Of a stretch of 64,000 bases of DNA, positions 1 to 64,000 are shown piece by piece (position 1 is the stretch's first letter; every line of letters starts with the position of its first letter). The stretch is from assembly GCA_017428055.1 (NCBI GenBank), contig JAFRRN010000032.1:40087-104086 (forward strand), written 5' to 3'. The notes under the pieces were generated by a model. The model was not told the origin of the DNA. It worked only from the letters and a program-made list of their open reading frames with translations, and made no database searches. The position numbers were made by a program, and so were the translations under genes. Source of the DNA: Prevotella sp. Its GTDB lineage: Bacteria; Bacteroidota; Bacteroidia; Bacteroidales; Bacteroidaceae.

Positions 1-183
1 GCATTTTCATTTTGACACACCCCCTTTTCTTTATAATATAAATAGGTGTCATTCATTAACGATGCTTTAGGTTAGTTGACGTTCTAATACCTTATTGCAA
101 TTGATTCCACGACAATGGGGGCAAATGGTACATTAAAGATAAGATGTGTTACAGAAAGCAAAGGCTATTTGGAGTAATCTTTA

Positions 184-191
184 TACTTTTG
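184..191 (+). promoter_or_regulatory. Promoter -7 box for the esterase gene
   Basis: TACTTTTG matches the Bacteroidetes -7 consensus TAnnTTTG and lies 51 bases before the ATG at 243. No clear -33 TTTG sits at the expected distance. The rest of bases 1-242 holds no gene I can support. Confidence 0.6.
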
Positions 192-242
192 CACTCATCG
201 TAAAACATTGAAAATGAAGAACTAACATAAAACATCATAGGA

Positions 243-2093
243 ATGAAGAAATACATTATTTTATTATTGTGCATTTTCTCATTGCAGACAAAAGCACGAT
301 TAGCATCCACGAAAGACTATGATTTAGGGAACAACACAACAGGATTGGAGGGCAACATGAACGCATCATCTGACACAGCGGACCCCAACTTCCATATCTA
401 TCTCTGTTTCGGACAATCAAACATGGAGGGGAACGCCCAATGGGAAACATCAGACAACCAATACGTTGACCCACGTTTCCAAATGCTGGCAACCACCAAC
501 TTCAACAATCCCAAGCGCACATTGGGCGAGTGGTATACAGCCTATTGCCCCATTGTCAGCCCGATGGGAAAACTCGGTATGTCTGATTACTTCGGACGGA
601 CAATGGTGGCTGCTTTGCCCACAGACGTGAAGGTGGGTGTCGTTGCCGTCGCCATGGGAGGCTCTCCCATCGAAATGTTCGACAAAGACAAATACAAGCA
701 GAAATTGGCAGAAAACCCGAATGAATGGTGGGCAACTCTGTCAAAGAACTACTATGGCGGAAACCCATACGGCCGTCTGGTCGAGATGGGGAAAAAAGCC
801 AAGCAGGTAGGGGTTATCAAGGGCATCTTATTACACCAAGGTTGTTCCAACTGTGGCGACCCCAATTGGCCAAACATGGTGAAGAAGATATACAATGACC
901 TCCTTAACGACCTCGGGCTGAAGGCTGCCGATGTGCCGCTCTTCGTTGGTGAGACAGAGCGCGAGGACATGGGGGGAGGCTGTGCCTATCACAATACTGT
1001 TGTCGCCAAGATTCCCAGTGTCATTCCCACCGGGCATGTGGTAAGCTCTGAAGGTATTCCCGGCAATGGCGTGGATGCCTGGCACTTCTCAACCGTCGGT
1101 TATCGTATCTTTGGAAGACGCTACGCATACGAGGCTTTACGCACGATGGGCATAGAGCCTAAGGTATACACGGGCTACCAGATGCCAAATAACATGAAGA
1201 ACTTTATGACCCCGAAGAGTTTCGACACCATTTTGACGGGTAAGGCAGGAAGCACGATGCCATTGAAACTGATGGTAACCTTTGCCGATGGTCATCGGGA
1301 AGACCTGACTCACGACGCTACCTTCAGTAGCAGCGACTATACAATTACCAACGGCAAGATCAAACTTGGCAAGGATGGTACAACCGGCACCGTAACGGCA
1401 ACCTTCACCGACTTCATGGGCGAGACACACCACGTCACTCTCTACATCACGGCAACCGAATCCACGTATGCCAGTTTGACGGGAGTCGAACAGATAAGCC
1501 AGCAAAACTTCTTCATACTCAATGAAGAGGACGGCAAGATGTTCTATGGCAGAGATAACCAAAACCTCGGATATGACACGTCAGAAACGGTATTTGCCAA
1601 CAGCGGAATCGTGGGTTACATGTTCAAAGCAGAGAAAGTGGGAAGTAATTATCTACTTCGACTCATCAAGCTCGACGGCACAGAATATAGTATATGGGGT
1701 AGCCCAGGCTATCTCAACTCACAACCCGCTGACGGATGGTGCAGCTTCATCCTCGGCCTCAACAACCAAAACGGTCAAGACATCAAGAATGGAGCCTTGT
1801 GGGATATACAGTATGTCGATGATAAAGGGTTCGCATTGAAGAACATCGGCACCGGTCTCTATCTCAAAGATGCAACGCCTGCGAAATACGACATTCCTAC
1901 CTATTTTAACTTCTGCATACCGAGTGACCTCTCGCATGTCAACACCATCACCCAGCCCGAAAAGGCAGATGGCATCATCTACAACATCCAAGGATTGAGG
2001 CTCACCACCAAAGAGCATTGGGCAGAACTCCCCCCTGGCCTCTACATCGTGAACGGTAAAAAGATAGCGAAACGGCAAAGTCACACGATTTAA
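243..2093 (+). CDS. Secreted SGNH-type carbohydrate esterase (sialate O-acetylesterase / CE6-like)
   Basis: This is a 616-residue exported protein with an N-terminal signal peptide (MKKYIILLLCIFSLQTKA). The SGNH block I motif GQSNMEG is at residues 57-63, with Ser59 as the likely nucleophile. The DxxH-type motif DAWH is at 278-281. Together these place residues about 50-300 in the SGNH hydrolase fold used by sialate O-acetylesterases and acetylxylan esterases. A downstream Ig-like or lectin-like region follows. The C-terminus (YNIQGLRL ... LPPGLYIVNGKKI) resembles the sorting domains on secreted Prevotella enzymes. It probably removes O-acetyl groups from plant or host glycans before glycosidases act, and the GH31 gene follows on the same strand. 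The exact substrate cannot be read from sequence. Confidence 0.8.
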   Translation: MKKYIILLLCIFSLQTKARLASTKDYDLGNNTTGLEGNMNASSDTADPNFHIYLCFGQSNMEGNAQWETSDNQYVDPRFQMLATTNFNNPKRTLGEWYTAYCPIVSPMGKLGMSDYFGRTMVAALPTDVKVGVVAVAMGGSPIEMFDKDKYKQKLAENPNEWWATLSKNYYGGNPYGRLVEMGKKAKQVGVIKGILLHQGCSNCGDPNWPNMVKKIYNDLLNDLGLKAADVPLFVGETEREDMGGGCAYHNTVVAKIPSVIPTGHVVSSEGIPGNGVDAWHFSTVGYRIFGRRYAYEALRTMGIEPKVYTGYQMPNNMKNFMTPKSFDTILTGKAGSTMPLKLMVTFADGHREDLTHDATFSSSDYTITNGKIKLGKDGTTGTVTATFTDFMGETHHVTLYITATESTYASLTGVEQISQQNFFILNEEDGKMFYGRDNQNLGYDTSETVFANSGIVGYMFKAEKVGSNYLLRLIKLDGTEYSIWGSPGYLNSQPADGWCSFILGLNNQNGQDIKNGALWDIQYVDDKGFALKNIGTGLYLKDATPAKYDIPTYFNFCIPSDLSHVNTITQPEKADGIIYNIQGLRLTTKEHWAELPPGLYIVNGKKIAKRQSHTI

Positions 2094-2109
2094 TCATCAT
2101 ATCAAGGCC

Positions 2110-2170
2110 GTCCAAGCGGCTTGGACACACCGTCCAAGTATCTTGGACGGCTCGTCCAAAGGCTTTGGAC
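2110..2170. repeat. Array A: three 17-nt palindromes at 22-nt period (GTCCAAG type)
   Basis: Three palindromes of the form GTCCAAR-N3-YTTGGAC lie at 2110-2126, 2132-2148 and 2154-2170. Each is 17 nt, and they are separated by 5-nt spacers (ACACC and GGCTC). The array sits just after the esterase stop codon and ends 58 bases before the preferred GH31 start. Closely similar units occur after dnaA at 47049-47109. Confidence 0.9.
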
Positions 2171-2227
2171 GACCGAAGAATGCCTATCCAAGAAACACCC
2201 CCACACAATTCAAAACAAAACCGATAT

Positions 2228-4462
2228 ATGCCATACCCGTCATTACATACAAAACGCTTATTATCAATCATCTTGGCAACCTGCTGGACAATAGGTGTTT
2301 TAGCAAATCAAGATGCCGCCCAAAGGGCGAATGACAACAAGCCCCAAGGCCATTTCATCGTCAAGACTGTGGCAAGAAATGCCGTGCGCATCCAATATTC
2401 CTTTGGCGAACCTAAAGACGACCTGCCAGACTGGCTTTATGTGAAACATGAGGAAATGGAAAGCAATGACATCTCCGTGCGTATCAATCCACGAAAACGA
2501 ACTTTGGAAGTCAGGGACAAGAAAGGGAAAAGTGTTTTTTCCGCCACCAAGCACCAAATAGAAAACGGTGAGGCGACGCTATCGTTCACGTCTCCAAAGG
2601 ATGAATGTCTTTTCGGATTGGGACAATTCCAGGATGGATATAGCAATGTGCGTGGGCTGTCACGGCGATTGACGCAGGTGAATACCCAAATCAGCATCCC
2701 AATGTTGTTATCGAACAAAGGCTATGGAATCCTATGGAACAACTATGGCTTAACTGAGTTTAACCCCTGCAACCATCATGTCACGTTGACAAAACGGCAA
2801 GGCACGGGACTTCGCGAAGAGGTGGAAGTCACTTCCACCGAGGGCGGCAAACGGGAACTACGCGAGCGTCATGTCTTCGAGGCGTCCATTGATATTACAG
2901 AAGATGGCGACTATACCCTACTCCTCGACGTTGGTCAGAAGATGGCACGGCGCCACAACCTGGCCATAGACGGGGAGACCATCATCGAAATGCAAAATCT
3001 CTGGCTTCCCCCAACCGCCTCGCAGATAGTGCACTTAGAGGCTGGCCATCATACCTTATCGGCAGAACTGACAAGGGACGACAAGCCCATATTATATTAT
3101 AATAAGGTGGAAGACGAGACAGTATTCCGCTCACCCGTCGCCAATTCGGTGGACTATACGGTGTTTATCGGCACTCCAGACGAAATCATTGCCACCTATC
3201 GTGAACTGACAGGCGAATGTCCCCAAATGCCAAGTTGGGCATTGGGCTATATCCATTGCCGTGAAAGATTCCACTCTTCCGACGAGATACTTGCGACCGC
3301 CAACCGATTCCAGCAAGAACAGATGCCTGTCAGCATGTTGGTTCAAGACTGGCAATATTGGGGCAAATATGGTTGGAACGCCATGCAATTTGACGAAGAA
3401 CATTACCCAGACCCCAAGGCTCTGACCGACAGCCTTCATAGAATGGACATACGACTCATGCTCAGTGTATGGTCGAAAATAGACAAGAGCTCCGAGGTGG
3501 GCAGACAGATGGACCATGATGGCTATTATATCCCTGGCACCGATTGGATAGACTTCTTCAATCCCAGTGCCGCTGCCGCCTATTGGGAAAACTTCAAAGA
3601 AAGGCTGCTACCTCTCGGAATCGACGCCTGGTGGCAAGATGCCACCGAGCCGGAAAATGATGACCTTGTGGGCAGACGGGTCAATCATGGCAAATGGGCA
3701 GGGGAACGAGTGCGCAATGTCTATCCCCTCCTCGTCAACAAGACCGTCTATGAGGGGTTGGTACGGGCAGGAAAGGAGCCGATGATTCTCACTCGCTGCG
3801 GATTCCCCGGCATACAGCGATACGGTTCTGCCCTGTGGAGCGGCGACGTAGGCAACGATTGGGAGACCCTACGCCGTCAGATTGTGGCAGGTCTTGGTGT
3901 GCAAGCGGCAGGCATCCCTTGGTGGACTTACGATGCCGGCGGTTTTTTCCGTCCCAACGACCAATACACCAACCCTGGCTACATCGAACGGATGTTGCGT
4001 TGGATAGAGACAAGCGTCTACCTTCCCTTGATGCGTGTACACGGGTATATGAGTAACACTGAGCCATGGAACTATGGTGCTGAGGCACAATCCATTATCT
4101 CCGAGTGCATTAGGGAGCGTGAAAGACTTCGACCGTATATCGAGAAATGCGCCTCCCGCATCGCCAACGAGGGATATACGCTGATGCGTCCGTTGGTATT
4201 TGATTTTGCCAACGACCCTGAGGCTTTGCAACAAAAGTACGAATTCATGTTTGGTCCCGCGCTGCTAATCAGCCCTGTCACGCAACCCGATGTGTCGGAA
4301 TGGACTACTTATCTACCGATATGTGAAGAAGGTTGGCAAGACTATCTAACGGAAAAGCATTACCAAGGCGGACAATACGTCACGACAACCGTTGACAAGG
4401 CTCATATCCCCGTATTCGTTAGGGGCACACGTGAGAAATGGAAAGAACTATTATTCCCATGA
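2228..4462 (+). CDS. GH31 family alpha-glycosidase (alpha-xylosidase-like) with PA14-like insert
   Basis: I chose the ATG at 2228 because it opens a good signal peptide (MPYPSLHTKRLLSIILATC...). An in-frame ATG at 2165 would begin inside the repeat array. An N-terminal beta-sandwich is followed by a PA14-like insert (roughly residues 215-300), as in Bacteroidetes alpha-xylosidases, and then the (beta/alpha)8 barrel. The nucleophile is the Asp in WWQDATEP (codon at 3638). The acid/base is probably the Asp in LWSGD (codon at 3845). WW.DATEP is closer to the YicI-like alpha-xylosidase branch than to alpha-glucosidases, so xyloglucan side chains are a plausible substrate. The product should be periplasmic or surface-exposed. 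The neighbouring secreted esterase supports a glycan-degrading role. Confidence 0.88.
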   Translation: MPYPSLHTKRLLSIILATCWTIGVLANQDAAQRANDNKPQGHFIVKTVARNAVRIQYSFGEPKDDLPDWLYVKHEEMESNDISVRINPRKRTLEVRDKKGKSVFSATKHQIENGEATLSFTSPKDECLFGLGQFQDGYSNVRGLSRRLTQVNTQISIPMLLSNKGYGILWNNYGLTEFNPCNHHVTLTKRQGTGLREEVEVTSTEGGKRELRERHVFEASIDITEDGDYTLLLDVGQKMARRHNLAIDGETIIEMQNLWLPPTASQIVHLEAGHHTLSAELTRDDKPILYYNKVEDETVFRSPVANSVDYTVFIGTPDEIIATYRELTGECPQMPSWALGYIHCRERFHSSDEILATANRFQQEQMPVSMLVQDWQYWGKYGWNAMQFDEEHYPDPKALTDSLHRMDIRLMLSVWSKIDKSSEVGRQMDHDGYYIPGTDWIDFFNPSAAAAYWENFKERLLPLGIDAWWQDATEPENDDLVGRRVNHGKWAGERVRNVYPLLVNKTVYEGLVRAGKEPMILTRCGFPGIQRYGSALWSGDVGNDWETLRRQIVAGLGVQAAGIPWWTYDAGGFFRPNDQYTNPGYIERMLRWIETSVYLPLMRVHGYMSNTEPWNYGAEAQSIISECIRERERLRPYIEKCASRIANEGYTLMRPLVFDFANDPEALQQKYEFMFGPALLISPVTQPDVSEWTTYLPICEEGWQDYLTEKHYQGGQYVTTTVDKAHIPVFVRGTREKWKELLFP

Positions 4463-4474
4463 CCTCTTCCTCTC

Positions 4475-5200
4475 TCACGCAAACAACTCACGCATCACGT
4501 CCAACGATTTCAACTCCGAGAAATTGGGAATATGCAACTTGTAATAGGCGAGAATGGTCTCCAGGCAGCGATTCCGCTCATGGTGTGACATGCGGAAAAG
4601 GTGCATCGTATCATAATTCATACGCATCAGCAGATTGATCTTCGACGCTTCGTGTGGCTGAAGGACGTCTTGGTGCAAGGGATTATTGGTGCAAAAGCAA
4701 CTATTACGTAGGTCGAACAACGCCCCTTCCACATAATGATCCAAGTTGGGATAAAAGCCGATGAACTTGGTGAGACGCATCATAAACACCAAATGGAAAT
4801 TGGAAAAGCCCCGTTGGCATTCATCCAACCATCTCATGCTCATTGAAATATAATGGTAGAGAGGCACATTCTGCTGTTCATCGCGGGTAGAATAATCCAA
4901 GAATTCTGACAGGAAGAGCGTAATGGCGAGCTTGTTCGGCTCGAAAGGAATAGACCGATAAAAGTAGGATAGCCGCACATCCTTGATATGTTGCAACTGT
5001 CGATTCACGCGATAGTCAAACGATAAATCCAGGAGATTCATGGGTTGAAACAAGTTCTTTCGCACCTTTGCCTTGGCCGTCTTAGGCACATGACAGATGA
5101 AAGAAATCCTCCCATATTGCTCTGTAAACATGTCAACAATTATCTGGGAATCGCCATATTTTATCGTGTTCAATACGATTGCGTCTGTTTGGGTCATCAT
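4475..5200 (-). CDS. recO: DNA repair protein RecO
   Basis: This is a RecF-pathway mediator that loads RecA onto SSB-coated single-stranded DNA. The protein is about 241 residues. It has the N-terminal OB-fold signature (TDAIVLNTIKYGDSQIIVDMF) and the helical C-terminal region typical of Bacteroidetes RecO. The cysteine-bearing stretch NSCFCTNNPLH is where some RecO proteins bind zinc. I start at the tandem ATG-ATG (5200/5197). Upstream in-frame codons give a hydrophobic stretch not seen in the family. It converges with the GH31 gene, 12 bases away. No partner recombination gene is adjacent. Confidence 0.9.
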   Translation of the reverse strand: MMTQTDAIVLNTIKYGDSQIIVDMFTEQYGRISFICHVPKTAKAKVRKNLFQPMNLLDLSFDYRVNRQLQHIKDVRLSYFYRSIPFEPNKLAITLFLSEFLDYSTRDEQQNVPLYHYISMSMRWLDECQRGFSNFHLVFMMRLTKFIGFYPNLDHYVEGALFDLRNSCFCTNNPLHQDVLQPHEASKINLLMRMNYDTMHLFRMSHHERNRCLETILAYYKLHIPNFSELKSLDVMRELFA

Positions 5201-5257
5201 AATTTCCACAAAAATACAAAAAAAGCTGGTTATAGAGTAAAAATTAAGCGTAAAAAT

Positions 5258-5288
5258 TTGCATAGTTCAATAAAAACAACTACCTTTG
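5258..5288 (+). promoter_or_regulatory. Promoter of the tRNA-Glu / rpsT unit
   Basis: TTTG (5258-5261), 19 bases, then TACCTTTG (5281-5288). This is a full match to the Bacteroidetes -33/-7 consensus, placed about 20 bases before the tRNA 5' end. Confidence 0.75.
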
Positions 5289-5308
5289 CATCCGCAAAAA
5301 AAGAACTT

Positions 5309-5380
5309 GGTCCCTTCGTCTATCGGCTAGGACGAGAGATTTTCATTCTCTAAAGAGGAGTTCGATTCTCCTAGGGACTA
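5309..5380 (+). tRNA. tRNA-Glu (anticodon TTC)
   Basis: A full cloverleaf can be drawn by hand. The acceptor stem is GGTCCCT (5309-5315) with AGGGACT (5373-5379), and the discriminator A is at 5380. The anticodon stem AGAGA/TCTCT is perfect and its loop carries TTC at 5342-5344. The T-arm contains GTTCGATTC. The sequence closely follows other bacterial tRNA-Glu genes (CTTCGTCTA ... CTAGGGAC). No CCA is encoded. rpsT follows 32 bases later and probably shares the transcript. Confidence 0.95.
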
Positions 5381-5412
5381 CAAATTATTAGAATAAAGAG
5401 TAAACAAATAAG

Positions 5413-5667
5413 ATGGCAAATCACAAATCATCACTGAAGAGAATCCGTCAGACCAAGACGAGAACACTCCACAACAGGTATTATGCTAAGACTATGCGTA
5501 ATGCTGTGCGCAAGTTACGCGCCATGACAGACAAGGACGAAGCAGTCAAGATGTACCCAATTGTTCAAAAGATGCTGGACAAGTTAGCAAAGACAAACAT
5601 CATCCACAAGAACAAGGCAGCTAATTTGAAATCAAGTCTGGCTCAACATATCAACAAGCTGGGATAA
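5413..5667 (+). CDS. rpsT: 30S ribosomal protein S20
   Basis: This is an 84-residue, strongly basic protein beginning [17 protein letters not shown], the S20/RpsT signature. It binds 16S rRNA and stabilises the small subunit. Length and composition are normal. It lies directly downstream of tRNA-Glu and ends before a strong hairpin terminator at 5695-5723. Confidence 0.97.
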
Positions 5668-5694
5668 TTTAATAATTCGTAAAGCTTGAGAAAT

Positions 5695-5723
5695 AAAGGT
5701 CATAACCGATGGTTATGGCCTTT
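5695..5723. terminator. Bidirectional hairpin terminator between rpsT and the DUF3298-like gene
   Basis: A 13-bp stem (AAAGGTCATAACC / GGTTATGGCCTTT, one G-T pair) with loop GAT lies between two convergent genes. The A/T ends give a U-tract on either strand. Confidence 0.85.
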
Positions 5724-5745
5724 ATCCTTATTGTCTGGACGTACG

Positions 5746-6426
5746 TTAGTGGTATCCCCCACTGATACCTTTGTTCAAGAACTCCTCCACTTCCTCATAC
5801 CGTATCTTATAAGCGGCACCAGTGTAATGGTAAGCGGGACCGATGACGATGACCCACCCGTCAATATAACCCACATTTCCCACAACCAGTTCTTCAGCCG
5901 ATGCCACCTCCATAGGTAAATCCCCACGGTAAGCCCACATCAATTCCTTCACCTTCTCCTCGTCACAATTGAAAATCTCTCCCACCTGAAGCCGATGCCC
6001 ATCACGCTTGCTAAATGTGGCACAGTCCTGGCATATCCACTTCTCGCTATCCTCATCGGTGATAGTTGCTTCATACGTGACGCAATTCTCATCCTCAAAC
6101 GTGCGTTCTATCACGATTTTTCGGGCTACCCCCTCCGCCTCCATCAAGTATGCACCGCAACAATCCCGCAACAAGTCTCGGAAACTCTCCGTATCTAAAT
6201 GTTTGGGCTTATCCATCTCTATCATGTCGCAAATCCATTCCCTCACACTCGCCAAAGCCTTCTCGCTGCCATCCACGGGGAAATCCACCTTGGCAGAGAA
6301 AGAAGTGCGCCTGTCACCCTTATCGCTATAGGCAATGTTTCGCGTGACAAAAAAAGACTGTGCCATGATGCTTAACGGAAAAAGCATTGGCACAAGAACC
6401 ATCAATATCTTTCCAAACATTCTCAT
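5746..6426 (-). CDS. Secreted DUF3298/RsiV-C-like protein
   Basis: This is a 226-residue protein with a signal peptide (MRMFGKILMVLVPMLFPLSIMAQ). The middle and C-terminal parts (YEATITDED, FSKRDGHRLQVGEIFN, the closing YEEVEEFLNKG) resemble the DUF3298 domain of RsiV and related envelope proteins. That domain binds lysozyme in some Firmicutes. Conserved cysteines (CDMIE, RDCCG, ICQDC) suggest disulphides in the periplasm. The role is unknown; lysozyme binding would be an extrapolation. It is monocistronic and divergent from gyrB. Confidence 0.6.
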   Translation of the reverse strand: MRMFGKILMVLVPMLFPLSIMAQSFFVTRNIAYSDKGDRRTSFSAKVDFPVDGSEKALASVREWICDMIEMDKPKHLDTESFRDLLRDCCGAYLMEAEGVARKIVIERTFEDENCVTYEATITDEDSEKWICQDCATFSKRDGHRLQVGEIFNCDEEKVKELMWAYRGDLPMEVASAEELVVGNVGYIDGWVIVIGPAYHYTGAAYKIRYEEVEEFLNKGISGGYH

Positions 6427-6517
6427 TTACATGCAAAGATACATATTTTACGCAGAATGAAAGCCATATTTAATGCTTATTTAGATATAAAAATTTCCGT
6501 ATGTCAAGATTTTTGGT

Positions 6518-6525
6518 TAATTTTG
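6518..6525 (+). promoter_or_regulatory. gyrB promoter -7 box
   Basis: TAATTTTG matches TAnnTTTG and lies 34 bases upstream of the gyrB ATG. No clear -33 element is seen. Confidence 0.55.
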
Positions 6526-6559
6526 CACATTATTATATATAATATACGAACAATCAAAC

Positions 6560-8533
6560 ATGGACGAACAACAAATCATCGAGAATAATTATTCCGCCAG
6601 TAACATACAAGTGCTTGAAGGACTGGAAGCTGTACGCAAGCGTCCAGCCATGTATATCGGCGACATTAGCGAGAAAGGACTACACCACTTGGTCAACGAG
6701 ACAGTTGACAACCCCATCGACGAGGCGATGGCGGGCTATTGCAAGAACATCGAAGTGACCATCAACGAGGACAATTCCATCACCGTGCAGGATGATGGCC
6801 GCGGCATCCCTGTTGACGAGCACGAGAAGATGCACAAGTCTGCCCTTGAGGTGGTGATGACAGTGTTACATGCTGGCGGTAAATTCGACAAGGGGTCATA
6901 CAAGGTTAGCGGCGGTCTGCATGGCGTGGGTGTGAGTTGTGTCAACGCCCTTTCCGCCCACATGCTTTCGCAAGTGTACCGCGACGGCAAGATTTACCAA
7001 CAAGAATACGAGAAAGGAAAGCCGCTCTATCCCGTGAAAGTGGTTGGCGAGACGGAACTACGAGGCACACGCCAGCAATTCTGGCCAGACCCCACCATCT
7101 TCACCACCACCGTCTACCAATGGGACATCATCGCCCGCCGTATGCGCGAATTGGCATATCTCAATGCGGGCATCACCATCAAGCTCGTGGACTTGCGTAA
7201 GGACGAGGAAGGCAAGACCAAGCAAGAGACATTCCACGCCGAGGAGGGCTTGAAGGAATTTGTGCGTTACATCGACCGCCACCGCACACATCTATTCAAC
7301 GACACCATCTACCTCAAGACGGAGAAGCAGGGCATACCCATCGAGGTCGCCATCATGTACAATACCGACTACTCCGAAAACATCCATTCATACGTCAACA
7401 ACATCAATACCATTGAGGGAGGAACGCACCTCACGGGATTCCGCATCGCATTGACACGTACACTCAAAGCATACGCAGATGCCGAACCAGCCATCTCCAA
7501 ACAGATAGAGAAGGCAAAAATCGAAATCACTGGCGAGGACTTCCGCGAGGGACTGACCGCTGTCATCTCCATTAAGGTGGCAGAACCACAGTTTGAAGGA
7601 CAGACCAAGACCAAGCTCGGTAACAGCGAAGTGACGGGTGCCGTGCAGCAAGCCGTGGGCGAGGCACTCAACTATTACCTCGAAGAGCATCCCAAGGAGG
7701 CGAAACAGATATGCGAGAAGGTGGTGTTGGCAGCAACGGCACGTATCGCCGCCCGCAAGGCGCGTGAGAGTGTGCAACGCAAGAACCCCATGAGCGGCGG
7801 TGGGTTGCCAGGCAAACTTGCCGACTGCTCCAACAAAGACCCCAAGGAGTGTGAGATATTCCTCGTCGAGGGAGACTCCGCCGGCGGCTCCGCCAAGCAG
7901 GGACGCGACCGTTACACACAAGCCATCCTGCCCCTTCGCGGAAAGATCTTGAACGTTGAGAAGGTGCAATGGCACCGTGTGTTCGAGGCGGAATCCGTCA
8001 TGAACATCATCCAGTCGATAGGCGTACGTTTCGGAGTGGACGGTGAGGCAGACCGTGAGGCGAATACGGACAAGTTGCGCTATGACAAGATCATCATCAT
8101 GACCGACGCCGATGTCGATGGATCACACATCGACACGCTCATCATGACGCTTTTCTACCGCTTCATGCCCAAGGTCATCCAAGAGGGACACCTCTATATC
8201 GCCACCCCCCCACTCTATCTCTGTACCTATAAGAACAAGGTGAAGGAGTATTGCTATACCGAACAGCAACGCCAAGCTTTCCTCGACAAGTACGGAAACG
8301 GCGTTGACGATGGCAAGAGCATACACACGCAACGGTACAAAGGTCTTGGTGAGATGAATCCCGAACAACTCTGGGAAACCACCATGGATCCAAAAACGCG
8401 CCTACTCAAGCAAGTGACCATCGAGAATGCCGCAGAGGCAGATGAAATCTTCTCCATGCTCATGGGCGATGACGTGGAACCGCGACGCGAGTTCATCGAG
8501 CAGAATGCCAACTACGCGAATATTGACGCATAA
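6560..8533 (+). CDS. gyrB: DNA gyrase subunit B
   Basis: This is the ATPase subunit of gyrase, which introduces negative supercoils together with GyrA. The protein is 657 residues, normal for Bacteroidetes. The GHKL ATPase has QVLEGLEAVRKRPAMYIGD, DDGRGIPVD and GGLHGVGVSCVNALS. The transducer domain follows, then TOPRIM with the EGDSAGG motif (LVEGDSAGGSAKQGRD) and DADVDGSHI, and the short GyrB C-terminal domain (QRYKGLGEMNPEQLW). One oddity is that the Mg-binding motif reads DNPIDEA (Pro codon at 6713) where the family usually has DNSIDEA or DNAIDEA, preceded by NET instead of the common YEV. ParE is a less likely alternative because overall identity follows GyrB. Confidence 0.95.
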   Translation: MDEQQIIENNYSASNIQVLEGLEAVRKRPAMYIGDISEKGLHHLVNETVDNPIDEAMAGYCKNIEVTINEDNSITVQDDGRGIPVDEHEKMHKSALEVVMTVLHAGGKFDKGSYKVSGGLHGVGVSCVNALSAHMLSQVYRDGKIYQQEYEKGKPLYPVKVVGETELRGTRQQFWPDPTIFTTTVYQWDIIARRMRELAYLNAGITIKLVDLRKDEEGKTKQETFHAEEGLKEFVRYIDRHRTHLFNDTIYLKTEKQGIPIEVAIMYNTDYSENIHSYVNNINTIEGGTHLTGFRIALTRTLKAYADAEPAISKQIEKAKIEITGEDFREGLTAVISIKVAEPQFEGQTKTKLGNSEVTGAVQQAVGEALNYYLEEHPKEAKQICEKVVLAATARIAARKARESVQRKNPMSGGGLPGKLADCSNKDPKECEIFLVEGDSAGGSAKQGRDRYTQAILPLRGKILNVEKVQWHRVFEAESVMNIIQSIGVRFGVDGEADREANTDKLRYDKIIIMTDADVDGSHIDTLIMTLFYRFMPKVIQEGHLYIATPPLYLCTYKNKVKEYCYTEQQRQAFLDKYGNGVDDGKSIHTQRYKGLGEMNPEQLWETTMDPKTRLLKQVTIENAAEADEIFSMLMGDDVEPRREFIEQNANYANIDA

Positions 8534-8540
8534 TAACTAA

Positions 8541-8573
8541 AAGAGCTTGCATCCAACCATGCAAGCTCTTTTT
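8541..8573 (+). terminator. gyrB terminator
   Basis: A 12-bp perfect stem (AAGAGCTTGCAT / ATGCAAGCTCTT) with loop CCAACC is followed by a T-run. It lies 7 bases after the gyrB stop. Confidence 0.92.
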
Positions 8574-8607
8574 CATACGATAGCCTAACCTATAAATTCT
8601 TTAAACT

Positions 8608-9477
8608 ATGAATAAAGAGACAAACATCAATGACTTGGCAATAACCATCGAAGTTGAACAAGAAGTGATTGACACTATTCGCATCATCGAGGAAAGTCGA
8701 TTGACACTCGACATCAGCGACTATAATCAAAACGTACTATTAGAAAACATAGAAGGCAACCTGATACTATGCACCGAGGAGTTACCCATGACATATCACG
8801 GGTGCTATTACTACAATGATGGCTCATTCCCATACATCATTAAAAAGGACCTTCAATTCATCATCCTGTCATCAGGCAACGACTCTTGCCTGACGCATAT
8901 AAAAGCCGTGAAAGCCACCCCAGGCAAGCGATTCCGATTCCAAGAGTCAGGCATACCGAGTGTAGAAGACCCAAACGGCGACAGTTGCATCTGGGACCTT
9001 ACATTCAGCATAGAATATGTAAGAGACGGTAATGAGGACGAACCCATGCGGGAAAGAAAGACCTACCTACTCCGCTGGAACCCGGCAATTAGCTCATTTA
9101 CCGAGGACGACTATGAGGAATTTGTGACAAACGCACAGGACGATGCGTTTGAGTTGAATTGGAGCGTCTACGAATGGGAAGATGCCGCCATCGGCGACCG
9201 ATTCTATATGATGCGGGTTGGCGATGACAAGGCAGGCGTCGTCTTTCGGGGTCATTTCATCTCCACTCCCTACACCGCCGACGACTGGGCAGGTTCCAAC
9301 CGTCAACGCCACTATGTCGATTTATTGTGTGTAGAGCCTGTTACTCCAAAGACAAAGCCAGACCTCTCGCTTGAGAAACTGAAAGCCGCCCTCCCAGAGA
9401 TAAACTGGACAAGCGGCCATTCGGGAGTACTGTTGCCAAAAGAAGTGGCAGAGAATTTAGAAGAGTTGTGGGGGTAA
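8608..9477 (+). CDS. Uncharacterised protein with C-terminal PUA/EVE-like domain
   Basis: This is a 289-residue cytoplasmic protein with no signal peptide. I do not recognise the N-terminal about 165 residues. The C-terminal part (GDRFYMMRVGDDKAGVVFRG ... YVDLLCVEPV ... INWTSGHSGVLLPKEVAENL) resembles the PUA-superfamily module that precedes HNH nucleases in McrA-type restriction proteins. In that module a GDR.(F/Y).(M/L)R.G motif is followed by a W..SG motif. Such domains are proposed to read modified bases. Here no nuclease is fused. It converges with the DUF4417 operon, whose last stop codon is 8 bases away. The function is open; a modified nucleic-acid reader is my inference. Confidence 0.5.
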   Translation: MNKETNINDLAITIEVEQEVIDTIRIIEESRLTLDISDYNQNVLLENIEGNLILCTEELPMTYHGCYYYNDGSFPYIIKKDLQFIILSSGNDSCLTHIKAVKATPGKRFRFQESGIPSVEDPNGDSCIWDLTFSIEYVRDGNEDEPMRERKTYLLRWNPAISSFTEDDYEEFVTNAQDDAFELNWSVYEWEDAAIGDRFYMMRVGDDKAGVVFRGHFISTPYTADDWAGSNRQRHYVDLLCVEPVTPKTKPDLSLEKLKAALPEINWTSGHSGVLLPKEVAENLEELWG

Positions 9478-9485
9478 ACCACTAA

Positions 9486-9959
9486 CTATCTAAACTTGAC
9501 ATTCGGATTAAAATAATGAATGAGGTCTCCATACTTTTTGATGTCAGCATCTGTCATCAGGCTTGCCTCTTTACTCTTACGGTGGAACATATCCTTATAT
9601 CTCCACTTACCATTCTCCTTTACACGCACTTTTGTAACAATGTATTCCTGAACGTGGACAGTTCCTTTAGGAAAGAATGTTCCATCCTTATTACGATGGT
9701 CATGACTCCAATCAAAGTCTTTAACGACTCGATGGTTTGAAAAAACTTTTGCCTGTATCGCAAGCCCATCCTTACCGGGCAAAAAATACACATCGCACTT
9801 TCCTGAATAATTGGGCAAGTGCATAGGATTTCCCGTAAGAAATGTCTTCTTGCGAATCATCCTGCCTGTTACACCATTTATTGTAATACGGGGAGACCGT
9901 GCCTCATATAAATAGCTACTGAAGTCTCTGCCTGGCCGATATGAACGTTGATCACCCAT
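9486..9959 (-). CDS. Hypothetical basic protein, third gene of the DUF4417 operon
   Basis: This is a 157-residue protein rich in Lys, Arg and His with no signal peptide. I do not recognise its family. The middle segment (DFDWSHDHRNKDGTFFPKG, then TVHVQEY) concentrates His, Asp and aromatic residues, and may be catalytic or metal-binding. It overlaps the preceding gene by 8 bases, which suggests translational coupling. Its basic character contrasts with the acidic 129-residue neighbour, a pairing often seen for toxins and their partners. That functional reading is inference only. Confidence 0.6.
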   Translation of the reverse strand: MGDQRSYRPGRDFSSYLYEARSPRITINGVTGRMIRKKTFLTGNPMHLPNYSGKCDVYFLPGKDGLAIQAKVFSNHRVVKDFDWSHDHRNKDGTFFPKGTVHVQEYIVTKVRVKENGKWRYKDMFHRKSKEASLMTDADIKKYGDLIHYFNPNVKFR

Positions 9960-10341
9960 AACGATTGTATGTTATATCTTTATAATCCCGTTCACGTAGC
10001 CAATTCCATATTGTAAGGTTTCGTGGACTAAATCCATTATCGAACATGTTGATATCCAACAATTCGCGTAAACCCATTGTATGTACTATCTCAGGAGAGG
10101 ATTCACCTTTATCTATGCCAAAGATGAACTCATCATATTCAAGACGGAAAAGGAACACTCCTTCTTCGTTTTCTGACTCAACGATAAGGAGTTCACATCC
10201 ATCATAATTCATCGTATATTCCGACTGCATCTTTCGGTACATTTGTTCAAAGAATATTCGCTCGTTTTCTGATTGATAATGACCTTCCATCTCTGTGAAC
10301 AACTTAATGTCAGAAGGCCACAATTCATTTTCAATTTTCAT
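9952..10341 (-). CDS. Hypothetical acidic protein, second gene of the DUF4417 operon
   Basis: This is a 129-residue acidic protein with no signal peptide, unrecognised. It contains long Glu/Asp-rich stretches (VESENEEGVFLFRLEYDEF, GIDKGESSPEI). The ATG begins directly after the DUF4417 stop codon, and the end overlaps the next gene by 8 bases. An immunity or antitoxin-like partner for the downstream basic protein is one possibility, not shown by the sequence. Confidence 0.6.
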   Translation of the reverse strand: MKIENELWPSDIKLFTEMEGHYQSENERIFFEQMYRKMQSEYTMNYDGCELLIVESENEEGVFLFRLEYDEFIFGIDKGESSPEIVHTMGLRELLDINMFDNGFSPRNLTIWNWLRERDYKDITYNRYG

Positions 10342-11070
10342 TTATTTCTTTTTTTTACGGTAAAACTGTGTGATTGTGTCAGGAATAAACTGAAGAGGGG
10401 TGTGGAGTCCTGGCACCTCCACTTTACCTCCATAAATGACGATGAGAGTTGGTGACAAACGACGCTCTAATTCATGAAGACCTGTCACCCATAGTTCCCA
10501 AGCAGCAGAAGAATGAGTGACTCCAACACCACAAACAGCGATAACGCTCCTATTGGGAAGTCCCTCAAAGCACCACGGAAAGGAATCTACTCCTGCCCAA
10601 CTCGCCGTAGGGATAACATTGAATCCACAAGTGCATTGCCAAAAGGCACCTACAAACCGTGACTTATAGACACTATCCTTATTTAGGTGGATTGGAGCAT
10701 CTACATACAAAGAGAAATCTGGAGCGAATAGACATTCAAACTTGGCAAGCCTATATGATGTCTGCTCTAATCTTTCCCAAGTAGCATGGGCAAATTTATA
10801 ATCATCTTCGAAAAAATGTAAAGCCTCACACTTACCTGTCAATCTGTTATGCATGGAGTAAGGATAAGCGGGGAAATCGGTTGAACCATTATACGAATTA
10901 AGTATCGCAAAACCATTTACTTCCGAAAAGTCGATGCCTCTCGTCAAGTGCATATTATTGACCTGACATTTTCTTCTCGTTGCTGGTGAAAGAGCCATCA
11001 TATCCCTTAACTTACCCGTATCGGTACAAGACATCAAGTACATATCTGTCTTAGAAAAAATATTATTCAT
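10342..11070 (-). CDS. DUF4417 domain protein
   Basis: This is a 242-residue protein. The region from LHFFEDDYKFAHATWERL through FECLFAPDFSLYVDAP, GFNVIPTASWAG and PTLIVIYGG matches the DUF4417 pattern I know from phage and mobile-element proteins: a DF.SLY.D core, then NVIP...W, then a C-terminal IIVYG strand. The biochemical role of DUF4417 is not established. An N-terminal segment with Cys, Asp and His residues precedes the domain. The C-terminus ends in a run of lysines. It is the first gene of a tight three-gene operon, with an inverted repeat over its probable promoter. Confidence 0.75.
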   Translation of the reverse strand: MNNIFSKTDMYLMSCTDTGKLRDMMALSPATRRKCQVNNMHLTRGIDFSEVNGFAILNSYNGSTDFPAYPYSMHNRLTGKCEALHFFEDDYKFAHATWERLEQTSYRLAKFECLFAPDFSLYVDAPIHLNKDSVYKSRFVGAFWQCTCGFNVIPTASWAGVDSFPWCFEGLPNRSVIAVCGVGVTHSSAAWELWVTGLHELERRLSPTLIVIYGGKVEVPGLHTPLQFIPDTITQFYRKKKK

Positions 11071-11097
11071 AAATATAATTATGGTGGTTTCTTAATC

Positions 11098-11119
11098 CAC
11101 AATTATAACATATATTGTG
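11098..11119 (-). promoter_or_regulatory. Inverted repeat over the probable DUF4417 operon promoter
   Basis: The arms are CACAAT (11098-11103) and ATTGTG (11114-11119) with a 10-base centre. On the minus strand the sequence at 11107-11100 reads TATAATTG, one mismatch from TAnnTTTG, about 30 bases before the DUF4417 start. This would be a natural operator position. Confidence 0.4.
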
Positions 11120-11157
11120 ACATGTTGTTAAACTTGACGGATTCCACTTCTCGAAGT

Positions 11158-11189
11158 TTTGGTAGATTCAAGATAATTGTTTACCTTTG
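11158..11189 (+). promoter_or_regulatory. Promoter of the candidate small RNA
   Basis: TTTG (11158-11161), 20 bases, then TACCTTTG (11182-11189). This is a full match to the Bacteroidetes consensus, with no open reading frame directly downstream. Confidence 0.7.
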
Positions 11190-11195
11190 CATCGG

Positions 11196-11317
11196 CCAAA
11201 CTTCGGGTCTATGGTAGGACGCTGGAGAAACAGCTGGTCTCATTGGGCTTTCCTACGGCAACCAAGAGACGCAATCCTTGCCCCCGCCCACTCCGTCAAA
11301 GATGAGCGGGGCTTTTT
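11196..11317 (+). ncRNA. Candidate structured small RNA of unknown family
   Basis: About 120 bases of GC-rich sequence sit in an AT-rich gap. A consensus promoter ends at 11189 and a CCCCGC/GCGGGG hairpin plus T-run lies at 11282-11316. A hairpin forms from GTCTC-A-TTGG (11237-11246) with CCAA-GAGAC (11262-11270). Its loop holds TCCTAC (11251-11256), which is exactly complementary to GTAGGA at 11214-11219, giving a pseudoknot. A smaller GCTG/CAGC hairpin lies between at 11221-11234. I could not match it to SRP RNA, RNase P, tmRNA or a riboswitch I know. A Bacteroidales 6S-like RNA cannot be excluded. Confidence 0.55.
11282..11316 (+). terminator. Intrinsic terminator of the candidate small RNA
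   Basis: The stem CCCCGC (11282-11287) / GCGGGG (11306-11311) is followed by CTTTTTATT. Confidence 0.75.
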
Positions 11318-11550
11318 ATTATCTCTAATGCTTGGCACACCTCCTGGATGACCAGCATCCGTCTAATATGTTCATAATATTACTTATTATAATTTTAAAT
11401 AAGCATCGGTAATAAACCAATGCCAATATTTGACACCAAAGGTACGTAAAAGAATCTTATTATGCAAAATTTTTAGTTATTTTCTTGTTATTATTATGTA
11501 ATATTTGACTGATTTATAACTCATTTCTTGCAATAATGGGATATAATTGC

Positions 11551-11558
11551 TATTTTTG
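11551..11558 (+). promoter_or_regulatory. Promoter -7 box for the XRE/ImmA pair
   Basis: TATTTTTG matches TAnnTTTG and lies 40 bases upstream of the ATG at 11598. It overlaps an earlier in-frame ATG at 11547, which therefore cannot be the start. The remaining AT-rich bases 11330-11540 show no gene. Confidence 0.6.
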
Positions 11559-11597
11559 CAACGAAAAGAAGCGAAAGAACCAAACTATACAAACTTT

Positions 11598-11951
11598 ATG
11601 GGAGAAATCATCAACCTGAGCATTGGCGACTTCCTGCGCCGTCTACGCCTAAAACTGGGGCTTACCCAAGAGGAGGTAAGCCGACATTTAGGTATCAGCC
11701 AACCCGCTTACCTAAAATATGAGACAGGGGCGACAGAGGTGTCCGAGGAGATGTTGCGACGACTGGCAGAGCTGTTCCAAGTGAATGCCGATGACCTTGT
11801 AGGGCGAAAGATGTCAGTCTTGGCTGCCGACATCGCCTTTGCGTACCGCAAGGAAAAGGGAACAGAGGTGAACATCGCCGACACCGAGGCATTCCGTACC
11901 ATCGTGAGAAACTATATGGAGATGCGCAATGAACTGGAAAGCAATCAATGA
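11598..11951 (+). CDS. XRE-family helix-turn-helix regulator
   Basis: This is a 117-residue DNA-binding protein. The N-terminal HTH_3 domain (IGDFLRRLRLKLGLTQEEVS ... GISQPAYLKYETG) is typical of Cro/CI-type regulators, and a short C-terminal helical tail follows. The ATG at 11598 is chosen because the promoter -7 box lies at 11551-11558. The downstream ImmA-type protease gene overlaps it by 23 bases. In the known ImmR/ImmA arrangement the protease cleaves the repressor to induce a mobile element or stress response, so that pairing is likely here. Confidence 0.88.
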   Translation: MGEIINLSIGDFLRRLRLKLGLTQEEVSRHLGISQPAYLKYETGATEVSEEMLRRLAELFQVNADDLVGRKMSVLAADIAFAYRKEKGTEVNIADTEAFRTIVRNYMEMRNELESNQ

Positions 11952-12651
11952 CCAAGAACTCGAAAACCTCGCCATGCAACTCAGGCAGGAAATGCAAGTG
12001 CCTTTCACCGAGCCAATCATCCTTGAGAAGGTGATTCGCGAAAAGCACATCCTTGCCTATTTCCAGCCGATCAGCGACCAACTTTCGGGCATGGCCATCC
12101 TTGTGGGGCAGGATGCGAACACGTATCGCTTTATGTTGGTCAACACCAATCACCAGTTCTGCAAGCAGCGGTTTACGGCCTGTCACGAGATTTACCACCT
12201 ACTCTACCAAAAAGAATTTGCCTCCGTTATGGAGAAAGAACACATCACAGACACAGACGATATGGAAGAGACACGAGCCAATCATTTCGCATCCGCCCTG
12301 CTCATGCCCGAAATCGGTCTCCGAATGCTTACCCCTATCGAGCAACAGAGGAAAGATACAATCACCATGAACACGCTGATGATGCTGCAATACCGGTTTC
12401 TCTGCTCCCACCAAGCATTGCTCTACAGACTATTAAGGCTGGGATGGGTCAGCAAGAGCTATCTTGACAAGATGAATGGCGACGTGATAAAACACGTGGA
12501 GGAATTTGGCTACAGCCCCAACCTGTATCGCCCAACAAGAAAAACGGAGCTATGGGGCGACTACAACCTCCTTGCACGTGAGCTTTTAGACAAGGGTATC
12601 ATCACGGCAGACAAGTATAAAGAATACCTCTCTGCCATGAAAATCACATAA
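11929..12651 (+). CDS. ImmA/IrrE family metallo-endopeptidase
   Basis: This is a 240-residue cytoplasmic zinc protease. The catalytic helix ACHEIYHLLY carries HEIYH (residues 86-90). The third ligand Glu lies in ETRANHFASALLMP (about residue 114), the COG2856 signature. A helical C-terminal region follows. It starts inside the XRE gene (23-base overlap), so the two are translationally coupled, and the XRE protein is the probable substrate. Downstream lies a 22-nt-period repeat array rather than phage genes, so no integrated element is evident. Confidence 0.9.
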   Translation: MNWKAINDQELENLAMQLRQEMQVPFTEPIILEKVIREKHILAYFQPISDQLSGMAILVGQDANTYRFMLVNTNHQFCKQRFTACHEIYHLLYQKEFASVMEKEHITDTDDMEETRANHFASALLMPEIGLRMLTPIEQQRKDTITMNTLMMLQYRFLCSHQALLYRLLRLGWVSKSYLDKMNGDVIKHVEEFGYSPNLYRPTRKTELWGDYNLLARELLDKGIITADKYKEYLSAMKIT

Positions 12652-12682
12652 CATAGTATGGTCGGCATGATTGGGATATATG

Positions 12683-12765
12683 CTTTTCAATCGGTATATG
12701 CATCATATACCAATGATATATCACGCATATACCGATGGTATTCGACACATATACCAAACGAGAAT
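12683..12765. repeat. Array C: degenerate 22-nt-period array (ATATACC type)
   Basis: Four 17-nt cores lie at 12683, 12705, 12727 and 12749, with 5-nt spacers GCATC, CACGC and GACAC. The motif CATATACC recurs exactly 22 bases apart at 12704, 12726 and 12748. Two cores are near-palindromic (ATACC-GAT-GGTAT; ATATACC-AAT-GATATAT). The architecture equals that of the arrays at 2110, 35934 and 47049, with different sequence. The array lies between immA and the next gene. Confidence 0.7.
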
Positions 12766-12856
12766 GACAACCTCCCCACATTTCACCGTATCATAGAAGC
12801 AAGCCCTCCCTATCACTTATTCTCAGTCATTCCCATACGTTTCAGAAAAATGTTGT

Positions 12857-12864
12857 ATCTTTGC
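12857..12864 (+). promoter_or_regulatory. Promoter -7 box for the 124-residue hypothetical gene
   Basis: TATCTTTG matches TAnnTTTG and lies 32 bases upstream of the ATG at 12896. Confidence 0.55.
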
Positions 12865-12895
12865 CACAACAAATGATCGAACAAAGAACCGCTAT

Positions 12896-13270
12896 ATGTT
12901 GTATTATACGTTTAAGAACCATGATTTTAGCCTATCCAGCGCAAGTCGCCAAGACTCGTTTTGGCAGTCGTTCATCAATAGGATTCTTGAAATGTTGCTG
13001 CCCAAGGCAAACCCAGACTTTAACGGATTATACCACCAAGTCAAGACTTGGTATGTAGAATATGACATAGAAAAACAACATACCAACCGTGAAGTGGGAA
13101 CAGATGACGACGGCCACGTGATTGTGAAAGCACCATTTGGGAGGAACTTGGGGTTGTGGGTGGATGAAGAACTCAACGATGATGACTATAAAAGATTGGG
13201 AGCCACTGCCATCTCATCGATTGAATTTGAAACACTCTGGTCGAAAAAGACGGATGGCGACGATGTGTAG
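12896..13270 (+). CDS. Hypothetical protein
   Basis: This is a 124-residue protein with no signal peptide or membrane segment, unrecognised. It has an aromatic N-terminal part (FWQSFINRILEMLLPKANPDF) and an acidic C-terminal half (GLWVDEELNDDDYKRLGATAI). It resembles small cytoplasmic immunity or regulatory proteins only in general character. Its own -7 box (12857) supports expression. It is separated from immA by the 22-nt repeat array and precedes the Rhs locus regulator. Confidence 0.5.
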   Translation: MLYYTFKNHDFSLSSASRQDSFWQSFINRILEMLLPKANPDFNGLYHQVKTWYVEYDIEKQHTNREVGTDDDGHVIVKAPFGRNLGLWVDEELNDDDYKRLGATAISSIEFETLWSKKTDGDDV

Positions 13271-13286
13271 GCTATATACATACGAC

Positions 13287-13374
13287 TGTGTACTAAATGT
13301 ACTTTTAATCATATCTCTTTAATCTACAACCACTTACACGCCGCAACCCATTCCGCGTGTGTACAAAGTGTACT
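13287..13374 (+). promoter_or_regulatory. Paired direct-repeat sites upstream of the Rhs-locus regulator
   Basis: Two similar 17-nt elements, TGTGTACTAAATGTACT (13287-13303) and TGTGTACAAAGTGTACT (13358-13374), start exactly 71 bases apart. Each contains two TGTAC half-sites 9 bases apart. The second ends 7 bases upstream of the -33 TTTG, a typical activator position. Confidence 0.5.
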
Positions 13375-13381
13375 CAATTTT

Positions 13382-13413
13382 TTTGGTGGTTTCATTTTTT
13401 CACCATACTTTTG
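13382..13413 (+). promoter_or_regulatory. Promoter of the TPR/HTH regulator
   Basis: TTTG (13382-13385), 20 bases, TACTTTTG (13406-13413). Transcription should begin near 13420, so the first ATG at 13427 would have almost no leader. Confidence 0.75.
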
Positions 13414-13546
13414 CAGCAAGAACCTAATGCAAAAGGTTCGACAAACCTTGAATGGGAGGATCTTCTATCAAGGAAATATGAATCATGCTGTTATTGGAAA
13501 GATAGGTGAAGTGAAGAAAATGCAAGATAAATACATATCCATAGCA

Positions 13547-15247
13547 ATGACCGAGTTGATACCAGTAATACGACAGATCCTACTGGAAGGTGCCTTCTTG
13601 GCGGTCTCGTTGGCAATGGCCGTATCATGCTCGGACGACAAGGGGGCGATGCGGGAGCGGTTGGAGTATGTGAGCCAGTGCAATCGCGCCGACACGGTGT
13701 TTACGGAGGCATGGCTACCCACAGTGGACTCATTGGTGAGTTTCTTTGACCACCACGGCAACGCCAACGAGCGGATGATGGCGCACTACCTGCAAGGGCG
13801 CGTACACCACGATATGGGCGAAACACCAGCTTCATTACAAGCATATTACGATGCCATAGACTATGCAGACACCACTAAAGTAGATTGTGATTTTATAACA
13901 TTGAGAAGCATCTATGGACAGATGTCACGTATCTTCCATCAGCAAGACCTTCCGCATGATGAGATTTGGGCTATCCGACATTTCATAGATTGTATGCGAA
14001 GAACTTCAAATATGGAAGACTACGTTGTCGCAAGAAGTCAATTGATTAGACCTTACTATCTTCTTGGTGAAAAGGATTCCGTATTGCAAATTATCATTGA
14101 CACTTACCAATCTCTCAAGCACTTGGGAAAAGACCAACGTGCCGCTTCTATCTTATCAGTTCCAATACATATCTATATAGAGCGTCGTGATTTGCAAAAG
14201 GCCAAACAAATAATGGACATCTTTGAGAATGAGTCTGGCCAATTTGACGAAAACGGGAATATAGCCAAAGGTCGTGAGTATTACTATTATACCAAAGGAC
14301 TATATAAACTTGCTATAAATGACTATCAATCGGCAGAGCAATATTTCAGGAAAGTCATACTATATGGCTATTTATCAGAAGGATATAAAGGTCTACTTTC
14401 AGTTTATAGGGAGAAACAAAATATGGACTCCATTGTTCGTTTCTCCTGTCTTTACGAAGCCGCACAGGACTCCATACACAATAAGATGCAGACAGATGTC
14501 ATTCATCAGATGTCTTCCCTCTACAACTACAGCAGAAGTCAAAGGGAGGCAGAACAAGAGAGAGAAAACACAAGAAAGGCAAGGATAATGCTCGGAGTGT
14601 TCCTGCTGATTACCATTGTACTGATGGGGATAATAGGCATCATTTTTTTGCTCTACCGTAGGAAACAACAAAAGAAGAGGGAAAGGATCTGTAAGTTGGA
14701 GAGAGAATTGGAGGACACCAAGCTTGCCCGCAGGGAAGTCCAAGAAGAATTGAAGAGGCTAAAGGCCAATGACTATGAGGGAATGATAGCTGAAAAGGAG
14801 AGGAAAGAAGCGGAATTGACCCGTGAAATTGAACGGTTGCAGGCTGAAAACAACATTTACAAGGGTAAAGATGCAATCAAGGAAAAGGACTGCCTTGAGG
14901 ATTTCAGAAGCAGTAAGATTGCCCAATTGTTCATGAAGAGGGCAAAGGGGAAGTCCGAGAGGCTCATGCCGACCGATGCTGAATGGAGTATGCTGATGTC
15001 ACAATTCGGCAAGGACATCCCCATTACCCTTAAGTCCTTTGCAGGGAACAAGCCGTTGTCCCCATTGGAACAGCGTATCTGCGTGCTGCTCTTTCTCGAC
15101 ATCCCGGAAAAGAGCATCTCGATAATGACAGACTCCGTAGCCTCTACGGTGTCGAATGCAAAGGCTCGGGCCAACGAAAAACTCTTTGGCAAAAAAACGG
15201 CACACTCGCTAAAAACCGACTTATTTCATGCTCTCAAACAGGTTTGA
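13547..15247 (+). CDS. Membrane-anchored TPR protein with C-terminal HTH-like domain (probable regulator)
   Basis: The start is uncertain. ATGs at 13427, 13478, 13520 and 13547 are in frame, and 13547 gives the best lipoprotein-type signal (hydrophobic run ending LAMAVSC). TPR-like helices fill the periplasmic half. A transmembrane helix (IMLGVFLLITIVLMGIIGII) at about 14585-14660 leads to a long coiled coil rich in Glu/Lys/Arg. The C-terminal domain (LSPLEQRICVLLFLDIPEKS, then VASTVSNAKARANEKLF) looks like a LuxR/sigma-type helix-turn-helix. The layout suggests a one-component sensor that passes an envelope signal to DNA, as in several Bacteroidetes TPR regulators. It lies directly upstream of the Rhs operon, which it may control. 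Confidence 0.75.
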   Translation: MTELIPVIRQILLEGAFLAVSLAMAVSCSDDKGAMRERLEYVSQCNRADTVFTEAWLPTVDSLVSFFDHHGNANERMMAHYLQGRVHHDMGETPASLQAYYDAIDYADTTKVDCDFITLRSIYGQMSRIFHQQDLPHDEIWAIRHFIDCMRRTSNMEDYVVARSQLIRPYYLLGEKDSVLQIIIDTYQSLKHLGKDQRAASILSVPIHIYIERRDLQKAKQIMDIFENESGQFDENGNIAKGREYYYYTKGLYKLAINDYQSAEQYFRKVILYGYLSEGYKGLLSVYREKQNMDSIVRFSCLYEAAQDSIHNKMQTDVIHQMSSLYNYSRSQREAEQERENTRKARIMLGVFLLITIVLMGIIGIIFLLYRRKQQKKRERICKLERELEDTKLARREVQEELKRLKANDYEGMIAEKERKEAELTREIERLQAENNIYKGKDAIKEKDCLEDFRSSKIAQLFMKRAKGKSERLMPTDAEWSMLMSQFGKDIPITLKSFAGNKPLSPLEQRICVLLFLDIPEKSISIMTDSVASTVSNAKARANEKLFGKKTAHSLKTDLFHALKQV

Positions 15248-15332
15248 CGAATTTTGACGAATTATTTTTTCAAGCTATTGTAAAGCAAGTAGATACATTT
15301 GAAAAAAACATGAAATGGCGAATTTTGACGAA
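15246..15332 (+). promoter_or_regulatory. Paired direct-repeat sites upstream of the Rhs operon
   Basis: GACGAATTTTGACGAA (15246-15261) and GGCGAATTTTGACGAA (15317-15332) differ at one base and start 71 bases apart, the same spacing as the pair upstream of the regulator gene. Each contains two GACGAA half-sites 10 bases apart. The first overlaps the regulator stop codon; the second lies upstream of the promoter at 15350-15382. Confidence 0.5.
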
Positions 15333-15349
15333 CAAAAATAAGACAAATA

Positions 15350-15382
15350 TTTGGGGAAGATGATTCTATTGTCATATTTTTG
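15350..15382 (+). promoter_or_regulatory. Promoter of the DUF3244-Rhs operon
   Basis: TTTG (15350-15353), 21 bases, TATTTTTG (15375-15382), 25 bases before the ATG at 15408. Confidence 0.65.
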
Positions 15383-15407
15383 CGAAAACATCAAATGTCG
15401 TAAAGAT

Positions 15408-15776
15408 ATGAAAAGAATTTTTTTTGTTTTAGTATTAATGGAAATGGCACTATATAGCGGTGCTAAAACACAGGTTGTTAATGAAGAGATTTCCCTTCAG
15501 GTACGTTTTGACGATCCGACAAATGGTCATGAACCCTTTCCGAAATCTCCCATTAAGAAACCCACCATCTCTCTTAATGACCACACCTTGTATTTCAACA
15601 CCCCTTGCGACGGATGCACATTGAACATCGTGGACGGTAACGGTGTGGTGGCCTATACTACCGTGATTCCCACGGGGACGACATCCTTGGTGCTTCCCAC
15701 AACCCTTTCCGGCGAGTACGAGCTGCAAATCATAAGCGGGAACTACTGCTTTTGGGGAATCATCACATTATTATAA
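15408..15776 (+). CDS. DUF3244 secreted protein
   Basis: This is a 122-residue exported protein starting MKRIFFVLVLMEMALYSGA. An upstream in-frame ATG at 15351 lies before the promoter -7 box, so 15408 is preferred. The mature part (LYFNTPCDGCTLNIVDGNGV ... LSGEYELQIISGNYCFWGII) is a single immunoglobulin-like beta domain of the DUF3244 family. That family occurs widely in Bacteroidetes as small secreted proteins of unknown role. The gene is first in the operon with the Rhs shell genes (35-base gap). A role in display or chaperoning of the shell is possible but unproven. Confidence 0.75.
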   Translation: MKRIFFVLVLMEMALYSGAKTQVVNEEISLQVRFDDPTNGHEPFPKSPIKKPTISLNDHTLYFNTPCDGCTLNIVDGNGVVAYTTVIPTGTTSLVLPTTLSGEYELQIISGNYCFWGIITLL

Positions 15777-15811
15777 ATACTACATACTTCAACAAACAAC
15801 ACAATAACAAG

Positions 15812-18800
15812 ATGAAAAGAACAATTCATTATTTCCCTTTATTAATGTTATTCCTATTGCCCATGCCATTGCGGGGGAATCACCATGAGAGTGTAAACAG
15901 ATGGAATGAAAACCTGAATGACACGATATTCGTAGATAGTTTAATAATGGATTCCACGCTATTGCAAGGAAGACTAATGGCTTCAAATTCCAGCAACAAC
16001 GAATACACCGTTACATTTCCTGAATATGAGTACAAGTCGCCAGAGGCATCAGCATTCCGTAAATACGGGGAGGTGGAAGCCAACGAATACACGGGAAGCC
16101 CTAACATCAGTATACCATTATACACCCTCAAGTTCCACGACATCACCATACCCATATCATTGACTTACGACGCATCGGGGATAAAAGTAGACCAAGAAGC
16201 ATCATGGGTTGGGCTGGGCTGGAATCTCCTGACTGGCGGTTGCATCAACTACGTGATGTCGGGCGGCAAGGACATCAGCAACCTTTACAACTCTCCCGCT
16301 TACTTCCAGCAATTCGCCAGTCAAGGGTCTGGGTATTATGTTACTTTCACATCCAACATGGAAAACGACTTCCCATTGGTTGAGGATTTGCAAAACGGCT
16401 ATGGCGAACAAGATTATTATTCCGTAAACGTTCTCGGCAAGAATTTGCTATTTGTTTTTAATCCCGTCACCAACCAGCCCGAAGTCATTGGAAGGAACGA
16501 AGAACCCTTCAAGGTGGAGGAGTTAAATGGCTGCACATACCAAAGCACCAATGACGCAAGGTGGCGAATCACAGATGCCAACGGGCAACAATACTATTTT
16601 GAGCAGGGGGAATCAACGATCTCCAATGTTATTTCAGGTATGTACACTTCTACGTGGAATCTGACAAAAATAGTCTCTCCCAAGGGATTCACCGTAAATT
16701 TCACCTACTCTGATATATATCAAGTCGAATCGCTTGCCAATTACAGCGAAGTGTATGATTTCATACTCAACAAAGAACCCTATAGATGGTTGGTGAATAA
16801 CAAGATGGCCTCTTGCGACGAACTATTCGGCTACCATAACGCTTATGACCCGCCTTATCACTATATCATGACAAAATATCTAAGCCGCATTGAGACAGAC
16901 AACGAAAGGGTAACATTCTCACTGAGCGACAGGGATGACTACTCCGGCGCGAAGAGAATCGACACGATAACTATCACATCACGCCTGACGGGCAAGGAAA
17001 TCAAGAAATTACAGTTCAAATACTCCTACCTTTCCTCGTCTACTGTTGGAGGAAACCACCTTAGTCCATCCGATGACCCCATGGAGAACTTCCCGAAGTT
17101 ACGGACTCGCCTCATTCTCAACTCCATCAGTGAGATATTCGGTATAGACACTTTGAGTACCGCATTCGAATACGACCCTACTCCATTACCTATGAAAACC
17201 TCTTTTGCCAAGGACTTTTGGGGATATTACAATGGAAAGGAGAACAACAGCCATTCCATAGCACAGACAATCAGGACACTCCTTCCAACCTACTTTCCTC
17301 TGTCAGGCATTTATAATCTTCAATCTGAAGAAGCTCTACCCCGATTCACGGGAGCATACAGATATTGCGACCCCTCTTTCATCCAAGCGGGAACGCTAAA
17401 AAGAATCACCTATCCTACCAAGGGATATACATCGTTCACTTACGAGCCACACCAATTCATCTCACAGGACATTGCATACCCCTCTTCGGCGGACATGCAC
17501 GCCATCAGGCGTTACTACACCATCTACGCGGGTGATTACACATCAACGCCATATAGCTCACCACCCACTCATTACCAATTCGACATCGATGCCACGTTTC
17601 ATGGGACTTTAAAGATTAATTACGAGGGGACATTGAGCAGCCTTTACAACGGCAACGCCAATGTGACCATCTACCCCATGAATGGCGGAAGCCCCATAAG
17701 ATTCGACCTAAGGGATGCCCCTTCTGAAGAAATAGCATACGGAAATTCATATTCAGAGACAAGATACCTGACTTTGGGGGCTGGCTCATACATGCTTACC
17801 GCCACTTGTCCCTATCCCCCATACGGCGATATGTCTTTCAGGGTATATACAACCATTGACATCAAAAAAGAAATCAGTCCCAGCATTTACCCCGTTTCGA
17901 CAGGTGGCGGGTTGCGTGTGAAAATGATTGAAGACCACGACCATAACGGAACTTTACTGCGGAAGACAGAATACAAGTATGAGTTGGAAAACGGCATTTC
18001 GAGTGGTAAATTGTTGCGTCCCATGCAATGGGCGGAACGCAAAACCATCATATTCATCGGGCCAGACTATCCAGGCGATAATGCTGGCGCATCGAAATAC
18101 GAAATCCTTCGCCTACATAACACTCCTGTCGGAATACCTTCCTTCACATCTTCCGTGAGCAGGGGAGTTGTGGGATATTCACGTGTGGTAAAGAAACAAT
18201 ATGAGTCCAGCGAGACTGTGGGCAGGGAATGTACATCTTTCTACCTCAACCGTATACCCATAAAGGAATTAGGCAAGTTCTATTTCTTTGAAAGGTTTGA
18301 CAACGGGAAACTTGAAAAGCAATATGTAACGGACAAGGACAGTACTATCATCAGAAAAGTGGAAAACTCATATACCCCCATATCTTACATGCTTCCTATT
18401 TACAATGCTATATATGAGAATAGGTACATAGACTTCAGAGGGGCTGGGATATTGTCAATGGACTTTCCACATTACAAGTTTTGGACTTACCCTTTCCGAA
18501 CAAGCTGGAGTTTCCTTTCCCGTTCCACAAAAACAGAGTACGACGGCACGGATTCCTTGATTGTTACCCATGATTATACATACAACCTGGGCAACCATCA
18601 AGTAGCCAGCGACAGCTATAACTCCAGTATTGACAGCTTATGGTACGTGGGAAGATATTTCTATCCCTCCGACTACACCACTTCCATCATGCAATCCATG
18701 TGCGATAGTGCGAAATTCATACTTAATCCTATCATCAAGGAAACGCTTTCCGTTATGAAGGGCGAAACGGAGCGAGTCATACGAAAGCATGAGAACCAGT

Positions 18801-19303
18801 ATGTTTCTATCCAGAGGGACACGAGCCTTGAGGATGGGGTGAACTTTTGTATTAACAAGTCCTCATTCGCCCCATCTGGGGGTAGCCTGGAACAGCGTCT
18901 GTCATACACATACGACCATTTCGGTAACGTGACAAGCGTCACCAAGGATGGCAACGAATATGTTGCATACCTATATTCTTACAACCATACTTATCCTGTT
19001 GCAGAAATCAAGGGCGCATCCTATAGTCAAATTGTCAGCTGGTTAGGTACATCACGTATCAATTCGCTTTCCTCTTCCACCACGGGAATAGCCGAACTTC
19101 TGTCAGAAGTCCGAAATATCCTCGCCGCCAAGGACATACTGGTTACCACTTATACCTTTGAGCCATCGGTGGGCATGACCAGCATGACATTACCCAATGG
19201 CACTACCACATATTACGAATATGATGCGGCTGGAAGACTTTCGGTTGTACGTAATCATGACGGAAGTTTAGTGGAAAGGAATACCTACCATTATAAACAA
19301 TAA
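15812..19303 (+). CDS. Exported YD-repeat (Rhs-type) protein, N-terminal shell half
   Basis: This protein has about 1163 residues. The start at 15812 gives a signal peptide (MKRTIHYFPLLMLFLLPMPLRG); codons upstream do not. Residues from about 60 on resemble the SpvB/TcdB-like entry of Bacteroidetes Rhs proteins (SPNISIPLYTLKFHDITIPI, SGIKVDQEASWVGLGWNL). YD repeats follow (YTYDHFGNVTSVTKDGN; YYEYDAAGRLSVVRNHDGS). The Rhs core and a toxin tip are absent, because the protein stops after YHYKQ. The second half is encoded 5 bases downstream as its own exported protein. Together they may assemble a beta-cage, as TcB and TcC components do. It probably acts at the cell surface or is released. Confidence 0.85.
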   Translation: MKRTIHYFPLLMLFLLPMPLRGNHHESVNRWNENLNDTIFVDSLIMDSTLLQGRLMASNSSNNEYTVTFPEYEYKSPEASAFRKYGEVEANEYTGSPNISIPLYTLKFHDITIPISLTYDASGIKVDQEASWVGLGWNLLTGGCINYVMSGGKDISNLYNSPAYFQQFASQGSGYYVTFTSNMENDFPLVEDLQNGYGEQDYYSVNVLGKNLLFVFNPVTNQPEVIGRNEEPFKVEELNGCTYQSTNDARWRITDANGQQYYFEQGESTISNVISGMYTSTWNLTKIVSPKGFTVNFTYSDIYQVESLANYSEVYDFILNKEPYRWLVNNKMASCDELFGYHNAYDPPYHYIMTKYLSRIETDNERVTFSLSDRDDYSGAKRIDTITITSRLTGKEIKKLQFKYSYLSSSTVGGNHLSPSDDPMENFPKLRTRLILNSISEIFGIDTLSTAFEYDPTPLPMKTSFAKDFWGYYNGKENNSHSIAQTIRTLLPTYFPLSGIYNLQSEEALPRFTGAYRYCDPSFIQAGTLKRITYPTKGYTSFTYEPHQFISQDIAYPSSADMHAIRRYYTIYAGDYTSTPYSSPPTHYQFDIDATFHGTLKINYEGTLSSLYNGNANVTIYPMNGGSPIRFDLRDAPSEEIAYGNSYSETRYLTLGAGSYMLTATCPYPPYGDMSFRVYTTIDIKKEISPSIYPVSTGGGLRVKMIEDHDHNGTLLRKTEYKYELENGISSGKLLRPMQWAERKTIIFIGPDYPGDNAGASKYEILRLHNTPVGIPSFTSSVSRGVVGYSRVVKKQYESSETVGRECTSFYLNRIPIKELGKFYFFERFDNGKLEKQYVTDKDSTIIRKVENSYTPISYMLPIYNAIYENRYIDFRGAGILSMDFPHYKFWTYPFRTSWSFLSRSTKTEYDGTDSLIVTHDYTYNLGNHQVASDSYNSSIDSLWYVGRYFYPSDYTTSIMQSMCDSAKFILNPIIKETLSVMKGETERVIRKHENQYVSIQRDTSLEDGVNFCINKSSFAPSGGSLEQRLSYTYDHFGNVTSVTKDGNEYVAYLYSYNHTYPVAEIKGASYSQIVSWLGTSRINSLSSSTTGIAELLSEVRNILAAKDILVTTYTFEPSVGMTSMTLPNGTTTYYEYDAAGRLSVVRNHDGSLVERNTYHYKQ

Positions 19304-19308
19304 TCTTT

Positions 19309-22300
19309 ATGGGAAATATGGAAAATAGCAAGATTTTCACTATATTTGCAATGTCATTACACCTCATAGGAGTAATGGGTCAAAGTAACGTTCATAATTA
19401 CGTCATGAAAGAAACCATGCTAAGTGATGACTATATGGTAAAAAACACCGAAGTAAGGTACTATAATGGATTGGGTACCCCTGTCATGTCTGTAACGGAT
19501 GCTTTATCAGGCAGCGGAATGTTCACATACTCAATGCAATCTTATGACTTACTCGGCAGGCAGACGCAAACATGGTTGCCCGTGACGACCTCCAACACAT
19601 CGCCAAGCTATGTCGCACCATCTGAAATCCCCTCCATGTCAGAATCATTCCACCATGATGCCCATGCATACTTGCTTGTGTCTTATGACGCATCAGACCG
19701 ACTATTGGAAGAATGGGGAGCTGGAGAGACATGGCATCATGAAGGGCGCAAAAAGGAGACTTCCTATCGGTTTAACCACGCCAACGAAGTAAGATTATAC
19801 GATGCTCCCACGGATGGCTCATGCTCCTTGGTAAAGAAGGGATATTATGCCAAGAACAGACTCTCCGTAACGGAAGCCTCTGACGAGGAAGGGCACTCCA
19901 TACAGGTTTTCACGGACATGCAAGGACGCAAGGTGCTGGAGCGGCGAAATGGCAATAATGACACATACTTTGTGTACAACGACTTGGGGCAGCTCCGTTT
20001 CGTGCTGTCCCCAGGCTACCAAACGGAGGGACACAAGGCCAAGTACGCTTATGAATACCGATATGACGACAGGGGGCGGATGGTGAAGAAGATTCTGCCG
20101 GGTTGCCAATACGTGCAGTATTGGTACGACAGCACTGACCGACTCCTGTTCATGCAAGACGGGAAGCTGCGAGCGCAGGGCAAATACCGTTTCTTCTTTT
20201 GCGACCGCTTGGGAAGGCTTGCCGTGCAGGGTACATGTACCGCCTGCAATCGCGGCACTTACTATGCCGCCGTCAGTTTCACCCAAGGAACGGGTGGTTT
20301 TTGTAATACGGGATATGTGCTTACCAAGAGCGGCATCGTCACCTCACCGAAGTTGGAAGTCGTGAATTATTATGACACCTATGGATTCATGGAAAGGCTC
20401 ACGCCCGAGGAGCAGGACTCCTTGTCGTTCTGCCCCTTGGCGGGCTATCCCACGTCAGAGACGGCTGCAAAAGGATTGCCGACGGGAATCGTTACATACC
20501 TGATAGAGAACCCTTCTTTATACACAATCGCCACTACGTATTACGACGGGAAGGGAAGACCTGTCTGCACACGCGCCACTAACCATCTTGACGGGATGGA
20601 TGTCATGCACGTAAAATATACTTTCACGGGTAATCCCGAAAAGACCTGGCATCGCCAATCGTCGTCCATAGACATCGGGATAACAGAGGAATACGAATTC
20701 ATGTACGACCATGCGGACAGGCTTCAGAAAACATGGTACTCGCTGAACGGGTGCAGCCCCTTCGACCTATCGGAATGCTCATACGATGAATTGGGACGCA
20801 TTTACACGAAAACCATAGGTGGGACGGAGACCGTCCATTATGGCTACAATATCCGTAACTGGCCGACTGCCATCACAAGCCAGAAGTTCGCCGAGACCTT
20901 GACATACGGTGGGGCTGAGGATGGGTTCACGCCTACATACCCCTGTTTCAATGGCAACATATCAGCCATCCGCTGGCACGTTCAGGGGGATACCATACAG
21001 AGAGGCTACCAATTCCACTATGACAGTCTCGACAGGCTCACGGCAGCCCATTACGGAGAGGGCACGACGATAGGGAATAACGAGGGGCGGTACGATGAGA
21101 ATGCCACTTACGACAATATGGGCAACATGGTGAGGTTCAAGCGATACGGCAAGGCAGACAATGGCGCTTACGGGACGGTGGACGACCTGGTTATTTCACA
21201 CGACGGCAACCAGATGATCAAGGTGACCGACCATGCGGAGTACGATCCGACGGCAAAGGGGGCGTTCCATTTCAGTGACGGGGCGAATGAGAGTACGGAG
21301 TACACCTACGATGGCAACGGTAACATGACGAAAGACCTTAACAGAGGATTTACCTCCGTCAGCTACAACAACATAAACCTGCCTAACCTAATCGTCAATG
21401 GAACAAACAGGCATACAAGAATCGTCTATGACGCTGCGGGACGAAAACTCACCTCATATTCGGTAACAACAGCCCAGCTCTTATGGGACGATGAGGAAGA
21501 AAGTGCGTCAGGGGATACCAATGAGCCGCGCAGGGCAAGGGAGACCATGCCCAAGGGCTTTAGCGACTATATCGACTACTGCGCCAACATCGTCTATGAC
21601 GGGGAAAAAGCCATCGTCCTCAATCCCGAAGGGTATGCCGTGGTAGACCAAGGAGGTAACGCTACCTTCCACTACTATCTCCGAGACCACATCGGCAGCA
21701 ACCGGGTCGTGTTCACCCCACAGGACAGCATCGAGCAGGTGAACCACTACTACGCATGGGGTGGGCTGATGGACATCAGCTCCAACGAGGATGCCCAGCG
21801 ATATAGGTTCTGCGGGAAGGAACTATTAAGGGACAACGGCATCGACTGGTACGACCACGGGGCAAGATGGTACGACGCGACATTGCCGACTTGGCATACC
21901 ATGGATCCATTAAGTGAGAGTTACTACAATATCAGTCCGTTTGTGTATTGCGCAGGGAATCCCATTAATTTAAAAGATTTAGATGGAAGAAAGTTCGTTT
22001 TTACAAATGGTACAACAGATTCGTTTAAAGAATCATTTTACAAAGCAATCAATCTCCTTAATACGAAAGGGTGTGGTGATTTATATAACTTGATAGAAAG
22101 TGTTTCAATCAATATATACATAATTGAAAAATATGACATAGAGGATGGCAACTATTTTGACAGCACAAAAGAATCTCTTTTTTGGAATCCTCATAGGGGT
22201 ATTAAGACAACGAATGAAATCTTTTTATCACCTACCACATTATTGAATCATGAATTAGACCATATCTCTGAATACTTATTTAATAATAGTCAGTATAACA

Positions 22301-22536
22301 TCAATTCTAAAGATGACGATAAAAACCTTTACACAAACAAGGAGGAAGAACGAGTAATAAAAGGATCAGAACAGAAAACCGCAAAAGCGTTAGGGGAAAT
22401 TAGAGATGGAGAAACAACAAGAACTGACCATTCTGGTTTTGCTTTTGAGACGAATGACCCAACTTCAAATAAACCGTTAAATGAGAGTCATGATGATGAA
22501 TTTGTTATATATGGGCAGAAAATCAATAAACAATAG
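19309..22536 (+). CDS. Exported Rhs core protein with C-terminal metalloprotease-like toxin
   Basis: This is a 1075-residue protein with its own signal peptide (KIFTIFAMSLHLIGVMGQ). YD repeats run to about residue 760. The conserved Rhs core follows (YYLRDHIGSNRVVFTPQD, YRFCGKELLRDNGIDWYDHG, DPLSESYYNISPFVYCAGNP), ending with DLDGRKF near residue 894. The last about 180 residues are a variable tip with lower GC. They contain LLNHELDHISEYL, a zinc-protease HExxH motif (residues 981-985), and EERVIKGSEQKTAKALGEIR with a later RTDHSG. This resembles M91-type effector proteases found as Rhs tips in Bacteroidetes. The gene downstream overlaps it and may encode immunity. No PAAR or VgrG domain is present. 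Confidence 0.85.
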   Translation: MGNMENSKIFTIFAMSLHLIGVMGQSNVHNYVMKETMLSDDYMVKNTEVRYYNGLGTPVMSVTDALSGSGMFTYSMQSYDLLGRQTQTWLPVTTSNTSPSYVAPSEIPSMSESFHHDAHAYLLVSYDASDRLLEEWGAGETWHHEGRKKETSYRFNHANEVRLYDAPTDGSCSLVKKGYYAKNRLSVTEASDEEGHSIQVFTDMQGRKVLERRNGNNDTYFVYNDLGQLRFVLSPGYQTEGHKAKYAYEYRYDDRGRMVKKILPGCQYVQYWYDSTDRLLFMQDGKLRAQGKYRFFFCDRLGRLAVQGTCTACNRGTYYAAVSFTQGTGGFCNTGYVLTKSGIVTSPKLEVVNYYDTYGFMERLTPEEQDSLSFCPLAGYPTSETAAKGLPTGIVTYLIENPSLYTIATTYYDGKGRPVCTRATNHLDGMDVMHVKYTFTGNPEKTWHRQSSSIDIGITEEYEFMYDHADRLQKTWYSLNGCSPFDLSECSYDELGRIYTKTIGGTETVHYGYNIRNWPTAITSQKFAETLTYGGAEDGFTPTYPCFNGNISAIRWHVQGDTIQRGYQFHYDSLDRLTAAHYGEGTTIGNNEGRYDENATYDNMGNMVRFKRYGKADNGAYGTVDDLVISHDGNQMIKVTDHAEYDPTAKGAFHFSDGANESTEYTYDGNGNMTKDLNRGFTSVSYNNINLPNLIVNGTNRHTRIVYDAAGRKLTSYSVTTAQLLWDDEEESASGDTNEPRRARETMPKGFSDYIDYCANIVYDGEKAIVLNPEGYAVVDQGGNATFHYYLRDHIGSNRVVFTPQDSIEQVNHYYAWGGLMDISSNEDAQRYRFCGKELLRDNGIDWYDHGARWYDATLPTWHTMDPLSESYYNISPFVYCAGNPINLKDLDGRKFVFTNGTTDSFKESFYKAINLLNTKGCGDLYNLIESVSINIYIIEKYDIEDGNYFDSTKESLFWNPHRGIKTTNEIFLSPTTLLNHELDHISEYLFNNSQYNINSKDDDKNLYTNKEEERVIKGSEQKTAKALGEIRDGETTRTDHSGFAFETNDPTSNKPLNESHDDEFVIYGQKINKQ
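21817..21961 (+). repeat. Rhs core segment duplicated upstream of the orphan tip
   Basis: These 145 bases recur at 23333-23477 (offset 1516) with three differences. The copies diverge exactly at the start of the variable tip. One change turns a TAT Tyr codon (21946-21948) into TAG in the second copy. Confidence 0.92.
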
Positions 22537-23296
22537 TTGCATGTGCATCCTGATATGGACCATCGGGACCATGGGTGCTTTCGCGACGAACCGCTACAAT
22601 TTTTATTTGGAGGGCGTTGACAAAGTAATCGTGAAAAGAGGTCCTTGGGATGCACTTCCCCCCGTGAGTGTCAGTTGCATGGATTTTGAGGGGCAGTTGC
22701 ATTTTGATCAGTTTGTGATACGTGACGGGGAAAGAATCAAAGATTTATGCAAGTTGATGGAGTCCCTGAAACCTAAAGAATGCAAATATGGGGTTGACGT
22801 AAGGTGTAAGATATACATGTACCATGGCGATGAGCTTGTCACCACCGCATGCATGAACAAGTACTCCTGCATGATTGACGGGAATTGTTACAAGACGACA
22901 GATGAGATGGTGGAATTCCTCAATGCGATTCCAGACGACGAGCTTTGCCCACCTGGCACGTACACACGAAAACTGGATGGCAGCATAGTAGAAAGGTCAT
23001 TTCCCAATGGAAGGGACAGCTTAACTGTCTTGATTGACGAGCGACTGGTGCCGCGCTTGACAAAATTGGGGCTGGAAACCCCTATCAGGTTTGAGGTAAT
23101 GTGCACGGCCGAACAAGATGGCACCCCTACGATGGTGAAGGCATCCGCCACGGACATGGACGGGAACAGACGGGCCGTCTCCGATGAAGTCACCCAAACG
23201 GTCGTGGCATTCTTCAAGGAAGACATCAGATGGAAGCCGAACAAAGAACGAATGTGTTTTGACATCATCCCTGTCAATATTACGTTCATTCCGTAG
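22511..23296 (+). CDS. Exported protein with TonB-C-like end, candidate immunity protein
   Basis: This protein has about 261 residues. The start at 22511 gives a signal peptide (MGRKSINNSCMCILIWTIGTMGAFA) and a 26-base overlap with the Rhs toxin gene; 22541 is an alternative. The mature protein has an unrecognised N-terminal half. Its C-terminal domain (IRFEVMCTAEQDGTPTMVKA ... EDIRWKPNKERM, then PVNITFIP) resembles the TonB C-terminal fold: a strand with D-G, a W-K-P motif, and a final P-hydrophobic strand. Position directly after the toxin tip is the classic place for immunity. A periplasmic immunity protein fits an exported toxin. The immunity role is inferred from position. Confidence 0.6.
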   Translation: MGRKSINNSCMCILIWTIGTMGAFATNRYNFYLEGVDKVIVKRGPWDALPPVSVSCMDFEGQLHFDQFVIRDGERIKDLCKLMESLKPKECKYGVDVRCKIYMYHGDELVTTACMNKYSCMIDGNCYKTTDEMVEFLNAIPDDELCPPGTYTRKLDGSIVERSFPNGRDSLTVLIDERLVPRLTKLGLETPIRFEVMCTAEQDGTPTMVKASATDMDGNRRAVSDEVTQTVVAFFKEDIRWKPNKERMCFDIIPVNITFIP

Positions 23297-23332
23297 GAAG
23301 GCTTTCCGATTTTCAACATAAAAATTCAGAAA

Positions 23333-24181
23333 AAGGAACTATTGAGGGACAACGGCATCGACTGGTACGACCACGGGGCAAGATGGTACGACGCGACATT
23401 GCCGACTTGGCATACCATGGATCCATTAAGTGAGAGTTACTACAATATCAGTCCGTTGGTGTAGTGCGCAGGGAATCCTATTGTTTTTGTGGACAAAGAT
23501 GGCAAAAGGCCATCTGCTAATGAAGCTGCATTAATGGCAGCACATGTGTATGAGGACAAGGATGCCGATAATTATATGAACAAACTTAAAGATGCAGGCT
23601 GGACCATATCTGATTTTAATACTTCAATTAAAATGGAATATTCAAAATTCAGTCAAAATGGATTAAAATCAGAATTGTTTCAAAGAACTATTGATGGGGC
23701 TACCGAATATGCCTATGTCTTTGCAGGAACAAATCCACTTTCAATAGAAGACTGGGTGGAAGACATTGCCCAAGTTGCAGGTTTGTCCTCGCAGTACAAT
23801 ACTGCGATATATAATGCTAAAACTTTGTCCGATGAATTAGGAGATAAGGAATTGACATTTGTTGGGCATTCTTTAGGTGGCGGGGAGGCTGCCGCATCAA
23901 GTATGGCAACGGGAAGGGCAGCCATCACTTTCAATGCTGCTGCCGTAAGTGGACTTACTTCGTATTTCCATAAATTAGTTAACGCCAATAACGTAACCAA
24001 TTATAGGGCAGTTGGTTCTAAAATTGGTATAGGAAATATTAGAATTGGCGGAGACATCCTAAATAATATTCAAGAAAAAATAGGACTAAAACTTCCAGGA
24101 ACAACAATTTCTGTACCTACAGGTATACTTCCAACTCATACGATTAAAGATTTTCTAAAGTATAACTTACCAGAACCATGA
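23333..24181 (+). pseudogene. Orphan Rhs tip: duplicated core fragment plus lipase-like toxin, interrupted by TAG
   Basis: Bases 23333-23477 copy the Rhs core at 21817-21961 and would read KELLRDNGIDWYDHGARWYD ... ISPLV, then TAG (23462-23464) where the intact gene has Tyr. Reading continues in frame through CAGNPIVFVDKDGKRPS into a 230-residue tip. That tip has the lipase/serine-hydrolase elbow VGHSLGGGEAA. It also has FAGTNPLSIEDWVEDI upstream and a late His in LPTHTIKDF, a lipase class 3-like triad layout. Upstream of the copy there is no signal peptide or start. This is therefore a silent orphan cassette that could become active by recombination with the intact core. Its stop codon overlaps the next gene (ATGA at 24178). 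Confidence 0.85.
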
Positions 24182-24756
24182 TAAAAAGAAAACATTTTCT
24201 TATATTACTTTCCGTCTTGCTGTTGCCTATGTGCGTGTATCACAAAATAACCCACATGGAAAAAGGGGACTTGGCTTGGATGGAATCATACCATGCAGGA
24301 GACACCGTTATGTTCTCCAACGGGAGTCTAACAGATACTCTCATCGTAAGGGGAATAAAAGTTCACAACTCGCTTAATCCCATCAATACGAACTTCAATG
24401 CAAGTTCTGTCTACGAAGCCGTGGCATACCTTGATTATGACATCATACATGATAATGACACCATGGAAGGATGGTTCTCTATCCGTAAAGAAGAACAAGG
24501 GCAGCCCGTGTATCTCAATTTTTCGTTATGCGACAGATATGCCCTCAAAGGGATAAAACCACGTTTTAAGAATTTCATCATCAACCAATCAAGCTATGAT
24601 GACTGTATCGTTATTGACAAAAGTAACTCAAGTTTAGGAAAATACCAGTCCAAAACATGTGGTGTCAAGAGTCTTATCTGGAGTAAGTCAAGAGGTCTGC
24701 TACAATATTCTTTCAGCAATGGAGACAAATATGTACGAAAAGACTTGAACGGTTAG
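24178..24756 (+). CDS. Exported hypothetical protein, candidate immunity for the lipase-like tip
   Basis: This is a 192-residue protein with a signal peptide or lipoprotein-like leader (MIKRKHFLILLSVLLLPMC). The mature part is beta-rich and unrecognised. Its ATG overlaps the stop of the orphan tip (ATGA), the usual tight linkage of a toxin with its immunity gene. Residues from about 74 (NASSVYEAVAYLDYDIIHDN) recur in a truncated remnant at 26304-26399. Function is inferred from position. Confidence 0.6.
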   Translation: MIKRKHFLILLSVLLLPMCVYHKITHMEKGDLAWMESYHAGDTVMFSNGSLTDTLIVRGIKVHNSLNPINTNFNASSVYEAVAYLDYDIIHDNDTMEGWFSIRKEEQGQPVYLNFSLCDRYALKGIKPRFKNFIINQSSYDDCIVIDKSNSSLGKYQSKTCGVKSLIWSKSRGLLQYSFSNGDKYVRKDLNG

Positions 24757-24816
24757 CTTAATGTCATAGTTTTAACATCAAAAATCAAGAGAGACTAACC
24801 AAAACCAAATATATAG

Positions 24817-25026
24817 ATGATGCAACTTATCAGGAATGCGGGAAATGGTCATCGTCTATATGCGCGCCTGACCATACAAGACATGTTGCTCATCAAAGGG
24901 CTGTACAAGACATGGTGGAAGGAACAGCAAGGGAAAAGCATCCGTGAAATCCGCAGGGAATGGGAAGGCAAAGACATCATCAATTCAAGTTCCACTTCAG
25001 TCAAAGTCTTCTATAAATGGATATAA
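24817..25026 (+). pseudogene. Fragment of a duplicated hypothetical gene (C-terminal part)
   Basis: A 69-codon open frame ends in GLYKTWWKEQQGKSIREIRR ... VFYKWI. This is nearly the C-terminus of the intact gene ending at 27060 (GLYKTWWEKQQGKSIREIRE ... FYKWI). The N-terminal two thirds are missing. Directly after it, at 25046-25081, a second remnant (MRKTLCVLLESIYITT) resembles the first residues of the gene at 27080 (MRKTICIFLASMAFAS). The block is a decayed copy of the gene order further downstream. Confidence 0.75.
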
Positions 25027-25108
25027 CCCTATGAAATCAGACTATATGAGGAAAACGCTTTGTGTCTTACTGGAGTCAATATATATAACAACTATACAAA
25101 CAGACAAC

Positions 25109-26281
25109 ATGAAAAGGTATTTTATCTTGCTATCATCACTGATGATTGACAGCATATCCATTCAAGCACAGGTGTCATTGACTGCCGAACGGAATGGCAT
25201 TCGCAATGGTGACATCATCATGAAGCAACGTACAGCATACACCGGTACGAGCCAAAAAGGGAATGATGTAGTTTGGGATTTCAGCATGTCAGAGAACATG
25301 GGTGACCCATTTAGGGCAACCTATTGGAATGCGGCGGCACGAGGTCATGCCTTGGCGAAAACGGAACGGAAGGCAAGTAGCTATTACGAACATTACGGAG
25401 ACACCCTCATGTTGACGGGACAGGAAAGCAACATGACGCGCATCCACTATGCCATGGGTATTCCCCTGCTGCGCTACCCTATGGCGATGAGCGACAGCAT
25501 TGGGGGCTATTATCATGGGTACGCCGTTGACTGCGAAAACATCTACCTTCGCATTTTTGGCTATTCCATATCCAAGGTTGATGCCATGGGAACGCTCATC
25601 CTTCCTTCTAACGACACCCTGAAAAACGTGATGCGTGTACACACCAAGAACCTTTTTGGGATGAAACGTTGCGAGGATGTGAAGACGGAGAGTCAATTGT
25701 CCAACCTCACCAGCAACATCCACCCATTCACGACTGACAGCGTGGTGGCATACTTGCAAGACACTTTGCCCCAAATGGAGGAGCATACATACCTTTGGTA
25801 CGCACAGGGCTATCGTTATCCCGTCATGGAAACGACCTCGGTGGGGCATACCGGCAATAAGAAGATATATGCTGCCACCTATTACTATAGCCCATCAGAA
25901 CAAGAATACCTTGCCAATGACCCGACAAACGAGAATGTACGAGCCGCCATGGGAAAGTCTATGCTGCAACAAGCAACACCGCAATTTGGGGAAATCAAAG
26001 GGATGGGAAGCTTCTTCGACAACGGATTCACCTACCATGTGGTTGGGCCAGACGCTGCCGGGCAGTTGCTGGTTGAATGCCGATGCGCTTCACCTACCGA
26101 TGTGTTATGTGGGCTGTATACGGCAAGCGGCGCAGTAACTGGGATTGTGCAACATGCAGAGAATGTTGACGTTGCACACTCGTTCAAGATGGACATGTTA
26201 GGGTTGGCATCGGGCGTTTACCTGTTGGCTTTTAGCGTGAACGGTCAAGCGTACTCAGAAAAAGTTGCGTGGAAACGATGA
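25109..26281 (+). CDS. Secreted protein with C-terminal sorting-like domain
   Basis: This is a 390-residue protein starting MKRYFILLSSLMIDSISIQAQ. Longer in-frame readings run through the upstream remnants and lack a signal. The mature N-terminal part is a beta-rich domain of unknown function (SLTAERNGIRNGDIIMKQRT). The C-terminal about 80 residues (LYTASGAVTGIVQHAENVDV ... GLASGVYLLAFSVNGQAYSE) have the Gly-Val-Tyr-Leu pattern of type A sorting domains used by type IX secretion or similar surface attachment. It lies between the two copies of the duplicated block. Its role is unknown. Confidence 0.7.
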   Translation: MKRYFILLSSLMIDSISIQAQVSLTAERNGIRNGDIIMKQRTAYTGTSQKGNDVVWDFSMSENMGDPFRATYWNAAARGHALAKTERKASSYYEHYGDTLMLTGQESNMTRIHYAMGIPLLRYPMAMSDSIGGYYHGYAVDCENIYLRIFGYSISKVDAMGTLILPSNDTLKNVMRVHTKNLFGMKRCEDVKTESQLSNLTSNIHPFTTDSVVAYLQDTLPQMEEHTYLWYAQGYRYPVMETTSVGHTGNKKIYAATYYYSPSEQEYLANDPTNENVRAAMGKSMLQQATPQFGEIKGMGSFFDNGFTYHVVGPDAAGQLLVECRCASPTDVLCGLYTASGAVTGIVQHAENVDVAHSFKMDMLGLASGVYLLAFSVNGQAYSEKVAWKR

Positions 26282-26303
26282 GATTCTTTACGGCCGACGC
26301 AGT

Positions 26304-26399
26304 AATGCAAGTTCTGTCTACGAAGCCGTTGCATACCTTAATCATGATATTTTACACGCCAATGCAAATACTGTTAAGAAATCAATTAAGTGGAAGTAA
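26304..26399 (+). pseudogene. Remnant of a second copy of the candidate immunity gene
   Basis: Thirty-one codons read NASSVYEAVAYLNHDILHAN ... KWK and then a TAA at 26397-26399. They align with residues 74 onward of the protein encoded at 24178-24756. The DNA is nearly identical over about 40 bases (from AATGCAAGTTCTGTC), then diverges. No start codon precedes it. It overlaps the probable start of the next gene in another frame. Confidence 0.75.
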
Positions 26400-27060
26400 A
26401 AGGCTATATGTCTTTTTCATGTTATCGGCTGGTTTATGCGCATATTTGTTGGAGGGTTGCCAGCCTAATAAAGGTGGTGAGGTTACCACAAGACAAGTCT
26501 TGAAATATACAAGCCCGAAAGAAAAGGACATCCGTTTCTTGGACTCTCTCATCTCGGTGGGCAATTACACGGAATGGGATTTCCGCAACGCCATCGCCCA
26601 CGGCCAGGAGTTACTGCCGATATTGATAGACAACTTGGATAGGGATCTGTATGTTCCATACTTGTACATCCTTAACCCATTTGATTCTTATTGCCCCCCC
26701 TCCGATGACATTCCCATCGGAATGAAATATGCCTACCTCGTCGAATACATATTGGCAGACAAGCATATCCCTCAAAATGCCAAGTACGAGACTAACTCCT
26801 ATGTAGGATGTAACGACTCCATAGAGGCATACCGCTTGATAAATGCTAATATGCATTCTCTTTACGGCGTTATCATCAGGAACACGAAATATGATCATTA
26901 TCTATCTCGGCGCCTGATCATGGAAGACATGATTCCCATCAAAGGGCTGTACAAGACATGGTGGGAGAAACAGCAAGGGAAAAGCATCCGTGAAATCCGC
27001 GAGGAATGGGAAGCCAAAGGCATCCTCAATTCAAGAAATATCTTCTATAAATGGATATAA
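26362..27060 (+). CDS. Hypothetical exported protein (intact copy of the duplicated gene)
   Basis: The start is ambiguous. 26362 gives MQILLRNQLSGSKRLYVFF plus a hydrophobic run ending LLEGC, a plausible lipoprotein leader. 26419 is shorter but lacks positive charge. The mature part is alpha-helical and unrecognised (RFLDSLISVGNYTEWDFRNA; DSYCPPSDDIPIGMKYAYLV). The C-terminus GLYKTWWEKQQGKSIREIRE is repeated at 24871-25026. It may be an immunity-like or accessory protein of the Rhs locus, judged only by location. Confidence 0.6.
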   Translation: MQILLRNQLSGSKRLYVFFMLSAGLCAYLLEGCQPNKGGEVTTRQVLKYTSPKEKDIRFLDSLISVGNYTEWDFRNAIAHGQELLPILIDNLDRDLYVPYLYILNPFDSYCPPSDDIPIGMKYAYLVEYILADKHIPQNAKYETNSYVGCNDSIEAYRLINANMHSLYGVIIRNTKYDHYLSRRLIMEDMIPIKGLYKTWWEKQQGKSIREIREEWEAKGILNSRNIFYKWI

Positions 27061-27079
27061 CCAAATAGGATAAAGCGAA

Positions 27080-27604
27080 ATGAGAAAAACTATTTGTATT
27101 TTTCTGGCATCAATGGCATTTGCCAGTATGGATGCGCAGACAAATCCACAGGCGGGGTATATCATCACCCTTGGGAATGATACTGTGTATGGCACCGTTG
27201 ACTATCGCACGGATGCCAAGAACGCACGGTCGTGCCTGTTCAGGGCAGACGGCGAGCAAACGTTCCGCGAATACATGCTGCAAGACATCAGAGGGTATCG
27301 GCTCCAAGGGCAAGGCGTGTTTTATGTCACCCGTTCCTTTCCTGTTGAGGGTGAGACCAAGACTTTCTTTGCCGAGTACCTGTTGAAGGGCGGTGTCAGC
27401 CTGTATCGCCATCGGGAGAATGAGACCGACTACTACTATTTTGTGGACGAGAATGGAAACGTTTACACTTTGAAGGAGACGGGCGTGGAATACATGATGG
27501 GTACACATCGGTTGAGCCTCACGGGCAACTATGTGATGCGCAACTTTGGCTCGTTTGGTTTCCGCGCACCGATGTTCACAGTCAATATCGGGTTCGTGAT
27601 GTAA
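27080..27604 (+). CDS. Secreted protein resembling a shortened Bacteroidetes outer-membrane family member
   Basis: This is a 174-residue protein with a signal peptide (MRKTICIFLASMAFASMDAQ). The first domain (GYIITLGNDTVYGTVDYRTD, then IRGYRLQGQGVFYVTRSFPV) matches the N-terminal module of a widespread Bacteroidetes family that usually continues into a beta-barrel of about 200 further residues. Here the chain passes quickly to a final barrel-like strand (FRAPMFTVNIGFVM), so an internal deletion is likely. The start of a second copy is present at 25046-25081. A terminator follows at 27628-27657. Confidence 0.6.
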   Translation: MRKTICIFLASMAFASMDAQTNPQAGYIITLGNDTVYGTVDYRTDAKNARSCLFRADGEQTFREYMLQDIRGYRLQGQGVFYVTRSFPVEGETKTFFAEYLLKGGVSLYRHRENETDYYYFVDENGNVYTLKETGVEYMMGTHRLSLTGNYVMRNFGSFGFRAPMFTVNIGFVM

Positions 27605-27627
27605 CCACATTCATGACCATGCCATAG

Positions 27628-27665
27628 CCACACATAGAGCAACCATTCTGTGTGTGGGTTTCTTT
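27628..27665 (+). terminator. Hairpin terminator at the end of the Rhs region
   Basis: A stem of about 12 bp forms between CCACACATAGAG (27628-27639) and TTCTGTGTGTGG (27646-27657), with some G-T pairs, followed by GTTTCTTTT. Confidence 0.75.
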
Positions 27666-27716
27666 TATATATGGTGTTTCTTGTGTCTTTTATTCCATTT
27701 ATTCAGGGAAAAAACG

Positions 27717-27724
27717 TATATTTG
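27717..27724 (+). promoter_or_regulatory. Promoter -7 box for the GH95 gene
   Basis: TATATTTG matches TAnnTTTG, 35 bases before the ATG at 27760. Confidence 0.6.
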
Positions 27725-27759
27725 CAACGTATATATGCAATAACAACAAGAAAACAAAA

Positions 27760-30162
27760 ATGCAACTATCCATGAAAACCATCACATTCGCTATCGCTTT
27801 ATCTGCCTTCACCATGGCGCAAGCGCAACAATTGCCCATGAAACTATGGTATGACCGTCCCGCCGACTTCTTCGAAGAGTCGCTGCCCATCGGCAACGGG
27901 AAGATGGGAGCATTGGTGTACGGCAATCCCGATAACGACACGCTCTATCTGAATGACATCACCCTCTGGACAGGAAAGCCCTACGACCGTGAGATGGACA
28001 GCGATGCCCACCAATGGTTGCCAGCCATCCGCAAGGCATTGTTTGATGAAGACTATGCCAAGGCAGACTCCCTGCAGCTGCACATCCAAGGTCCCAACTC
28101 ACAATTTTACCAACCCTTGGCGACTTTGCACATCAAGGACTTAAACGAAGGCACATACAGTAACTACTATCGGGAGTTGGACTTAGACAGTGCCGTCTGC
28201 CGAGACCGTTATTCCCGCAACGACATCGAATACACTCGTGAGTATTTCGCCAACCATCCCGACAAGGTGATTGCCATCCACTTCCGCTCGTCAAAGACAC
28301 AAGGCATCAATATGGAAGTGATACTCACCTCGCAAGTGCCACACGGCATCAAGTCGTCCAGCAACCAACTGACTCTCACGGGACATGCTATCGGTGATCC
28401 GAAAGAGAGCATTCACTACTGTTCTATATTGAAAGCCATGTCTACAGACGGGGTAATAAGCACTACAGACTCAACCCTCCTCTTACGAAACGCAACCGAT
28501 GCCACCCTTTATTTCGTCAATGAGACCAGCTTTAATGGTTTCGATAAACACCCCGTCAATGAGGGGGCGCCCTATATAGAAAACGCCATGGATGATGCCT
28601 GGCACTTGGTAAACCTCACATATAGCCAGTTGTGGGAGCGGCATATTGCTGACTACCAACAGTATTTCGGTAGGATGAAAATGTATCTTGACGGGTCTAC
28701 ATTCGACACATCACGTAATACGGAGCAGCAACTGAAAGACTATACAGACCAAGGGGGCGGGAATCCCTATCTGGAAACCCTTTACATGCAATACGGCAGA
28801 TACCTGCTTATCAGTTGTTCACGCACCCCTAACGTCCCTGCCAACCTGCAAGGACTATGGTCGCCGCACAAGTTCTCACCATGGCGCGGTAACTATACCG
28901 TAAACATCAACCTCGAAGAAAACTATTGGCCAGCAGAGGTTGCCAACCTCTCCGAGATGACTGAGCCGCTATGGGGATTCATGAAAGGACTGGCAGAAAA
29001 CGGGAAATACACTGCCAAGAACTATTATGGCATCAATAGAGGATGGTGCAGCAGCCATAACAGCGACATCTGGGCGATGAGCAATCCTGTGGGAGAAAAG
29101 CGCGAAAGTCCCGAATGGAGCAACTGGAACTTAGGCGGGGCATGGCTGACTCAAAACCTTTGGGACCATTTCGCATTCACACAAGATATGGATTTCTTAC
29201 ATAATACTGCATGGCCATTGTTGAAAGGAGCATCTGAGTTCGTTCTCGACTGGCTCGTGGAAAACCCGAAGAATCCCAAGGAACTCATCACCGCACCATC
29301 TACTTCACCCGAAAACGAATATAAGACAGACAAAGGTTATCATGGAACCACCTGCTATGGTGGTACAGCAGACCTCGCCATCATTCGTGAATTGTTTGAA
29401 AACACAGAGGATGCAGCTTATAGATTAGGACTGATGCATTTCGGGTTAACAGAACTTGACGACCCAACTGTAACAGCCATTCAATTAGCCCATCATCGAC
29501 TCCATCCCTACACCATCGGACACATGGGCGACATCAATGAATGGTATTACGATTGGGACGACTGGGACTTCCAACACCGCCATCAATCGCATCTTATCGG
29601 ACTCTATCCAGGTAGTCATATCACAATAGAAAAGACTCCAGAGCTGGCAAGAGCAGCAGAAAAGAGTTTAGAAATCAAAGGCGATAAAACCACAGGATGG
29701 AGCACAGGCTGGCGCATCAACCTCTGGGCAAGACTTCACAACGCCGAACAAGCCTACCACATCTACCAAAAACTACTCACCTACGTGTCACCTGACAAAT
29801 ACAAAGGCCCTGACCGTAGACGTAGCGGTGGCACTTATCCCAATCTATTTGACGCTCATCCCCCATTCCAAATTGACGGCAACTTTGGTGGTACGGCTGG
29901 TGTTTGCGAGATGTTGATACAGAGTGACATGTCTACGAATACCATAGAATTGCTCCCTGCCCTGCCCGACGCCTGGCCATCGGGCAGTGTCTGTGGATTG
30001 AAAGCACGTGGTGGTTATACTGTCGATATGACTTGGAAAGACAGCAAGGTGAAAACAGTCACCATCATCGCCACAGAAAACGGAACAATAAACCTACTAT
30101 ACCATGGGAAACAAAAGACAGTAAAGGTTAAAGGGGGAAAGAAAAAGATTATCCGACTATAG
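27760..30162 (+). CDS. GH95 family alpha-L-fucosidase / alpha-L-galactosidase
   Basis: This protein has about 800 residues. The start at 27760 gives a signal peptide (MQLSMKTITFAIALSAFTMAQAQ). The N-terminal beta-domain carries the GH95 opening (YDRPADFFEESLPIGNGKMG, LNDITLWTG). The (alpha/alpha)6 barrel carries the substrate-site segment NINLEENYWPAE and the late motif DGNFGGTAG, whose Asp corresponds to a catalytic residue in characterised GH95 enzymes. Family members remove alpha-1,2-linked fucose or L-galactose from xyloglucan, pectin or mucin chains. LEENYW instead of the common QMNYW may point to a substrate variant. It is exported, monocistronic and followed by a long inverted repeat. 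Confidence 0.92.
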   Translation: MQLSMKTITFAIALSAFTMAQAQQLPMKLWYDRPADFFEESLPIGNGKMGALVYGNPDNDTLYLNDITLWTGKPYDREMDSDAHQWLPAIRKALFDEDYAKADSLQLHIQGPNSQFYQPLATLHIKDLNEGTYSNYYRELDLDSAVCRDRYSRNDIEYTREYFANHPDKVIAIHFRSSKTQGINMEVILTSQVPHGIKSSSNQLTLTGHAIGDPKESIHYCSILKAMSTDGVISTTDSTLLLRNATDATLYFVNETSFNGFDKHPVNEGAPYIENAMDDAWHLVNLTYSQLWERHIADYQQYFGRMKMYLDGSTFDTSRNTEQQLKDYTDQGGGNPYLETLYMQYGRYLLISCSRTPNVPANLQGLWSPHKFSPWRGNYTVNINLEENYWPAEVANLSEMTEPLWGFMKGLAENGKYTAKNYYGINRGWCSSHNSDIWAMSNPVGEKRESPEWSNWNLGGAWLTQNLWDHFAFTQDMDFLHNTAWPLLKGASEFVLDWLVENPKNPKELITAPSTSPENEYKTDKGYHGTTCYGGTADLAIIRELFENTEDAAYRLGLMHFGLTELDDPTVTAIQLAHHRLHPYTIGHMGDINEWYYDWDDWDFQHRHQSHLIGLYPGSHITIEKTPELARAAEKSLEIKGDKTTGWSTGWRINLWARLHNAEQAYHIYQKLLTYVSPDKYKGPDRRRSGGTYPNLFDAHPPFQIDGNFGGTAGVCEMLIQSDMSTNTIELLPALPDAWPSGSVCGLKARGGYTVDMTWKDSKVKTVTIIATENGTINLLYHGKQKTVKVKGGKKKIIRL

Positions 30163-30196
30163 GCCTTACATCTTTTATTCTCTTATTCTATCATAG

Positions 30197-30242
30197 TATT
30201 AATGCCATATTGTCATTGTGTAGTGACAATATGGCATTAATA
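30197..30242. promoter_or_regulatory. Perfect 19-bp inverted repeat upstream of hsp20
   Basis: Arms TATTAATGCCATATTGTCA (30197-30215) and TGACAATATGGCATTAATA (30224-30242) flank an 8-base loop. No T-run follows on either strand, so it is not a standard terminator. It lies 106 bases before the Hsp20 start and differs from CIRCE, so it may be an operator or an RNA switch. Confidence 0.7.
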
Positions 30243-30333
30243 TTGGTATGGCATGTTGATTGCAACATATAGGGTGTATCCGCAAGGACACAAGAGGTAA
30301 TAAACAAAACAACAAACATCAATTATTAAAAAT

Positions 30334-30339
30334 AGGAGG
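30334..30339 (+). promoter_or_regulatory. Strong Shine-Dalgarno sequence for hsp20
   Basis: AGGAGG lies 8 bases before the ATG at 30348. Consensus ribosome-binding sites are rare in Bacteroidetes, and I see none comparable elsewhere in this window. Confidence 0.75.
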
Positions 30340-30347
30340 ATAAGATT

Positions 30348-30776
30348 ATGAGACCAATGATTCACAGAAACGCATGGTTGCCAACAGTGTTCAACGACTT
30401 TTTCGATGTAGACTTGATGCCAAGACAGAACAACACACAGGCTCCCGCAATCAATGTCATCGAGAACGAGAATGATTATACCGTAGAGTTTGCCGCACCA
30501 GGCATGAAGAAGGAAGACTTCTCTGTCAACATCAATGGCGAAGGAAACTTGGTGGTGAAGATGGAGCGCAAGAACGAGCAGAAAGAGGAGAACAAGAAGT
30601 CACACTACCTGCGCCGCGAGTTCAGCTACGCCAAGTATGAGCAGACCTTGATCTTGCCCGATGACGTGGAGAAGCAACACATCTCCGCCAAGATGGAGAA
30701 CGGCGTACTCTACATCACCCTGCCAAAGACCGAGCCCGCAGCTACCAAGGTTGAACGCCAGATAGAAGTGTCATAA
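30348..30776 (+). CDS. Hsp20 family small heat-shock protein
   Basis: This is a 142-residue ATP-independent holdase chaperone. The alpha-crystallin domain spans about residues 35-130 (INVIENENDYTVEFAAPGMK, KEDFSVNINGEGNLVVKMER, the GVLYITLPK strand). The N-terminal tail is short (MRPMIHRNAWLPTVFNDFFD), and there is a C-terminal IEVS in place of the usual I-x-I anchor. It is cytoplasmic. The perfect inverted repeat at 30197-30242 and the strong ribosome-binding site suggest tightly controlled, high-level induction. Confidence 0.95.
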   Translation: MRPMIHRNAWLPTVFNDFFDVDLMPRQNNTQAPAINVIENENDYTVEFAAPGMKKEDFSVNINGEGNLVVKMERKNEQKEENKKSHYLRREFSYAKYEQTLILPDDVEKQHISAKMENGVLYITLPKTEPAATKVERQIEVS

Positions 30777-30807
30777 ACCGCACTTTTTGCAAGAAAGAGA
30801 AAACCAG

Positions 30808-30843
30808 AAGAGGGTGTTCCTTCATCATGAGGTACACCCTCTT
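30808..30843 (+). terminator. hsp20 terminator
   Basis: A perfect 10-bp stem (AAGAGGGTGT / ACACCCTCTT) with a 16-base loop starts 31 bases after the stop codon. The U-tract is short. Confidence 0.75.
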
Positions 30844-31128
30844 TCCTTGTTCATGTCGTTGCCAACATATCCCATGATATAATAGACAAAAGAGAGGAGG
30901 ACCATCATGCCAGCCCAGTCCTCTTATTCCTATTCATCCTATGGAATCCAGATAACTTCACCTCATCCTTTTGTGTCAAAGAGCATCGACACTTTCCACT
31001 TATTTTCTTGAATGCAAATACACATTATTTCTTCAAAAAAACTTCATTATTATTTGAAAAATGTGCAGATTTGACAACCTTTTCTATGAAAAACATGGGA
31101 AAGAATATTGGAATTAAAGGAAAATCAT
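30844..31128. other. Gene-free gap between hsp20 and the MNT-HEPN pair
   Basis: No coding region is supported here. On the minus strand, GAGGAC...GTCCTC (30923-30897) followed by CTCTCTTTTG looks like a terminator. A weak promoter-like TGTATTTG lies at 31022-31015, so a minus-strand transcript of about 120 bases is conceivable. Nothing else is apparent. Confidence 0.3.
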
Positions 31129-31136
31129 TATATTTG
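31129..31136 (+). promoter_or_regulatory. Promoter -7 box for the MNT-HEPN pair
   Basis: TATATTTG lies 19 bases before the ATG at 31156, giving a short leader. The in-frame ATG at 31108 lies upstream of the promoter and is rejected as the start. Confidence 0.6.
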
Positions 31137-31155
31137 CAATGTTAATAGGTTACTG

Positions 31156-31470
31156 ATGAGACGAACAGAAGTTATCGATAGAATCAAGGCAGAGGTACGG
31201 AAGATGCGACCACAGGTACAAACTATCCTCTATGGGTCTGAAGCACGAGGAGAGGCAAGACCTGACTCTGACATCGACTTGCTCATGTTGGTTGATGTGG
31301 ATAAGTTGACCTATGAAGATAAGGATAGAATCATCGCCCCGCTTTATGACATCGAACTTGACACGGGTATCATCATCAGCACCCTAATCATGCCTCGCAA
31401 GGAATGGGAAAACCGACCATTCCAAACCCCATTCCAATATAATGTAAGCAAGGAGGGAATTACACTATGA
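31156..31470 (+). CDS. MNT-type nucleotidyltransferase (antitoxin-like)
   Basis: This is a 104-residue minimal nucleotidyltransferase of the Pol beta superfamily. The active-site signature LYGSEARGEARPDSDIDLLM has GS followed by the paired Asp residues of DID. A third acidic residue probably lies in IELDTGI. In MntA/HepT pairs this enzyme AMPylates and silences the HEPN partner. The stop overlaps the downstream HEPN start by four bases (ATGA), as is usual for such pairs. Confidence 0.88.
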   Translation: MRRTEVIDRIKAEVRKMRPQVQTILYGSEARGEARPDSDIDLLMLVDVDKLTYEDKDRIIAPLYDIELDTGIIISTLIMPRKEWENRPFQTPFQYNVSKEGITL

Positions 31471-31868
31471 ACCCCGGATTGACTTCAGAGAATTACGCAG
31501 CATTATCGCAATACAGGCAACAACGCGCACATGAGACATTGGCAGAAATCCCATATCTGCGAGACCAAGGATTCTATAACACAGCTACAAACCGCCTCTA
31601 TTACGCATGTTATTATGCCGTAATAGCACTCCTCAACAAACACAAAATTCCAGCAACTACCCATGCGGGAGTAAAGACGATGCTTGGGTTGCACTTTGTC
31701 TCGAAAGGATTGATTTCTAAAGAGAGTGGAAGAGCTTTTTCCAACCTTTACGACAGCCGACAACGAGGAGATTATGACGAATTTGTCTATTCAACCCGTG
31801 AAGAAGTGGATGAACTTTATCCAAAAGCAAAACGACTCTTAGAGGAGATCGATAACTTGTTGAAATAA
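31467..31868 (+). CDS. HEPN domain protein (partner of MNT nucleotidyltransferase)
   Basis: This is a 133-residue all-helical HEPN protein (NTATNRLYYACYYAVIALLN, then THAGVKTMLGLHFV). HepT-type toxins have an R-x4-6-H RNase motif. Here the equivalent stretch is DSRQRGDYDEF, with Tyr where His is expected. That suggests the COG1895/COG2250 branch, where RNase activity is uncertain. It is translationally coupled to the MNT gene and followed by a strong terminator. A toxin-antitoxin or phage-defence role is likely by family, but nuclease activity should not be assumed. Confidence 0.85.
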   Translation: MNPGLTSENYAALSQYRQQRAHETLAEIPYLRDQGFYNTATNRLYYACYYAVIALLNKHKIPATTHAGVKTMLGLHFVSKGLISKESGRAFSNLYDSRQRGDYDEFVYSTREEVDELYPKAKRLLEEIDNLLK

Positions 31869-31925
31869 TCACCCCAATATCCCTGCTGCTATAAATAGTT
31901 TCAAGGTAACAAGAATAAATAATCC

Positions 31926-31962
31926 AAAGAGGATGTTTTCAAACAGGGAAAACATCCTCTTT
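31926..31962. terminator. Bidirectional terminator between the HEPN gene and fmt
   Basis: A perfect 15-bp stem (AAAGAGGATGTTTTC / GAAAACATCCTCTTT) with a 7-base loop lies between convergent genes, with T-runs available on both strands. Confidence 0.92.
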
Positions 31963-31998
31963 TTCTTGTTTTGTAACAAGGCATAAGTTCCCAACGGG

Positions 31999-32964
31999 TC
32001 ACATACTCTTCAATCTTGACATGAAACCATTGAGGAAGTCCTTTGCCGCCATGCGCTTCTTGCCCGCCATTTGCAGCTCGACGATTTCCAGCCAATAGTC
32101 TGAGGTGGCGACATAGAGGTGCTTGCGCTCGGCATGGAACGAGCCGGGCTGTCGCCCTTGGCAAGGCTGTTCGGTCTTGGCGGCTTGGTAGATGTTGAAC
32201 GTAAGCTCCTGCCCGCCGTCTGCCACATACTTCGTCCATGCCGTAGGAATAGGGCTAAGCCCGCGGATGAAGTCATACACCCTCTTGCAAGGCTGGTTCC
32301 AGTTGATTTCACACGTGTCCTTAAAAATCTTCGGCGCGGCATTCACCGCATCGCCAACCTCCTTTTGCGGAATGGACTCCACCACCCCATTGCCCTCCAC
32401 AATCCTGTCGATTGTCTCCTTGGCGACCTCCGCCCCGAGTGCCATCAAGTGGTCATAGACATATTCCACGTTGGCATCGTCGGGGATGTCAAACGCCCGC
32501 TGCATGATGATACGCCCCGTGTCTATCTCATGGTCGAGGAAGAACGTGGTGACACCCGTCTGCGTCTCGCCGTTGATGATTGCCCAGTTGATGGGGGCGG
32601 CACCACGGTATTGCGGGAGGAGCGAGGCATGGACGTTGAACGTGCCGAAGCGGGGCATCGCCCATACCACCTCGGGCAGCATCCGATAAGCCACCACCAC
32701 CTGCAAGTCGGCATGGAAAGAGCGCAACTGCTCGATGAAACCGGGGTCTTTCATCTTTTCGGGTTGCAACACGGGCAACCCAACAGACAAGGCATATTCC
32801 TTCACGGCGGGCGCACGGAGCACCGAGCCATGCCTCCCCACGGGCTTGTCGGGCTGCGTCACCGCCGCCACGACTTGGTATCCGCCCTCCACCAATGCCC
32901 TGAGCGTACCCACGGCAAACTCGGGTGTGCCCATAAACACGATGCGTAAGTCTTCTTTTCTCAT
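31999..32964 (-). CDS. fmt: Methionyl-tRNA formyltransferase
   Basis: This is a 321-residue enzyme that formylates Met-tRNAfMet for initiation. The N-terminal Rossmann-like domain has FMGTPEFAV. Catalytic Asn110, His112 and Asp144 lie in FNVHASLLPQYRGAAPINW and LDHEIDTG. The C-terminal OB-like tRNA-binding domain follows (CKRVYDFIRGLSPIPTAW). Length is normal. The start overlaps the stop of the upstream BspA-like gene by four bases, so translation is probably coupled. That is an unusual partner for this housekeeping gene. Confidence 0.96.
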   Translation of the reverse strand: MRKEDLRIVFMGTPEFAVGTLRALVEGGYQVVAAVTQPDKPVGRHGSVLRAPAVKEYALSVGLPVLQPEKMKDPGFIEQLRSFHADLQVVVAYRMLPEVVWAMPRFGTFNVHASLLPQYRGAAPINWAIINGETQTGVTTFFLDHEIDTGRIIMQRAFDIPDDANVEYVYDHLMALGAEVAKETIDRIVEGNGVVESIPQKEVGDAVNAAPKIFKDTCEINWNQPCKRVYDFIRGLSPIPTAWTKYVADGGQELTFNIYQAAKTEQPCQGRQPGSFHAERKHLYVATSDYWLEIVELQMAGKKRMAAKDFLNGFMSRLKSM

Positions 32965-34673
32965 CTATTCAACACTTTCATGGACTTGCCGTCCGATTTC
33001 ACAATGTTCAATCCCTTTGTCGGTCGGCTCACACGCTGGCCATTCGGCAGATAGTATTCCTCTCCATCATTCCCTACATTCGCAAGATGAGGACCGATGC
33101 CCGTCTCCTCTTCGGTCAATTCCACAATGTTGCCAAACTGGTTCCACGGCGAAGCGTCCCTGTACCTGTAAACCAAGTTGGCAGGCACATGGAGTGTGGC
33201 TTCGTCAAGATATGCGCACCACAAGAACGCATAATCGTTCGCTGTAGGTACTCTCTCCGCATAGCAATAGACATCCCTCAAGTTCGGACAACCAAAGGCT
33301 TGCTCACGTATATACTTGATGCCTGTTCCCATGATTACGGTGGCAAGGTTTGTACATCCTCCAAAGGCATCTTCTTCAATGGTGGTCAAACTATTGGGTA
33401 GTGTCACGGTAGTAAGGCTATCACAACCATTGAATGTCAATTCGCCAATCACAGTCAATCCTTCGGGAAAGGTGGTACCCCGACATCCACTTACCATCCT
33501 ATTTCTTGCTGTCTCGATGATGGCATTGCATTGATTTCGTGAATCATACATAGGATTTCCCTCTTCCACCTCCATGACGGCAAGTGAATCACAACTACCA
33601 AATGCCGACATTCCAATAGAAGTCACACCTCTGGGAATGGTAACGGCGGTAAGGTTAGGATTACTAAAGAACGCCCACTCACCGATTTGGGTCAAACTGT
33701 TAGGAAAAACCAATGAAGAGAATTCGCAATATATGAAAGCTTCATCGCCTATCGATTTCACACTCTCGGGTAGGATCAATGTCCCAGAGATGCCACTTGA
33801 TTTAAAAGCACTATTCCCAATGGTCTCTACGCCATACGGTATAACGGTAGCCGTACATCCACAAATGAGTTCATTGGCGGAAGTCTTGATAATGGCATTG
33901 CAATTATTACGGGAGTCATATTCAGGATTGCCACTTTCCACAACAATCGAGGTAAGCCCTGTACAACCGCAAAAAGCCGATGTGCCAATACTCGTCACGC
34001 TCTTGGGTATCAAGATTGAGGCTATTCCATCACAAGCAAAAAACGCCTCTTGGCCGATGGAAGTCACGCTTTCCGGAATGGTCACGGAGATGAAACCCGT
34101 ACACATGGCAAAGGCCATGTCCCCAATAGATGTCACACCATCGGGAATATTCACGGAAAGCAGCTCCGTACAGTAAATAAAGGCACGTTCCCCAATGGAT
34201 GTCACCCCATCGGGAATGTTCACGGACTTTAGCTTGGCACACCATGCGAATGTCTCGTCATTGATGACCTTCACGCCGTCGGGGATGTTCACGGAAACCA
34301 AGTTCTCACAACCCGAAAACGCCCGCTTGCCAATGGTGGTCACACTCTCGGGGATAACGACGGATGTAAGGCCCGTACATTCCCTGAATGCCGACAGGGC
34401 GATAGATGTGACGGTGTTGGGAATGGAGACGGATGTCAGCTCCTCGCATTGCAGAAACGCGCTGCTGCCGATGGATGTCACGGTGTACGTGGCATTGTTG
34501 TAAGTGAACTGGCTTGGGATGACGACATCTCCGGCGTATTTGACGGAGCCTGCCGCCACCGCCGCCGTCTTCTTCGACAAGTTCAACGTGTAATAGAAGC
34601 CATCGACCTCGACGGCACTTGCCAACATAGGTAGCAAGAAAAGAAACATTGAAAGGTAAAATTTGCGTGTCAT
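32961..34673 (-). CDS. BspA-like leucine-rich-repeat (LRR_5) surface protein
   Basis: This is a 570-residue exported protein with a signal peptide (MTRKFYLSMFLFLLPMLASA). Residues about 60-500 are tandem repeats of about 23 residues of the Treponema pallidum/BspA type (TSVTIPESVTSIGQEAFFAC). Two longer variant units carry EGNPMYDSRNQCNAI-type inserts. The C-terminus (YYLPNGQRVSRPTKGLNIVK) is a sorting-like domain. Such proteins mediate adhesion to host proteins or other bacteria. It probably anchors at the surface. Confidence 0.9.
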   Translation of the reverse strand: MTRKFYLSMFLFLLPMLASAVEVDGFYYTLNLSKKTAAVAAGSVKYAGDVVIPSQFTYNNATYTVTSIGSSAFLQCEELTSVSIPNTVTSIALSAFRECTGLTSVVIPESVTTIGKRAFSGCENLVSVNIPDGVKVINDETFAWCAKLKSVNIPDGVTSIGERAFIYCTELLSVNIPDGVTSIGDMAFAMCTGFISVTIPESVTSIGQEAFFACDGIASILIPKSVTSIGTSAFCGCTGLTSIVVESGNPEYDSRNNCNAIIKTSANELICGCTATVIPYGVETIGNSAFKSSGISGTLILPESVKSIGDEAFIYCEFSSLVFPNSLTQIGEWAFFSNPNLTAVTIPRGVTSIGMSAFGSCDSLAVMEVEEGNPMYDSRNQCNAIIETARNRMVSGCRGTTFPEGLTVIGELTFNGCDSLTTVTLPNSLTTIEEDAFGGCTNLATVIMGTGIKYIREQAFGCPNLRDVYCYAERVPTANDYAFLWCAYLDEATLHVPANLVYRYRDASPWNQFGNIVELTEEETGIGPHLANVGNDGEEYYLPNGQRVSRPTKGLNIVKSDGKSMKVLNR

Positions 34674-34712
34674 ACAATCATTATTTAGTTGTTATCATTA
34701 TATCTTCCGTCT

Positions 34713-35798
34713 TCAGAACCTCGCCCCCACGCCGAAATTGACATACCAGTCGGTCAACGTGCCGTTGGTGTCGTTGCGGTCGAAGTGAAACCTCCCCCAC
34801 TGCCCCCTTGCCGTGGCAAACCAGTGCTTGCGGTTGTAGACCAGCGTCATCCAGCCCCCGATGTTGACCATCAGCTTGCTATGGCTGTTCTCGATGCCCT
34901 GGAGGTCGATGGCGAAGGCATCGTCGTCGTCGAACACATAATCATACTTCCACATCTTCAAGCGGTCTACGATGGCGACGGTGGGCATGAACATGGCGTT
35001 GATGAGCCAATGGCGCGCCGGCACGAAGTTGTAGGCATAGCCCGCCCCCACGTTGACCTGGTGCACCTTGATGCGCCCCACATCGTTCATCAGCATGACG
35101 AACACCGCGTTCATGTTCTCGGCATAGTCGATGTCGGTCTCCATCCACGACGCCCCCACGATCAACGACCCCGCCGACCGCACCTGTATCGTTGACTGGT
35201 CGTAGCCCGCGGTGTTGGAGAAATGCTTGCCGTTAAACATATAATACCCCTCCAGCAGGAGCGACCTGACCTTGATGGGGTCGTCGAGTTCTATATGGTC
35301 GCGGTCGGTCAGAAAAGAGCCTCTCTCGGGATAGGACGCCTGAAACCGCGCCTCGGTGTCGTTGGTATGGAACCGCCGCAGGCGGAAATTGACGTTGTAG
35401 TTGCTCCCTCCCATCCCTATCGTGAAGTTGGAGCCTTTCTGCTTGCCCACGGTATAGAGGTAGCCAAGGCCATAGCCTCGGTAGCCCGCCCATACGCCAA
35501 ACGACATGCCCATGCCCGCTCCCGCTCCGAAGTCCCACGAGATGGAACTGCTCTCGTCCTTATGCACCGACGCCACGTCAAACGTCATCTCGTTGATATT
35601 GCTGCGTGCCATCACCTGCCACGGCTCATCGGGCACCCTTATATACGTGCTGTCTATGCCCCGGACGGTGGCGGAGTCGATCCATTCACCCACCTTCTTG
35701 ACGAACCTGCCCATCCCATTCCCCGCCCATCCACATAGTGGGGCAAGGATGAGGAGAGCCAAAGGAAGGGTTTTCCTCAAGCCCAAGCAAATGCCCAT
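34713..35798 (-). CDS. DUF4421 outer-membrane beta-barrel protein
   Basis: This is a 361-residue protein. I start at 35798 (signal peptide MGICLGLRKTLPLALLILAP...) because a full promoter lies at 35839-35869, putting transcription start on the next upstream ATG (35834). A much longer open frame through the 22-nt array up to 36134 is not coding. The mature protein opens with GRFVKKVGEWIDSATVRGID, TYIRVPDEPWQVMA, the DUF4421 signature. It continues as alternating beta strands and ends WYVNFGVGARF with a terminal Phe, as in outer-membrane barrels. The function of DUF4421 is unknown. Confidence 0.82.
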   Translation of the reverse strand: MGICLGLRKTLPLALLILAPLCGWAGNGMGRFVKKVGEWIDSATVRGIDSTYIRVPDEPWQVMARSNINEMTFDVASVHKDESSSISWDFGAGAGMGMSFGVWAGYRGYGLGYLYTVGKQKGSNFTIGMGGSNYNVNFRLRRFHTNDTEARFQASYPERGSFLTDRDHIELDDPIKVRSLLLEGYYMFNGKHFSNTAGYDQSTIQVRSAGSLIVGASWMETDIDYAENMNAVFVMLMNDVGRIKVHQVNVGAGYAYNFVPARHWLINAMFMPTVAIVDRLKMWKYDYVFDDDDAFAIDLQGIENSHSKLMVNIGGWMTLVYNRKHWFATARGQWGRFHFDRNDTNGTLTDWYVNFGVGARF

Positions 35799-35838
35799 GA
35801 TAGGTTTCTCCACGACAAGTCTACCTTTTGACATGTTG

Positions 35839-35869
35839 CAAAAGTATAAAAATAAAATGAAACGGCAAA
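35839..35869 (-). promoter_or_regulatory. Promoter of the DUF4421 gene
   Basis: On the minus strand, TTTG (35869-35866), 19 bases, TACTTTTG (35846-35839). This is a full consensus match. Confidence 0.75.
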
Positions 35870-35933
35870 ACGAACAGCCATAAAAGCCGTGAAAACAAGG
35901 ATAACCATGGCGGGGAGGCATTATCGGGACATT

Positions 35934-36082
35934 GTTCACGTTTTGTACATGTGCCATAAACAATTTGTACATGCACCATAAACAGTTTGTACAAGCACCA
36001 TAAACAATTTGTATATGCGCCATAAACAATTTGTACATGCACCATGTATTTTTAGTGTACGGGGCATGTACAAAAAGCATAC
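35934..36082. repeat. Array D: seven 22-nt units (17-nt core plus 5-nt spacer)
   Basis: Cores start at 35934, 35956, 35978, 36000, 36022, 36044 and 36066. The four central ones are near-identical (ATAAACAATTTGTACAT type) with spacers GCACC, GCACC, GCGCC and GCACC. The outer three are degenerate but keep the exact 17+5 spacing (spacers GTGCC, GGGGC). Central cores are 7-3-7 near-palindromes (5 of 7 pairs). It lies between the ompA terminator and the DUF4421 promoter and does not encode protein. Confidence 0.88.
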
Positions 36083-36115
36083 GGTGTCTTTGCCGCCGCT
36101 CACACATATATATAA

Positions 36116-36167
36116 AAGGAGTCCAGGCAACCATTCCCTTCCAAGAAGGGCGATGCCTGGACTCCTT
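36116..36167 (-). terminator. Terminator of the OmpA gene, nested hairpin
   Basis: A perfect 14-bp outer stem (AAGGAGTCCAGGCA / TGCCTGGACTCCTT) encloses a smaller CCCTT/AAGGG hairpin. On the minus strand it is followed by TTTATATATA. Confidence 0.85.
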
Positions 36168-36199
36168 AAACAGTCTTTACCCCTAAGCTCTGCTACACA

Positions 36200-37060
36200 T
36201 TATTCCTCCGGGGCCTTATCTATCAGGTCCATAAACTGGTCGAGCTTTGGCGTGATGATAATCTGTGTGCGGCGGTTACGTTGCTTGCCCACCTCGGTGT
36301 TGTTGTCGGCAATGGGATTGTACTCACCACGTCCGCCTGCCGTGAGGCGCTTCGGGTCCACGCCATAGCGGTTTTGCAGGTACTGCACCACGGATGATGC
36401 GCGGAGGCAAGAGAGGTCCCAGTTGTTGCGGATGTTCTCTCGCTTGATGGGTACGTCGTCAGTGTTTCCCTCAATCAGCACGTCATAGTCTTTGTAGTCC
36501 ATGATGATCTTGGCGATTTTGGAAAGTGTCTCCTCGGCGCGGTCATTGATTTCATACGAACCGCTGCGGTAGAGCATGTTGTCCGCCAATGAGATGTACA
36601 CCACCCCTTTCAGCACCTGCACGTCCACTTCCTTCAGTTCCTCCTTGCTCAATGAGCGGGTGAGGTTATTCGTAAGTACCATATTCAGGGAGTCGGACTT
36701 CGACTTCACCTCGACAAGGTGGCGGATGTACTGGTTAGATTCATTGATCTGGTCCACAAGTTTCTCAATGCTGACGTTGTTCTGCGTGGTGTTGGTCAGA
36801 CTCTTGTCGAGCGACTTCTGCAAGGCGGCATAGTCTTTCTTTTGTTCTTGCAACTGTTCACGGGCGAGAGCCAGTTGGTCTTCCAGCGACGACACACGCT
36901 CCTGTGAGGCGGCAAGCTGTTCCTTGGCACTCTGATAGTTGGTTTGCAACTGCCTGTTCTCCGTCTGGCAGTTCACCAAATCCTTCTTGCTTGCGCAACT
37001 TGCCATCAACAAACATGCCGTGATGGCAGCAATAAACATGGTTGATTTTCTCATAATCAT
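36200..37060 (-). CDS. OmpA-family peptidoglycan-binding lipoprotein
   Basis: This is a 286-residue protein. The lipobox LLMASC follows a short signal, so mature protein starts at Cys about 22. Residues 25-125 form a coiled coil (SAKEQLAASQERVSSLEDQL). The C-terminal OmpA domain (VLIEGNTDDVPIKRENIRNN, WDLSCLRASSVVQYL, the GGRGEYNP and RNRRTQIIITP motifs) binds meso-diaminopimelate or related peptidoglycan. It probably tethers the outer membrane to the wall. ATGs at 37060 and 37054 are both possible. It is monocistronic, with a -7 box at 37104-37097. Confidence 0.92.
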   Translation of the reverse strand: MIMRKSTMFIAAITACLLMASCASKKDLVNCQTENRQLQTNYQSAKEQLAASQERVSSLEDQLALAREQLQEQKKDYAALQKSLDKSLTNTTQNNVSIEKLVDQINESNQYIRHLVEVKSKSDSLNMVLTNNLTRSLSKEELKEVDVQVLKGVVYISLADNMLYRSGSYEINDRAEETLSKIAKIIMDYKDYDVLIEGNTDDVPIKRENIRNNWDLSCLRASSVVQYLQNRYGVDPKRLTAGGRGEYNPIADNNTEVGKQRNRRTQIIITPKLDQFMDLIDKAPEE

Positions 37061-37096
37061 TTACGTTATAATGTTATTTTGTTATTTATCACCGGC

Positions 37097-37104
37097 CAAA
37101 ATTA
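37097..37104 (-). promoter_or_regulatory. Promoter -7 box for the OmpA gene
   Basis: The minus strand reads TAATTTTG, 37 bases before the ATG at 37060. Confidence 0.55.
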
Positions 37105-37268
37105 AGCCTTATTTTTCATATTTGACGGTTTTAGGCTGAAAAAGTCAATTGAATTTGCGTTTTTTAGGTATTTGCGCAGGGTGTTTTTAGGTTTTTAATA
37201 AATACGGCATTTTATCCCAACGAATGAAAATATACTGGGAAAAATATCACTATGTCAGAGAAAATGAT

Positions 37269-37276
37269 TACTTTTG
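37269..37276 (+). promoter_or_regulatory. Promoter -7 box for the porin-symporter operon
   Basis: TACTTTTG lies 50 bases before the porin ATG. Confidence 0.6.
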
Positions 37277-37326
37277 CAACGTTTTGACAATAATTTCATT
37301 TTTTTATAATCAAACATCAAACAAAA

Positions 37327-38412
37327 ATGAAGAAACAATTACAAGTAGCGACGTTGGCCCTGCTGATGGCTGTATTCAGCAGCACGGCGGCCATGGGGCA
37401 ACAAAAAAGTGACACAGACATCGACTGGATGAAAGAACTCACCAGCCGTATCACGCTCAACGGCTATGCCCAAGGCGGCTATTCCTGGCAAGACGCCAAC
37501 GGGAAACAGAGAAACGACTTTAACCTTAAACGTACACTATTATGGGCCAAGGCCCGCATCACCGACCGCTGGTCATTCCTTTTCATGCATGACTTCTCCA
37601 GTGTGGTGCAAGAATTTTACACTGATTACCGTCTCTCCAACGACAATGCGCTGACCATCCGTGTCGGACAGTTCAAAAATTCCTATTCATTGGAAAACCC
37701 ATTGTCGCCAGTAGTCCTGGAACTCATCGACATCTGCTCGCAACCCGTGACCTACCTGTCAGGGTGTGGGAGCGACCCCAAGCATGGCCTCAACTATGGT
37801 CGTGATATGGGAGCGATGATTTACGGGGAGCTGTTCAACGACTTCCTACATTACGAACTGGCAGTGATGAACGGTCAAGGCGTGAACCGCCGCGACGGGA
37901 ACAACAAGAAAGACCTCATCGCCAAAATCGATATCCGCCCCATCGACGGCCTGCGCCTCGTGGCATCGGGGCAGAAAGGCTACGGCCATGCCATCGGCAC
38001 GGCAGCATGGAACCCCGACATCCTGGAGGGAGACGACTATACACGCGACCGCTACAGCGTAGGAGCGGAATACAAGGTGGGCAGCTACGCCCCCGGCAAA
38101 TACAAGGAGGCACGCCCCATCAGCATCCGCGCCGAGTGGCTCGGCGGCAAGGACGGCACGGTGGGCAGCCGTGGCGGCTACGTTACGGCGGCTATCCCCT
38201 TGACGAGTGGCATCGACTTGGTGGCAAGTGGTGACACTTTCGACCGCAACACGAAGATGGATGGTTGGGACCAGACCAACATCACCATCGGCTTGCAATA
38301 CTGGTATTACAAGAAATGCCGCCTTCAGTTGCAATACACCCGTTGCCTTTGCGGCGACATGATAGGGAAAGACTATAACTGGATTCAGTCACAAATACAA
38401 GTTGCATTTTGA
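37327..38412 (+). CDS. Phosphate-selective porin O/P-like outer-membrane porin
   Basis: This is a 361-residue outer-membrane beta-barrel with a signal peptide (MKKQLQVATLALLMAVFSSTAAMGQ). Features of the OprO/OprP-like family include ITLNGYAQGGYSWQD, RVGQFKNSYSLENPLSP, the GRDMGAMIYGELF strand and a terminal Phe in SQIQVAF. Specificity for phosphate cannot be deduced. A Na+/solute symporter gene starts 18 bases downstream, so the pair probably moves one solute across both membranes. Which solute is unknown. Confidence 0.85.
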   Translation: MKKQLQVATLALLMAVFSSTAAMGQQKSDTDIDWMKELTSRITLNGYAQGGYSWQDANGKQRNDFNLKRTLLWAKARITDRWSFLFMHDFSSVVQEFYTDYRLSNDNALTIRVGQFKNSYSLENPLSPVVLELIDICSQPVTYLSGCGSDPKHGLNYGRDMGAMIYGELFNDFLHYELAVMNGQGVNRRDGNNKKDLIAKIDIRPIDGLRLVASGQKGYGHAIGTAAWNPDILEGDDYTRDRYSVGAEYKVGSYAPGKYKEARPISIRAEWLGGKDGTVGSRGGYVTAAIPLTSGIDLVASGDTFDRNTKMDGWDQTNITIGLQYWYYKKCRLQLQYTRCLCGDMIGKDYNWIQSQIQVAF

Positions 38413-38430
38413 TAAAGGAGTAGACAGAAT

Positions 38431-39957
38431 ATGGTAATAAAAGTTCTCTTGACCATCATCTTCCTGGTCGTCATGGTAGGCGTGGGACTATACTCGCGCA
38501 AGCAAGCCAACAGCGTGGACGGGTTCGTGTTAGGCGGGCGCGCAGTGGGTCCGTGGCTCACGGCATTCGCCTTTGGCACAAGTTACTTCTCGGCAGTGGT
38601 CTTTGTGGGCTACGCCGGGCAATTCGGTTGGAAATATGGCCTGTCGTCCACTTGGATTGGCGTGGGCAATGCCGTCATCGGCTCTCTCTTGGCATGGATC
38701 ATATTGGGAAGGCGCACCAAACTGATGACCCAACACATAGACAGCCGGACTATGCCCGACTTCTTCGGCACACGCTATGCCGACCAAGGTCTGCGCGTGG
38801 TAGCCTCCATCATCGCCTTCGTGTTCCTCATCCCCTACACGGCAGGTGTATACAAAGGCATCTCCACCCTCTTCGAGATGGGTTTCGGCATCCCTTACGA
38901 GTATTGCGTGGTCATCATGGCGATACTGACTGCCGTGTATGTCATCCTCGGAGGGTACAAGGCGACGGCAATGAACGACTTTATCCAGGGCATCATCATG
39001 CTGTTCGGCATCGTGACGGTGATAGCTGCCGTACTCAACTCACAGGGCGGATTGGCAACGGCCATAGAGAAGATGGCGGCGCTGCCCAGCGACACAGACC
39101 CCACGGTGAATGGTGGCTTCGCCTCATGGTTTGGTCCAGACCCTTGGAACCTATTGGGTGTTGTCATCCTCACCTCTCTCGGCACGTGGGGATTGCCGCA
39201 GATGGTGGGTAAGTTTTATTCCATCACCGATGAGAAGGCGATACACCGCGGCACCGTCATATCCACCATCTTCGCGTTCATCGTGGCGGGCGGATGCTAT
39301 TTCCTCGGCGGCTTCGGTCGTCTCTTCGGTATGCCGCCCATCCTGCCCAATGGCCGCCTGGCTTTCGACAGCATCGTGCCATCGATGCTGGTGACACTGC
39401 CCGACTTCATCATCGCCCTCGTGGTGCTGCTGGTATTGTCGGCCTCCATGTCTACGCTGGCATCGTTGGTGTTGACATCTTCATCCACCATGACGCTCGA
39501 CCTCATCTATCGCGATAAGAAATCTGAGCCAGGAGAGGTGGAGGAAGGCAGCATCGACGACATCGTGGCGGAGAAGATTGAACGTCGCGAGGTAGTGGTG
39601 ATGCGCGTGCTCATCGTGTTCTTCATCGTCATCTCGCTCCTGATTGCCTTGAATCCCCCAACATTCATCGCCCAGCTCATGGGCATCTCGTGGGGGGCTT
39701 TGGCGGGCGCGTTCCTCGCACCGTTCATGTTGGGTCTCTATTGGCGCAACGCCACCACCGCCTCCGTATGGGCTTGCTTCACTTGGGGCGTGGGCCTCAC
39801 GGTGGTCAACATGGTTTTGGGCAACCCCATCAACCCCATCAACTGCGGTGCCATCGCCATGGTAGGCGGTTTCGTGGTGGTATGGCTCTTCAGCCTCTTC
39901 ACCAAGAAGATGCCGGAAGAAGACGTGGAAAGAATCTTTGAGTGCTACTCCAAATAG
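38431..39957 (+). CDS. Sodium:solute symporter (SSS family)
   Basis: This is a 508-residue inner-membrane transporter with about 13 hydrophobic segments. The SSS signature region is present (GGYKATAMNDFIQGIIMLFG), as are the N-terminal FVLGGRAVGPWLTAFAFGTSYFSAV and the later SASMSTLASLVLTSSSTMTLD. Members co-transport Na+ with sugars, amino acids, carboxylates or nucleosides; the substrate is not evident here. It is co-transcribed with the porin and followed by a perfect 17-bp terminator. Confidence 0.93.
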   Translation: MVIKVLLTIIFLVVMVGVGLYSRKQANSVDGFVLGGRAVGPWLTAFAFGTSYFSAVVFVGYAGQFGWKYGLSSTWIGVGNAVIGSLLAWIILGRRTKLMTQHIDSRTMPDFFGTRYADQGLRVVASIIAFVFLIPYTAGVYKGISTLFEMGFGIPYEYCVVIMAILTAVYVILGGYKATAMNDFIQGIIMLFGIVTVIAAVLNSQGGLATAIEKMAALPSDTDPTVNGGFASWFGPDPWNLLGVVILTSLGTWGLPQMVGKFYSITDEKAIHRGTVISTIFAFIVAGGCYFLGGFGRLFGMPPILPNGRLAFDSIVPSMLVTLPDFIIALVVLLVLSASMSTLASLVLTSSSTMTLDLIYRDKKSEPGEVEEGSIDDIVAEKIERREVVVMRVLIVFFIVISLLIALNPPTFIAQLMGISWGALAGAFLAPFMLGLYWRNATTASVWACFTWGVGLTVVNMVLGNPINPINCGAIAMVGGFVVVWLFSLFTKKMPEEDVERIFECYSK

Positions 39958-40016
39958 CCTTTGGTCGGCTATTTACCGCCATTTGGATTCGTATACCTTT
40001 TTATTCGTGTATAAGG

Positions 40017-40066
40017 AATTGCGATGCCTACCACAAGTTTTTTGGTAGGCATCGCAATTGTTTTTT
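40017..40066 (+). terminator. Terminator of the porin-symporter operon
   Basis: A perfect 17-bp stem (AATTGCGATGCCTACCA / TGGTAGGCATCGCAATT), loop of 9 bases, then GTTTTTT. Confidence 0.95.
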
Positions 40067-40111
40067 CTCAAAATATATCTATAATGATTTCCTTATCTGA
40101 AAAAATAATTG

Positions 40112-40119
40112 TAGTTTTG
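40112..40119 (+). promoter_or_regulatory. nrdJ promoter -7 box
   Basis: TAGTTTTG matches TAnnTTTG. Transcription would start near 40126, which leaves no room for a cobalamin riboswitch in the leader. Confidence 0.6.
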
Positions 40120-40142
40120 CAAAGCGAATCATGATAAAAGCA

Positions 40143-42719
40143 ATGGAAAATTCTACAACTTATACTTACGAGGAGGCTTACGCCGCCTCGTTGACTTATT
40201 TTGGCGGCGATGAACTTGCCGCCCGCGTGTGGGTTAGCAAATATGCAATGAAAGACAGTTTCGGCAATATCTACGAGAAGTCGCCCGAAGACATGCACCG
40301 CCGCATAGCCAAGGAGGTGGCACGCGTGGAGAAACAATACCCTAACCCCATGACAGAGGAGGAGATATTCGCCCTTCTCGACCACTTCAGATACATCATC
40401 CCAGCGGGAAGTCCGATGACAGGCATCGGCAACGACCACCAGGTGGCATCGCTGAGCAACTGCTTCGTGGTGGGTTTAGACGGCGACGCCGACTCCTACG
40501 GTGCCATTCTTCGTATCGACGAGGAGCAGGTGCAACTGATGAAACGGCGCGGAGGCGTGGGTCATGACCTGACACATATACGTCCGAAAGGGACACCCGT
40601 CAACAATTCCGCCCTTACCTCCACGGGCTTGGTGCCGTTTATGGAGAGATACAGCAATTCTACCCGCGAGGTAGCCCAGGACGGGCGGCGCGGTGCGCTC
40701 ATGTTAAGCGTGAGCATCAAGCATCCCGACAGCGAGGCTTTCATCGATGCCAAGATGACTGAGGGCAAGGTGACGGGTGCCAATGTGAGCGTGAAGATTG
40801 ACGATGCCTTCATGGAAGCAGCCGTGGAAGACAAGCCATACGTGCAACAGTTCCCCGTCGATAGCGACTCCCCCCTCTTGAGGAAAGAGATTTCAGCCAA
40901 GGCTTTGTGGGAAAAAATCGTACACAACGCATGGAAAAGTGCCGAGCCGGGGGTGCTGTTCTGGGACACCATCATACGCGAAAGCATCCCCGACTGCTAT
41001 GCTGACTTGGGGTTTCGCACCGTCAGCACCAACCCGTGTGGGGAGATTCCCCTCTGTCCATACGACAGTTGCCGCCTACTATCCATCAACCTATATAGCT
41101 ACGTGGTCAACCCTTTCACCAAGGAAGCTTATTTCGACTACGACAAATTCAAGAAGCATGTGGCGATGGCACAACGCATCATGGACGACATCGTAGACCT
41201 CGAACTGGAGAAAATCGGGATCATCATGGAGAAGATCAAACAAGACCCACAGAACGAAGAGGTGAAAGGAGCCGAGTATCACCTATGGGAAAAGATCAAG
41301 GACAAGAGCAGCAAGGGACGGCGCACGGGCGTGGGCATCACCGCAGAGGGCGACATGCTCGCTGCCATGGGATTGCGCTATGGCACACAAGAAGCGACCG
41401 ACTTCTCTGTGAATGTCCACAAGACGCTCGCCTTGAATGCCTATCGTAGCAGCGTGACAATGGCCAAGGAGAGAGGTGCGTTCCGAATATTCGATGCCGA
41501 CCGTGAGAAAGACAACCCCTTCCTGCAACGTATCAAGGCTGCCGACGGCAAACTATACGACGACATCATGCGATATGGGCGGCGTAATATCGCCTGCCTG
41601 ACCATCGCACCCACGGGAACGACGAGCCTCATGACGCAGACTACGAGCGGCATTGAGCCCGTTTTCATGCCCGTATATAAGCGTCGCCGTAAGGTGAATC
41701 CCAACGATGCCGACGTGCATGTGGACTTTGTGGACGAGGTGGGCGACTCCTTTGAGGAATATATCGTGTACCATCCCAAATTCATGGAATGGATGCGCAT
41801 CAACGGACACGACACCAACAAGCGATATACACAGGAGGAAATCGACACGTTGGTCGCCATGTCTCCCTATCACAAGGCCACTGCCAACGATGTAGACTGG
41901 CTGATGAAGGTCAGGATGCAGGGCGCCATCCAGAAGTGGGTGGACCACTCAATCAGCGTAACCGTCAACCTACCCAACGATGTGGATGAGGCATTGGTCA
42001 ACCGGCTGTATGTCGAGGCTTGGCGCAGCGGCTGCAAGGGCTGCACGATATACCGCGACGGCAGCCGCTCCGGCGTGATGATCTCCGTATCGAAGAAAGA
42101 CAAGAAAAAGACAGAAGGCAAAGACGGCACTGCCCCATCGGCGGGCGACGCTCCCTGCAAGCATCCCGAAGTGACCGAGGTACGCCCACAGACGCTCGAA
42201 TGCGACGTGGTACGCTTCCAAAATAACAAGGAGAAGTGGGTGGCTTTCGTAGGCTTGCTCGACGGCTACCCATACGAGATCTTCACGGGACTACAAGATG
42301 ACGAGGAGGGCATCGTGCTGCCCAAGACCGTCACCAAGGGCAAAATCATCAAGAACATGAATGACGATGGCACGAAACGGTATGACTTCCAGTTTGAGAA
42401 CAAGCGGGGCTACAAGACCACGGTGGAGGGATTGAGCGAGAAATTCAACCCCGAATACTGGAACTATGCCAAACTCATCTCCGGCGTGTTGCGCTACCGG
42501 ATGCCCATTGAGCATGTGATACGGTTAGTGGGGTCGCTCCAACTGAAGAGCGAGAGCATCAACACGTGGAAGAATGGCGTGGAACGGGCTCTGAAGAAAT
42601 ACGTGGTAGACGGCACCGTCGTCAAGGGACAGACCTGTCCCAACTGCGGGCAAGAGACACTGGTGTACCAAGAGGGCTGCCTCATCTGCAACAGTTGCGG
42701 AGCCTCGCGGTGCGGATAA
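40143..42719 (+). CDS. nrdJ: Class II adenosylcobalamin-dependent ribonucleotide reductase
   Basis: This is a protein of about 858 residues that reduces ribonucleotides using coenzyme B12. Start codons at 40131 and 40143 are in frame; the promoter at 40112 favours 40143. Class II features include HQVASLSNCFVVGL with a substrate-site Cys, NPCGEIPLCPYDSCRLLSIN with the radical/redox cysteines, and IAPTGTTSLMTQTTSGIEPV. After the barrel there is a linker rich in Lys and Pro, and a C-terminal zinc-ribbon-like redox tail (CPNCG ... CLICNSCGASRCG). The enzyme works with or without oxygen but depends on cobalamin supply. folB follows 9 bases later. Confidence 0.95.
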   Translation: MENSTTYTYEEAYAASLTYFGGDELAARVWVSKYAMKDSFGNIYEKSPEDMHRRIAKEVARVEKQYPNPMTEEEIFALLDHFRYIIPAGSPMTGIGNDHQVASLSNCFVVGLDGDADSYGAILRIDEEQVQLMKRRGGVGHDLTHIRPKGTPVNNSALTSTGLVPFMERYSNSTREVAQDGRRGALMLSVSIKHPDSEAFIDAKMTEGKVTGANVSVKIDDAFMEAAVEDKPYVQQFPVDSDSPLLRKEISAKALWEKIVHNAWKSAEPGVLFWDTIIRESIPDCYADLGFRTVSTNPCGEIPLCPYDSCRLLSINLYSYVVNPFTKEAYFDYDKFKKHVAMAQRIMDDIVDLELEKIGIIMEKIKQDPQNEEVKGAEYHLWEKIKDKSSKGRRTGVGITAEGDMLAAMGLRYGTQEATDFSVNVHKTLALNAYRSSVTMAKERGAFRIFDADREKDNPFLQRIKAADGKLYDDIMRYGRRNIACLTIAPTGTTSLMTQTTSGIEPVFMPVYKRRRKVNPNDADVHVDFVDEVGDSFEEYIVYHPKFMEWMRINGHDTNKRYTQEEIDTLVAMSPYHKATANDVDWLMKVRMQGAIQKWVDHSISVTVNLPNDVDEALVNRLYVEAWRSGCKGCTIYRDGSRSGVMISVSKKDKKKTEGKDGTAPSAGDAPCKHPEVTEVRPQTLECDVVRFQNNKEKWVAFVGLLDGYPYEIFTGLQDDEEGIVLPKTVTKGKIIKNMNDDGTKRYDFQFENKRGYKTTVEGLSEKFNPEYWNYAKLISGVLRYRMPIEHVIRLVGSLQLKSESINTWKNGVERALKKYVVDGTVVKGQTCPNCGQETLVYQEGCLICNSCGASRCG

Positions 42720-42728
42720 CATACAAGC

Positions 42729-43097
42729 ATGACATTAGACAACAGCTATATCTGCCTCAAAGGCCTACGCTTCCATGCCTTCCATGGCGTGATGGAACAG
42801 GAGGCGGCGGTGGGAAACGAATACGTCGTGGACCTAAGAATGGAATGTGACCTGGGAAAAGCGATGAAGTCGGACAACGTGGAGCATACGTTGAACTACG
42901 CCACGGCATACGACATCGTGCGAGAGGAAATGATGAAACCTTCCCGGTTGATAGAGAACGTCGCCTATCGCATCGCCAAAAGACTGGGGAAAGCATTCCC
43001 CGAAATCATATCAATAGAGATTCGAGTGACAAAAACCAACCCACCGATGGGCGCCGACTGTGATGGCGCAATGGTGGAATTGCATTTTTCATATTAA
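42729..43097 (+). CDS. folB: Dihydroneopterin aldolase
   Basis: This is a 122-residue folate-biosynthesis enzyme that converts 7,8-dihydroneopterin to 6-hydroxymethyl-dihydropterin and glycolaldehyde. The opening YICLKGLRFHAFHGVMEQEA contains the conserved Gly-x-x-x-x-E region. The catalytic Lys is in IRVTKTNPPMG. Length is normal. It sits between nrdJ and the amidase gene with 9- and 4-base gaps, so one transcript is likely. Confidence 0.94.
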   Translation: MTLDNSYICLKGLRFHAFHGVMEQEAAVGNEYVVDLRMECDLGKAMKSDNVEHTLNYATAYDIVREEMMKPSRLIENVAYRIAKRLGKAFPEIISIEIRVTKTNPPMGADCDGAMVELHFSY

Positions 43098-43101
43098 ATA
43101 T

Positions 43102-44283
43102 ATGTTCAAGCGTACATTATATATAATATTAATTTCCTTGTCCATCTTAGCTGTTCAAGAGATGGCTGCCAAGCAGTTTACCGTGGTCATCGACGCAGGG
43201 CATGGCGGCAAGGACGCGGGAGCTTGCGGCTCATCCTTAAAGGAGAAAAACCTTACCTTGAAATATGCCTTGGCTTTCGGCAAGATATTAGAGCAGAATT
43301 GTCCTGACGTGAAGGTTGTCTACACCCGCAAGACCGATGTGTTTTTAGAGTTGTGTAAACGGGCAGAGATTGCCAACAAGAACAAGGCAGACCTCTTTAT
43401 CTCCGTCCACATCAACGCCCTAGATGGAAACAAGAACACGACAGGCATTCAGACCTATACCCTCGGAAGGGGTGAGACAACGGGTAAAAAGGGCATACAG
43501 GAGAATTTAGAGGTGGCGAAGCGCGAAAACTCCGTCATCTATTTGGAGAAAGACTACCGACAAACCTATCATGGTTTCGACCCCAAGTCGCCAGAAAGCA
43601 ACATCATGTTCGAGTTTATCCAAGACAAGAACATGGAAAAGAGCATCGAGTTGGCACGTTTGATGCAGAAAAACCTATGCGCCACCACGGGAAGGAAGGA
43701 CAAGGGGGCGCACCAAAACAACCTTGCCGTGCTGCGACTGACCTCCATGCCGGGGTGCCTCTTGGAACTTGGCTACATCTCTACGCCCAGCGAGGCGGAG
43801 TTTCTCAATACGAAGGATGCCCTCCAGCGTTTCACGCTTGGCTTCTATAATGCTTTCAACGACTATCGGAAGAAGTACGACAAGGGGCTAACGACCCCCG
43901 TCTCCATCGACCCTGTCATGCCAAAGCTGGACGACTCCCCCTCCAAACCAGAGGAGAAGCCTACCAAGGAGAGAAAAGAAAGTGACAAGAAAAACGAGAA
44001 CATCGGCGACGCTCCCGTCTTCAAGGTGCAACTGTCATACGGCGACAAGAAACTTTCCGTCAACGACCGGCAATTCAAAGGCGTGAAAAACGTGGAATGC
44101 AACAAAGAAGGCAAGATGTACAGGTACACCGTCGGTGCCTCCACCGACTACAACGAGATCTACAAGCTACGAAAAGAGATAGCGAAAACAATACCCGATG
44201 CCTTCATCATCGCCTTCAGGAACGGCCAGAAGATGAACATTGAGGAAGCCAAGTCTGAGTTTAAGAAGAACAGAAGCAAATAA
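43102..44283 (+). CDS. N-acetylmuramoyl-L-alanine amidase (Amidase_3, AmiC-type)
   Basis: This is a 393-residue zinc amidase that cleaves the amide bond between MurNAc and the stem peptide. The ATG at 43102 starts a signal peptide (MFKRTLYIILISLSILAVQE). Zinc and catalytic residues lie in VVIDAGHGGKDAGA, the KEKNL Glu, FISVHINA and the final LELGYISTPSEAEFL. A Pro/Lys/Glu linker leads to a SPOR-like C-terminal domain (FKVQLSYGDKKLS ... DYNEIYKLRKEIAKTIPDAF), which would recruit it to denuded septal glycan. It probably acts in cell separation. Confidence 0.93.
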   Translation: MFKRTLYIILISLSILAVQEMAAKQFTVVIDAGHGGKDAGACGSSLKEKNLTLKYALAFGKILEQNCPDVKVVYTRKTDVFLELCKRAEIANKNKADLFISVHINALDGNKNTTGIQTYTLGRGETTGKKGIQENLEVAKRENSVIYLEKDYRQTYHGFDPKSPESNIMFEFIQDKNMEKSIELARLMQKNLCATTGRKDKGAHQNNLAVLRLTSMPGCLLELGYISTPSEAEFLNTKDALQRFTLGFYNAFNDYRKKYDKGLTTPVSIDPVMPKLDDSPSKPEEKPTKERKESDKKNENIGDAPVFKVQLSYGDKKLSVNDRQFKGVKNVECNKEGKMYRYTVGASTDYNEIYKLRKEIAKTIPDAFIIAFRNGQKMNIEEAKSEFKKNRSK

Positions 44284-44316
44284 ACACATATCATTGAACA
44301 ACAATAAGTTATCACT

Positions 44317-45225
44317 ATGAATAAGTTTTCAAAAGAGATTAAGATTGCCTTGGTCGCCATCGTGGGAATCGTACTGTTGTACTTAGGGATGAACTTCCTT
44401 AAAGGGATGTCGCTCTTCACCAACAACAACACCTATTATATCTCGTTTACGGATATCAGTGGGCTATCCTCATCCAACCCTATTTTCGCAGATGGCTACC
44501 AAGTGGGCGTGGTAAAATCCATCGACTTTGACTACTCGGGCGAGAAAGATGTCATCGTGGCTTTTAGCGTAGACAACGACTTACGCATACCCAAAGGCTC
44601 CTCAGCAGAAATCGTCAGCGACTTCATGGGCAACGTGAAGATGAACCTGCTGCTTGCCAACAACCCGCAGGAGCGCGTCATGCCAGGCGATACCATCATC
44701 GGAAGCATCAACCCGGGAATGCTCGGAAGGGCGGGCGAGATGATCCCCGTCATCGAGAAGATGCTGCCTAAACTCGACTCCATCCTCGCCAGCGTCAACA
44801 CGCTGCTGGCAGACCCCAACATCAGCCGCACACTGGGCAACGTGCAACAGGTGACACACGACCTCACCACCTCCACCAAAGAACTGAACACCCTGATGGC
44901 GGGGCTAAACAAAAACGTGCCAGGGCTGATGGGAAAGGCCAACGGCGTGCTGGATAACACCACCCAACTGACCTCAAACCTCGCCGCCTTAGACCTTGAG
45001 GGCACCATGACAAGGGTCAACCAGACACTGGATAACGTGCAGACACTCACGCATAACATGAACAGCAACAAGGGCACACTGGGCCTCTTGATGAACGATG
45101 CCACGCTCTACGACAAGCTCAATGCCACCGTCCAAAGCGCAGACACGCTGTTGAACAACCTGCGCGAGCATCCCAAGCGCTACGTCCACTTCTCCATCTT
45201 TGGCAAGAAAGAAAAAGCCCAATGA
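44317..45225 (+). CDS. MlaD-family (MCE domain) lipid-transport protein
   Basis: This is a 302-residue periplasmic protein anchored by one N-terminal helix (IALVAIVGIVLLYLGMNFL). The MCE domain follows (YYISFTDISGLSSSNPIFAD, GYQVGVVKSIDF), then a long helical tail (STKELNTLMAGLNKNVPGLM). MCE proteins form hexameric channels for phospholipid movement between membranes with an MlaFE-type ABC transporter, whose genes are not in this window. It is likely the last gene of the folB-amidase operon (33-base gap). Confidence 0.92.
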   Translation: MNKFSKEIKIALVAIVGIVLLYLGMNFLKGMSLFTNNNTYYISFTDISGLSSSNPIFADGYQVGVVKSIDFDYSGEKDVIVAFSVDNDLRIPKGSSAEIVSDFMGNVKMNLLLANNPQERVMPGDTIIGSINPGMLGRAGEMIPVIEKMLPKLDSILASVNTLLADPNISRTLGNVQQVTHDLTTSTKELNTLMAGLNKNVPGLMGKANGVLDNTTQLTSNLAALDLEGTMTRVNQTLDNVQTLTHNMNSNKGTLGLLMNDATLYDKLNATVQSADTLLNNLREHPKRYVHFSIFGKKEKAQ

Positions 45226-45307
45226 CTTCATGCCCCAAAACAACGCGAAACGATAGGGGCAGAAAGCCCTATTTAAAATCAATCCAAATAAAACAGACCT
45301 TTGTTTC

Positions 45308-45339
45308 ACGGCTTTCGGTGTCATCCGAAAGCCGTTTTG
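45308..45339 (+). terminator. Terminator of the folB-amidase-mlaD operon
   Basis: An 11-bp perfect stem (ACGGCTTTCGG / CCGAAAGCCGT) with loop TGTCAT is followed by TTTTG. Confidence 0.9.
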
Positions 45340-45540
45340 TTTCACCAAGTTAGAATCGTTTTCACACAATGTTTCACTTTCCCTTTTCCGCATTAACAGA
45401 AAACGCATAAGTGACAAATTACCAACGATTTATGCCTACTTTAATGTTTTTTTTCGTTCAACTTCAACCCAAACCGTGTAATGCTCTTTGAATGAGTGTT
45501 TTACAAAGATAAGTAAACACCCTTGGAGTATCTGCGGATT

Positions 45541-45570
45541 TTTGTAATTGGAAATTCTTTTGTACTTTTG
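45541..45570 (+). promoter_or_regulatory. dnaA promoter
   Basis: TTTG (45541-45544), 18 bases, TACTTTTG (45563-45570), 53 bases before the dnaA ATG. Confidence 0.75.
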
Positions 45571-45623
45571 CAAACGAAAACAATTAAACTTTCTGAAGAA
45601 TAACCTATACACAACAATCATTC

Positions 45624-47027
45624 ATGACAGTAAGCCCAAAAGCTCAATGGGACAGAAGTCTTGCGCTTATTCGCAACAATGTCTCGGAGCAACAATATAA
45701 AACATGGTTCAAGCCGATAGTCTTCGAGTCGTTCAACGAGACGACCAAGATCCTCTTGGTGCAAGTACCGAGTCCTTTCGTGTACGAGTACCTTGAGGAG
45801 AACTATGTGGACTTACTCAGCAAGGTGTTGCGCCGCACATTCTGTGAAGGCATCAGGTTAAGATACAGGGTGGTGACTGACAAGGAAAACCATCTCGCGC
45901 AAGATTTCGAGGGGGAGCCCGCAAGCACCATTACCCAGCAACCCACGCTGCGCGCCAACAAGTCGCAAACGGTCTTGGATGCCGCCACACCCCAGCCTAT
46001 CGACCCGCAACTCAATCCCCGCCAGACATTCGCCAACTTCATTGAGGGCGACAGCAACAAGCTGCCACGCGCCGTGGGGTTGTCCATTGCCTCCAATCCC
46101 AACAACAACCAATTCAACCCGATGTTCGTATATGGTCCCTCGGGATGCGGCAAGACACATCTCATAAATGCCATTGGCGTACATATCAAACAACTGTTCC
46201 CGCAGAAACGGGTGTTGTACGTAAGCGCACGGCTCTTCCAAGTACAATATACCGACTCCGTGAGGCAAAACACCGTCAACGACTTCATCAATTTCTACCA
46301 GACCATCGATGTCCTTATTGTGGACGACGTGCAGGAATGGATCGGTTCGGAGAAGACACAATTGACATTCTTCCATATCTTCGACCACCTCTTCCGCAAC
46401 GGAAGGCGCATCGTACTCGCCTCCGACCGCCCACCAGTAGACCTCAAGGGAATGCCAGAACGCCTGTTGACACGCTTCGCCTGTGGCTTGATAGCCGAGC
46501 TGGAGAGACCCAACGAGCAACTTTGCATCGACATCGTGAACAATATCGTGCAGCGCGACGGCCTGAACATCCCAGAGGAAGTGGTGCTATTCATCGCCCG
46601 GACAGCCCAAGGCAGCGTGAGAGACCTCGAGGGTGCCGTCAATTCACTCCTTGCATATAGTGTGGTCTTCAACACCCCCATCAACCTTGACCTGGCCCAG
46701 CGGGTCATCAAGCGTTCCGTCAACGTGAAAGAAAAGCCCATCACCATCGACGACATCCTGGAAAGGGTATGCAACCACTTCAACGTCGCCTTGGCAGACG
46801 TGAACGGGAAGAGCCGCAAGCGCGACCTCGTGGTGGCTCGCCAGGTGTCGATGTACCTCACACAGAAATACACCAAGATGCCCACCAACCGCATCGGGAA
46901 GCTCATTGGCAACCGTGACCATAGCACCGTTATCCACAGTTGTACGCAAGTGGAGGAACGGATGAAGATAGACAAGTCGTTTGCCAATGAGGTGCAAAGC
47001 ATAGAAAACTCATTTCGCCTGAGATAA
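45624..47027 (+). CDS. dnaA: Chromosomal replication initiator protein DnaA
   Basis: This is a 467-residue AAA+ initiator that binds oriC and opens the duplex. Domain I (WDRSLALIRNNVSEQQYKTW) is followed by a linker and the ATPase, with Walker A GPSGCGKT (171-178) and Walker B VLIVDDVQ. Domain IV carries the DnaA signature GNRDHSTVIHSCTQVEE. All motifs look intact and length is normal. dnaN or other replication genes are not adjacent. The 22-nt palindrome array B begins 22 bases after the stop. Confidence 0.97.
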   Translation: MTVSPKAQWDRSLALIRNNVSEQQYKTWFKPIVFESFNETTKILLVQVPSPFVYEYLEENYVDLLSKVLRRTFCEGIRLRYRVVTDKENHLAQDFEGEPASTITQQPTLRANKSQTVLDAATPQPIDPQLNPRQTFANFIEGDSNKLPRAVGLSIASNPNNNQFNPMFVYGPSGCGKTHLINAIGVHIKQLFPQKRVLYVSARLFQVQYTDSVRQNTVNDFINFYQTIDVLIVDDVQEWIGSEKTQLTFFHIFDHLFRNGRRIVLASDRPPVDLKGMPERLLTRFACGLIAELERPNEQLCIDIVNNIVQRDGLNIPEEVVLFIARTAQGSVRDLEGAVNSLLAYSVVFNTPINLDLAQRVIKRSVNVKEKPITIDDILERVCNHFNVALADVNGKSRKRDLVVARQVSMYLTQKYTKMPTNRIGKLIGNRDHSTVIHSCTQVEERMKIDKSFANEVQSIENSFRLR

Positions 47028-47048
47028 CTTGTCAGGCAGTCCTTTATA

Positions 47049-47109
47049 GTCCAAGCATGTTGGACGACCCGTCCAAAGGCTTTGGACGAGGTGTCCAAGA
47101 TGCTTGGAC
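47049..47109. repeat. Array B: three 17-nt palindromes at 22-nt period (GTCCAAG type)
   Basis: Units GTCCAAGCATGTTGGAC (47049-47065), GTCCAAAGGCTTTGGAC (47071-47087) and GTCCAAGATGCTTGGAC (47093-47109) are separated by 5-nt spacers (GACCC, GAGGT). The middle unit is identical to the third unit of the array at 2110-2170. Confidence 0.9.
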
Positions 47110-47231
47110 AGTCCTTATAAATATCACATAGGCAAAGGGAAGCCACGCTAAAACCATTACAAAAACATTACATTTTGGCCCGTTCCATGAAAAAAATGGG
47201 GCAATCATGGGAAATGTACAGTTTTTTTGAC

Positions 47232-47239
47232 TACTTTTG
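47232..47239 (+). promoter_or_regulatory. Promoter -7 box for the PL9 gene
   Basis: TACTTTTG lies 33 bases before the ATG at 47273. Confidence 0.6.
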
Positions 47240-47272
47240 AATCCCAAAAACAACACTCATAATCGATAAGAC

Positions 47273-49711
47273 ATGAAAGCAACACCAAGTTTTCACAACG
47301 CCCTCCTTTCCTTGAGGAGAAGCCTTGCCTTAACAGGAATGGCAGCGTTCTGCGCGATAACAGCAGGAGCCGGCTCCATCCACGTGACACCCCAAGGGAA
47401 CGATGAGAACCCCGGAACAGAGGAGGCACCGCTCCTAACCATCCACAAAGCCGTGGAAATGGTGCAGCCAGGAGACACCGTATGGGTCCACCAAGGGCGG
47501 TATGTCATCAGCGAAAGGATCAAGATTCCAGAGAAACAGACATCTCCCGAGCGAAGATGCTACCTATGGGCGATGCCTAACGAGGAGGTCATCATCGACG
47601 GGTCGGGCATGAACCACACCAAGATGGAGGACTTCAAGATGGGCCGCTGCATCTACGTGAACCACCTTGCCAACTATTGGCACTTCAAGGGGCTTACCAT
47701 TTGTAACGCCGAAGACAACGGCATGAAGATTGAAGGGTCGTATAACATCGTGGAACAATGTGTCTTCCACGACAACAACGACACGGGCTTGCAAATCGGG
47801 ATGTACAAAGACTTCAGCATCGAAGAGACGAAATCCCTCCCTCCAGGAACACCCCAATTCAACCCTAACTATCAATTCTGTCGCGGCAATATCGTCATCA
47901 ACTGCGACTCTTACAACAACTACGACAGCCGAACCTACAATGGGAGCGACGACGGGGGCGACGCCGACGGCTTCGCCTGCAAGCTCTTCCCCGGCCCGGG
48001 CACGGAGTTTCACGGGTGCAGGGCATGGACCAACAGCGACGACAACTGGGACCTTTACATGGTTTATCATCCCGTGGTGATCGACAGTTGCTGGGCTTAC
48101 CATGCTGGATATACCCCTGATGGCGAGGCGGTGGGCAATGGCAACGGCTTTAAGCTCGGCGGCGGAGGCTCTTCGGGCGGCGCAGCATTCGACCAGTCGC
48201 TTGGTGCGCACGTGTTGATCCATTGCGTCTCCTTCGACAACCTGCACAAGGGCTACGACCAAAACAACGCCTACGAGGGTATGTATGTCATCAATTGCAC
48301 TGGTTGGGGCAATGAATACAACTATCGCTTCCCCACCATATTTAAATATGGGGGCATGACCATCCGCAACTGCGTCGGTTGGGGTGCCACAAAACTCAAC
48401 CATGAGTTCCTTTCTGAAGATAAGGAGGGGTCTGTCCTGCCTGATACCGACTTCAACTCTTGGACCACTCTCGACCATTGCAGCCCCTACAAGGAGGGAA
48501 CGAAGAACAGCGAAGGGAAAAAACAAATGACCAACGACTATGCGGGAGAGTTCCTGTCACTGAGCGTGGATGACTTCATGGCACCCCGCGAGACGGACGG
48601 TTCTCTGCCGAAAAACAACTTTGCGCGGCTGAAGGAGAATAGCGTCTTCAAGGACAAGGGAATGCCCATCATCGGCTTCACCCCTGCCCGCCACCTGCCA
48701 GAGGAGGATGCCGTCAACGCCGGCTTGGAACTCATCGTCGCCGACGACCTCTATCTCCCCTACAACGATGACGCTCCTGACTTCGGCGCATTTGAGACAG
48801 ACGGCGTTCCTATGGATATTGTCATCCCCGAAAAAGCGACATTGACTTGCACCACCGCCAATTCTGTACAAGAAATCACTACCGGCCAGCCCATCGAAGA
48901 CATCGTTTACGAGATGGGCGGAGCCGCAACAGGATGCACCGTGACAGGCCTTGCCGAGGGACTCACCTACCAAGTAGAGGGAAACACCATCACCATCAGT
49001 GGTACGCCAGCAACGAGTTGCACGTTCAAGGTGACGGTAACGGGCGGTCCGAAGGACATCACCACAACGGGTATCATCACCTGTGTCATGCCCTTCATCG
49101 TGCTTACAGGCGACTGGTATCATTTCCAAGACGACGAGGCGAGCCTTCCCGATGACCTCAAAGGTGTGATTTCTCTTGTACAAGGCTCAGATTCCTCGCG
49201 CCCTTCCAAGATAGACCCCACATATACCGAGAGCAATGGCGACATCCCTGGAGGCTGTACGCAAGGGGCGTTGGTCATGGGCAGGAACAACGGCGGCGTG
49301 AAATGGCAGTTCACGGAGGGCGTGTTGCAACTCCTCATCAACCTCCATTTCACGGGCGGACGGCAGTTTAAGATTGAATACACGCTGGCAGACGGCAGCA
49401 GCAATACCGTCAATATCGCCAAGCAGAGCAAGGGCACATACTGCAATTGGAACGTATTGGAGAACGCAGGCCTTGCTGACAACAGCCTCGATATACGCAG
49501 CATCTCACTCCTAAACAACAACTCCAGTGGCGAGGTGCGCATCTACGACATGTACATTCGCATACCCGACACCGGCACAGGCATATCCTCCTTCCCTTGC
49601 GAAGAAAGCACCTACTCTACAAGAAAATACATCCAAGACGGAAGTGTCATCATCGAAAAAAACGGGATGCGATACAACGTTACGGGGCAAAGGAACACTA
49701 AACAGAGATAA
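47273..49711 (+). CDS. PL9 family pectate lyase (secreted)
   Basis: This is an 812-residue exported enzyme with a signal peptide (about residues 1-34) followed by SIHVTPQGNDENPGTEEAPL, the usual opening of right-handed beta-helix lyases. PL9 active-site features are visible: calcium-binding acidic residues in NCDSYNN (Asp212), GDADGFACK and NSDDNWDLY (256-260), and the Bronsted-base Lys294 in GNGFKLGGG. After residue about 520 come an Ig-like region and a carbohydrate-binding-like domain, ending with a sorting-like tail (MRYNVTGQRNTKQR). It cleaves polygalacturonate by beta-elimination, which fits pectin use together with the PL1 gene at 56965. Confidence 0.92.
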   Translation: MKATPSFHNALLSLRRSLALTGMAAFCAITAGAGSIHVTPQGNDENPGTEEAPLLTIHKAVEMVQPGDTVWVHQGRYVISERIKIPEKQTSPERRCYLWAMPNEEVIIDGSGMNHTKMEDFKMGRCIYVNHLANYWHFKGLTICNAEDNGMKIEGSYNIVEQCVFHDNNDTGLQIGMYKDFSIEETKSLPPGTPQFNPNYQFCRGNIVINCDSYNNYDSRTYNGSDDGGDADGFACKLFPGPGTEFHGCRAWTNSDDNWDLYMVYHPVVIDSCWAYHAGYTPDGEAVGNGNGFKLGGGGSSGGAAFDQSLGAHVLIHCVSFDNLHKGYDQNNAYEGMYVINCTGWGNEYNYRFPTIFKYGGMTIRNCVGWGATKLNHEFLSEDKEGSVLPDTDFNSWTTLDHCSPYKEGTKNSEGKKQMTNDYAGEFLSLSVDDFMAPRETDGSLPKNNFARLKENSVFKDKGMPIIGFTPARHLPEEDAVNAGLELIVADDLYLPYNDDAPDFGAFETDGVPMDIVIPEKATLTCTTANSVQEITTGQPIEDIVYEMGGAATGCTVTGLAEGLTYQVEGNTITISGTPATSCTFKVTVTGGPKDITTTGIITCVMPFIVLTGDWYHFQDDEASLPDDLKGVISLVQGSDSSRPSKIDPTYTESNGDIPGGCTQGALVMGRNNGGVKWQFTEGVLQLLINLHFTGGRQFKIEYTLADGSSNTVNIAKQSKGTYCNWNVLENAGLADNSLDIRSISLLNNNSSGEVRIYDMYIRIPDTGTGISSFPCEESTYSTRKYIQDGSVIIEKNGMRYNVTGQRNTKQR

Positions 49712-49712
49712 T

Positions 49713-50459
49713 ATGGATTTGAAAAACAGGAAAAGCATACGCAAGTATGCGGACAAGGACGTGAGCAATGAATTGCTCCACCAACTATTAGAAGAGGCAG
49801 AACATACCCAAACGATGGGCAACCTGCAACTGTATAGCGTCATTATCACTCGCTCAAAGGAGATGAAAGAGCGGCTCGCCCCACTCCACTTCAACCAGCC
49901 GATGGTGGTTGGCGCACCCGTAGTACTGACCTTCTGCGCCGACTTCAGGCGCACCACCGTATGGGCTGACAACCGACAGGCAGACCCGGGCTATGACAAC
50001 TTTCTCTCATTCATCAACGCAGCATCCGACACATTATTATATTGCCAGACATTCTGCAACCTCGCAGAGGCAGCGGGATTAGGGCTTTGCTACCTCGGCA
50101 CCACAGTCTACATGCCCATGCAAATCATCGAGACGTTGCAATTGCCCAAGCTTGTATTCCCCATTGCCACCATCACGCTCGGCTGGCCAGACGAAGACCC
50201 CGCCATGTCCGACCGCCTTCCCCTCCGTGGCATCATCCATGAGGAGACCTACCACGACTACACTCCCGCCGACATCGATGACATCTATGCTGAAAAAGAA
50301 TCCTTGGAAGAGAACAAGTATTTCGTGGAAATCAACCACAAGCAAACCCTCGCACAAGTGTTCACCGACTGCCGATACACACGCCGTGACAACGAGGCGA
50401 TGAGCAAGAGCCTCTTGGATGCCCTCAAGCACCAAGGCTTCCTCCCTTTAACGCCATAA
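49713..50459 (+). CDS. Nitroreductase-family FMN oxidoreductase
   Basis: This is a 248-residue cytoplasmic flavoprotein. The start at 49713 is one base after the PL9 stop, and longer readings overlap the PL9 frame. The opening NRKSIRKYADKDVSNELLHQ is the nitroreductase FMN-binding motif, and AEAAGLGLCYLGTTV with the later PIATITLGWPDEDP matches the NfsA/FRP-like group. It probably reduces quinones or nitro compounds with NAD(P)H. Tight linkage to a lyase gene is odd and may be incidental. It is followed by a hairpin terminator. Confidence 0.9.
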   Translation: MDLKNRKSIRKYADKDVSNELLHQLLEEAEHTQTMGNLQLYSVIITRSKEMKERLAPLHFNQPMVVGAPVVLTFCADFRRTTVWADNRQADPGYDNFLSFINAASDTLLYCQTFCNLAEAAGLGLCYLGTTVYMPMQIIETLQLPKLVFPIATITLGWPDEDPAMSDRLPLRGIIHEETYHDYTPADIDDIYAEKESLEENKYFVEINHKQTLAQVFTDCRYTRRDNEAMSKSLLDALKHQGFLPLTP

Positions 50460-50502
50460 GCCCCGTTTGGAAAGGGACAAAAACCACATTAGGCTCAAAT
50501 AA

Positions 50503-50539
50503 AGACGGGAGGGAATGCGTGGCATTTTCCCTCCCGTCT
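50503..50539. terminator. Bidirectional terminator between nitroreductase and clc genes
   Basis: A 13-bp perfect stem (AGACGGGAGGGAA / TTCCCTCCCGTCT) with an 11-base loop. The minus-strand side ends in TTTATTTG. Confidence 0.88.
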
Positions 50540-50624
50540 ATAGATATTTGCCTAAAATGGCAGTAACGACCTGTACAACATCACTGACATTCACCGTTCC
50601 ATCCTTGTTCACGTCATACTGAAG
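50538..50624 (-). pseudogene. Dockerin-like C-terminal remnant
   Basis: The minus strand reads YDVNKDGTVNVSDVVQVVTA, then ILGKYL and a stop. This is the calcium-loop helix found at the C-terminus of many secreted Prevotella glycan enzymes (DVNKDG.V.V.D). It has no start codon or upstream domain and lies directly downstream of the clc stop in another frame. It is therefore the leftover tail of a lost gene, whose end now overlaps the terminator stem. Confidence 0.75.
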
Positions 50625-50647
50625 TGTTAGCACGTGCGACAAACAAT

Positions 50648-52447
50648 TCACTCGGCAGACAAATCGGCCACCATCTTGCGATACATGCTATATATCCTTG
50701 AGCGCAAGACGTACCCCACGAGGTAGCTGTTCACATCCACCACGGGCAACACATTGGCATGTGTCTCCTCAAACTTCCGCATGACATCTTCCATCGGGTC
50801 GTTGACCCTCAGCGTGGCAGCCACGGGTGTCATCAACTGATCCACTTTTAACTTCTGGTAAAGTTCGGTGCGAAAGATGACATGCCTTACCTTGGTGATG
50901 TCTACCTCTCCCAACAGCGTTCCTGCCTCATCCAATACGGGAATGAAATTGGCATGGCTCTGGCTGATGACATGCACGAGCCGCCCCATGGGCATTTCGG
51001 GACTCACTGCGGCATGGTCGCGCTCCACCACGCTGTCGAGGCTCATCAATGTGAGTGCAGAATGGTCTGTATGATGGGTTATCAGTTTTCCCTCCCTCGC
51101 TAATCGCATGGCATAGATGCTATGCGGTTCGAAGATACTGATGGTAACAACCGAACTCACAGCCACGATAATCAACGGGATGAGGAGTTGGTAACCGCCC
51201 GTAATCTCGGCAATGAGGAAGATGCCCGTCAACGGGGCGTGCATCACCCCTGCCATCACGCCGCCCATACCGAGCAGGGTGAAGTTTTTTTCAGGCACAT
51301 ACACCCCTATCTGGTGAAGATTCCACAGGCGGGAGAACAGAAACCCGCCAAATCCGCCGATAAACAATGAGGGTGCGAACGTACCGCCACATCCCCCGCC
51401 CCCATTGGTAGCAGACGTGGCAAACACCTTGGTCAGCAACACCAATGCCACATAGAGAATCAGCTTGTCGCTGCCGTAAAACATGGAGTTGTTGAGGATG
51501 ACATTCCAATCCGCCTCCGTCTTTCCATTCAAGAGGATGTTAAGGGCAGAATATCCCTCGCCATATAACGAGGGGAAGAAGAATATCAACGAACTGAGAA
51601 TCAATCCGCCCAAGAGCAACTTGCCATAACGATGGTCGTTCATCTTGGCAAAAACCCCTTCGCAAGCATTCATCATACGGATGAAATACCAACTGACCAG
51701 TCCGCAAAAGATACCTAACATGATACATGCGGGTACTCGTTCCACACGCCAAGCCTCATCCAAATGGAAAGAGAAGAGCGCATCCGTCCCCACGAAGAAA
51801 TACGTAAAGCAGGTAGCTGTCACACTCGCCGTCAGGATTGGTAGCAACGATGCCATCGTCAAGTCAACCATCAGCACCTCAAACGTGAATACCAAGCCCG
51901 CTATCGGTGCCTTGAAGATTCCCGCGATGGCGCCTGCCGCGCCACATCCCACCAGCAGCATGAGCATCTTATTGTCCAACTTGAAAAATTTCCCAAGGTT
52001 GGAACCAATGGCAGAGCCTGTCAACACAATCGGCGCCTCCGCTCCCACCGACCCACCGAAACCGATGGTGATGGCAGAAGCGATGACCGACGACCAACAA
52101 TTATGGCTGTCTAATCTCGACTGCTTGGAGGAGATGGCATAGAGAATGCGTGTGATGCCGTGCGAGATGTTGTCTCTCACAACATATTTCACAAACAACG
52201 ACGTGAGGTAAATACCGACAACGGGAAACACCAAGTATAACCAGTTGGCTGAGGCAATGTTGAATCCTGCCGTCAGCAACATTTGTATCTCCCTGATAAG
52301 CCAGTGCAAGACGAAAGCGGCAATCGACGCGAAGAGGCCGATGAAGAATGCCAGCACAAGCGTGAACTGCTTATCATTCACGTACTGCCTGACCCATTCC
52401 ATCACCTTGACGGCTCTCGATGCCCCTTGTTCACTCCCTGTCTCCAT
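50648..52447 (-). CDS. ClC-type chloride channel/antiporter with CBS domains
   Basis: This is a 599-residue inner-membrane protein. About 10 membrane helices carry the ClC signature segments GFGGSVGAEAPIVLTGSAIG (gating Glu137 in GAEAP) and GGGCGGTFAPSLFIGG. The C-terminal 140 residues form a CBS pair (VISQSHANFIPVLDEAGTLL ... THANVLPVVDVNSYLVGYVL), which often binds adenine nucleotides. Retention of the gating Glu fits a Cl-/H+ exchanger better than a pure channel. It is the last gene of the minus-strand operon, 17 bases after tsaC. Confidence 0.93.
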   Translation of the reverse strand: METGSEQGASRAVKVMEWVRQYVNDKQFTLVLAFFIGLFASIAAFVLHWLIREIQMLLTAGFNIASANWLYLVFPVVGIYLTSLFVKYVVRDNISHGITRILYAISSKQSRLDSHNCWSSVIASAITIGFGGSVGAEAPIVLTGSAIGSNLGKFFKLDNKMLMLLVGCGAAGAIAGIFKAPIAGLVFTFEVLMVDLTMASLLPILTASVTATCFTYFFVGTDALFSFHLDEAWRVERVPACIMLGIFCGLVSWYFIRMMNACEGVFAKMNDHRYGKLLLGGLILSSLIFFFPSLYGEGYSALNILLNGKTEADWNVILNNSMFYGSDKLILYVALVLLTKVFATSATNGGGGCGGTFAPSLFIGGFGGFLFSRLWNLHQIGVYVPEKNFTLLGMGGVMAGVMHAPLTGIFLIAEITGGYQLLIPLIIVAVSSVVTISIFEPHSIYAMRLAREGKLITHHTDHSALTLMSLDSVVERDHAAVSPEMPMGRLVHVISQSHANFIPVLDEAGTLLGEVDITKVRHVIFRTELYQKLKVDQLMTPVAATLRVNDPMEDVMRKFEETHANVLPVVDVNSYLVGYVLRSRIYSMYRKMVADLSAE

Positions 52448-52464
52448 GTCTCCTTGCCTGTCTA

Positions 52465-53034
52465 TTACCTGCGGATGATTTGCACCTCGCCGTTTCCGCC
52501 TATCTTGATGATCTTGCTCGGTTGGTGCGGTTTGTGCTCATTTCTTCGCGACCAACACACATAGTCTACGCTGGCAAGGATTTCCTCACTGATGTCGCGG
52601 AAGTTTTGGGGCGCGGCCTCGCCACTCACGTTGGCGCTGGTGCTGACGATGGGCTTCTGGAACCGATAGCATAGTTCCTTGGAAAAAGCCTCTTTGGTGA
52701 TACGCATGGCAATGCTCCCATCCTCTGCGATGAGGTTAGGAGCCAAGTTCACGGCATGGTCTAACACTACGGTAAGGGGTTTGTCCGCCAGTTCCATCAC
52801 ATCCCAAGCCACGTTTGGCACGTCCATCACGTATCTCTGCAACCGTGCCTCGCTATCCACGAGGCAGATCAGGGCCTTAGAGTCGTCCCGTTTCTTGATG
52901 TCAAATACTCTCGCCACCGCCTCGGCATTCGTGGCATCACACCCGATGCCCCAGATAGTGTCAGTGGGATAGAGGATGACCCCACCTTTTCGCATCACCG
53001 CGACGGCGTTCCTAATATCTTCTTCTACTTTCAT
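52465..53034 (-). CDS. tsaC: L-threonylcarbamoyladenylate synthase (TsaC/Sua5 type)
   Basis: This is a 189-residue YrdC-fold enzyme that makes threonylcarbamoyl-AMP for the t6A37 tRNA modification. The hallmarks are GGVILYPTDTIWGIGCDATN, the KKRDDSKALICLV Lys/Arg cluster and PIVSTSANVSGEAAPQ. The size fits the short TsaC form without the Sua5 C-terminal domain. It overlaps the DUF4836 gene by four bases (53031-53034). Confidence 0.93.
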   Translation of the reverse strand: MKVEEDIRNAVAVMRKGGVILYPTDTIWGIGCDATNAEAVARVFDIKKRDDSKALICLVDSEARLQRYVMDVPNVAWDVMELADKPLTVVLDHAVNLAPNLIAEDGSIAMRITKEAFSKELCYRFQKPIVSTSANVSGEAAPQNFRDISEEILASVDYVCWSRRNEHKPHQPSKIIKIGGNGEVQIIRR

Positions 53035-54155
53035 ATTAATCCTTTCAATAGTTTCATGTTGACAAGTAATACCATTTTCTTTCCCAATAACTTCTTTCGC
53101 AAGTCATCAGGCTGTGCTTTCGTATCGGGAACGAAAGTTGACGTGGCAACCTTGCCTTCCCATTGGCGAAGTACCTTCCCGTCAGAATAACACACTTTGG
53201 GCGGTTGTTCGTTGGCTGCTGGCACCACCAAGCAAAAGTCTCCATCCACGCTTCTCACGATTGAATCCATGTCTACCTCGGTATTCATGCCAGCCAACAA
53301 TGCCTGGAATGCCCGATTCTCACGCATGAGAGGCAACAAGCTCTCTCCTTTCACGTTGACAAACAACCCGCCCAATGCCTCGGAAGATAAAGCCGACACC
53401 AACTGTCCCTCAATGGGACGGTAAACTCGCGCTGCTTCTTTCAACGCCGCATCTATACGTTGGTTGAACGAAAACGCTTCGCTATCCATCACCAAGACAT
53501 CCCCCACGACACCCATACGGGCAGACACACAAACCTGTGAGGGGGCGGTATCTTTGGGTGTACCCAGCATAAACGGCAACATCAACCTCTCTGGCAAGGC
53601 ATCGACACGCGCCACCATCTTCATCGGGCTATCGATGGAGTCCAGTTTCTGGTAAAGACGTGAAGTGGAAATGCCACTATTCCCATCATTCGACAAGCAT
53701 TTAGCCATCTTCCGCCGCATGTCTGGGTAGCTGGCACTGACGATGGGGCCCATCACTAAAAGAGTCTCATCGCTGAAGCCCACTGCCCATCGACCGTCGA
53801 GAAGGGTGAATTGAAACCCTCGAAAAGACTGAAGAGGTTGGTTGCCTCCTACTTCTTCAATAGCCTTTTCCAAATCCTGCTGGCTCCCTATCCTCGCACA
53901 AAGTCCCATGTTTCCGTTTTCCGTCTCAAAGAGATAGACGGGGCAAGACACATCAACTCCCAAGGTTTTGACATCGGCGACATGGAGAATCGCTTTCAAC
54001 AACGTCCCTCCACCAATACCATTCATCCTGCCCATGTCCATCGACATGATGGCAATGCTGTTTGGGGGGATAGAATTGACATAGTCTCCCTTGGAACAGG
54101 AGGTGAGCCAAACGCCCAGCACGATGGTAAAAAGATAATTAAATGTCCTCATCAC
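53031..54155 (-). CDS. DUF4836-like lipoprotein
   Basis: This is a 374-residue exported lipoprotein (leader MMRTFNYLFTIVLGVWLTSC). The segments SIPPNSIAIMSMDMGRM, the central FTLLDGRWAVGFSDETLLVM and SVDGDFCLVVP resemble the Bacteroidetes DUF4836 family, a periplasmic or surface group of unknown function. It overlaps rsmE upstream and tsaC downstream by four bases each, so it is firmly embedded in an RNA-modification operon. The second Met (54152) is an equally good start. Confidence 0.72.
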   Translation of the reverse strand: MMRTFNYLFTIVLGVWLTSCSKGDYVNSIPPNSIAIMSMDMGRMNGIGGGTLLKAILHVADVKTLGVDVSCPVYLFETENGNMGLCARIGSQQDLEKAIEEVGGNQPLQSFRGFQFTLLDGRWAVGFSDETLLVMGPIVSASYPDMRRKMAKCLSNDGNSGISTSRLYQKLDSIDSPMKMVARVDALPERLMLPFMLGTPKDTAPSQVCVSARMGVVGDVLVMDSEAFSFNQRIDAALKEAARVYRPIEGQLVSALSSEALGGLFVNVKGESLLPLMRENRAFQALLAGMNTEVDMDSIVRSVDGDFCLVVPAANEQPPKVCYSDGKVLRQWEGKVATSTFVPDTKAQPDDLRKKLLGKKMVLLVNMKLLKGLI

Positions 54156-54877
54156 ATTCTTCTTAATGCCAGTTGTGCCATCATCACGGAGGTAAGCCCT
54201 GCCGTCTCCGTGCGCAACCGACTGTTTCCTAATGATATGGATTGATAGCCCTCGCTTATGGCAAGCCTCACCTCATCTATGGAGAAGTCGCCCTCGGGGC
54301 CAACCATCACCGTAACATCATGGTTTCCTTTGTCATTGAGGAGGTCGCTAAACAAGTCTCCACGCTCTATCTCCCCATAGCAATGGGCAATGTATTTCTT
54401 TCCCTCACAGGGCATCTTCACGAAATCCGCAAATGGCATCATCGGACTCACCACGGGAATCCAAGGCTTACGGCTTTGCTTCATGGCTGCCACCACGATT
54501 TTCTCTATACGGTCAATGCGCAATGTCCTACGTTCCGAAAAGCGACAATCAAGGAATGTAATCTCGTCGAACCCCACCTCTGTAGCCTTTTCCACCATCC
54601 ATTCCATACGGTCTATCATCTTGGTGGGAGCTATCGCAAGGTGGATTCGCCCGTGCCAACTCTTCTCTTGTGGCATCGTCTCCTTGATTTCATACAGGCA
54701 TTTCTTAAGAGTCGCTAACGTGACCCCTGCCCGATAGAATGTCCCCTTCCCATCCATCAAGAACAACTCGTCGCCTTCCCGAAGCCGCAACACACGTGTG
54801 GCATGGGTAGCCTCGTCAGGTGGCAGTTCCGTCTGGTCTGCGGCATTGGGAACATAGAAATATCGTATCTCCTTCAT
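54152..54877 (-). CDS. rsmE: 16S rRNA (uracil-1498-N3)-methyltransferase
   Basis: This is a 241-residue SPOUT-class methyltransferase. The N-terminal PUA-like part (ATHATRVLRLREGDELFLMD) precedes the knotted domain with MVGPEGDFSIDEV and ISLGNSRLRTETAGLTSVMM, the SAM-binding signature of RsmE. Length is normal. It overlaps the next gene by four bases and starts directly after the DUF151 stop. Confidence 0.95.
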   Translation of the reverse strand: MKEIRYFYVPNAADQTELPPDEATHATRVLRLREGDELFLMDGKGTFYRAGVTLATLKKCLYEIKETMPQEKSWHGRIHLAIAPTKMIDRMEWMVEKATEVGFDEITFLDCRFSERRTLRIDRIEKIVVAAMKQSRKPWIPVVSPMMPFADFVKMPCEGKKYIAHCYGEIERGDLFSDLLNDKGNHDVTVMVGPEGDFSIDEVRLAISEGYQSISLGNSRLRTETAGLTSVMMAQLALRRM

Positions 54878-55423
54878 CTACCTTTGTTTTCTGCGAAGTA
54901 TCTCATCTCGCAAATGCGAAGCAAGTTCATAGTTCTCGTTTAGTACGGCTTTGTCGAGTGCCTCTTTCAACATATTATCGCTAAGGGCATTCAAGGGCAT
55001 TGCCACTCCTGTAGCCTCACGAACAAAAGGTACGCTCTGCCTCATCATCAACCTCTCCTCTATGAAGAGGGGAACCTTGCCGATGTGGGACAACAACACC
55101 GCGTCGCAAGCACGGATGGAAATAGGTTCCAGCGTCTCCGTGTTGTAAAGGATGGCACGATAAAGCTCGTCTATCAAGTCATTGATGAGAATCTCGAAAT
55201 GTAGGTCTGTCTGTGAAGAAATCACCTGCCATAGCACCTCGGGCAACATGAGGTTTCTCACAGCCATCCGAGACAACCGTAAATCAAACTGACGCAACAT
55301 CTCCTCCTCGCAGGGAATCGTCAATTGCCGTTGCTCCTCCTTGTCAACCAAGATAAGCAAACCCATCTTTTCTTCCCCGACGATTTGCGAGATGCCTTGA
55401 AAGAACAAAGGTATCTTGTTCAT
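54878..55423 (-). CDS. Bifunctional nuclease (DUF151/BFN) domain protein with UVR-like tail
   Basis: This is a 181-residue protein. The start at 55423 overlaps the transporter stop (ATGA); upstream codons belong to that gene. The DUF151 core (QFDLRLSRMAVRNLMLPEVL; IRACDAVLLSHIGKVPLFIE) is followed by a short UvrB/C-like motif (DNMLKEALDKAVLNENYELA). Related domains show DNase/RNase activity in plants and Thermotoga structures; the bacterial role is unclear. Confidence 0.88.
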   Translation of the reverse strand: MNKIPLFFQGISQIVGEEKMGLLILVDKEEQRQLTIPCEEEMLRQFDLRLSRMAVRNLMLPEVLWQVISSQTDLHFEILINDLIDELYRAILYNTETLEPISIRACDAVLLSHIGKVPLFIEERLMMRQSVPFVREATGVAMPLNALSDNMLKEALDKAVLNENYELASHLRDEILRRKQR

Positions 55424-56745
55424 GCTTGGGCTTCCTCTTTCTTCGTATGGAACACCAAGGCAAAGAGAACGCCTACCACCAAGGCAAACCCTGCAAAGAT
55501 GAACCAACAAGTCTGCCAGTCACCCAATAGGTAATCGCCTTGCCACTTGCAATAATGATTGACAATCTCACCCGCCGCGAGCGTTCCCACCGTGGCACCT
55601 ATGCCGTTGGTCATCATCATGAACAAGCCTTGGGCAGAAGCCTTGATGCTCGGCTCGCATTCCTGGTCCACAAAGATGCCTCCCGACACGTTGAAGAAGT
55701 CGAAAGCCACTCCATAGACGATGCACGAAAGGATGAAAAGCAACACCCCTGGCATGGCGGGGTTGCCTACCCCGAATAATCCAAAGCGGAACACCCACGC
55801 AAACATCGACATGAGCATCACCACCTTGATGCCGTAACGCTTCAAGAAGAACGGGATCATCAAGATGCAGAGAGCCTCGCTAATCTGTGAAATCGATGTC
55901 AGCAAGGTGGCATTATTGGCGGCAAAGGAAGAGGCTATCGCGGCATCGGCACTACCCTTGAAACTAGTGATGAACGGTCCGGCGTAGCCATTGGTCACTT
56001 GTAGGCACATTCCCAGCAAAGCCGAGAAGATGAAGAACAGAGCCATCCTCTTCGTCTTGAATAACTTGAAAGCGTTCAGGCCAAGAGCCTCCACCAGCGA
56101 TGTCTTCGATTGCTTTTGCCCTAACTTGCATTCGGGCAGCGTGAAGCAATAGGCACAAAGCACAAGGCTCAATAACCCCGACACGAAGAACTGCATATAA
56201 GTGTACTGGAACTTGTGTGCGTTCTCTGCCAAGGTGAACGAGAACGAGCCGTTTTCCCATACTGCACAATTGACAAACCACATGGTAGCAATGAAACCAA
56301 CTGTCCCCAACACACGGATGGGCGGGAAGTCTTTCACCGTATCCATCCCATTGTTCTTCAAGATGGTGAAAGCCGTGGTGTTGGCCAAGGCTATCGTAGG
56401 CATGAAGAATGCCACACTGAGCGTATACAAAGCGATGAACAGCGACTTGTTGGGCAACTCGTTGCCAAAGCCCGCCTGCACTCCCAGCCACCAACAACCC
56501 AGCATAAAGATGCCTGCCGCTAAATGACAAAGTCCCAATAGACGTTGTGGCTGTATATACTTGTCGGCGACAATCCCCATGAGCGTGGGCATGAAAATCG
56601 ATACTATACCCTGAATGGCATAAAACCAGGCAATCTGTTCACCCAGCCCTGCCTTTCCAAGATAATTACCCATACATGTCAGATAAGCTCCCCATACGGC
56701 AAACTCCAAGAAGTTCATTAATGCCAATCGTACTTTCAAACCCAT
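55420..56745 (-). CDS. MFS nucleoside permease (NupG/XapB-like)
   Basis: This is a 441-residue inner-membrane transporter with 12 predicted helices. The opening MGLKVRLALMNFLEFAVWGA and the segment YAIQGIVSIFMPTLMGIVAD are characteristic of the nucleoside:H+ symporter family found in Bacteroidetes. SASAQGLFMMMTNGIGATVG-like motifs recur in the C-terminal half (here KASAQGLFMMMTNGIGATVG). It heads the six-gene minus-strand operon and has its own promoter -7 box at 56799-56792. Confidence 0.9.
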   Translation of the reverse strand: MGLKVRLALMNFLEFAVWGAYLTCMGNYLGKAGLGEQIAWFYAIQGIVSIFMPTLMGIVADKYIQPQRLLGLCHLAAGIFMLGCWWLGVQAGFGNELPNKSLFIALYTLSVAFFMPTIALANTTAFTILKNNGMDTVKDFPPIRVLGTVGFIATMWFVNCAVWENGSFSFTLAENAHKFQYTYMQFFVSGLLSLVLCAYCFTLPECKLGQKQSKTSLVEALGLNAFKLFKTKRMALFFIFSALLGMCLQVTNGYAGPFITSFKGSADAAIASSFAANNATLLTSISQISEALCILMIPFFLKRYGIKVVMLMSMFAWVFRFGLFGVGNPAMPGVLLFILSCIVYGVAFDFFNVSGGIFVDQECEPSIKASAQGLFMMMTNGIGATVGTLAAGEIVNHYCKWQGDYLLGDWQTCWFIFAGFALVVGVLFALVFHTKKEEAQA

Positions 56746-56791
56746 ATCGTTTATATTTATTAATTGTTAGTTTCTGAAACATAAATCGTTG

Positions 56792-56799
56792 CAAATATA
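56792..56799 (-). promoter_or_regulatory. Promoter -7 box of the nupG-like to clc operon
   Basis: The minus strand reads TATATTTG, 46 bases before the ATG at 56745. Confidence 0.6.
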
Positions 56800-56915
56800 A
56801 TAAAATTACGATAAACAATTCACAATTGGCATTTCACAATTAACATTACGGCTCATTTTTTTAACAATAGCCATCAAATAATCCTAATTATTCATGTTAA
56901 TTCAGGTTTTTAATG

Positions 56916-56923
56916 TACCTTTG
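56916..56923 (+). promoter_or_regulatory. Promoter -7 box for the PL1 pectate lyase
   Basis: TACCTTTG matches TAnnTTTG, 41 bases before the ATG at 56965. Confidence 0.6.
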
Positions 56924-56964
56924 CAAACACAAACTACTGATTATTCATTGGAAGAAAGTACGAA

Positions 56965-59040
56965 ATGAAAGCAACACTTAATGACATGATGAGAGGAGCA
57001 GGAATGCTCATGTTCACATTACTGATGACCATACCAGCCATCGGACAAGAGAAAGAAAAACAACCCGCTTTCCCCGGGGCAGAGGGTTTCGGACGCTACA
57101 CCACGGGTGGACGGGGCGGAAAAGTTCTCCACGTCACCAACCTCAACGACTCCGGCACGGGCTCCCTGCGATGGGCATTGGGGCAAAGCGGCGCCAAGAC
57201 CATCGTGTTTGATGTGTCGGGAACCATCCACCTCAAGTCAAGCCTCGGCATTCCGTCAAATACCACCGTGGCAGGGCAGACCGCCCCGGGCGACGGTATC
57301 TGCGTGGCAGACTACCCCGTGAGCGTCAGTGGCAACAATGTCATCGTACGTTACATGCGTTTCCGCTTGGGCAATACCAATGTCAAGGTGGACGGGGCGG
57401 ATGGATGGGATGGCTTCGGCGGCATGGACGGTCAGGACATGATGATAGACCACTGCTCCATCAGTTGGAGCATCGACGAGTGCTGCTCGTTCCTCGGCAA
57501 CAAGAACACTACCGTGCAATGGTGCATCATCTCGCAAAGTCTCGTCAACGCCGGCCACTCCAAGGGGGCGCATGGCTACGGCGGTAACTGGGGAGGCAGC
57601 GGCGCATCGTTCCACCACAACCTCATCGCCCACCACACCAGCCGCACGCCGCGCCTCGGTCCGCGTCCCACGACGCAGATGGACGAGCGGATGGACATGC
57701 GCAACAATGTCATCTATAACTTCGGAGGCAATGGATGTTACGGCGGCGAGGGCATGAATGTCAACATCGTAAACAACTATTACAAGCCCGGACCTGGCTC
57801 ACCCACGGGCAATAAGGGTAAGCGCATCGCGGGCATAGGCATCCGCACCACCTCCTACATCACCACTTACCCTGCTTACGCGCCCGCTTGGCATATCTGG
57901 GGCAAGTTCTTCGTGGAAGGAAACACCAACACGAAATATCCCGAAGTGGACAAGGACAACTGGGCAAACGGCATCTACAACCAGATTTCTTCGAGCGATA
58001 ACGACGGCACTTACACCCAAGCCACGAAGGACACGATGAAGTTAACAGAGCCGATTCCCTTTATCCTGACCACTACCCACTCGGCAACAGACGCTTACGA
58101 GCGCGTCCTTGACTTTGCGGGGGCAAGCCTACATCGAGACTCTTACGACGAGCTCATCATTTCCGACACGCGCAACGGCGTAGCCACATACACCGGCAAA
58201 GGATTAAGCAAGGGCTTCATCAACTCACAAGACGACAACAAGCCCGCCGACGCTGGCGACGACTGGAGCGCATGGCCTACATTGACCAGCAAGACCGCCC
58301 CAGCAGATAGTGATGGAGATGGCATTCCCGACACATGGGAGGATTTCAACGACCTCGATTGTGATGACCCAACAGATGCCGCCAAGATAGTCAGCAACGG
58401 TTATACCAACCTTGAGAACTACCTCAACAGCCTTGTGGCAAACATCACCACGAGCCAATTGGAGGGTGGAACGCAGATGGGCGACACCCAGAGCATCGGC
58501 GAGGATGGCGTGGAGGCGATGTATGAGTTGCAGCAGAACACCAGCAATGGCGACTGGACATTCAGCAACGGCTTCTCTATCACGTCGAGCAAGGGTTATG
58601 CCACAGGCAAGAACCTCGGCATCAAATATTCACGCAACACCGTTTATACCATCAACATCCCCGATGGCATCACCATCGCCAAGGTGGCATTTGCCGGATA
58701 TAGCAACGTGGACAACGAGACGGCATACCTCGGTGAGTTGAACGGACAGACCTTCGGTGCAACAGAATATGTGTTCCCCGCACGTACCGACAACACCGAG
58801 GCAACACATACCGTGACCCTTGCCACGCCCGCGACAAAGAAAATCACCTTCACGCCTAAAGGGCAACAGGTGGTTTGGCGCATCTCCCTTTACACCGTCT
58901 CCACATCAGGTGTCAAGCAAGTGGTAGCCATCACGCCCGACAACACACCCGTTATCTATGACTTGCAAGGGCGCAAGGGCGCTGGCGAACCCACCAAAGG
59001 CATTTATATCATCAACGGGAAGAAGGTCGTCAGGTACTAA
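56965..59040 (+). CDS. PL1 family pectate lyase (secreted, multidomain)
   Basis: This is a 691-residue exported protein. The signal peptide (about 1-28) is followed by FPGAEGFGRYTTGGRGGKVL, HVTNLNDSGTGSLRWAL, typical of Bacteroidetes PL1 lyases. The beta-helix has MMIDHCSISWSIDECCSF and SRTPRLGPRPTTQMDERMDM, which hold the calcium and Arg residues. A thrombospondin-3-like calcium loop (DSDGDGIPDTWEDFNDLDCD) separates it from a C-terminal carbohydrate-binding-like region. It ends in a sorting-like tail (VIYDLQGRKGAGEPTKGIYI). It probably degrades homogalacturonan outside the cell. Confidence 0.92.
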   Translation: MKATLNDMMRGAGMLMFTLLMTIPAIGQEKEKQPAFPGAEGFGRYTTGGRGGKVLHVTNLNDSGTGSLRWALGQSGAKTIVFDVSGTIHLKSSLGIPSNTTVAGQTAPGDGICVADYPVSVSGNNVIVRYMRFRLGNTNVKVDGADGWDGFGGMDGQDMMIDHCSISWSIDECCSFLGNKNTTVQWCIISQSLVNAGHSKGAHGYGGNWGGSGASFHHNLIAHHTSRTPRLGPRPTTQMDERMDMRNNVIYNFGGNGCYGGEGMNVNIVNNYYKPGPGSPTGNKGKRIAGIGIRTTSYITTYPAYAPAWHIWGKFFVEGNTNTKYPEVDKDNWANGIYNQISSSDNDGTYTQATKDTMKLTEPIPFILTTTHSATDAYERVLDFAGASLHRDSYDELIISDTRNGVATYTGKGLSKGFINSQDDNKPADAGDDWSAWPTLTSKTAPADSDGDGIPDTWEDFNDLDCDDPTDAAKIVSNGYTNLENYLNSLVANITTSQLEGGTQMGDTQSIGEDGVEAMYELQQNTSNGDWTFSNGFSITSSKGYATGKNLGIKYSRNTVYTINIPDGITIAKVAFAGYSNVDNETAYLGELNGQTFGATEYVFPARTDNTEATHTVTLATPATKKITFTPKGQQVVWRISLYTVSTSGVKQVVAITPDNTPVIYDLQGRKGAGEPTKGIYIINGKKVVRY

Positions 59041-59074
59041 ACGGCGAAGACTACACCATTGCCTGGCATCCCTA

Positions 59075-60295
59075 ATGGCGTTTAAGATGTTCATCAAACC
59101 GTTCCTCCTGTCGCTCGCTTGCCTCATATCCCCCCTCATGGCAATGGCACAGATGCACCGATACAATCCCAACTTCACGTTATCGGAAAAGGACTTTTGC
59201 GATACTATCCCCATCGCCATAGACGACGGTCAACTATTCGTCAATGTGGAGATGGGCGGGAAGGCACGGCGATTCCTCTTAGACACGGGTTCCAGCCAGG
59301 GAATGATTTATGAGAACACCGAGATGGAGGGGATTGTCGAACTGGGCAACATGATTTCCCATGATGCCAACAACCATGCGGACACAGTAAAAGTGGTGGC
59401 ATTACCACCCTTTCGCATGGGAAACCTACAAATCGGACATTACGTGGCGACCGTCCTACCACGCCCCGCCGTGCGTCCAAAGCATGATGCCATCATCGGG
59501 TTCGACCTTTTCAACCGTGGCTTATATGCCAAGATAGACACACAGAAGGGCATCATGGTTCTCACCGACCGCAAGAAAGCCTTTGCGGAAGAGGAAAAGG
59601 CGGGCTTTGGCGTAAGGTACAAACTAAAGTGGTTTGTGCCTTACCTTTTGGCAAGCCCTTTCTCCAACCATGTGGATGAGGCTCTTTTCGATACGGGATT
59701 CAAGCAACTGTTCACCATGAACAAGGGGAGTTTCGACAAACATGTAGCATCCGACCTCTCCCATCTCAGCAAAAGCCTCGGCGCAGACATCGAGAGGCAA
59801 GTGGAGGGACGCGCCAAGGGACAGTTCGCCATCGGCGCATTCGGCGCGGAGAAGACCGACGAGGTGGCATTCCTGCGCCTCGACCGACTGAAATGTGGCA
59901 ACTTCTCTTTCCTTGACGTGCGCTGCATCACCACGCAAGGGGCATCGAAAATCGGCTCTCCTCTCCTCCAATATGGCTCGCTCATCATCAATCCCACCAA
60001 GAAACGGCTCACCCTCCTACCCTACAACGGCACGGACAGCGTGACCATCGCCAATGAACAGATGAGCGTTGCCTTCGTTCCCGTGAACGGGAGAGCCACC
60101 GTGGGCCTCATTTGGGAGGGTAGCGAGGCATTCAAAGCTGGTCTGCGCCAGGGCGACACCATCTTGCAGATTGACGACAAGCCCATCCTTACCTTCCACG
60201 ACTTCACGTCATTCCGCTTCATCAAAGGCCACCTTCACCACTTCCTTGTCCGTGATAAGGAAGGGAAAGAAAAGAATCTATGGATGAAGAGGTAA
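59075..60295 (+). CDS. Exported retropepsin-like aspartic protease with PDZ domain
   Basis: This is a 406-residue protein. The start at 59075 (or 59087) gives a signal peptide (KMFIKPFLLSLACLISPLMA). Two pepsin-type half domains are visible, with RFLLDTGSSQGMIYE (Asp about 70) and ALFDTGFKQLFT (Asp about 206), each followed by hydrophobic-Gly motifs (IIGFDLF; IGSPLLQYG). A C-terminal PDZ (VGLIWEGSEAFKAGLRQGDT, ILQIDDKPI) likely selects substrates or tethers the enzyme. It is 34 bases after the PL1 gene and may be co-transcribed. Confidence 0.85.
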   Translation: MAFKMFIKPFLLSLACLISPLMAMAQMHRYNPNFTLSEKDFCDTIPIAIDDGQLFVNVEMGGKARRFLLDTGSSQGMIYENTEMEGIVELGNMISHDANNHADTVKVVALPPFRMGNLQIGHYVATVLPRPAVRPKHDAIIGFDLFNRGLYAKIDTQKGIMVLTDRKKAFAEEEKAGFGVRYKLKWFVPYLLASPFSNHVDEALFDTGFKQLFTMNKGSFDKHVASDLSHLSKSLGADIERQVEGRAKGQFAIGAFGAEKTDEVAFLRLDRLKCGNFSFLDVRCITTQGASKIGSPLLQYGSLIINPTKKRLTLLPYNGTDSVTIANEQMSVAFVPVNGRATVGLIWEGSEAFKAGLRQGDTILQIDDKPILTFHDFTSFRFIKGHLHHFLVRDKEGKEKNLWMKR

Positions 60296-60369
60296 TCCAT
60301 AACTGGTAAGGAACCTACTCCACCCAACAATTCCCTATGCTTCTTTTCTGTTCTTCAACGATTCTAAAC

Positions 60370-60398
60370 AAAAGCCTATTTACAGCCTATAGGCTTTT
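60370..60398. terminator. Bidirectional terminator between the protease and DUF4923 genes
   Basis: A 10-bp stem (AAAAGCCTAT / ATAGGCTTTT) with a 9-base loop lies between convergent genes, with T-rich flanks. Confidence 0.85.
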
Positions 60399-60414
60399 CT
60401 TTGTGCAAGTAGTC

Positions 60415-61038
60415 TTATTTTGTAAGCTCAAAGCCTACACGGGCGCCGTCGGTACTCTTGGCGAGCTTGCTGACAGCCTGGACGGCAGCAGTGTTGCTGA
60501 CCTTCACTTCCTTCTGAAGGATGTTGGCCATCTGCGTGGAGTCAAACATCAGGCCCATCCCTTTCTCGGTCTTTGTCACGTTGCCCTTGATGGTCCCATT
60601 AGCTGTCTTGAGGGAGATTTCCCCGTTCTGTGCGTTATAAGTATAGGTTCCGCTGAATGGGATGCCATTCACCTTGGCCGAGAACTTGTTGCCTTCGAGG
60701 AACGAGAAAGAGGTGTTGTTACGATTGATGCCGATGTTGCTGTAGTTGCTTGCCAGCGACGATGCAAGGCTGCTAACGGCAGTAGTGCCTCCGGCCTTTG
60801 TCAAAGCCTGTTGGGTTGTAAAGGCAGCACTTGGCGCGTTGTAGTTCCAGCTACCAAGGAGGCTCGACTGGTCTAATGTCATTCCCCCCAGCAACACGCT
60901 GCTCAATACACTGCCCAGCACACTACCCAGCACATTGTTGGTTGAATTGGTGGTAGACGTAGTTCCGAGTCCCGTCGAGAAGCAGCTCGACAACAACAGT
61001 GTCATGGCTGCAAGAAGTGTCAAAGTTGTTTTCTTCAT
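60415..61038 (-). CDS. DUF4923 family lipoprotein
   Basis: This is a 207-residue lipoprotein (MKKTTLTLLAAMTLLLSSC). The start at 61038 is chosen because upstream codons give an atypical Phe-rich stretch. A Thr/Ser/Asn-rich linker is followed by VLGSVLGSVLSSVLLGGMTL and a lipocalin-like beta domain (LLGSWNYNAPSAAFT; FSGTYTYNAQNGEISLKTAN), which fits DUF4923. The function of this family is unknown. It lies at the outer membrane, inner leaflet or surface. Confidence 0.85.
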   Translation of the reverse strand: MKKTTLTLLAAMTLLLSSCFSTGLGTTSTTNSTNNVLGSVLGSVLSSVLLGGMTLDQSSLLGSWNYNAPSAAFTTQQALTKAGGTTAVSSLASSLASNYSNIGINRNNTSFSFLEGNKFSAKVNGIPFSGTYTYNAQNGEISLKTANGTIKGNVTKTEKGMGLMFDSTQMANILQKEVKVSNTAAVQAVSKLAKSTDGARVGFELTK

Positions 61039-61114
61039 AATGCTATAAATTATTTGTAGTGAATAGTTTTTCGAGACAAAGTAATAGAAAAAAAATGAAA
61101 ACTCCAAACAATTT

Positions 61115-62284
61115 TCAATGATTCTTAGCATCAACCACTTCTTTATATATTTTCAAGCTATCAGCTTTCTGCCCAACCTTCCTCGTCAACTCTTCTATCC
61201 TCCTCCGATCCTCCGCCATTTTCTCCTTCAAGTTGGCATAATTCTCAGCATGGGTTATCATGTCCTGCAACTCCTTGTTGGGACTCTTCTTGTTGTAGGC
61301 GAGGCGAAGGAACTCCCTATAGGCATCTTCCGCCTTGGCGGCATTCTGTAAATACTCATACGTCTGGGCGATGTTGTACCGGCACGTAAGCGACTGCGGA
61401 TTGTATTTCAACGCATTTTGCCAGTCGTAGACGGCAGACATCCATTGCTCCTCGGCATAATAGCCCTCCGCCAACGTATTGTACAAGGTGTACATGACAC
61501 CGTCTTCGGGCTGCAAGAGCATCAATGCCTTGAGCAACACGGGGATGCCCTCCCCTGCACGTTGGGCTTTCACCAATGCCGCCCCAAGGTGGAACAGCGG
61601 CCAGGCCTTAGCGGAATCGGTGAGTTGCACCGCCACGCCATAATGCGCACACGACTCCTCCATGCGTTCCAATTGCTCATAGCACATCCCCAACGAGTAA
61701 TGGACGCTGAACGTGGAGTCGCCCAATGCCAGCAGACGCTCGTATGTCCGCGTCGCCAAAGGGTATTCCTTCATGAAAAACTGTGCGTCGGCGGTCTGCC
61801 GCTTCACCAAGATATTGGTGGAATCCATCGCCTCGTAGGCACCCGTCACCGCCAATGCCCGCTCGGGGTCGTCGTTGAGGTTGTATGCCAAGGCGAGGTC
61901 TGCCACCACTGCCGCATCCGTCTGCCACCGCTTCAACAGCTCCCTACCCCAGTGCATCTGCATGGGCGTGTCTTTCATCGTCTTGTAACTGTAGAACATC
62001 TGCCGCATGGCATCGTGGGAGAGGCTGTCGGACGGCAACGGCTCCAATAACGACGTGCATTGCCGATACGACGCACGAAGATAATGACATTTAGCAAGCC
62101 GCATCCGCACGGCGGCATCGTCCCGGCTGCCGAAAGCCTCCTGATAGACGCAAAGGGCATGGTACACGTCGTGTGTCGCCATCAGCGAGTCACCCACCAA
62201 GAGCAACGAGTCGGCGGGAGTCACGCTGCCGGCGCACCGGATGGCGCCGGCAGCGAGTATGAGGAATAGGGAAAACCTCTTCAT
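61115..62284 (-). CDS. Exported tetratricopeptide-repeat protein
   Basis: This is a 389-residue protein with a signal peptide (MKRFSLFLILAAGAIRCAG; 62296 is an alternative start). At least seven TPR-like helix pairs follow, for example DSTFSVHYSLGMCYEQLERM and WQNALKYNPQSLTCRYNIAQ. A C-terminal helix rich in Lys, Arg and Glu ends the protein. It is a periplasmic scaffold for unknown partners. It sits 31 bases downstream of the BlaR1-TonB gene and is probably in the same operon. Confidence 0.85.
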   Translation of the reverse strand: MKRFSLFLILAAGAIRCAGSVTPADSLLLVGDSLMATHDVYHALCVYQEAFGSRDDAAVRMRLAKCHYLRASYRQCTSLLEPLPSDSLSHDAMRQMFYSYKTMKDTPMQMHWGRELLKRWQTDAAVVADLALAYNLNDDPERALAVTGAYEAMDSTNILVKRQTADAQFFMKEYPLATRTYERLLALGDSTFSVHYSLGMCYEQLERMEESCAHYGVAVQLTDSAKAWPLFHLGAALVKAQRAGEGIPVLLKALMLLQPEDGVMYTLYNTLAEGYYAEEQWMSAVYDWQNALKYNPQSLTCRYNIAQTYEYLQNAAKAEDAYREFLRLAYNKKSPNKELQDMITHAENYANLKEKMAEDRRRIEELTRKVGQKADSLKIYKEVVDAKNH

Positions 62285-62315
62285 GTCACACATCATGACG
62301 TTAACCCTTCATGTG

Positions 62316-63602
62316 TCATTGCAAGCGGAACGTGACGGGAATCACATATTTCACATTCACGGCCTTCCCGCTTTGCATACCCGGTTTCCACTTGGGCATA
62401 CTCTTCACCACGCGCAACGCCTCGGCATCCAACAGCGGGTGGACCTCACGAACCACCTTGGCATCGGAAACAGTGCCGTCGCTCTTCACGATAAACTGCA
62501 CCAACACCCTTCCCTGGATGCCTTTGTCCGTTGCCTCCTCAGGATATTTCACGGTGGATTGCAGGAATTTCATCAACTCTTCATTGCCACCGGGGAACGA
62601 CGGCATCTGCTCCACCACGTCGAAATAACCATCCGATGGGGTGTCTACCACCGCCACCGTGTCCACACCTGCCGGCCTATCCACCGTGACGGACATCGTA
62701 TCAGGCAATCCTTCCCCCTCGCTTTCGGGGGCAGACTGGGGCTTCGAGTCCAAGTTACACGCCACCAACGCGGCGGCAGCCACGGGTACCATCAGCAGGT
62801 ATTTAGCCCGCAGCCATCTATTTGTTCTTCTCTTGTTCATCATCTTGATTCTCATTTTTAAAGGTAAAACATTGAAATTATTACAAACTGTAGCTACATT
62901 CTTTCCATACGCCAAGCCCAGTAGGTGGTATTGGTAGGCACGACGCCCATATCCCACTTCCACCACACGCTCGTCGGCAAGGTATTCCAGATTCATCCGC
63001 ACCTCGCGACGCAACAGCCAGGCAAAGGGATTCCACCAACAGAACACCGCCAACAGCTCCATCAACAGGATGTCCACCGAATGCCATTGGCTGACATGTG
63101 CCTGTTCGTGAACCAAAATCTCGTGTAACTGGGAGGACGACTGCATCTCGGGATTGACGAAAATCCAACTGAAAAAGGAGAAAGGAGTGGCATTATCCCT
63201 CAACACCATCACCTCACAACCGTCAATGGTGCGGCTCTCGTTCATGATTCTCATCCACACGATGACAAGCATCTGCCACACCATCCGTGCGGCAAGCATC
63301 ACAATGCCACTTATATATAATAAGGTGAACAGGCGCAACCATGGGAAGCGGTCGCCCGTACCCGTCACATTCACCGTGGGCAACACCACCTCACGATACA
63401 CCTCGGAGAGGTTGGCGGTCTGCTGATGGGTACTCACCCACCCCCCGATGTCCACCATCGGAATCACCACCGCCGCCAAGACCGACAGCAACAGCACCGC
63501 CCTGCGCCACGTGAAAAACGTATCGCGCACGAACATCAAGCGATAGAAGCCATAAAAAATGGCCAACAACACGTTCACTTTTAATAGATAAACCATCGTC
63601 AT
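62316..63602 (-). CDS. BlaR1-type M56 metallopeptidase fused to a TonB C-terminal domain
   Basis: This is a 428-residue inner-membrane sensor. Four N-terminal membrane segments flank the M56 zinc-protease motif LVHEQAHVSQWH (HEQAH 165-169) with NLEYLADERVV downstream. A further membrane helix (YLLMVPVAAAALVAC) leads to a periplasmic linker and a TonB-C domain (KGIQGRVLVQFIVKSDGTVS, then MPKWKPGMQSGKAV). The Bacteroidetes BlaR1-TonB fusion is common next to a BlaI repressor, as here. It probably senses an envelope signal and inactivates BlaI; the ligand need not be a beta-lactam. Confidence 0.92.
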   Translation of the reverse strand: MTMVYLLKVNVLLAIFYGFYRLMFVRDTFFTWRRAVLLLSVLAAVVIPMVDIGGWVSTHQQTANLSEVYREVVLPTVNVTGTGDRFPWLRLFTLLYISGIVMLAARMVWQMLVIVWMRIMNESRTIDGCEVMVLRDNATPFSFFSWIFVNPEMQSSSQLHEILVHEQAHVSQWHSVDILLMELLAVFCWWNPFAWLLRREVRMNLEYLADERVVEVGYGRRAYQYHLLGLAYGKNVATVCNNFNVLPLKMRIKMMNKRRTNRWLRAKYLLMVPVAAAALVACNLDSKPQSAPESEGEGLPDTMSVTVDRPAGVDTVAVVDTPSDGYFDVVEQMPSFPGGNEELMKFLQSTVKYPEEATDKGIQGRVLVQFIVKSDGTVSDAKVVREVHPLLDAEALRVVKSMPKWKPGMQSGKAVNVKYVIPVTFRLQ

Positions 63603-63616
63603 ATACTCTTTTTTTT

Positions 63617-63685
63617 ACGGGCAGATACGCAGACCTGCCCCTACAATACCCGACACTCAACGGGCAGATACGCAGACCTGCCCCT
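63617..63685. repeat. Two tandem copies of a GGGCAG/CTGCCC hairpin element
   Basis: ACGGGCAGATACGCAGACCT plus GCCCCT occurs at 63617-63642 and again at 63660-63685, 43 bases apart. Each copy contains the 6-bp inverted repeat GGGCAG...CTGCCC. It fills the gap between blaI and blaR1. Similar GGGGCAG-GTCTGCG elements are, from memory, scattered in many bacterial genomes. Confidence 0.8.
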
Positions 63686-63692
63686 TCAACAC

Positions 63693-64000
63693 TCAACACT
63701 CCCCACTCTCTATCTCACGAATAATATCCCTCAAGTCGTCAGCCGACATCTTCTCCTCACGCGCGAAAAACGTCACCATGTCCTTATACGACCCCATGAA
63801 ATAGTCCTTCACGAAGCCCCGCATGAAACGCCGCTTGTAGTCGCTCTCCTTGATGGCTGGCTCATAGACATACGTGTTGCCGCGCCGACCCTGCGACACG
63901 AACTCCTTGCGCTTGAGGTTCTGCACCACCGATGCCACCGTCGTATAGGGCGGCTGCGGCTCGGGGAGCAACGCCACGATGTCCTTCACCGTGCAACTAC
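63693..64000 (-). CDS. BlaI/MecI/CopY-family repressor, N-terminus cut by the window edge
   Basis: At least 102 residues of the C-terminal part are visible. KDIVALLPEPQPPYTTVASV, VQNLKRKEFVSQGRRGNTYV is the end of the winged-helix domain. The protease-sensitive linker and dimerisation helix follow (YFMGSYKDMVTFFAREEKMS). About 20 N-terminal residues lie beyond base 64000; the GTG at 63989 is a normal internal Val, not the start. It should repress the blaI-blaR1 operon until cleaved. Confidence 0.9.
   Translation of the reverse strand, partial: SCTVKDIVALLPEPQPPYTTVASVVQNLKRKEFVSQGRRGNTYVYEPAIKESDYKRRFMRGFVKDYFMGSYKDMVTFFAREEKMSADDLRDIIREIESGEC

What the first reader, a model, noticed from the sequence alone, without database searches (positions are those of the whole stretch)
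23333..24181. Orphan Rhs toxin tip with a 145-bp copy of the core and an in-frame TAG
Bases 23333-23477 repeat the Rhs core at 21817-21961 with three differences, then switch to an unrelated lipase-like tip (GHSLGG) with its own overlapping candidate immunity gene. The TAG at 23462-23464 and the missing start keep it silent. The shared core would let recombination swap the metalloprotease tip for the lipase tip. This is the orphan-cassette design known from Proteobacterial Rhs/CDI loci, here in an exported Bacteroidales Rhs system.
Basis: partly seen in the sequence, partly recalled or inferred. Interest (0 to 1): 0.78.

Follow-up and report, generated by a model that had tools for sequence, protein, structure and literature searches.

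The report
Silent spare toxin tip behind Rhs
Behind a large, probably secreted Rhs toxin gene of an unnamed Bacteroidales bacterium sits a second lipase toxin end, cut off from the delivery part, with its own likely protector gene: a spare or discarded warhead of a kind known from other bacteria, in a group where such spare ends are common and have been exchanged between related species.

Summary
Observation confirmed: 23333-23477 copies Rhs core 21817-21961 at 142 of 145 bases, one difference being the in-frame TAG; an unrelated tip follows. The tip is a class-3 lipase: its profile finds the E. cloacae T6SS lipase effector at E 3e-24, Foldseek ranks that effector first, and Ser, acidic residue and His are kept. 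Homologues of the overlapping gene adjoin lipase tips in 14 of 24 tip-bearing genomes, own included. Core copies occur in 146 of 398 same-genus genomes, two or more in 89. Species G421 and G440 share 7,150 bp at 97%: a related lipase tip is mounted in one and orphaned in the other, but cassette order differs and the direction of change is unresolved. The design, with a stop in retained core, is known (Poole 2011; Koskiniemi 2014). The stop lies inside the shared repeat, which weakens the ready-reservoir reading. By-product: three species carry signal peptide + last core residues + tip + immunity without an Rhs body, two of them the nearest relatives found of this tip.

The parts
15752..19303 (+). 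First Rhs gene (1183 aa; signal-peptide-like N-terminus by eye; YD repeat near its end)
   Evidence: Pfam RHS_repeat, NCBIfam YD_repeat; homologous parts of this and the next gene lie in one frame in L070 and L084
19309..22536 (+). Main Rhs gene: signal-peptide-like start, DUF6443, Rhs-associated core, M91-like metallopeptidase tip (HELDH)
   Evidence: DUF6443 E 6e-18; Peptidase_M91 E 4e-4, below its cut-off; Rhs_assc_core E 1.6e-14; HELDH
21817..21961 (+). Core copy 1, inside the main gene
   Evidence: 142/145 identical to 23333-23477
21970..22536 (+). Mounted metallopeptidase-like tip, 31% G+C against 51% in the body
   Evidence: similar frames in seven other fetched loci
22481..23296 (+). 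Candidate immunity gene of the metallopeptidase tip
   Evidence: homologue directly behind an M91-like tip in L070, another in L069
23333..23477 (+). Core copy 2, retained core of the orphan
23462..23464 (+). In-frame TAG in the retained core
23465..24181 (+). Orphan lipase tip (GHSLGG)
24178..24756 (+). Candidate immunity gene of the lipase tip, lipoprotein-like start by eye
   Evidence: homologues adjoin lipase tips in 14 of 24 genomes, own included
24817..25026 (+). Fragment like the 3' end of 26269-27060 (older remnant or segmental duplication)
   Evidence: 24829-25080 matches 26875-27114 at 77% over 252 columns
26304..26364 (+). Fragment like an internal part of 24178-24756
   Evidence: 85% over 61 nt to 24397-24457

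Best explanation
An orphan toxin/immunity cassette in an exported, two-gene Rhs polymorphic-toxin locus, made by exchange of tips at the shared core. Most likely an incoming cassette (metallopeptidase tip plus its immunity gene) recombined into the core and a former or alternative lipase tip, with 145 bp of core and its immunity gene, now lies behind it. Without delivery part, signal peptide or an uninterrupted core frame the lipase is not made as an exported toxin; its lipoprotein-like partner may still be made and protect against neighbours with that tip. Shown: repeat, lipase family, conserved partner gene, frequent arrays with shared core and unlike tips, one species pair with a related tip mounted in one and orphaned in the other. 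Inferred: that this lipase was ever mounted on this gene, expression, toxicity and protection.
For: Repeat and TAG. Lipase by profile, fold and residues. Partner gene at the tip in 14 of 24 genomes. In 22 loci (20 fetched because they hold several core copies, plus L024 and the window) 71 within-locus core pairs have median DNA identity 88% (range 52-99) against 57% for 1945 between-locus pairs; 69 of 71 pairs have an in-register repeat ending at a median +9 nt from the core end (quartiles -7, +22; extremes -63, +846), with length 62-2192 bp. Tips are at background identity in 68 of 71 pairs. G421/G440: 7,150 columns at 97.3%; lipase tip mounted in G421, a 97%-identical one orphaned about 5 kb downstream in G440 with 229 bp of core. 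In the last 100 bp of core G421 differs from the G440 orphan at 6 sites and from the G440 main copy at 20; in the 129 bp before, at 15 and 6. Two further species pairs share bodies (92.7% over 1905 bp, 94.9% over 766 bp) with different tips. The lipase tip sits in frames of 1000 aa or more in 9 of 24 genomes.
Against: No second strain of this species is held, so the event is not seen at this locus. The nearest relatives found of the tip (G561 71% over 233 aa, G270 77% over 128 aa) are in signal-peptide mini-genes, not on Rhs bodies, so the tip may have arrived without being mounted here. In G421 a second, truncated lipase piece with its immunity gene (98.7% over 866 bp to the other copy) lies further down the array and shared cassettes stand in another order than in G440, so that pair is more than one simple step and its direction is open. 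The G421 tip runs off its contig. Orphans are not significantly more often cut short than mounted tips (12 of 47 versus 1 of 12, Fisher P 0.27).
Confidence: 0.8

Rival explanations
1. A live reservoir: recombination over the shared core now and then mounts the lipase tip, as in evolved Salmonella.
For: Near-identical repeat; tip frame open and active-site residues kept; reported in Salmonella over a 522-bp, 95% repeat (PMC3967940, passages); the hybrid core ends of G421/G440 also fit mounting of an orphan, and G421 keeps a second lipase piece downstream.
Against: The TAG lies in the repeat and most exchanges would carry it along; the repeat is short; no switch seen in this species. Odds raised from 0.2 to 0.3.
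Confidence: 0.3
2. The cassette is kept for its immunity gene alone; the toxin part is a passenger.
For: In E. coli EC93 orphan immunity was made although the orphan toxin appeared not to be (PMC3150448, passages); immunity frame open.
Against: The tip frame shows no further damage; against a G270 piece dN/dS is 0.08, though dS is near saturation.
Confidence: 0.35
3. Decaying debris without a present role.
For: Two of three differences change the protein; fragments of neighbouring genes at 24817-25080 and 26304-26364; broken lipase orphans in G440 and G270.
Against: The tip/immunity pairing recurs in many genomes.
Confidence: 0.3
4. The TAG is a sequencing or assembly error and the retained core is open.
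For: Draft genome in 106 contigs; repeats are error-prone.
Against: No direct evidence; the copy lacks an upstream start in any case.
Confidence: 0.1

Closest known systems
Orphan rhs-CT/rhsI and cdiA-CT/cdiI modules (Poole et al. 2011, PMC3150448; passages)
   Same: Tip fragments with varying retained core, generally no initiation signals, followed by immunity genes behind the main gene; one Y. pseudotuberculosis rhs orphan has an in-frame stop in retained core
   Different: Here a Bacteroidales Rhs in two genes with signal-peptide-like starts and DUF6443; no function tested
Salmonella Typhimurium LT2 orphan Rhs switching (Koskiniemi et al. 2014, PMC3967940; passages)
   Same: Main gene and orphan share a core repeat
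   Different: 522 bp at 95% there with recombinants found; here 145 bp with a stop inside and none observed
Polymorphic toxin cassettes (Zhang et al. 2012, PMC3482391; passages)
   Same: Standalone toxin/immunity cassettes near full toxins; Sec-exported and RHS-bearing toxins, Bacteroidetes among them; lipase-like hydrolase toxins
   Different: Counts for this genus and the G421/G440 comparison were not in the passages seen
E. cloacae Tle/Tli T6SS phospholipase pair (PDB 7ubz, 9cys; PMC11470151, passages)
   Same: Related lipase domain by sequence and fold; lipoprotein immunity
   Different: T6SS delivery; the immunity model here had no Foldseek match at E 0.001 or better
TANFOR polymorphic toxins of Bacteroidetes (PMC7073777; passages)
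   Same: Exchangeable C-terminal toxins with immunity genes; toxin domains also encoded just downstream of the carrier; link to T9SS proposed
   Different: Other N-terminal carrier; 'orphan' does not occur in its text

Membership tests
Orphan Rhs toxin/immunity cassette | Retained stretch of the main gene's core in front of an unrelated tip | tested here: met
   142/145 identity, ending near the tip boundary
Orphan Rhs toxin/immunity cassette | No delivery part or start region | tested here: met
   TAG, no further core upstream; only a GTG inside the tip region
Orphan Rhs toxin/immunity cassette | Cognate immunity gene directly downstream | tested here: inconclusive
   Partner conserved in 14 of 24 genomes; neutralisation not testable here
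Orphan Rhs toxin/immunity cassette | Same tip family mounted on full-length Rhs elsewhere | tested here: met
   Frames of 1000 aa or more in 9 of 24 genomes, Rhs-like sequence upstream in those printed
Orphan Rhs toxin/immunity cassette | Exchange seen between related genomes | tested here: met
   G421/G440, relatives and not this species; direction unresolved
Switchable orphan (Salmonella type) | Recombinant junction detected in a population | not testable with these tools
   No reads or strains held
Class-3 lipase / T6SS lipase effector relatives | Profile and fold match, GHSxGG, acidic residue, His | tested here: met
   Pfam Lipase_3 alone is below its cut-off
Class-3 lipase / T6SS lipase effector relatives | Phospholipase activity | not testable with these tools
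   needs an assay
T6SS-delivered effector | T6SS in the genome | tested here: inconclusive
   No VipB match in the own genome; the model matched 1 of 14 control genomes, E. coli, and may miss Bacteroidales sheaths

The most novel reading that the evidence does not exclude
In this genus the Rhs tip boundary works as a portable socket. Besides large Rhs genes it is found fused directly to a signal peptide (constant part about 44 residues: signal peptide, WPW, SPYAYCxxNPxxFIDPDG). G561 carries there an open lipase tip with its immunity gene, G270 a frame-broken one, G356 an unrelated HELYGH tip with another immunity gene. In G561 and G356 the mini-gene follows the same transglutaminase-like gene and the two loci share 1,117 columns at 84% that end at the boundary. 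This would be a body-less mini polymorphic toxin that draws on the same tip pool as the Rhs arrays, and the window's orphan lipase tip is nearest to its members.
Probability: 0.5. Interest if true: 0.65.

Novelty: new member of a known kind. Interest (0 to 1): 0.42.

Why it matters
It carries the orphan-cassette model into Rhs systems with signal-peptide-like starts in a large Bacteroidales genus, with counts (two or more core copies in 89 of 398 sampled genomes) and a species pair in which tips were exchanged at the core. That makes the genus a good place to ask why silent toxin tips are kept. The body-less carriers, if functional, would ask what the large Rhs shell is needed for.

Tried and rejected
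DNA relatives of the Rhs body: 12 of 149 genomes, own included; outside the own genome only short matches of 38 to 287 bases at 67-88%, so no strain-level comparison at this locus. Orphans versus mounted tips cut short: not significant (of 64 copies 4 at a contig's 5' edge and 1 at a 3' edge were left out, and the window's orphan counts among the 12 short ones). Relatives of the 26269-27060 product: own plus one weak hit in 200 genomes, so its role is open. Foldseek for the immunity model: none at E 0.001 or better. Query 'P0005' was set in the wrong frame; its rows mean nothing. In one search the window pair reads 91.3% because the HMM hit includes unrelated upstream codons; the exact value is that. 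Two core hits that do not reach the boundary were dropped. Papers: no text in the library holds DUF6443; searches listed no paper that by title or start of abstract describes these arrays or the mini-carriers; listings only, so no proof of absence.

Full report
What is there. Two genes encode an Rhs system with signal-peptide-like starts (by eye): 15752-19303 (YD repeat near its end) and 19309-22536 (DUF6443, Rhs-associated core, then an M91-like metallopeptidase tip with HELDH). In L070 and L084 homologous parts of both lie in one frame, so they are probably one functional unit. Behind the tip come a candidate immunity gene (22481-23296), 36 bp, and the finding: 145 bp of core, 142 identical to the main copy, with a TAG as one of three differences, and an open 238-codon tip overlapping the next gene by four bases. 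One difference is synonymous, one Phe to Leu, one the stop. These are the only two such places in the own genome. The tips have 31% and 38% G+C, the body 51%.

The tip is a lipase. Pfam Lipase_3 reaches only E 0.005, below its cut-off. In an alignment of 16 rows (window, relatives, some rows pieces of broken frames) GHSxGG is invariant, the His nearly so, and the acidic position reads D in 11 and E in 4 of the 15 rows that cover it; the catalytic roles are my reading. The profile finds the E. cloacae T6SS lipase effector at E 3e-24; two weaker rows, one labelled HIV envelope gp120 (2.8e-5) and one Phospholipase A1 (0.0073), were not followed. The AlphaFold model (mean pLDDT 76.9, pTM 0.83) ranks 9cys, the same effector with its immunity protein, first at E 2.5e-9, TM 0.59 by query length.

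The neighbour is its immunity gene by association. Of 24 genomes (own included) that matched the tip at E 1e-10 or better among 398 of the genus, 14 have a homologue of the 24178 product adjoining a lipase tip or tip fragment; in the other 10 none was found within the roughly 1.5 kb fetched. Several start like lipoproteins (by eye). Against G270 the tip pieces are 77% and 59% identical, the immunity proteins 32%. Neutralisation is not tested.

The setting is ordinary for the genus. The core (156 aa query) matches in 146 of 398 genomes at E 0.001; 89 have two or more listed matches, 45 four or more. I fetched 20 stretches because they hold several core copies and 14 because they hold lipase-tip matches, so these are not a random sample. 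In 22 loci with two or more usable copies, 71 within-locus core pairs have median identity 88% (52-99) and 1945 between-locus pairs 57% (a few of the latter from one genome). The shared DNA mostly ends close to the tip boundary (median +9 nt, quartiles -7 and +22) and is 62 to 2192 bp long. Three of 71 tip pairs are duplicates.

Exchange is visible, its direction is not. G421 and G440, held as two species, share 7,150 columns at 97.3% through the Rhs genes. In G421 the gene carries the lipase tip up to the contig's end. In G440 it carries another tip, and a 97%-identical lipase tip lies downstream with 229 bp of core and a broken frame. In the last 100 bp of core G421 differs from the G440 orphan at 6 sites and from the G440 main copy at 20; in the 129 bp before, at 15 and 6. 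Such reciprocal hybrids are what one crossover in the core leaves, whether it displaces a mounted tip or mounts an orphan. A second G421 contig, which begins with the last 55 bases of the first, holds relatives of the G440 cassettes in another order, and a second lipase 3' piece with immunity gene (98.7% over 866 bp). So cassettes moved more than once. Two more species pairs share bodies with different tips. In 9 of 24 genomes the lipase tip sits in a frame of 1000 aa or more.

What it most likely does. As it stands the lipase is not delivered: no start region, no signal peptide, a stop in the core. Its immunity gene may be the useful part. Mounting it by recombination is possible in principle and known from Salmonella (PMC3967940, passages), but 129 of the 145 repeat bases lie 5' of the TAG, so most exchanges would carry it along. 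Poole et al. describe a Y. pseudotuberculosis orphan with a stop in retained core (PMC3150448, passages). I therefore file it as a new member of a known kind. Delivery is open: the own genome has 10 places over the cut-off for a T9SS sorting tail and no VipB match; neither says what this Rhs uses.

A by-product that may be newer. The nearest relatives found of the tip, in G270 and G561, are not on Rhs bodies. They begin with a signal peptide (by eye), then WPW, then SPYAYC..NP..FIDPDG, then lipase, then immunity gene. A pattern for this start occurs in 3 of 398 genomes, while the reversed control pattern occurs in 2, so the count alone means little; but the three translate to the same kind of start. 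The third, G356, carries an unrelated HELYGH tip and another immunity gene; that tip has relatives behind Rhs core in L069, L076 and L098. G561 and G356 share 1,117 columns at 84%, from inside a transglutaminase-like gene (Transglut_core2 E 2.7e-4, below its cut-off) through the signal peptide, ending 132 bases into the mini-gene. In G270 the contig starts just upstream, so its neighbour is mostly unseen. The transglutaminase-like gene has stops in G356 and matched in 2 of 140 sampled genomes, not in the own. G561 had no Rhs core match, but its genome is 75% complete.

Noticed in passing
G561 = L131:6994-9426; G356 = L135:393-2701; G270 = L023:1-1476: Signal peptide fused directly to the Rhs tip boundary, with exchangeable tips and immunity genes: a possible body-less polymorphic toxin locus.
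   Followed up: partly
L136:8618-9004: In G356 a piece similar to the 3' end of the upstream yifB/ComM-like gene recurs behind the mini-carrier's immunity gene (72% over 393 columns), as if the module had been inserted with a duplicated target.
   Followed up: no
L140 (G421:C23) against L141 (G440): Shared cassettes stand in a different order in two species with a 97%-identical Rhs body; G421 also has a second lipase 3' piece with immunity gene.
   Followed up: partly
L069:8836-8994 and L100:3028: The same degenerate core remnant stands before the tip boundary in two species (G357 and G270), so an orphan with damaged core was inherited or transferred.
   Followed up: no
L083:11079-12362: Two tandem, diverged immunity genes of the lipase family behind one orphan tip in G440.
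   Followed up: no
window 24829-25080 and 26875-27114; 24397-24457 and 26304-26364: Diverged duplication downstream of the orphan, with fragments of an immunity gene and of the 26269-27060 gene.
   Followed up: partly
window 25046-26281: Secreted-looking protein whose C-terminus resembles a T9SS sorting tail by eye; no NCBIfam match.
   Followed up: no
window 6560-8533 and 45624-47027: Genes with gyrase B and DnaA domains lie in the same window.
   Followed up: no
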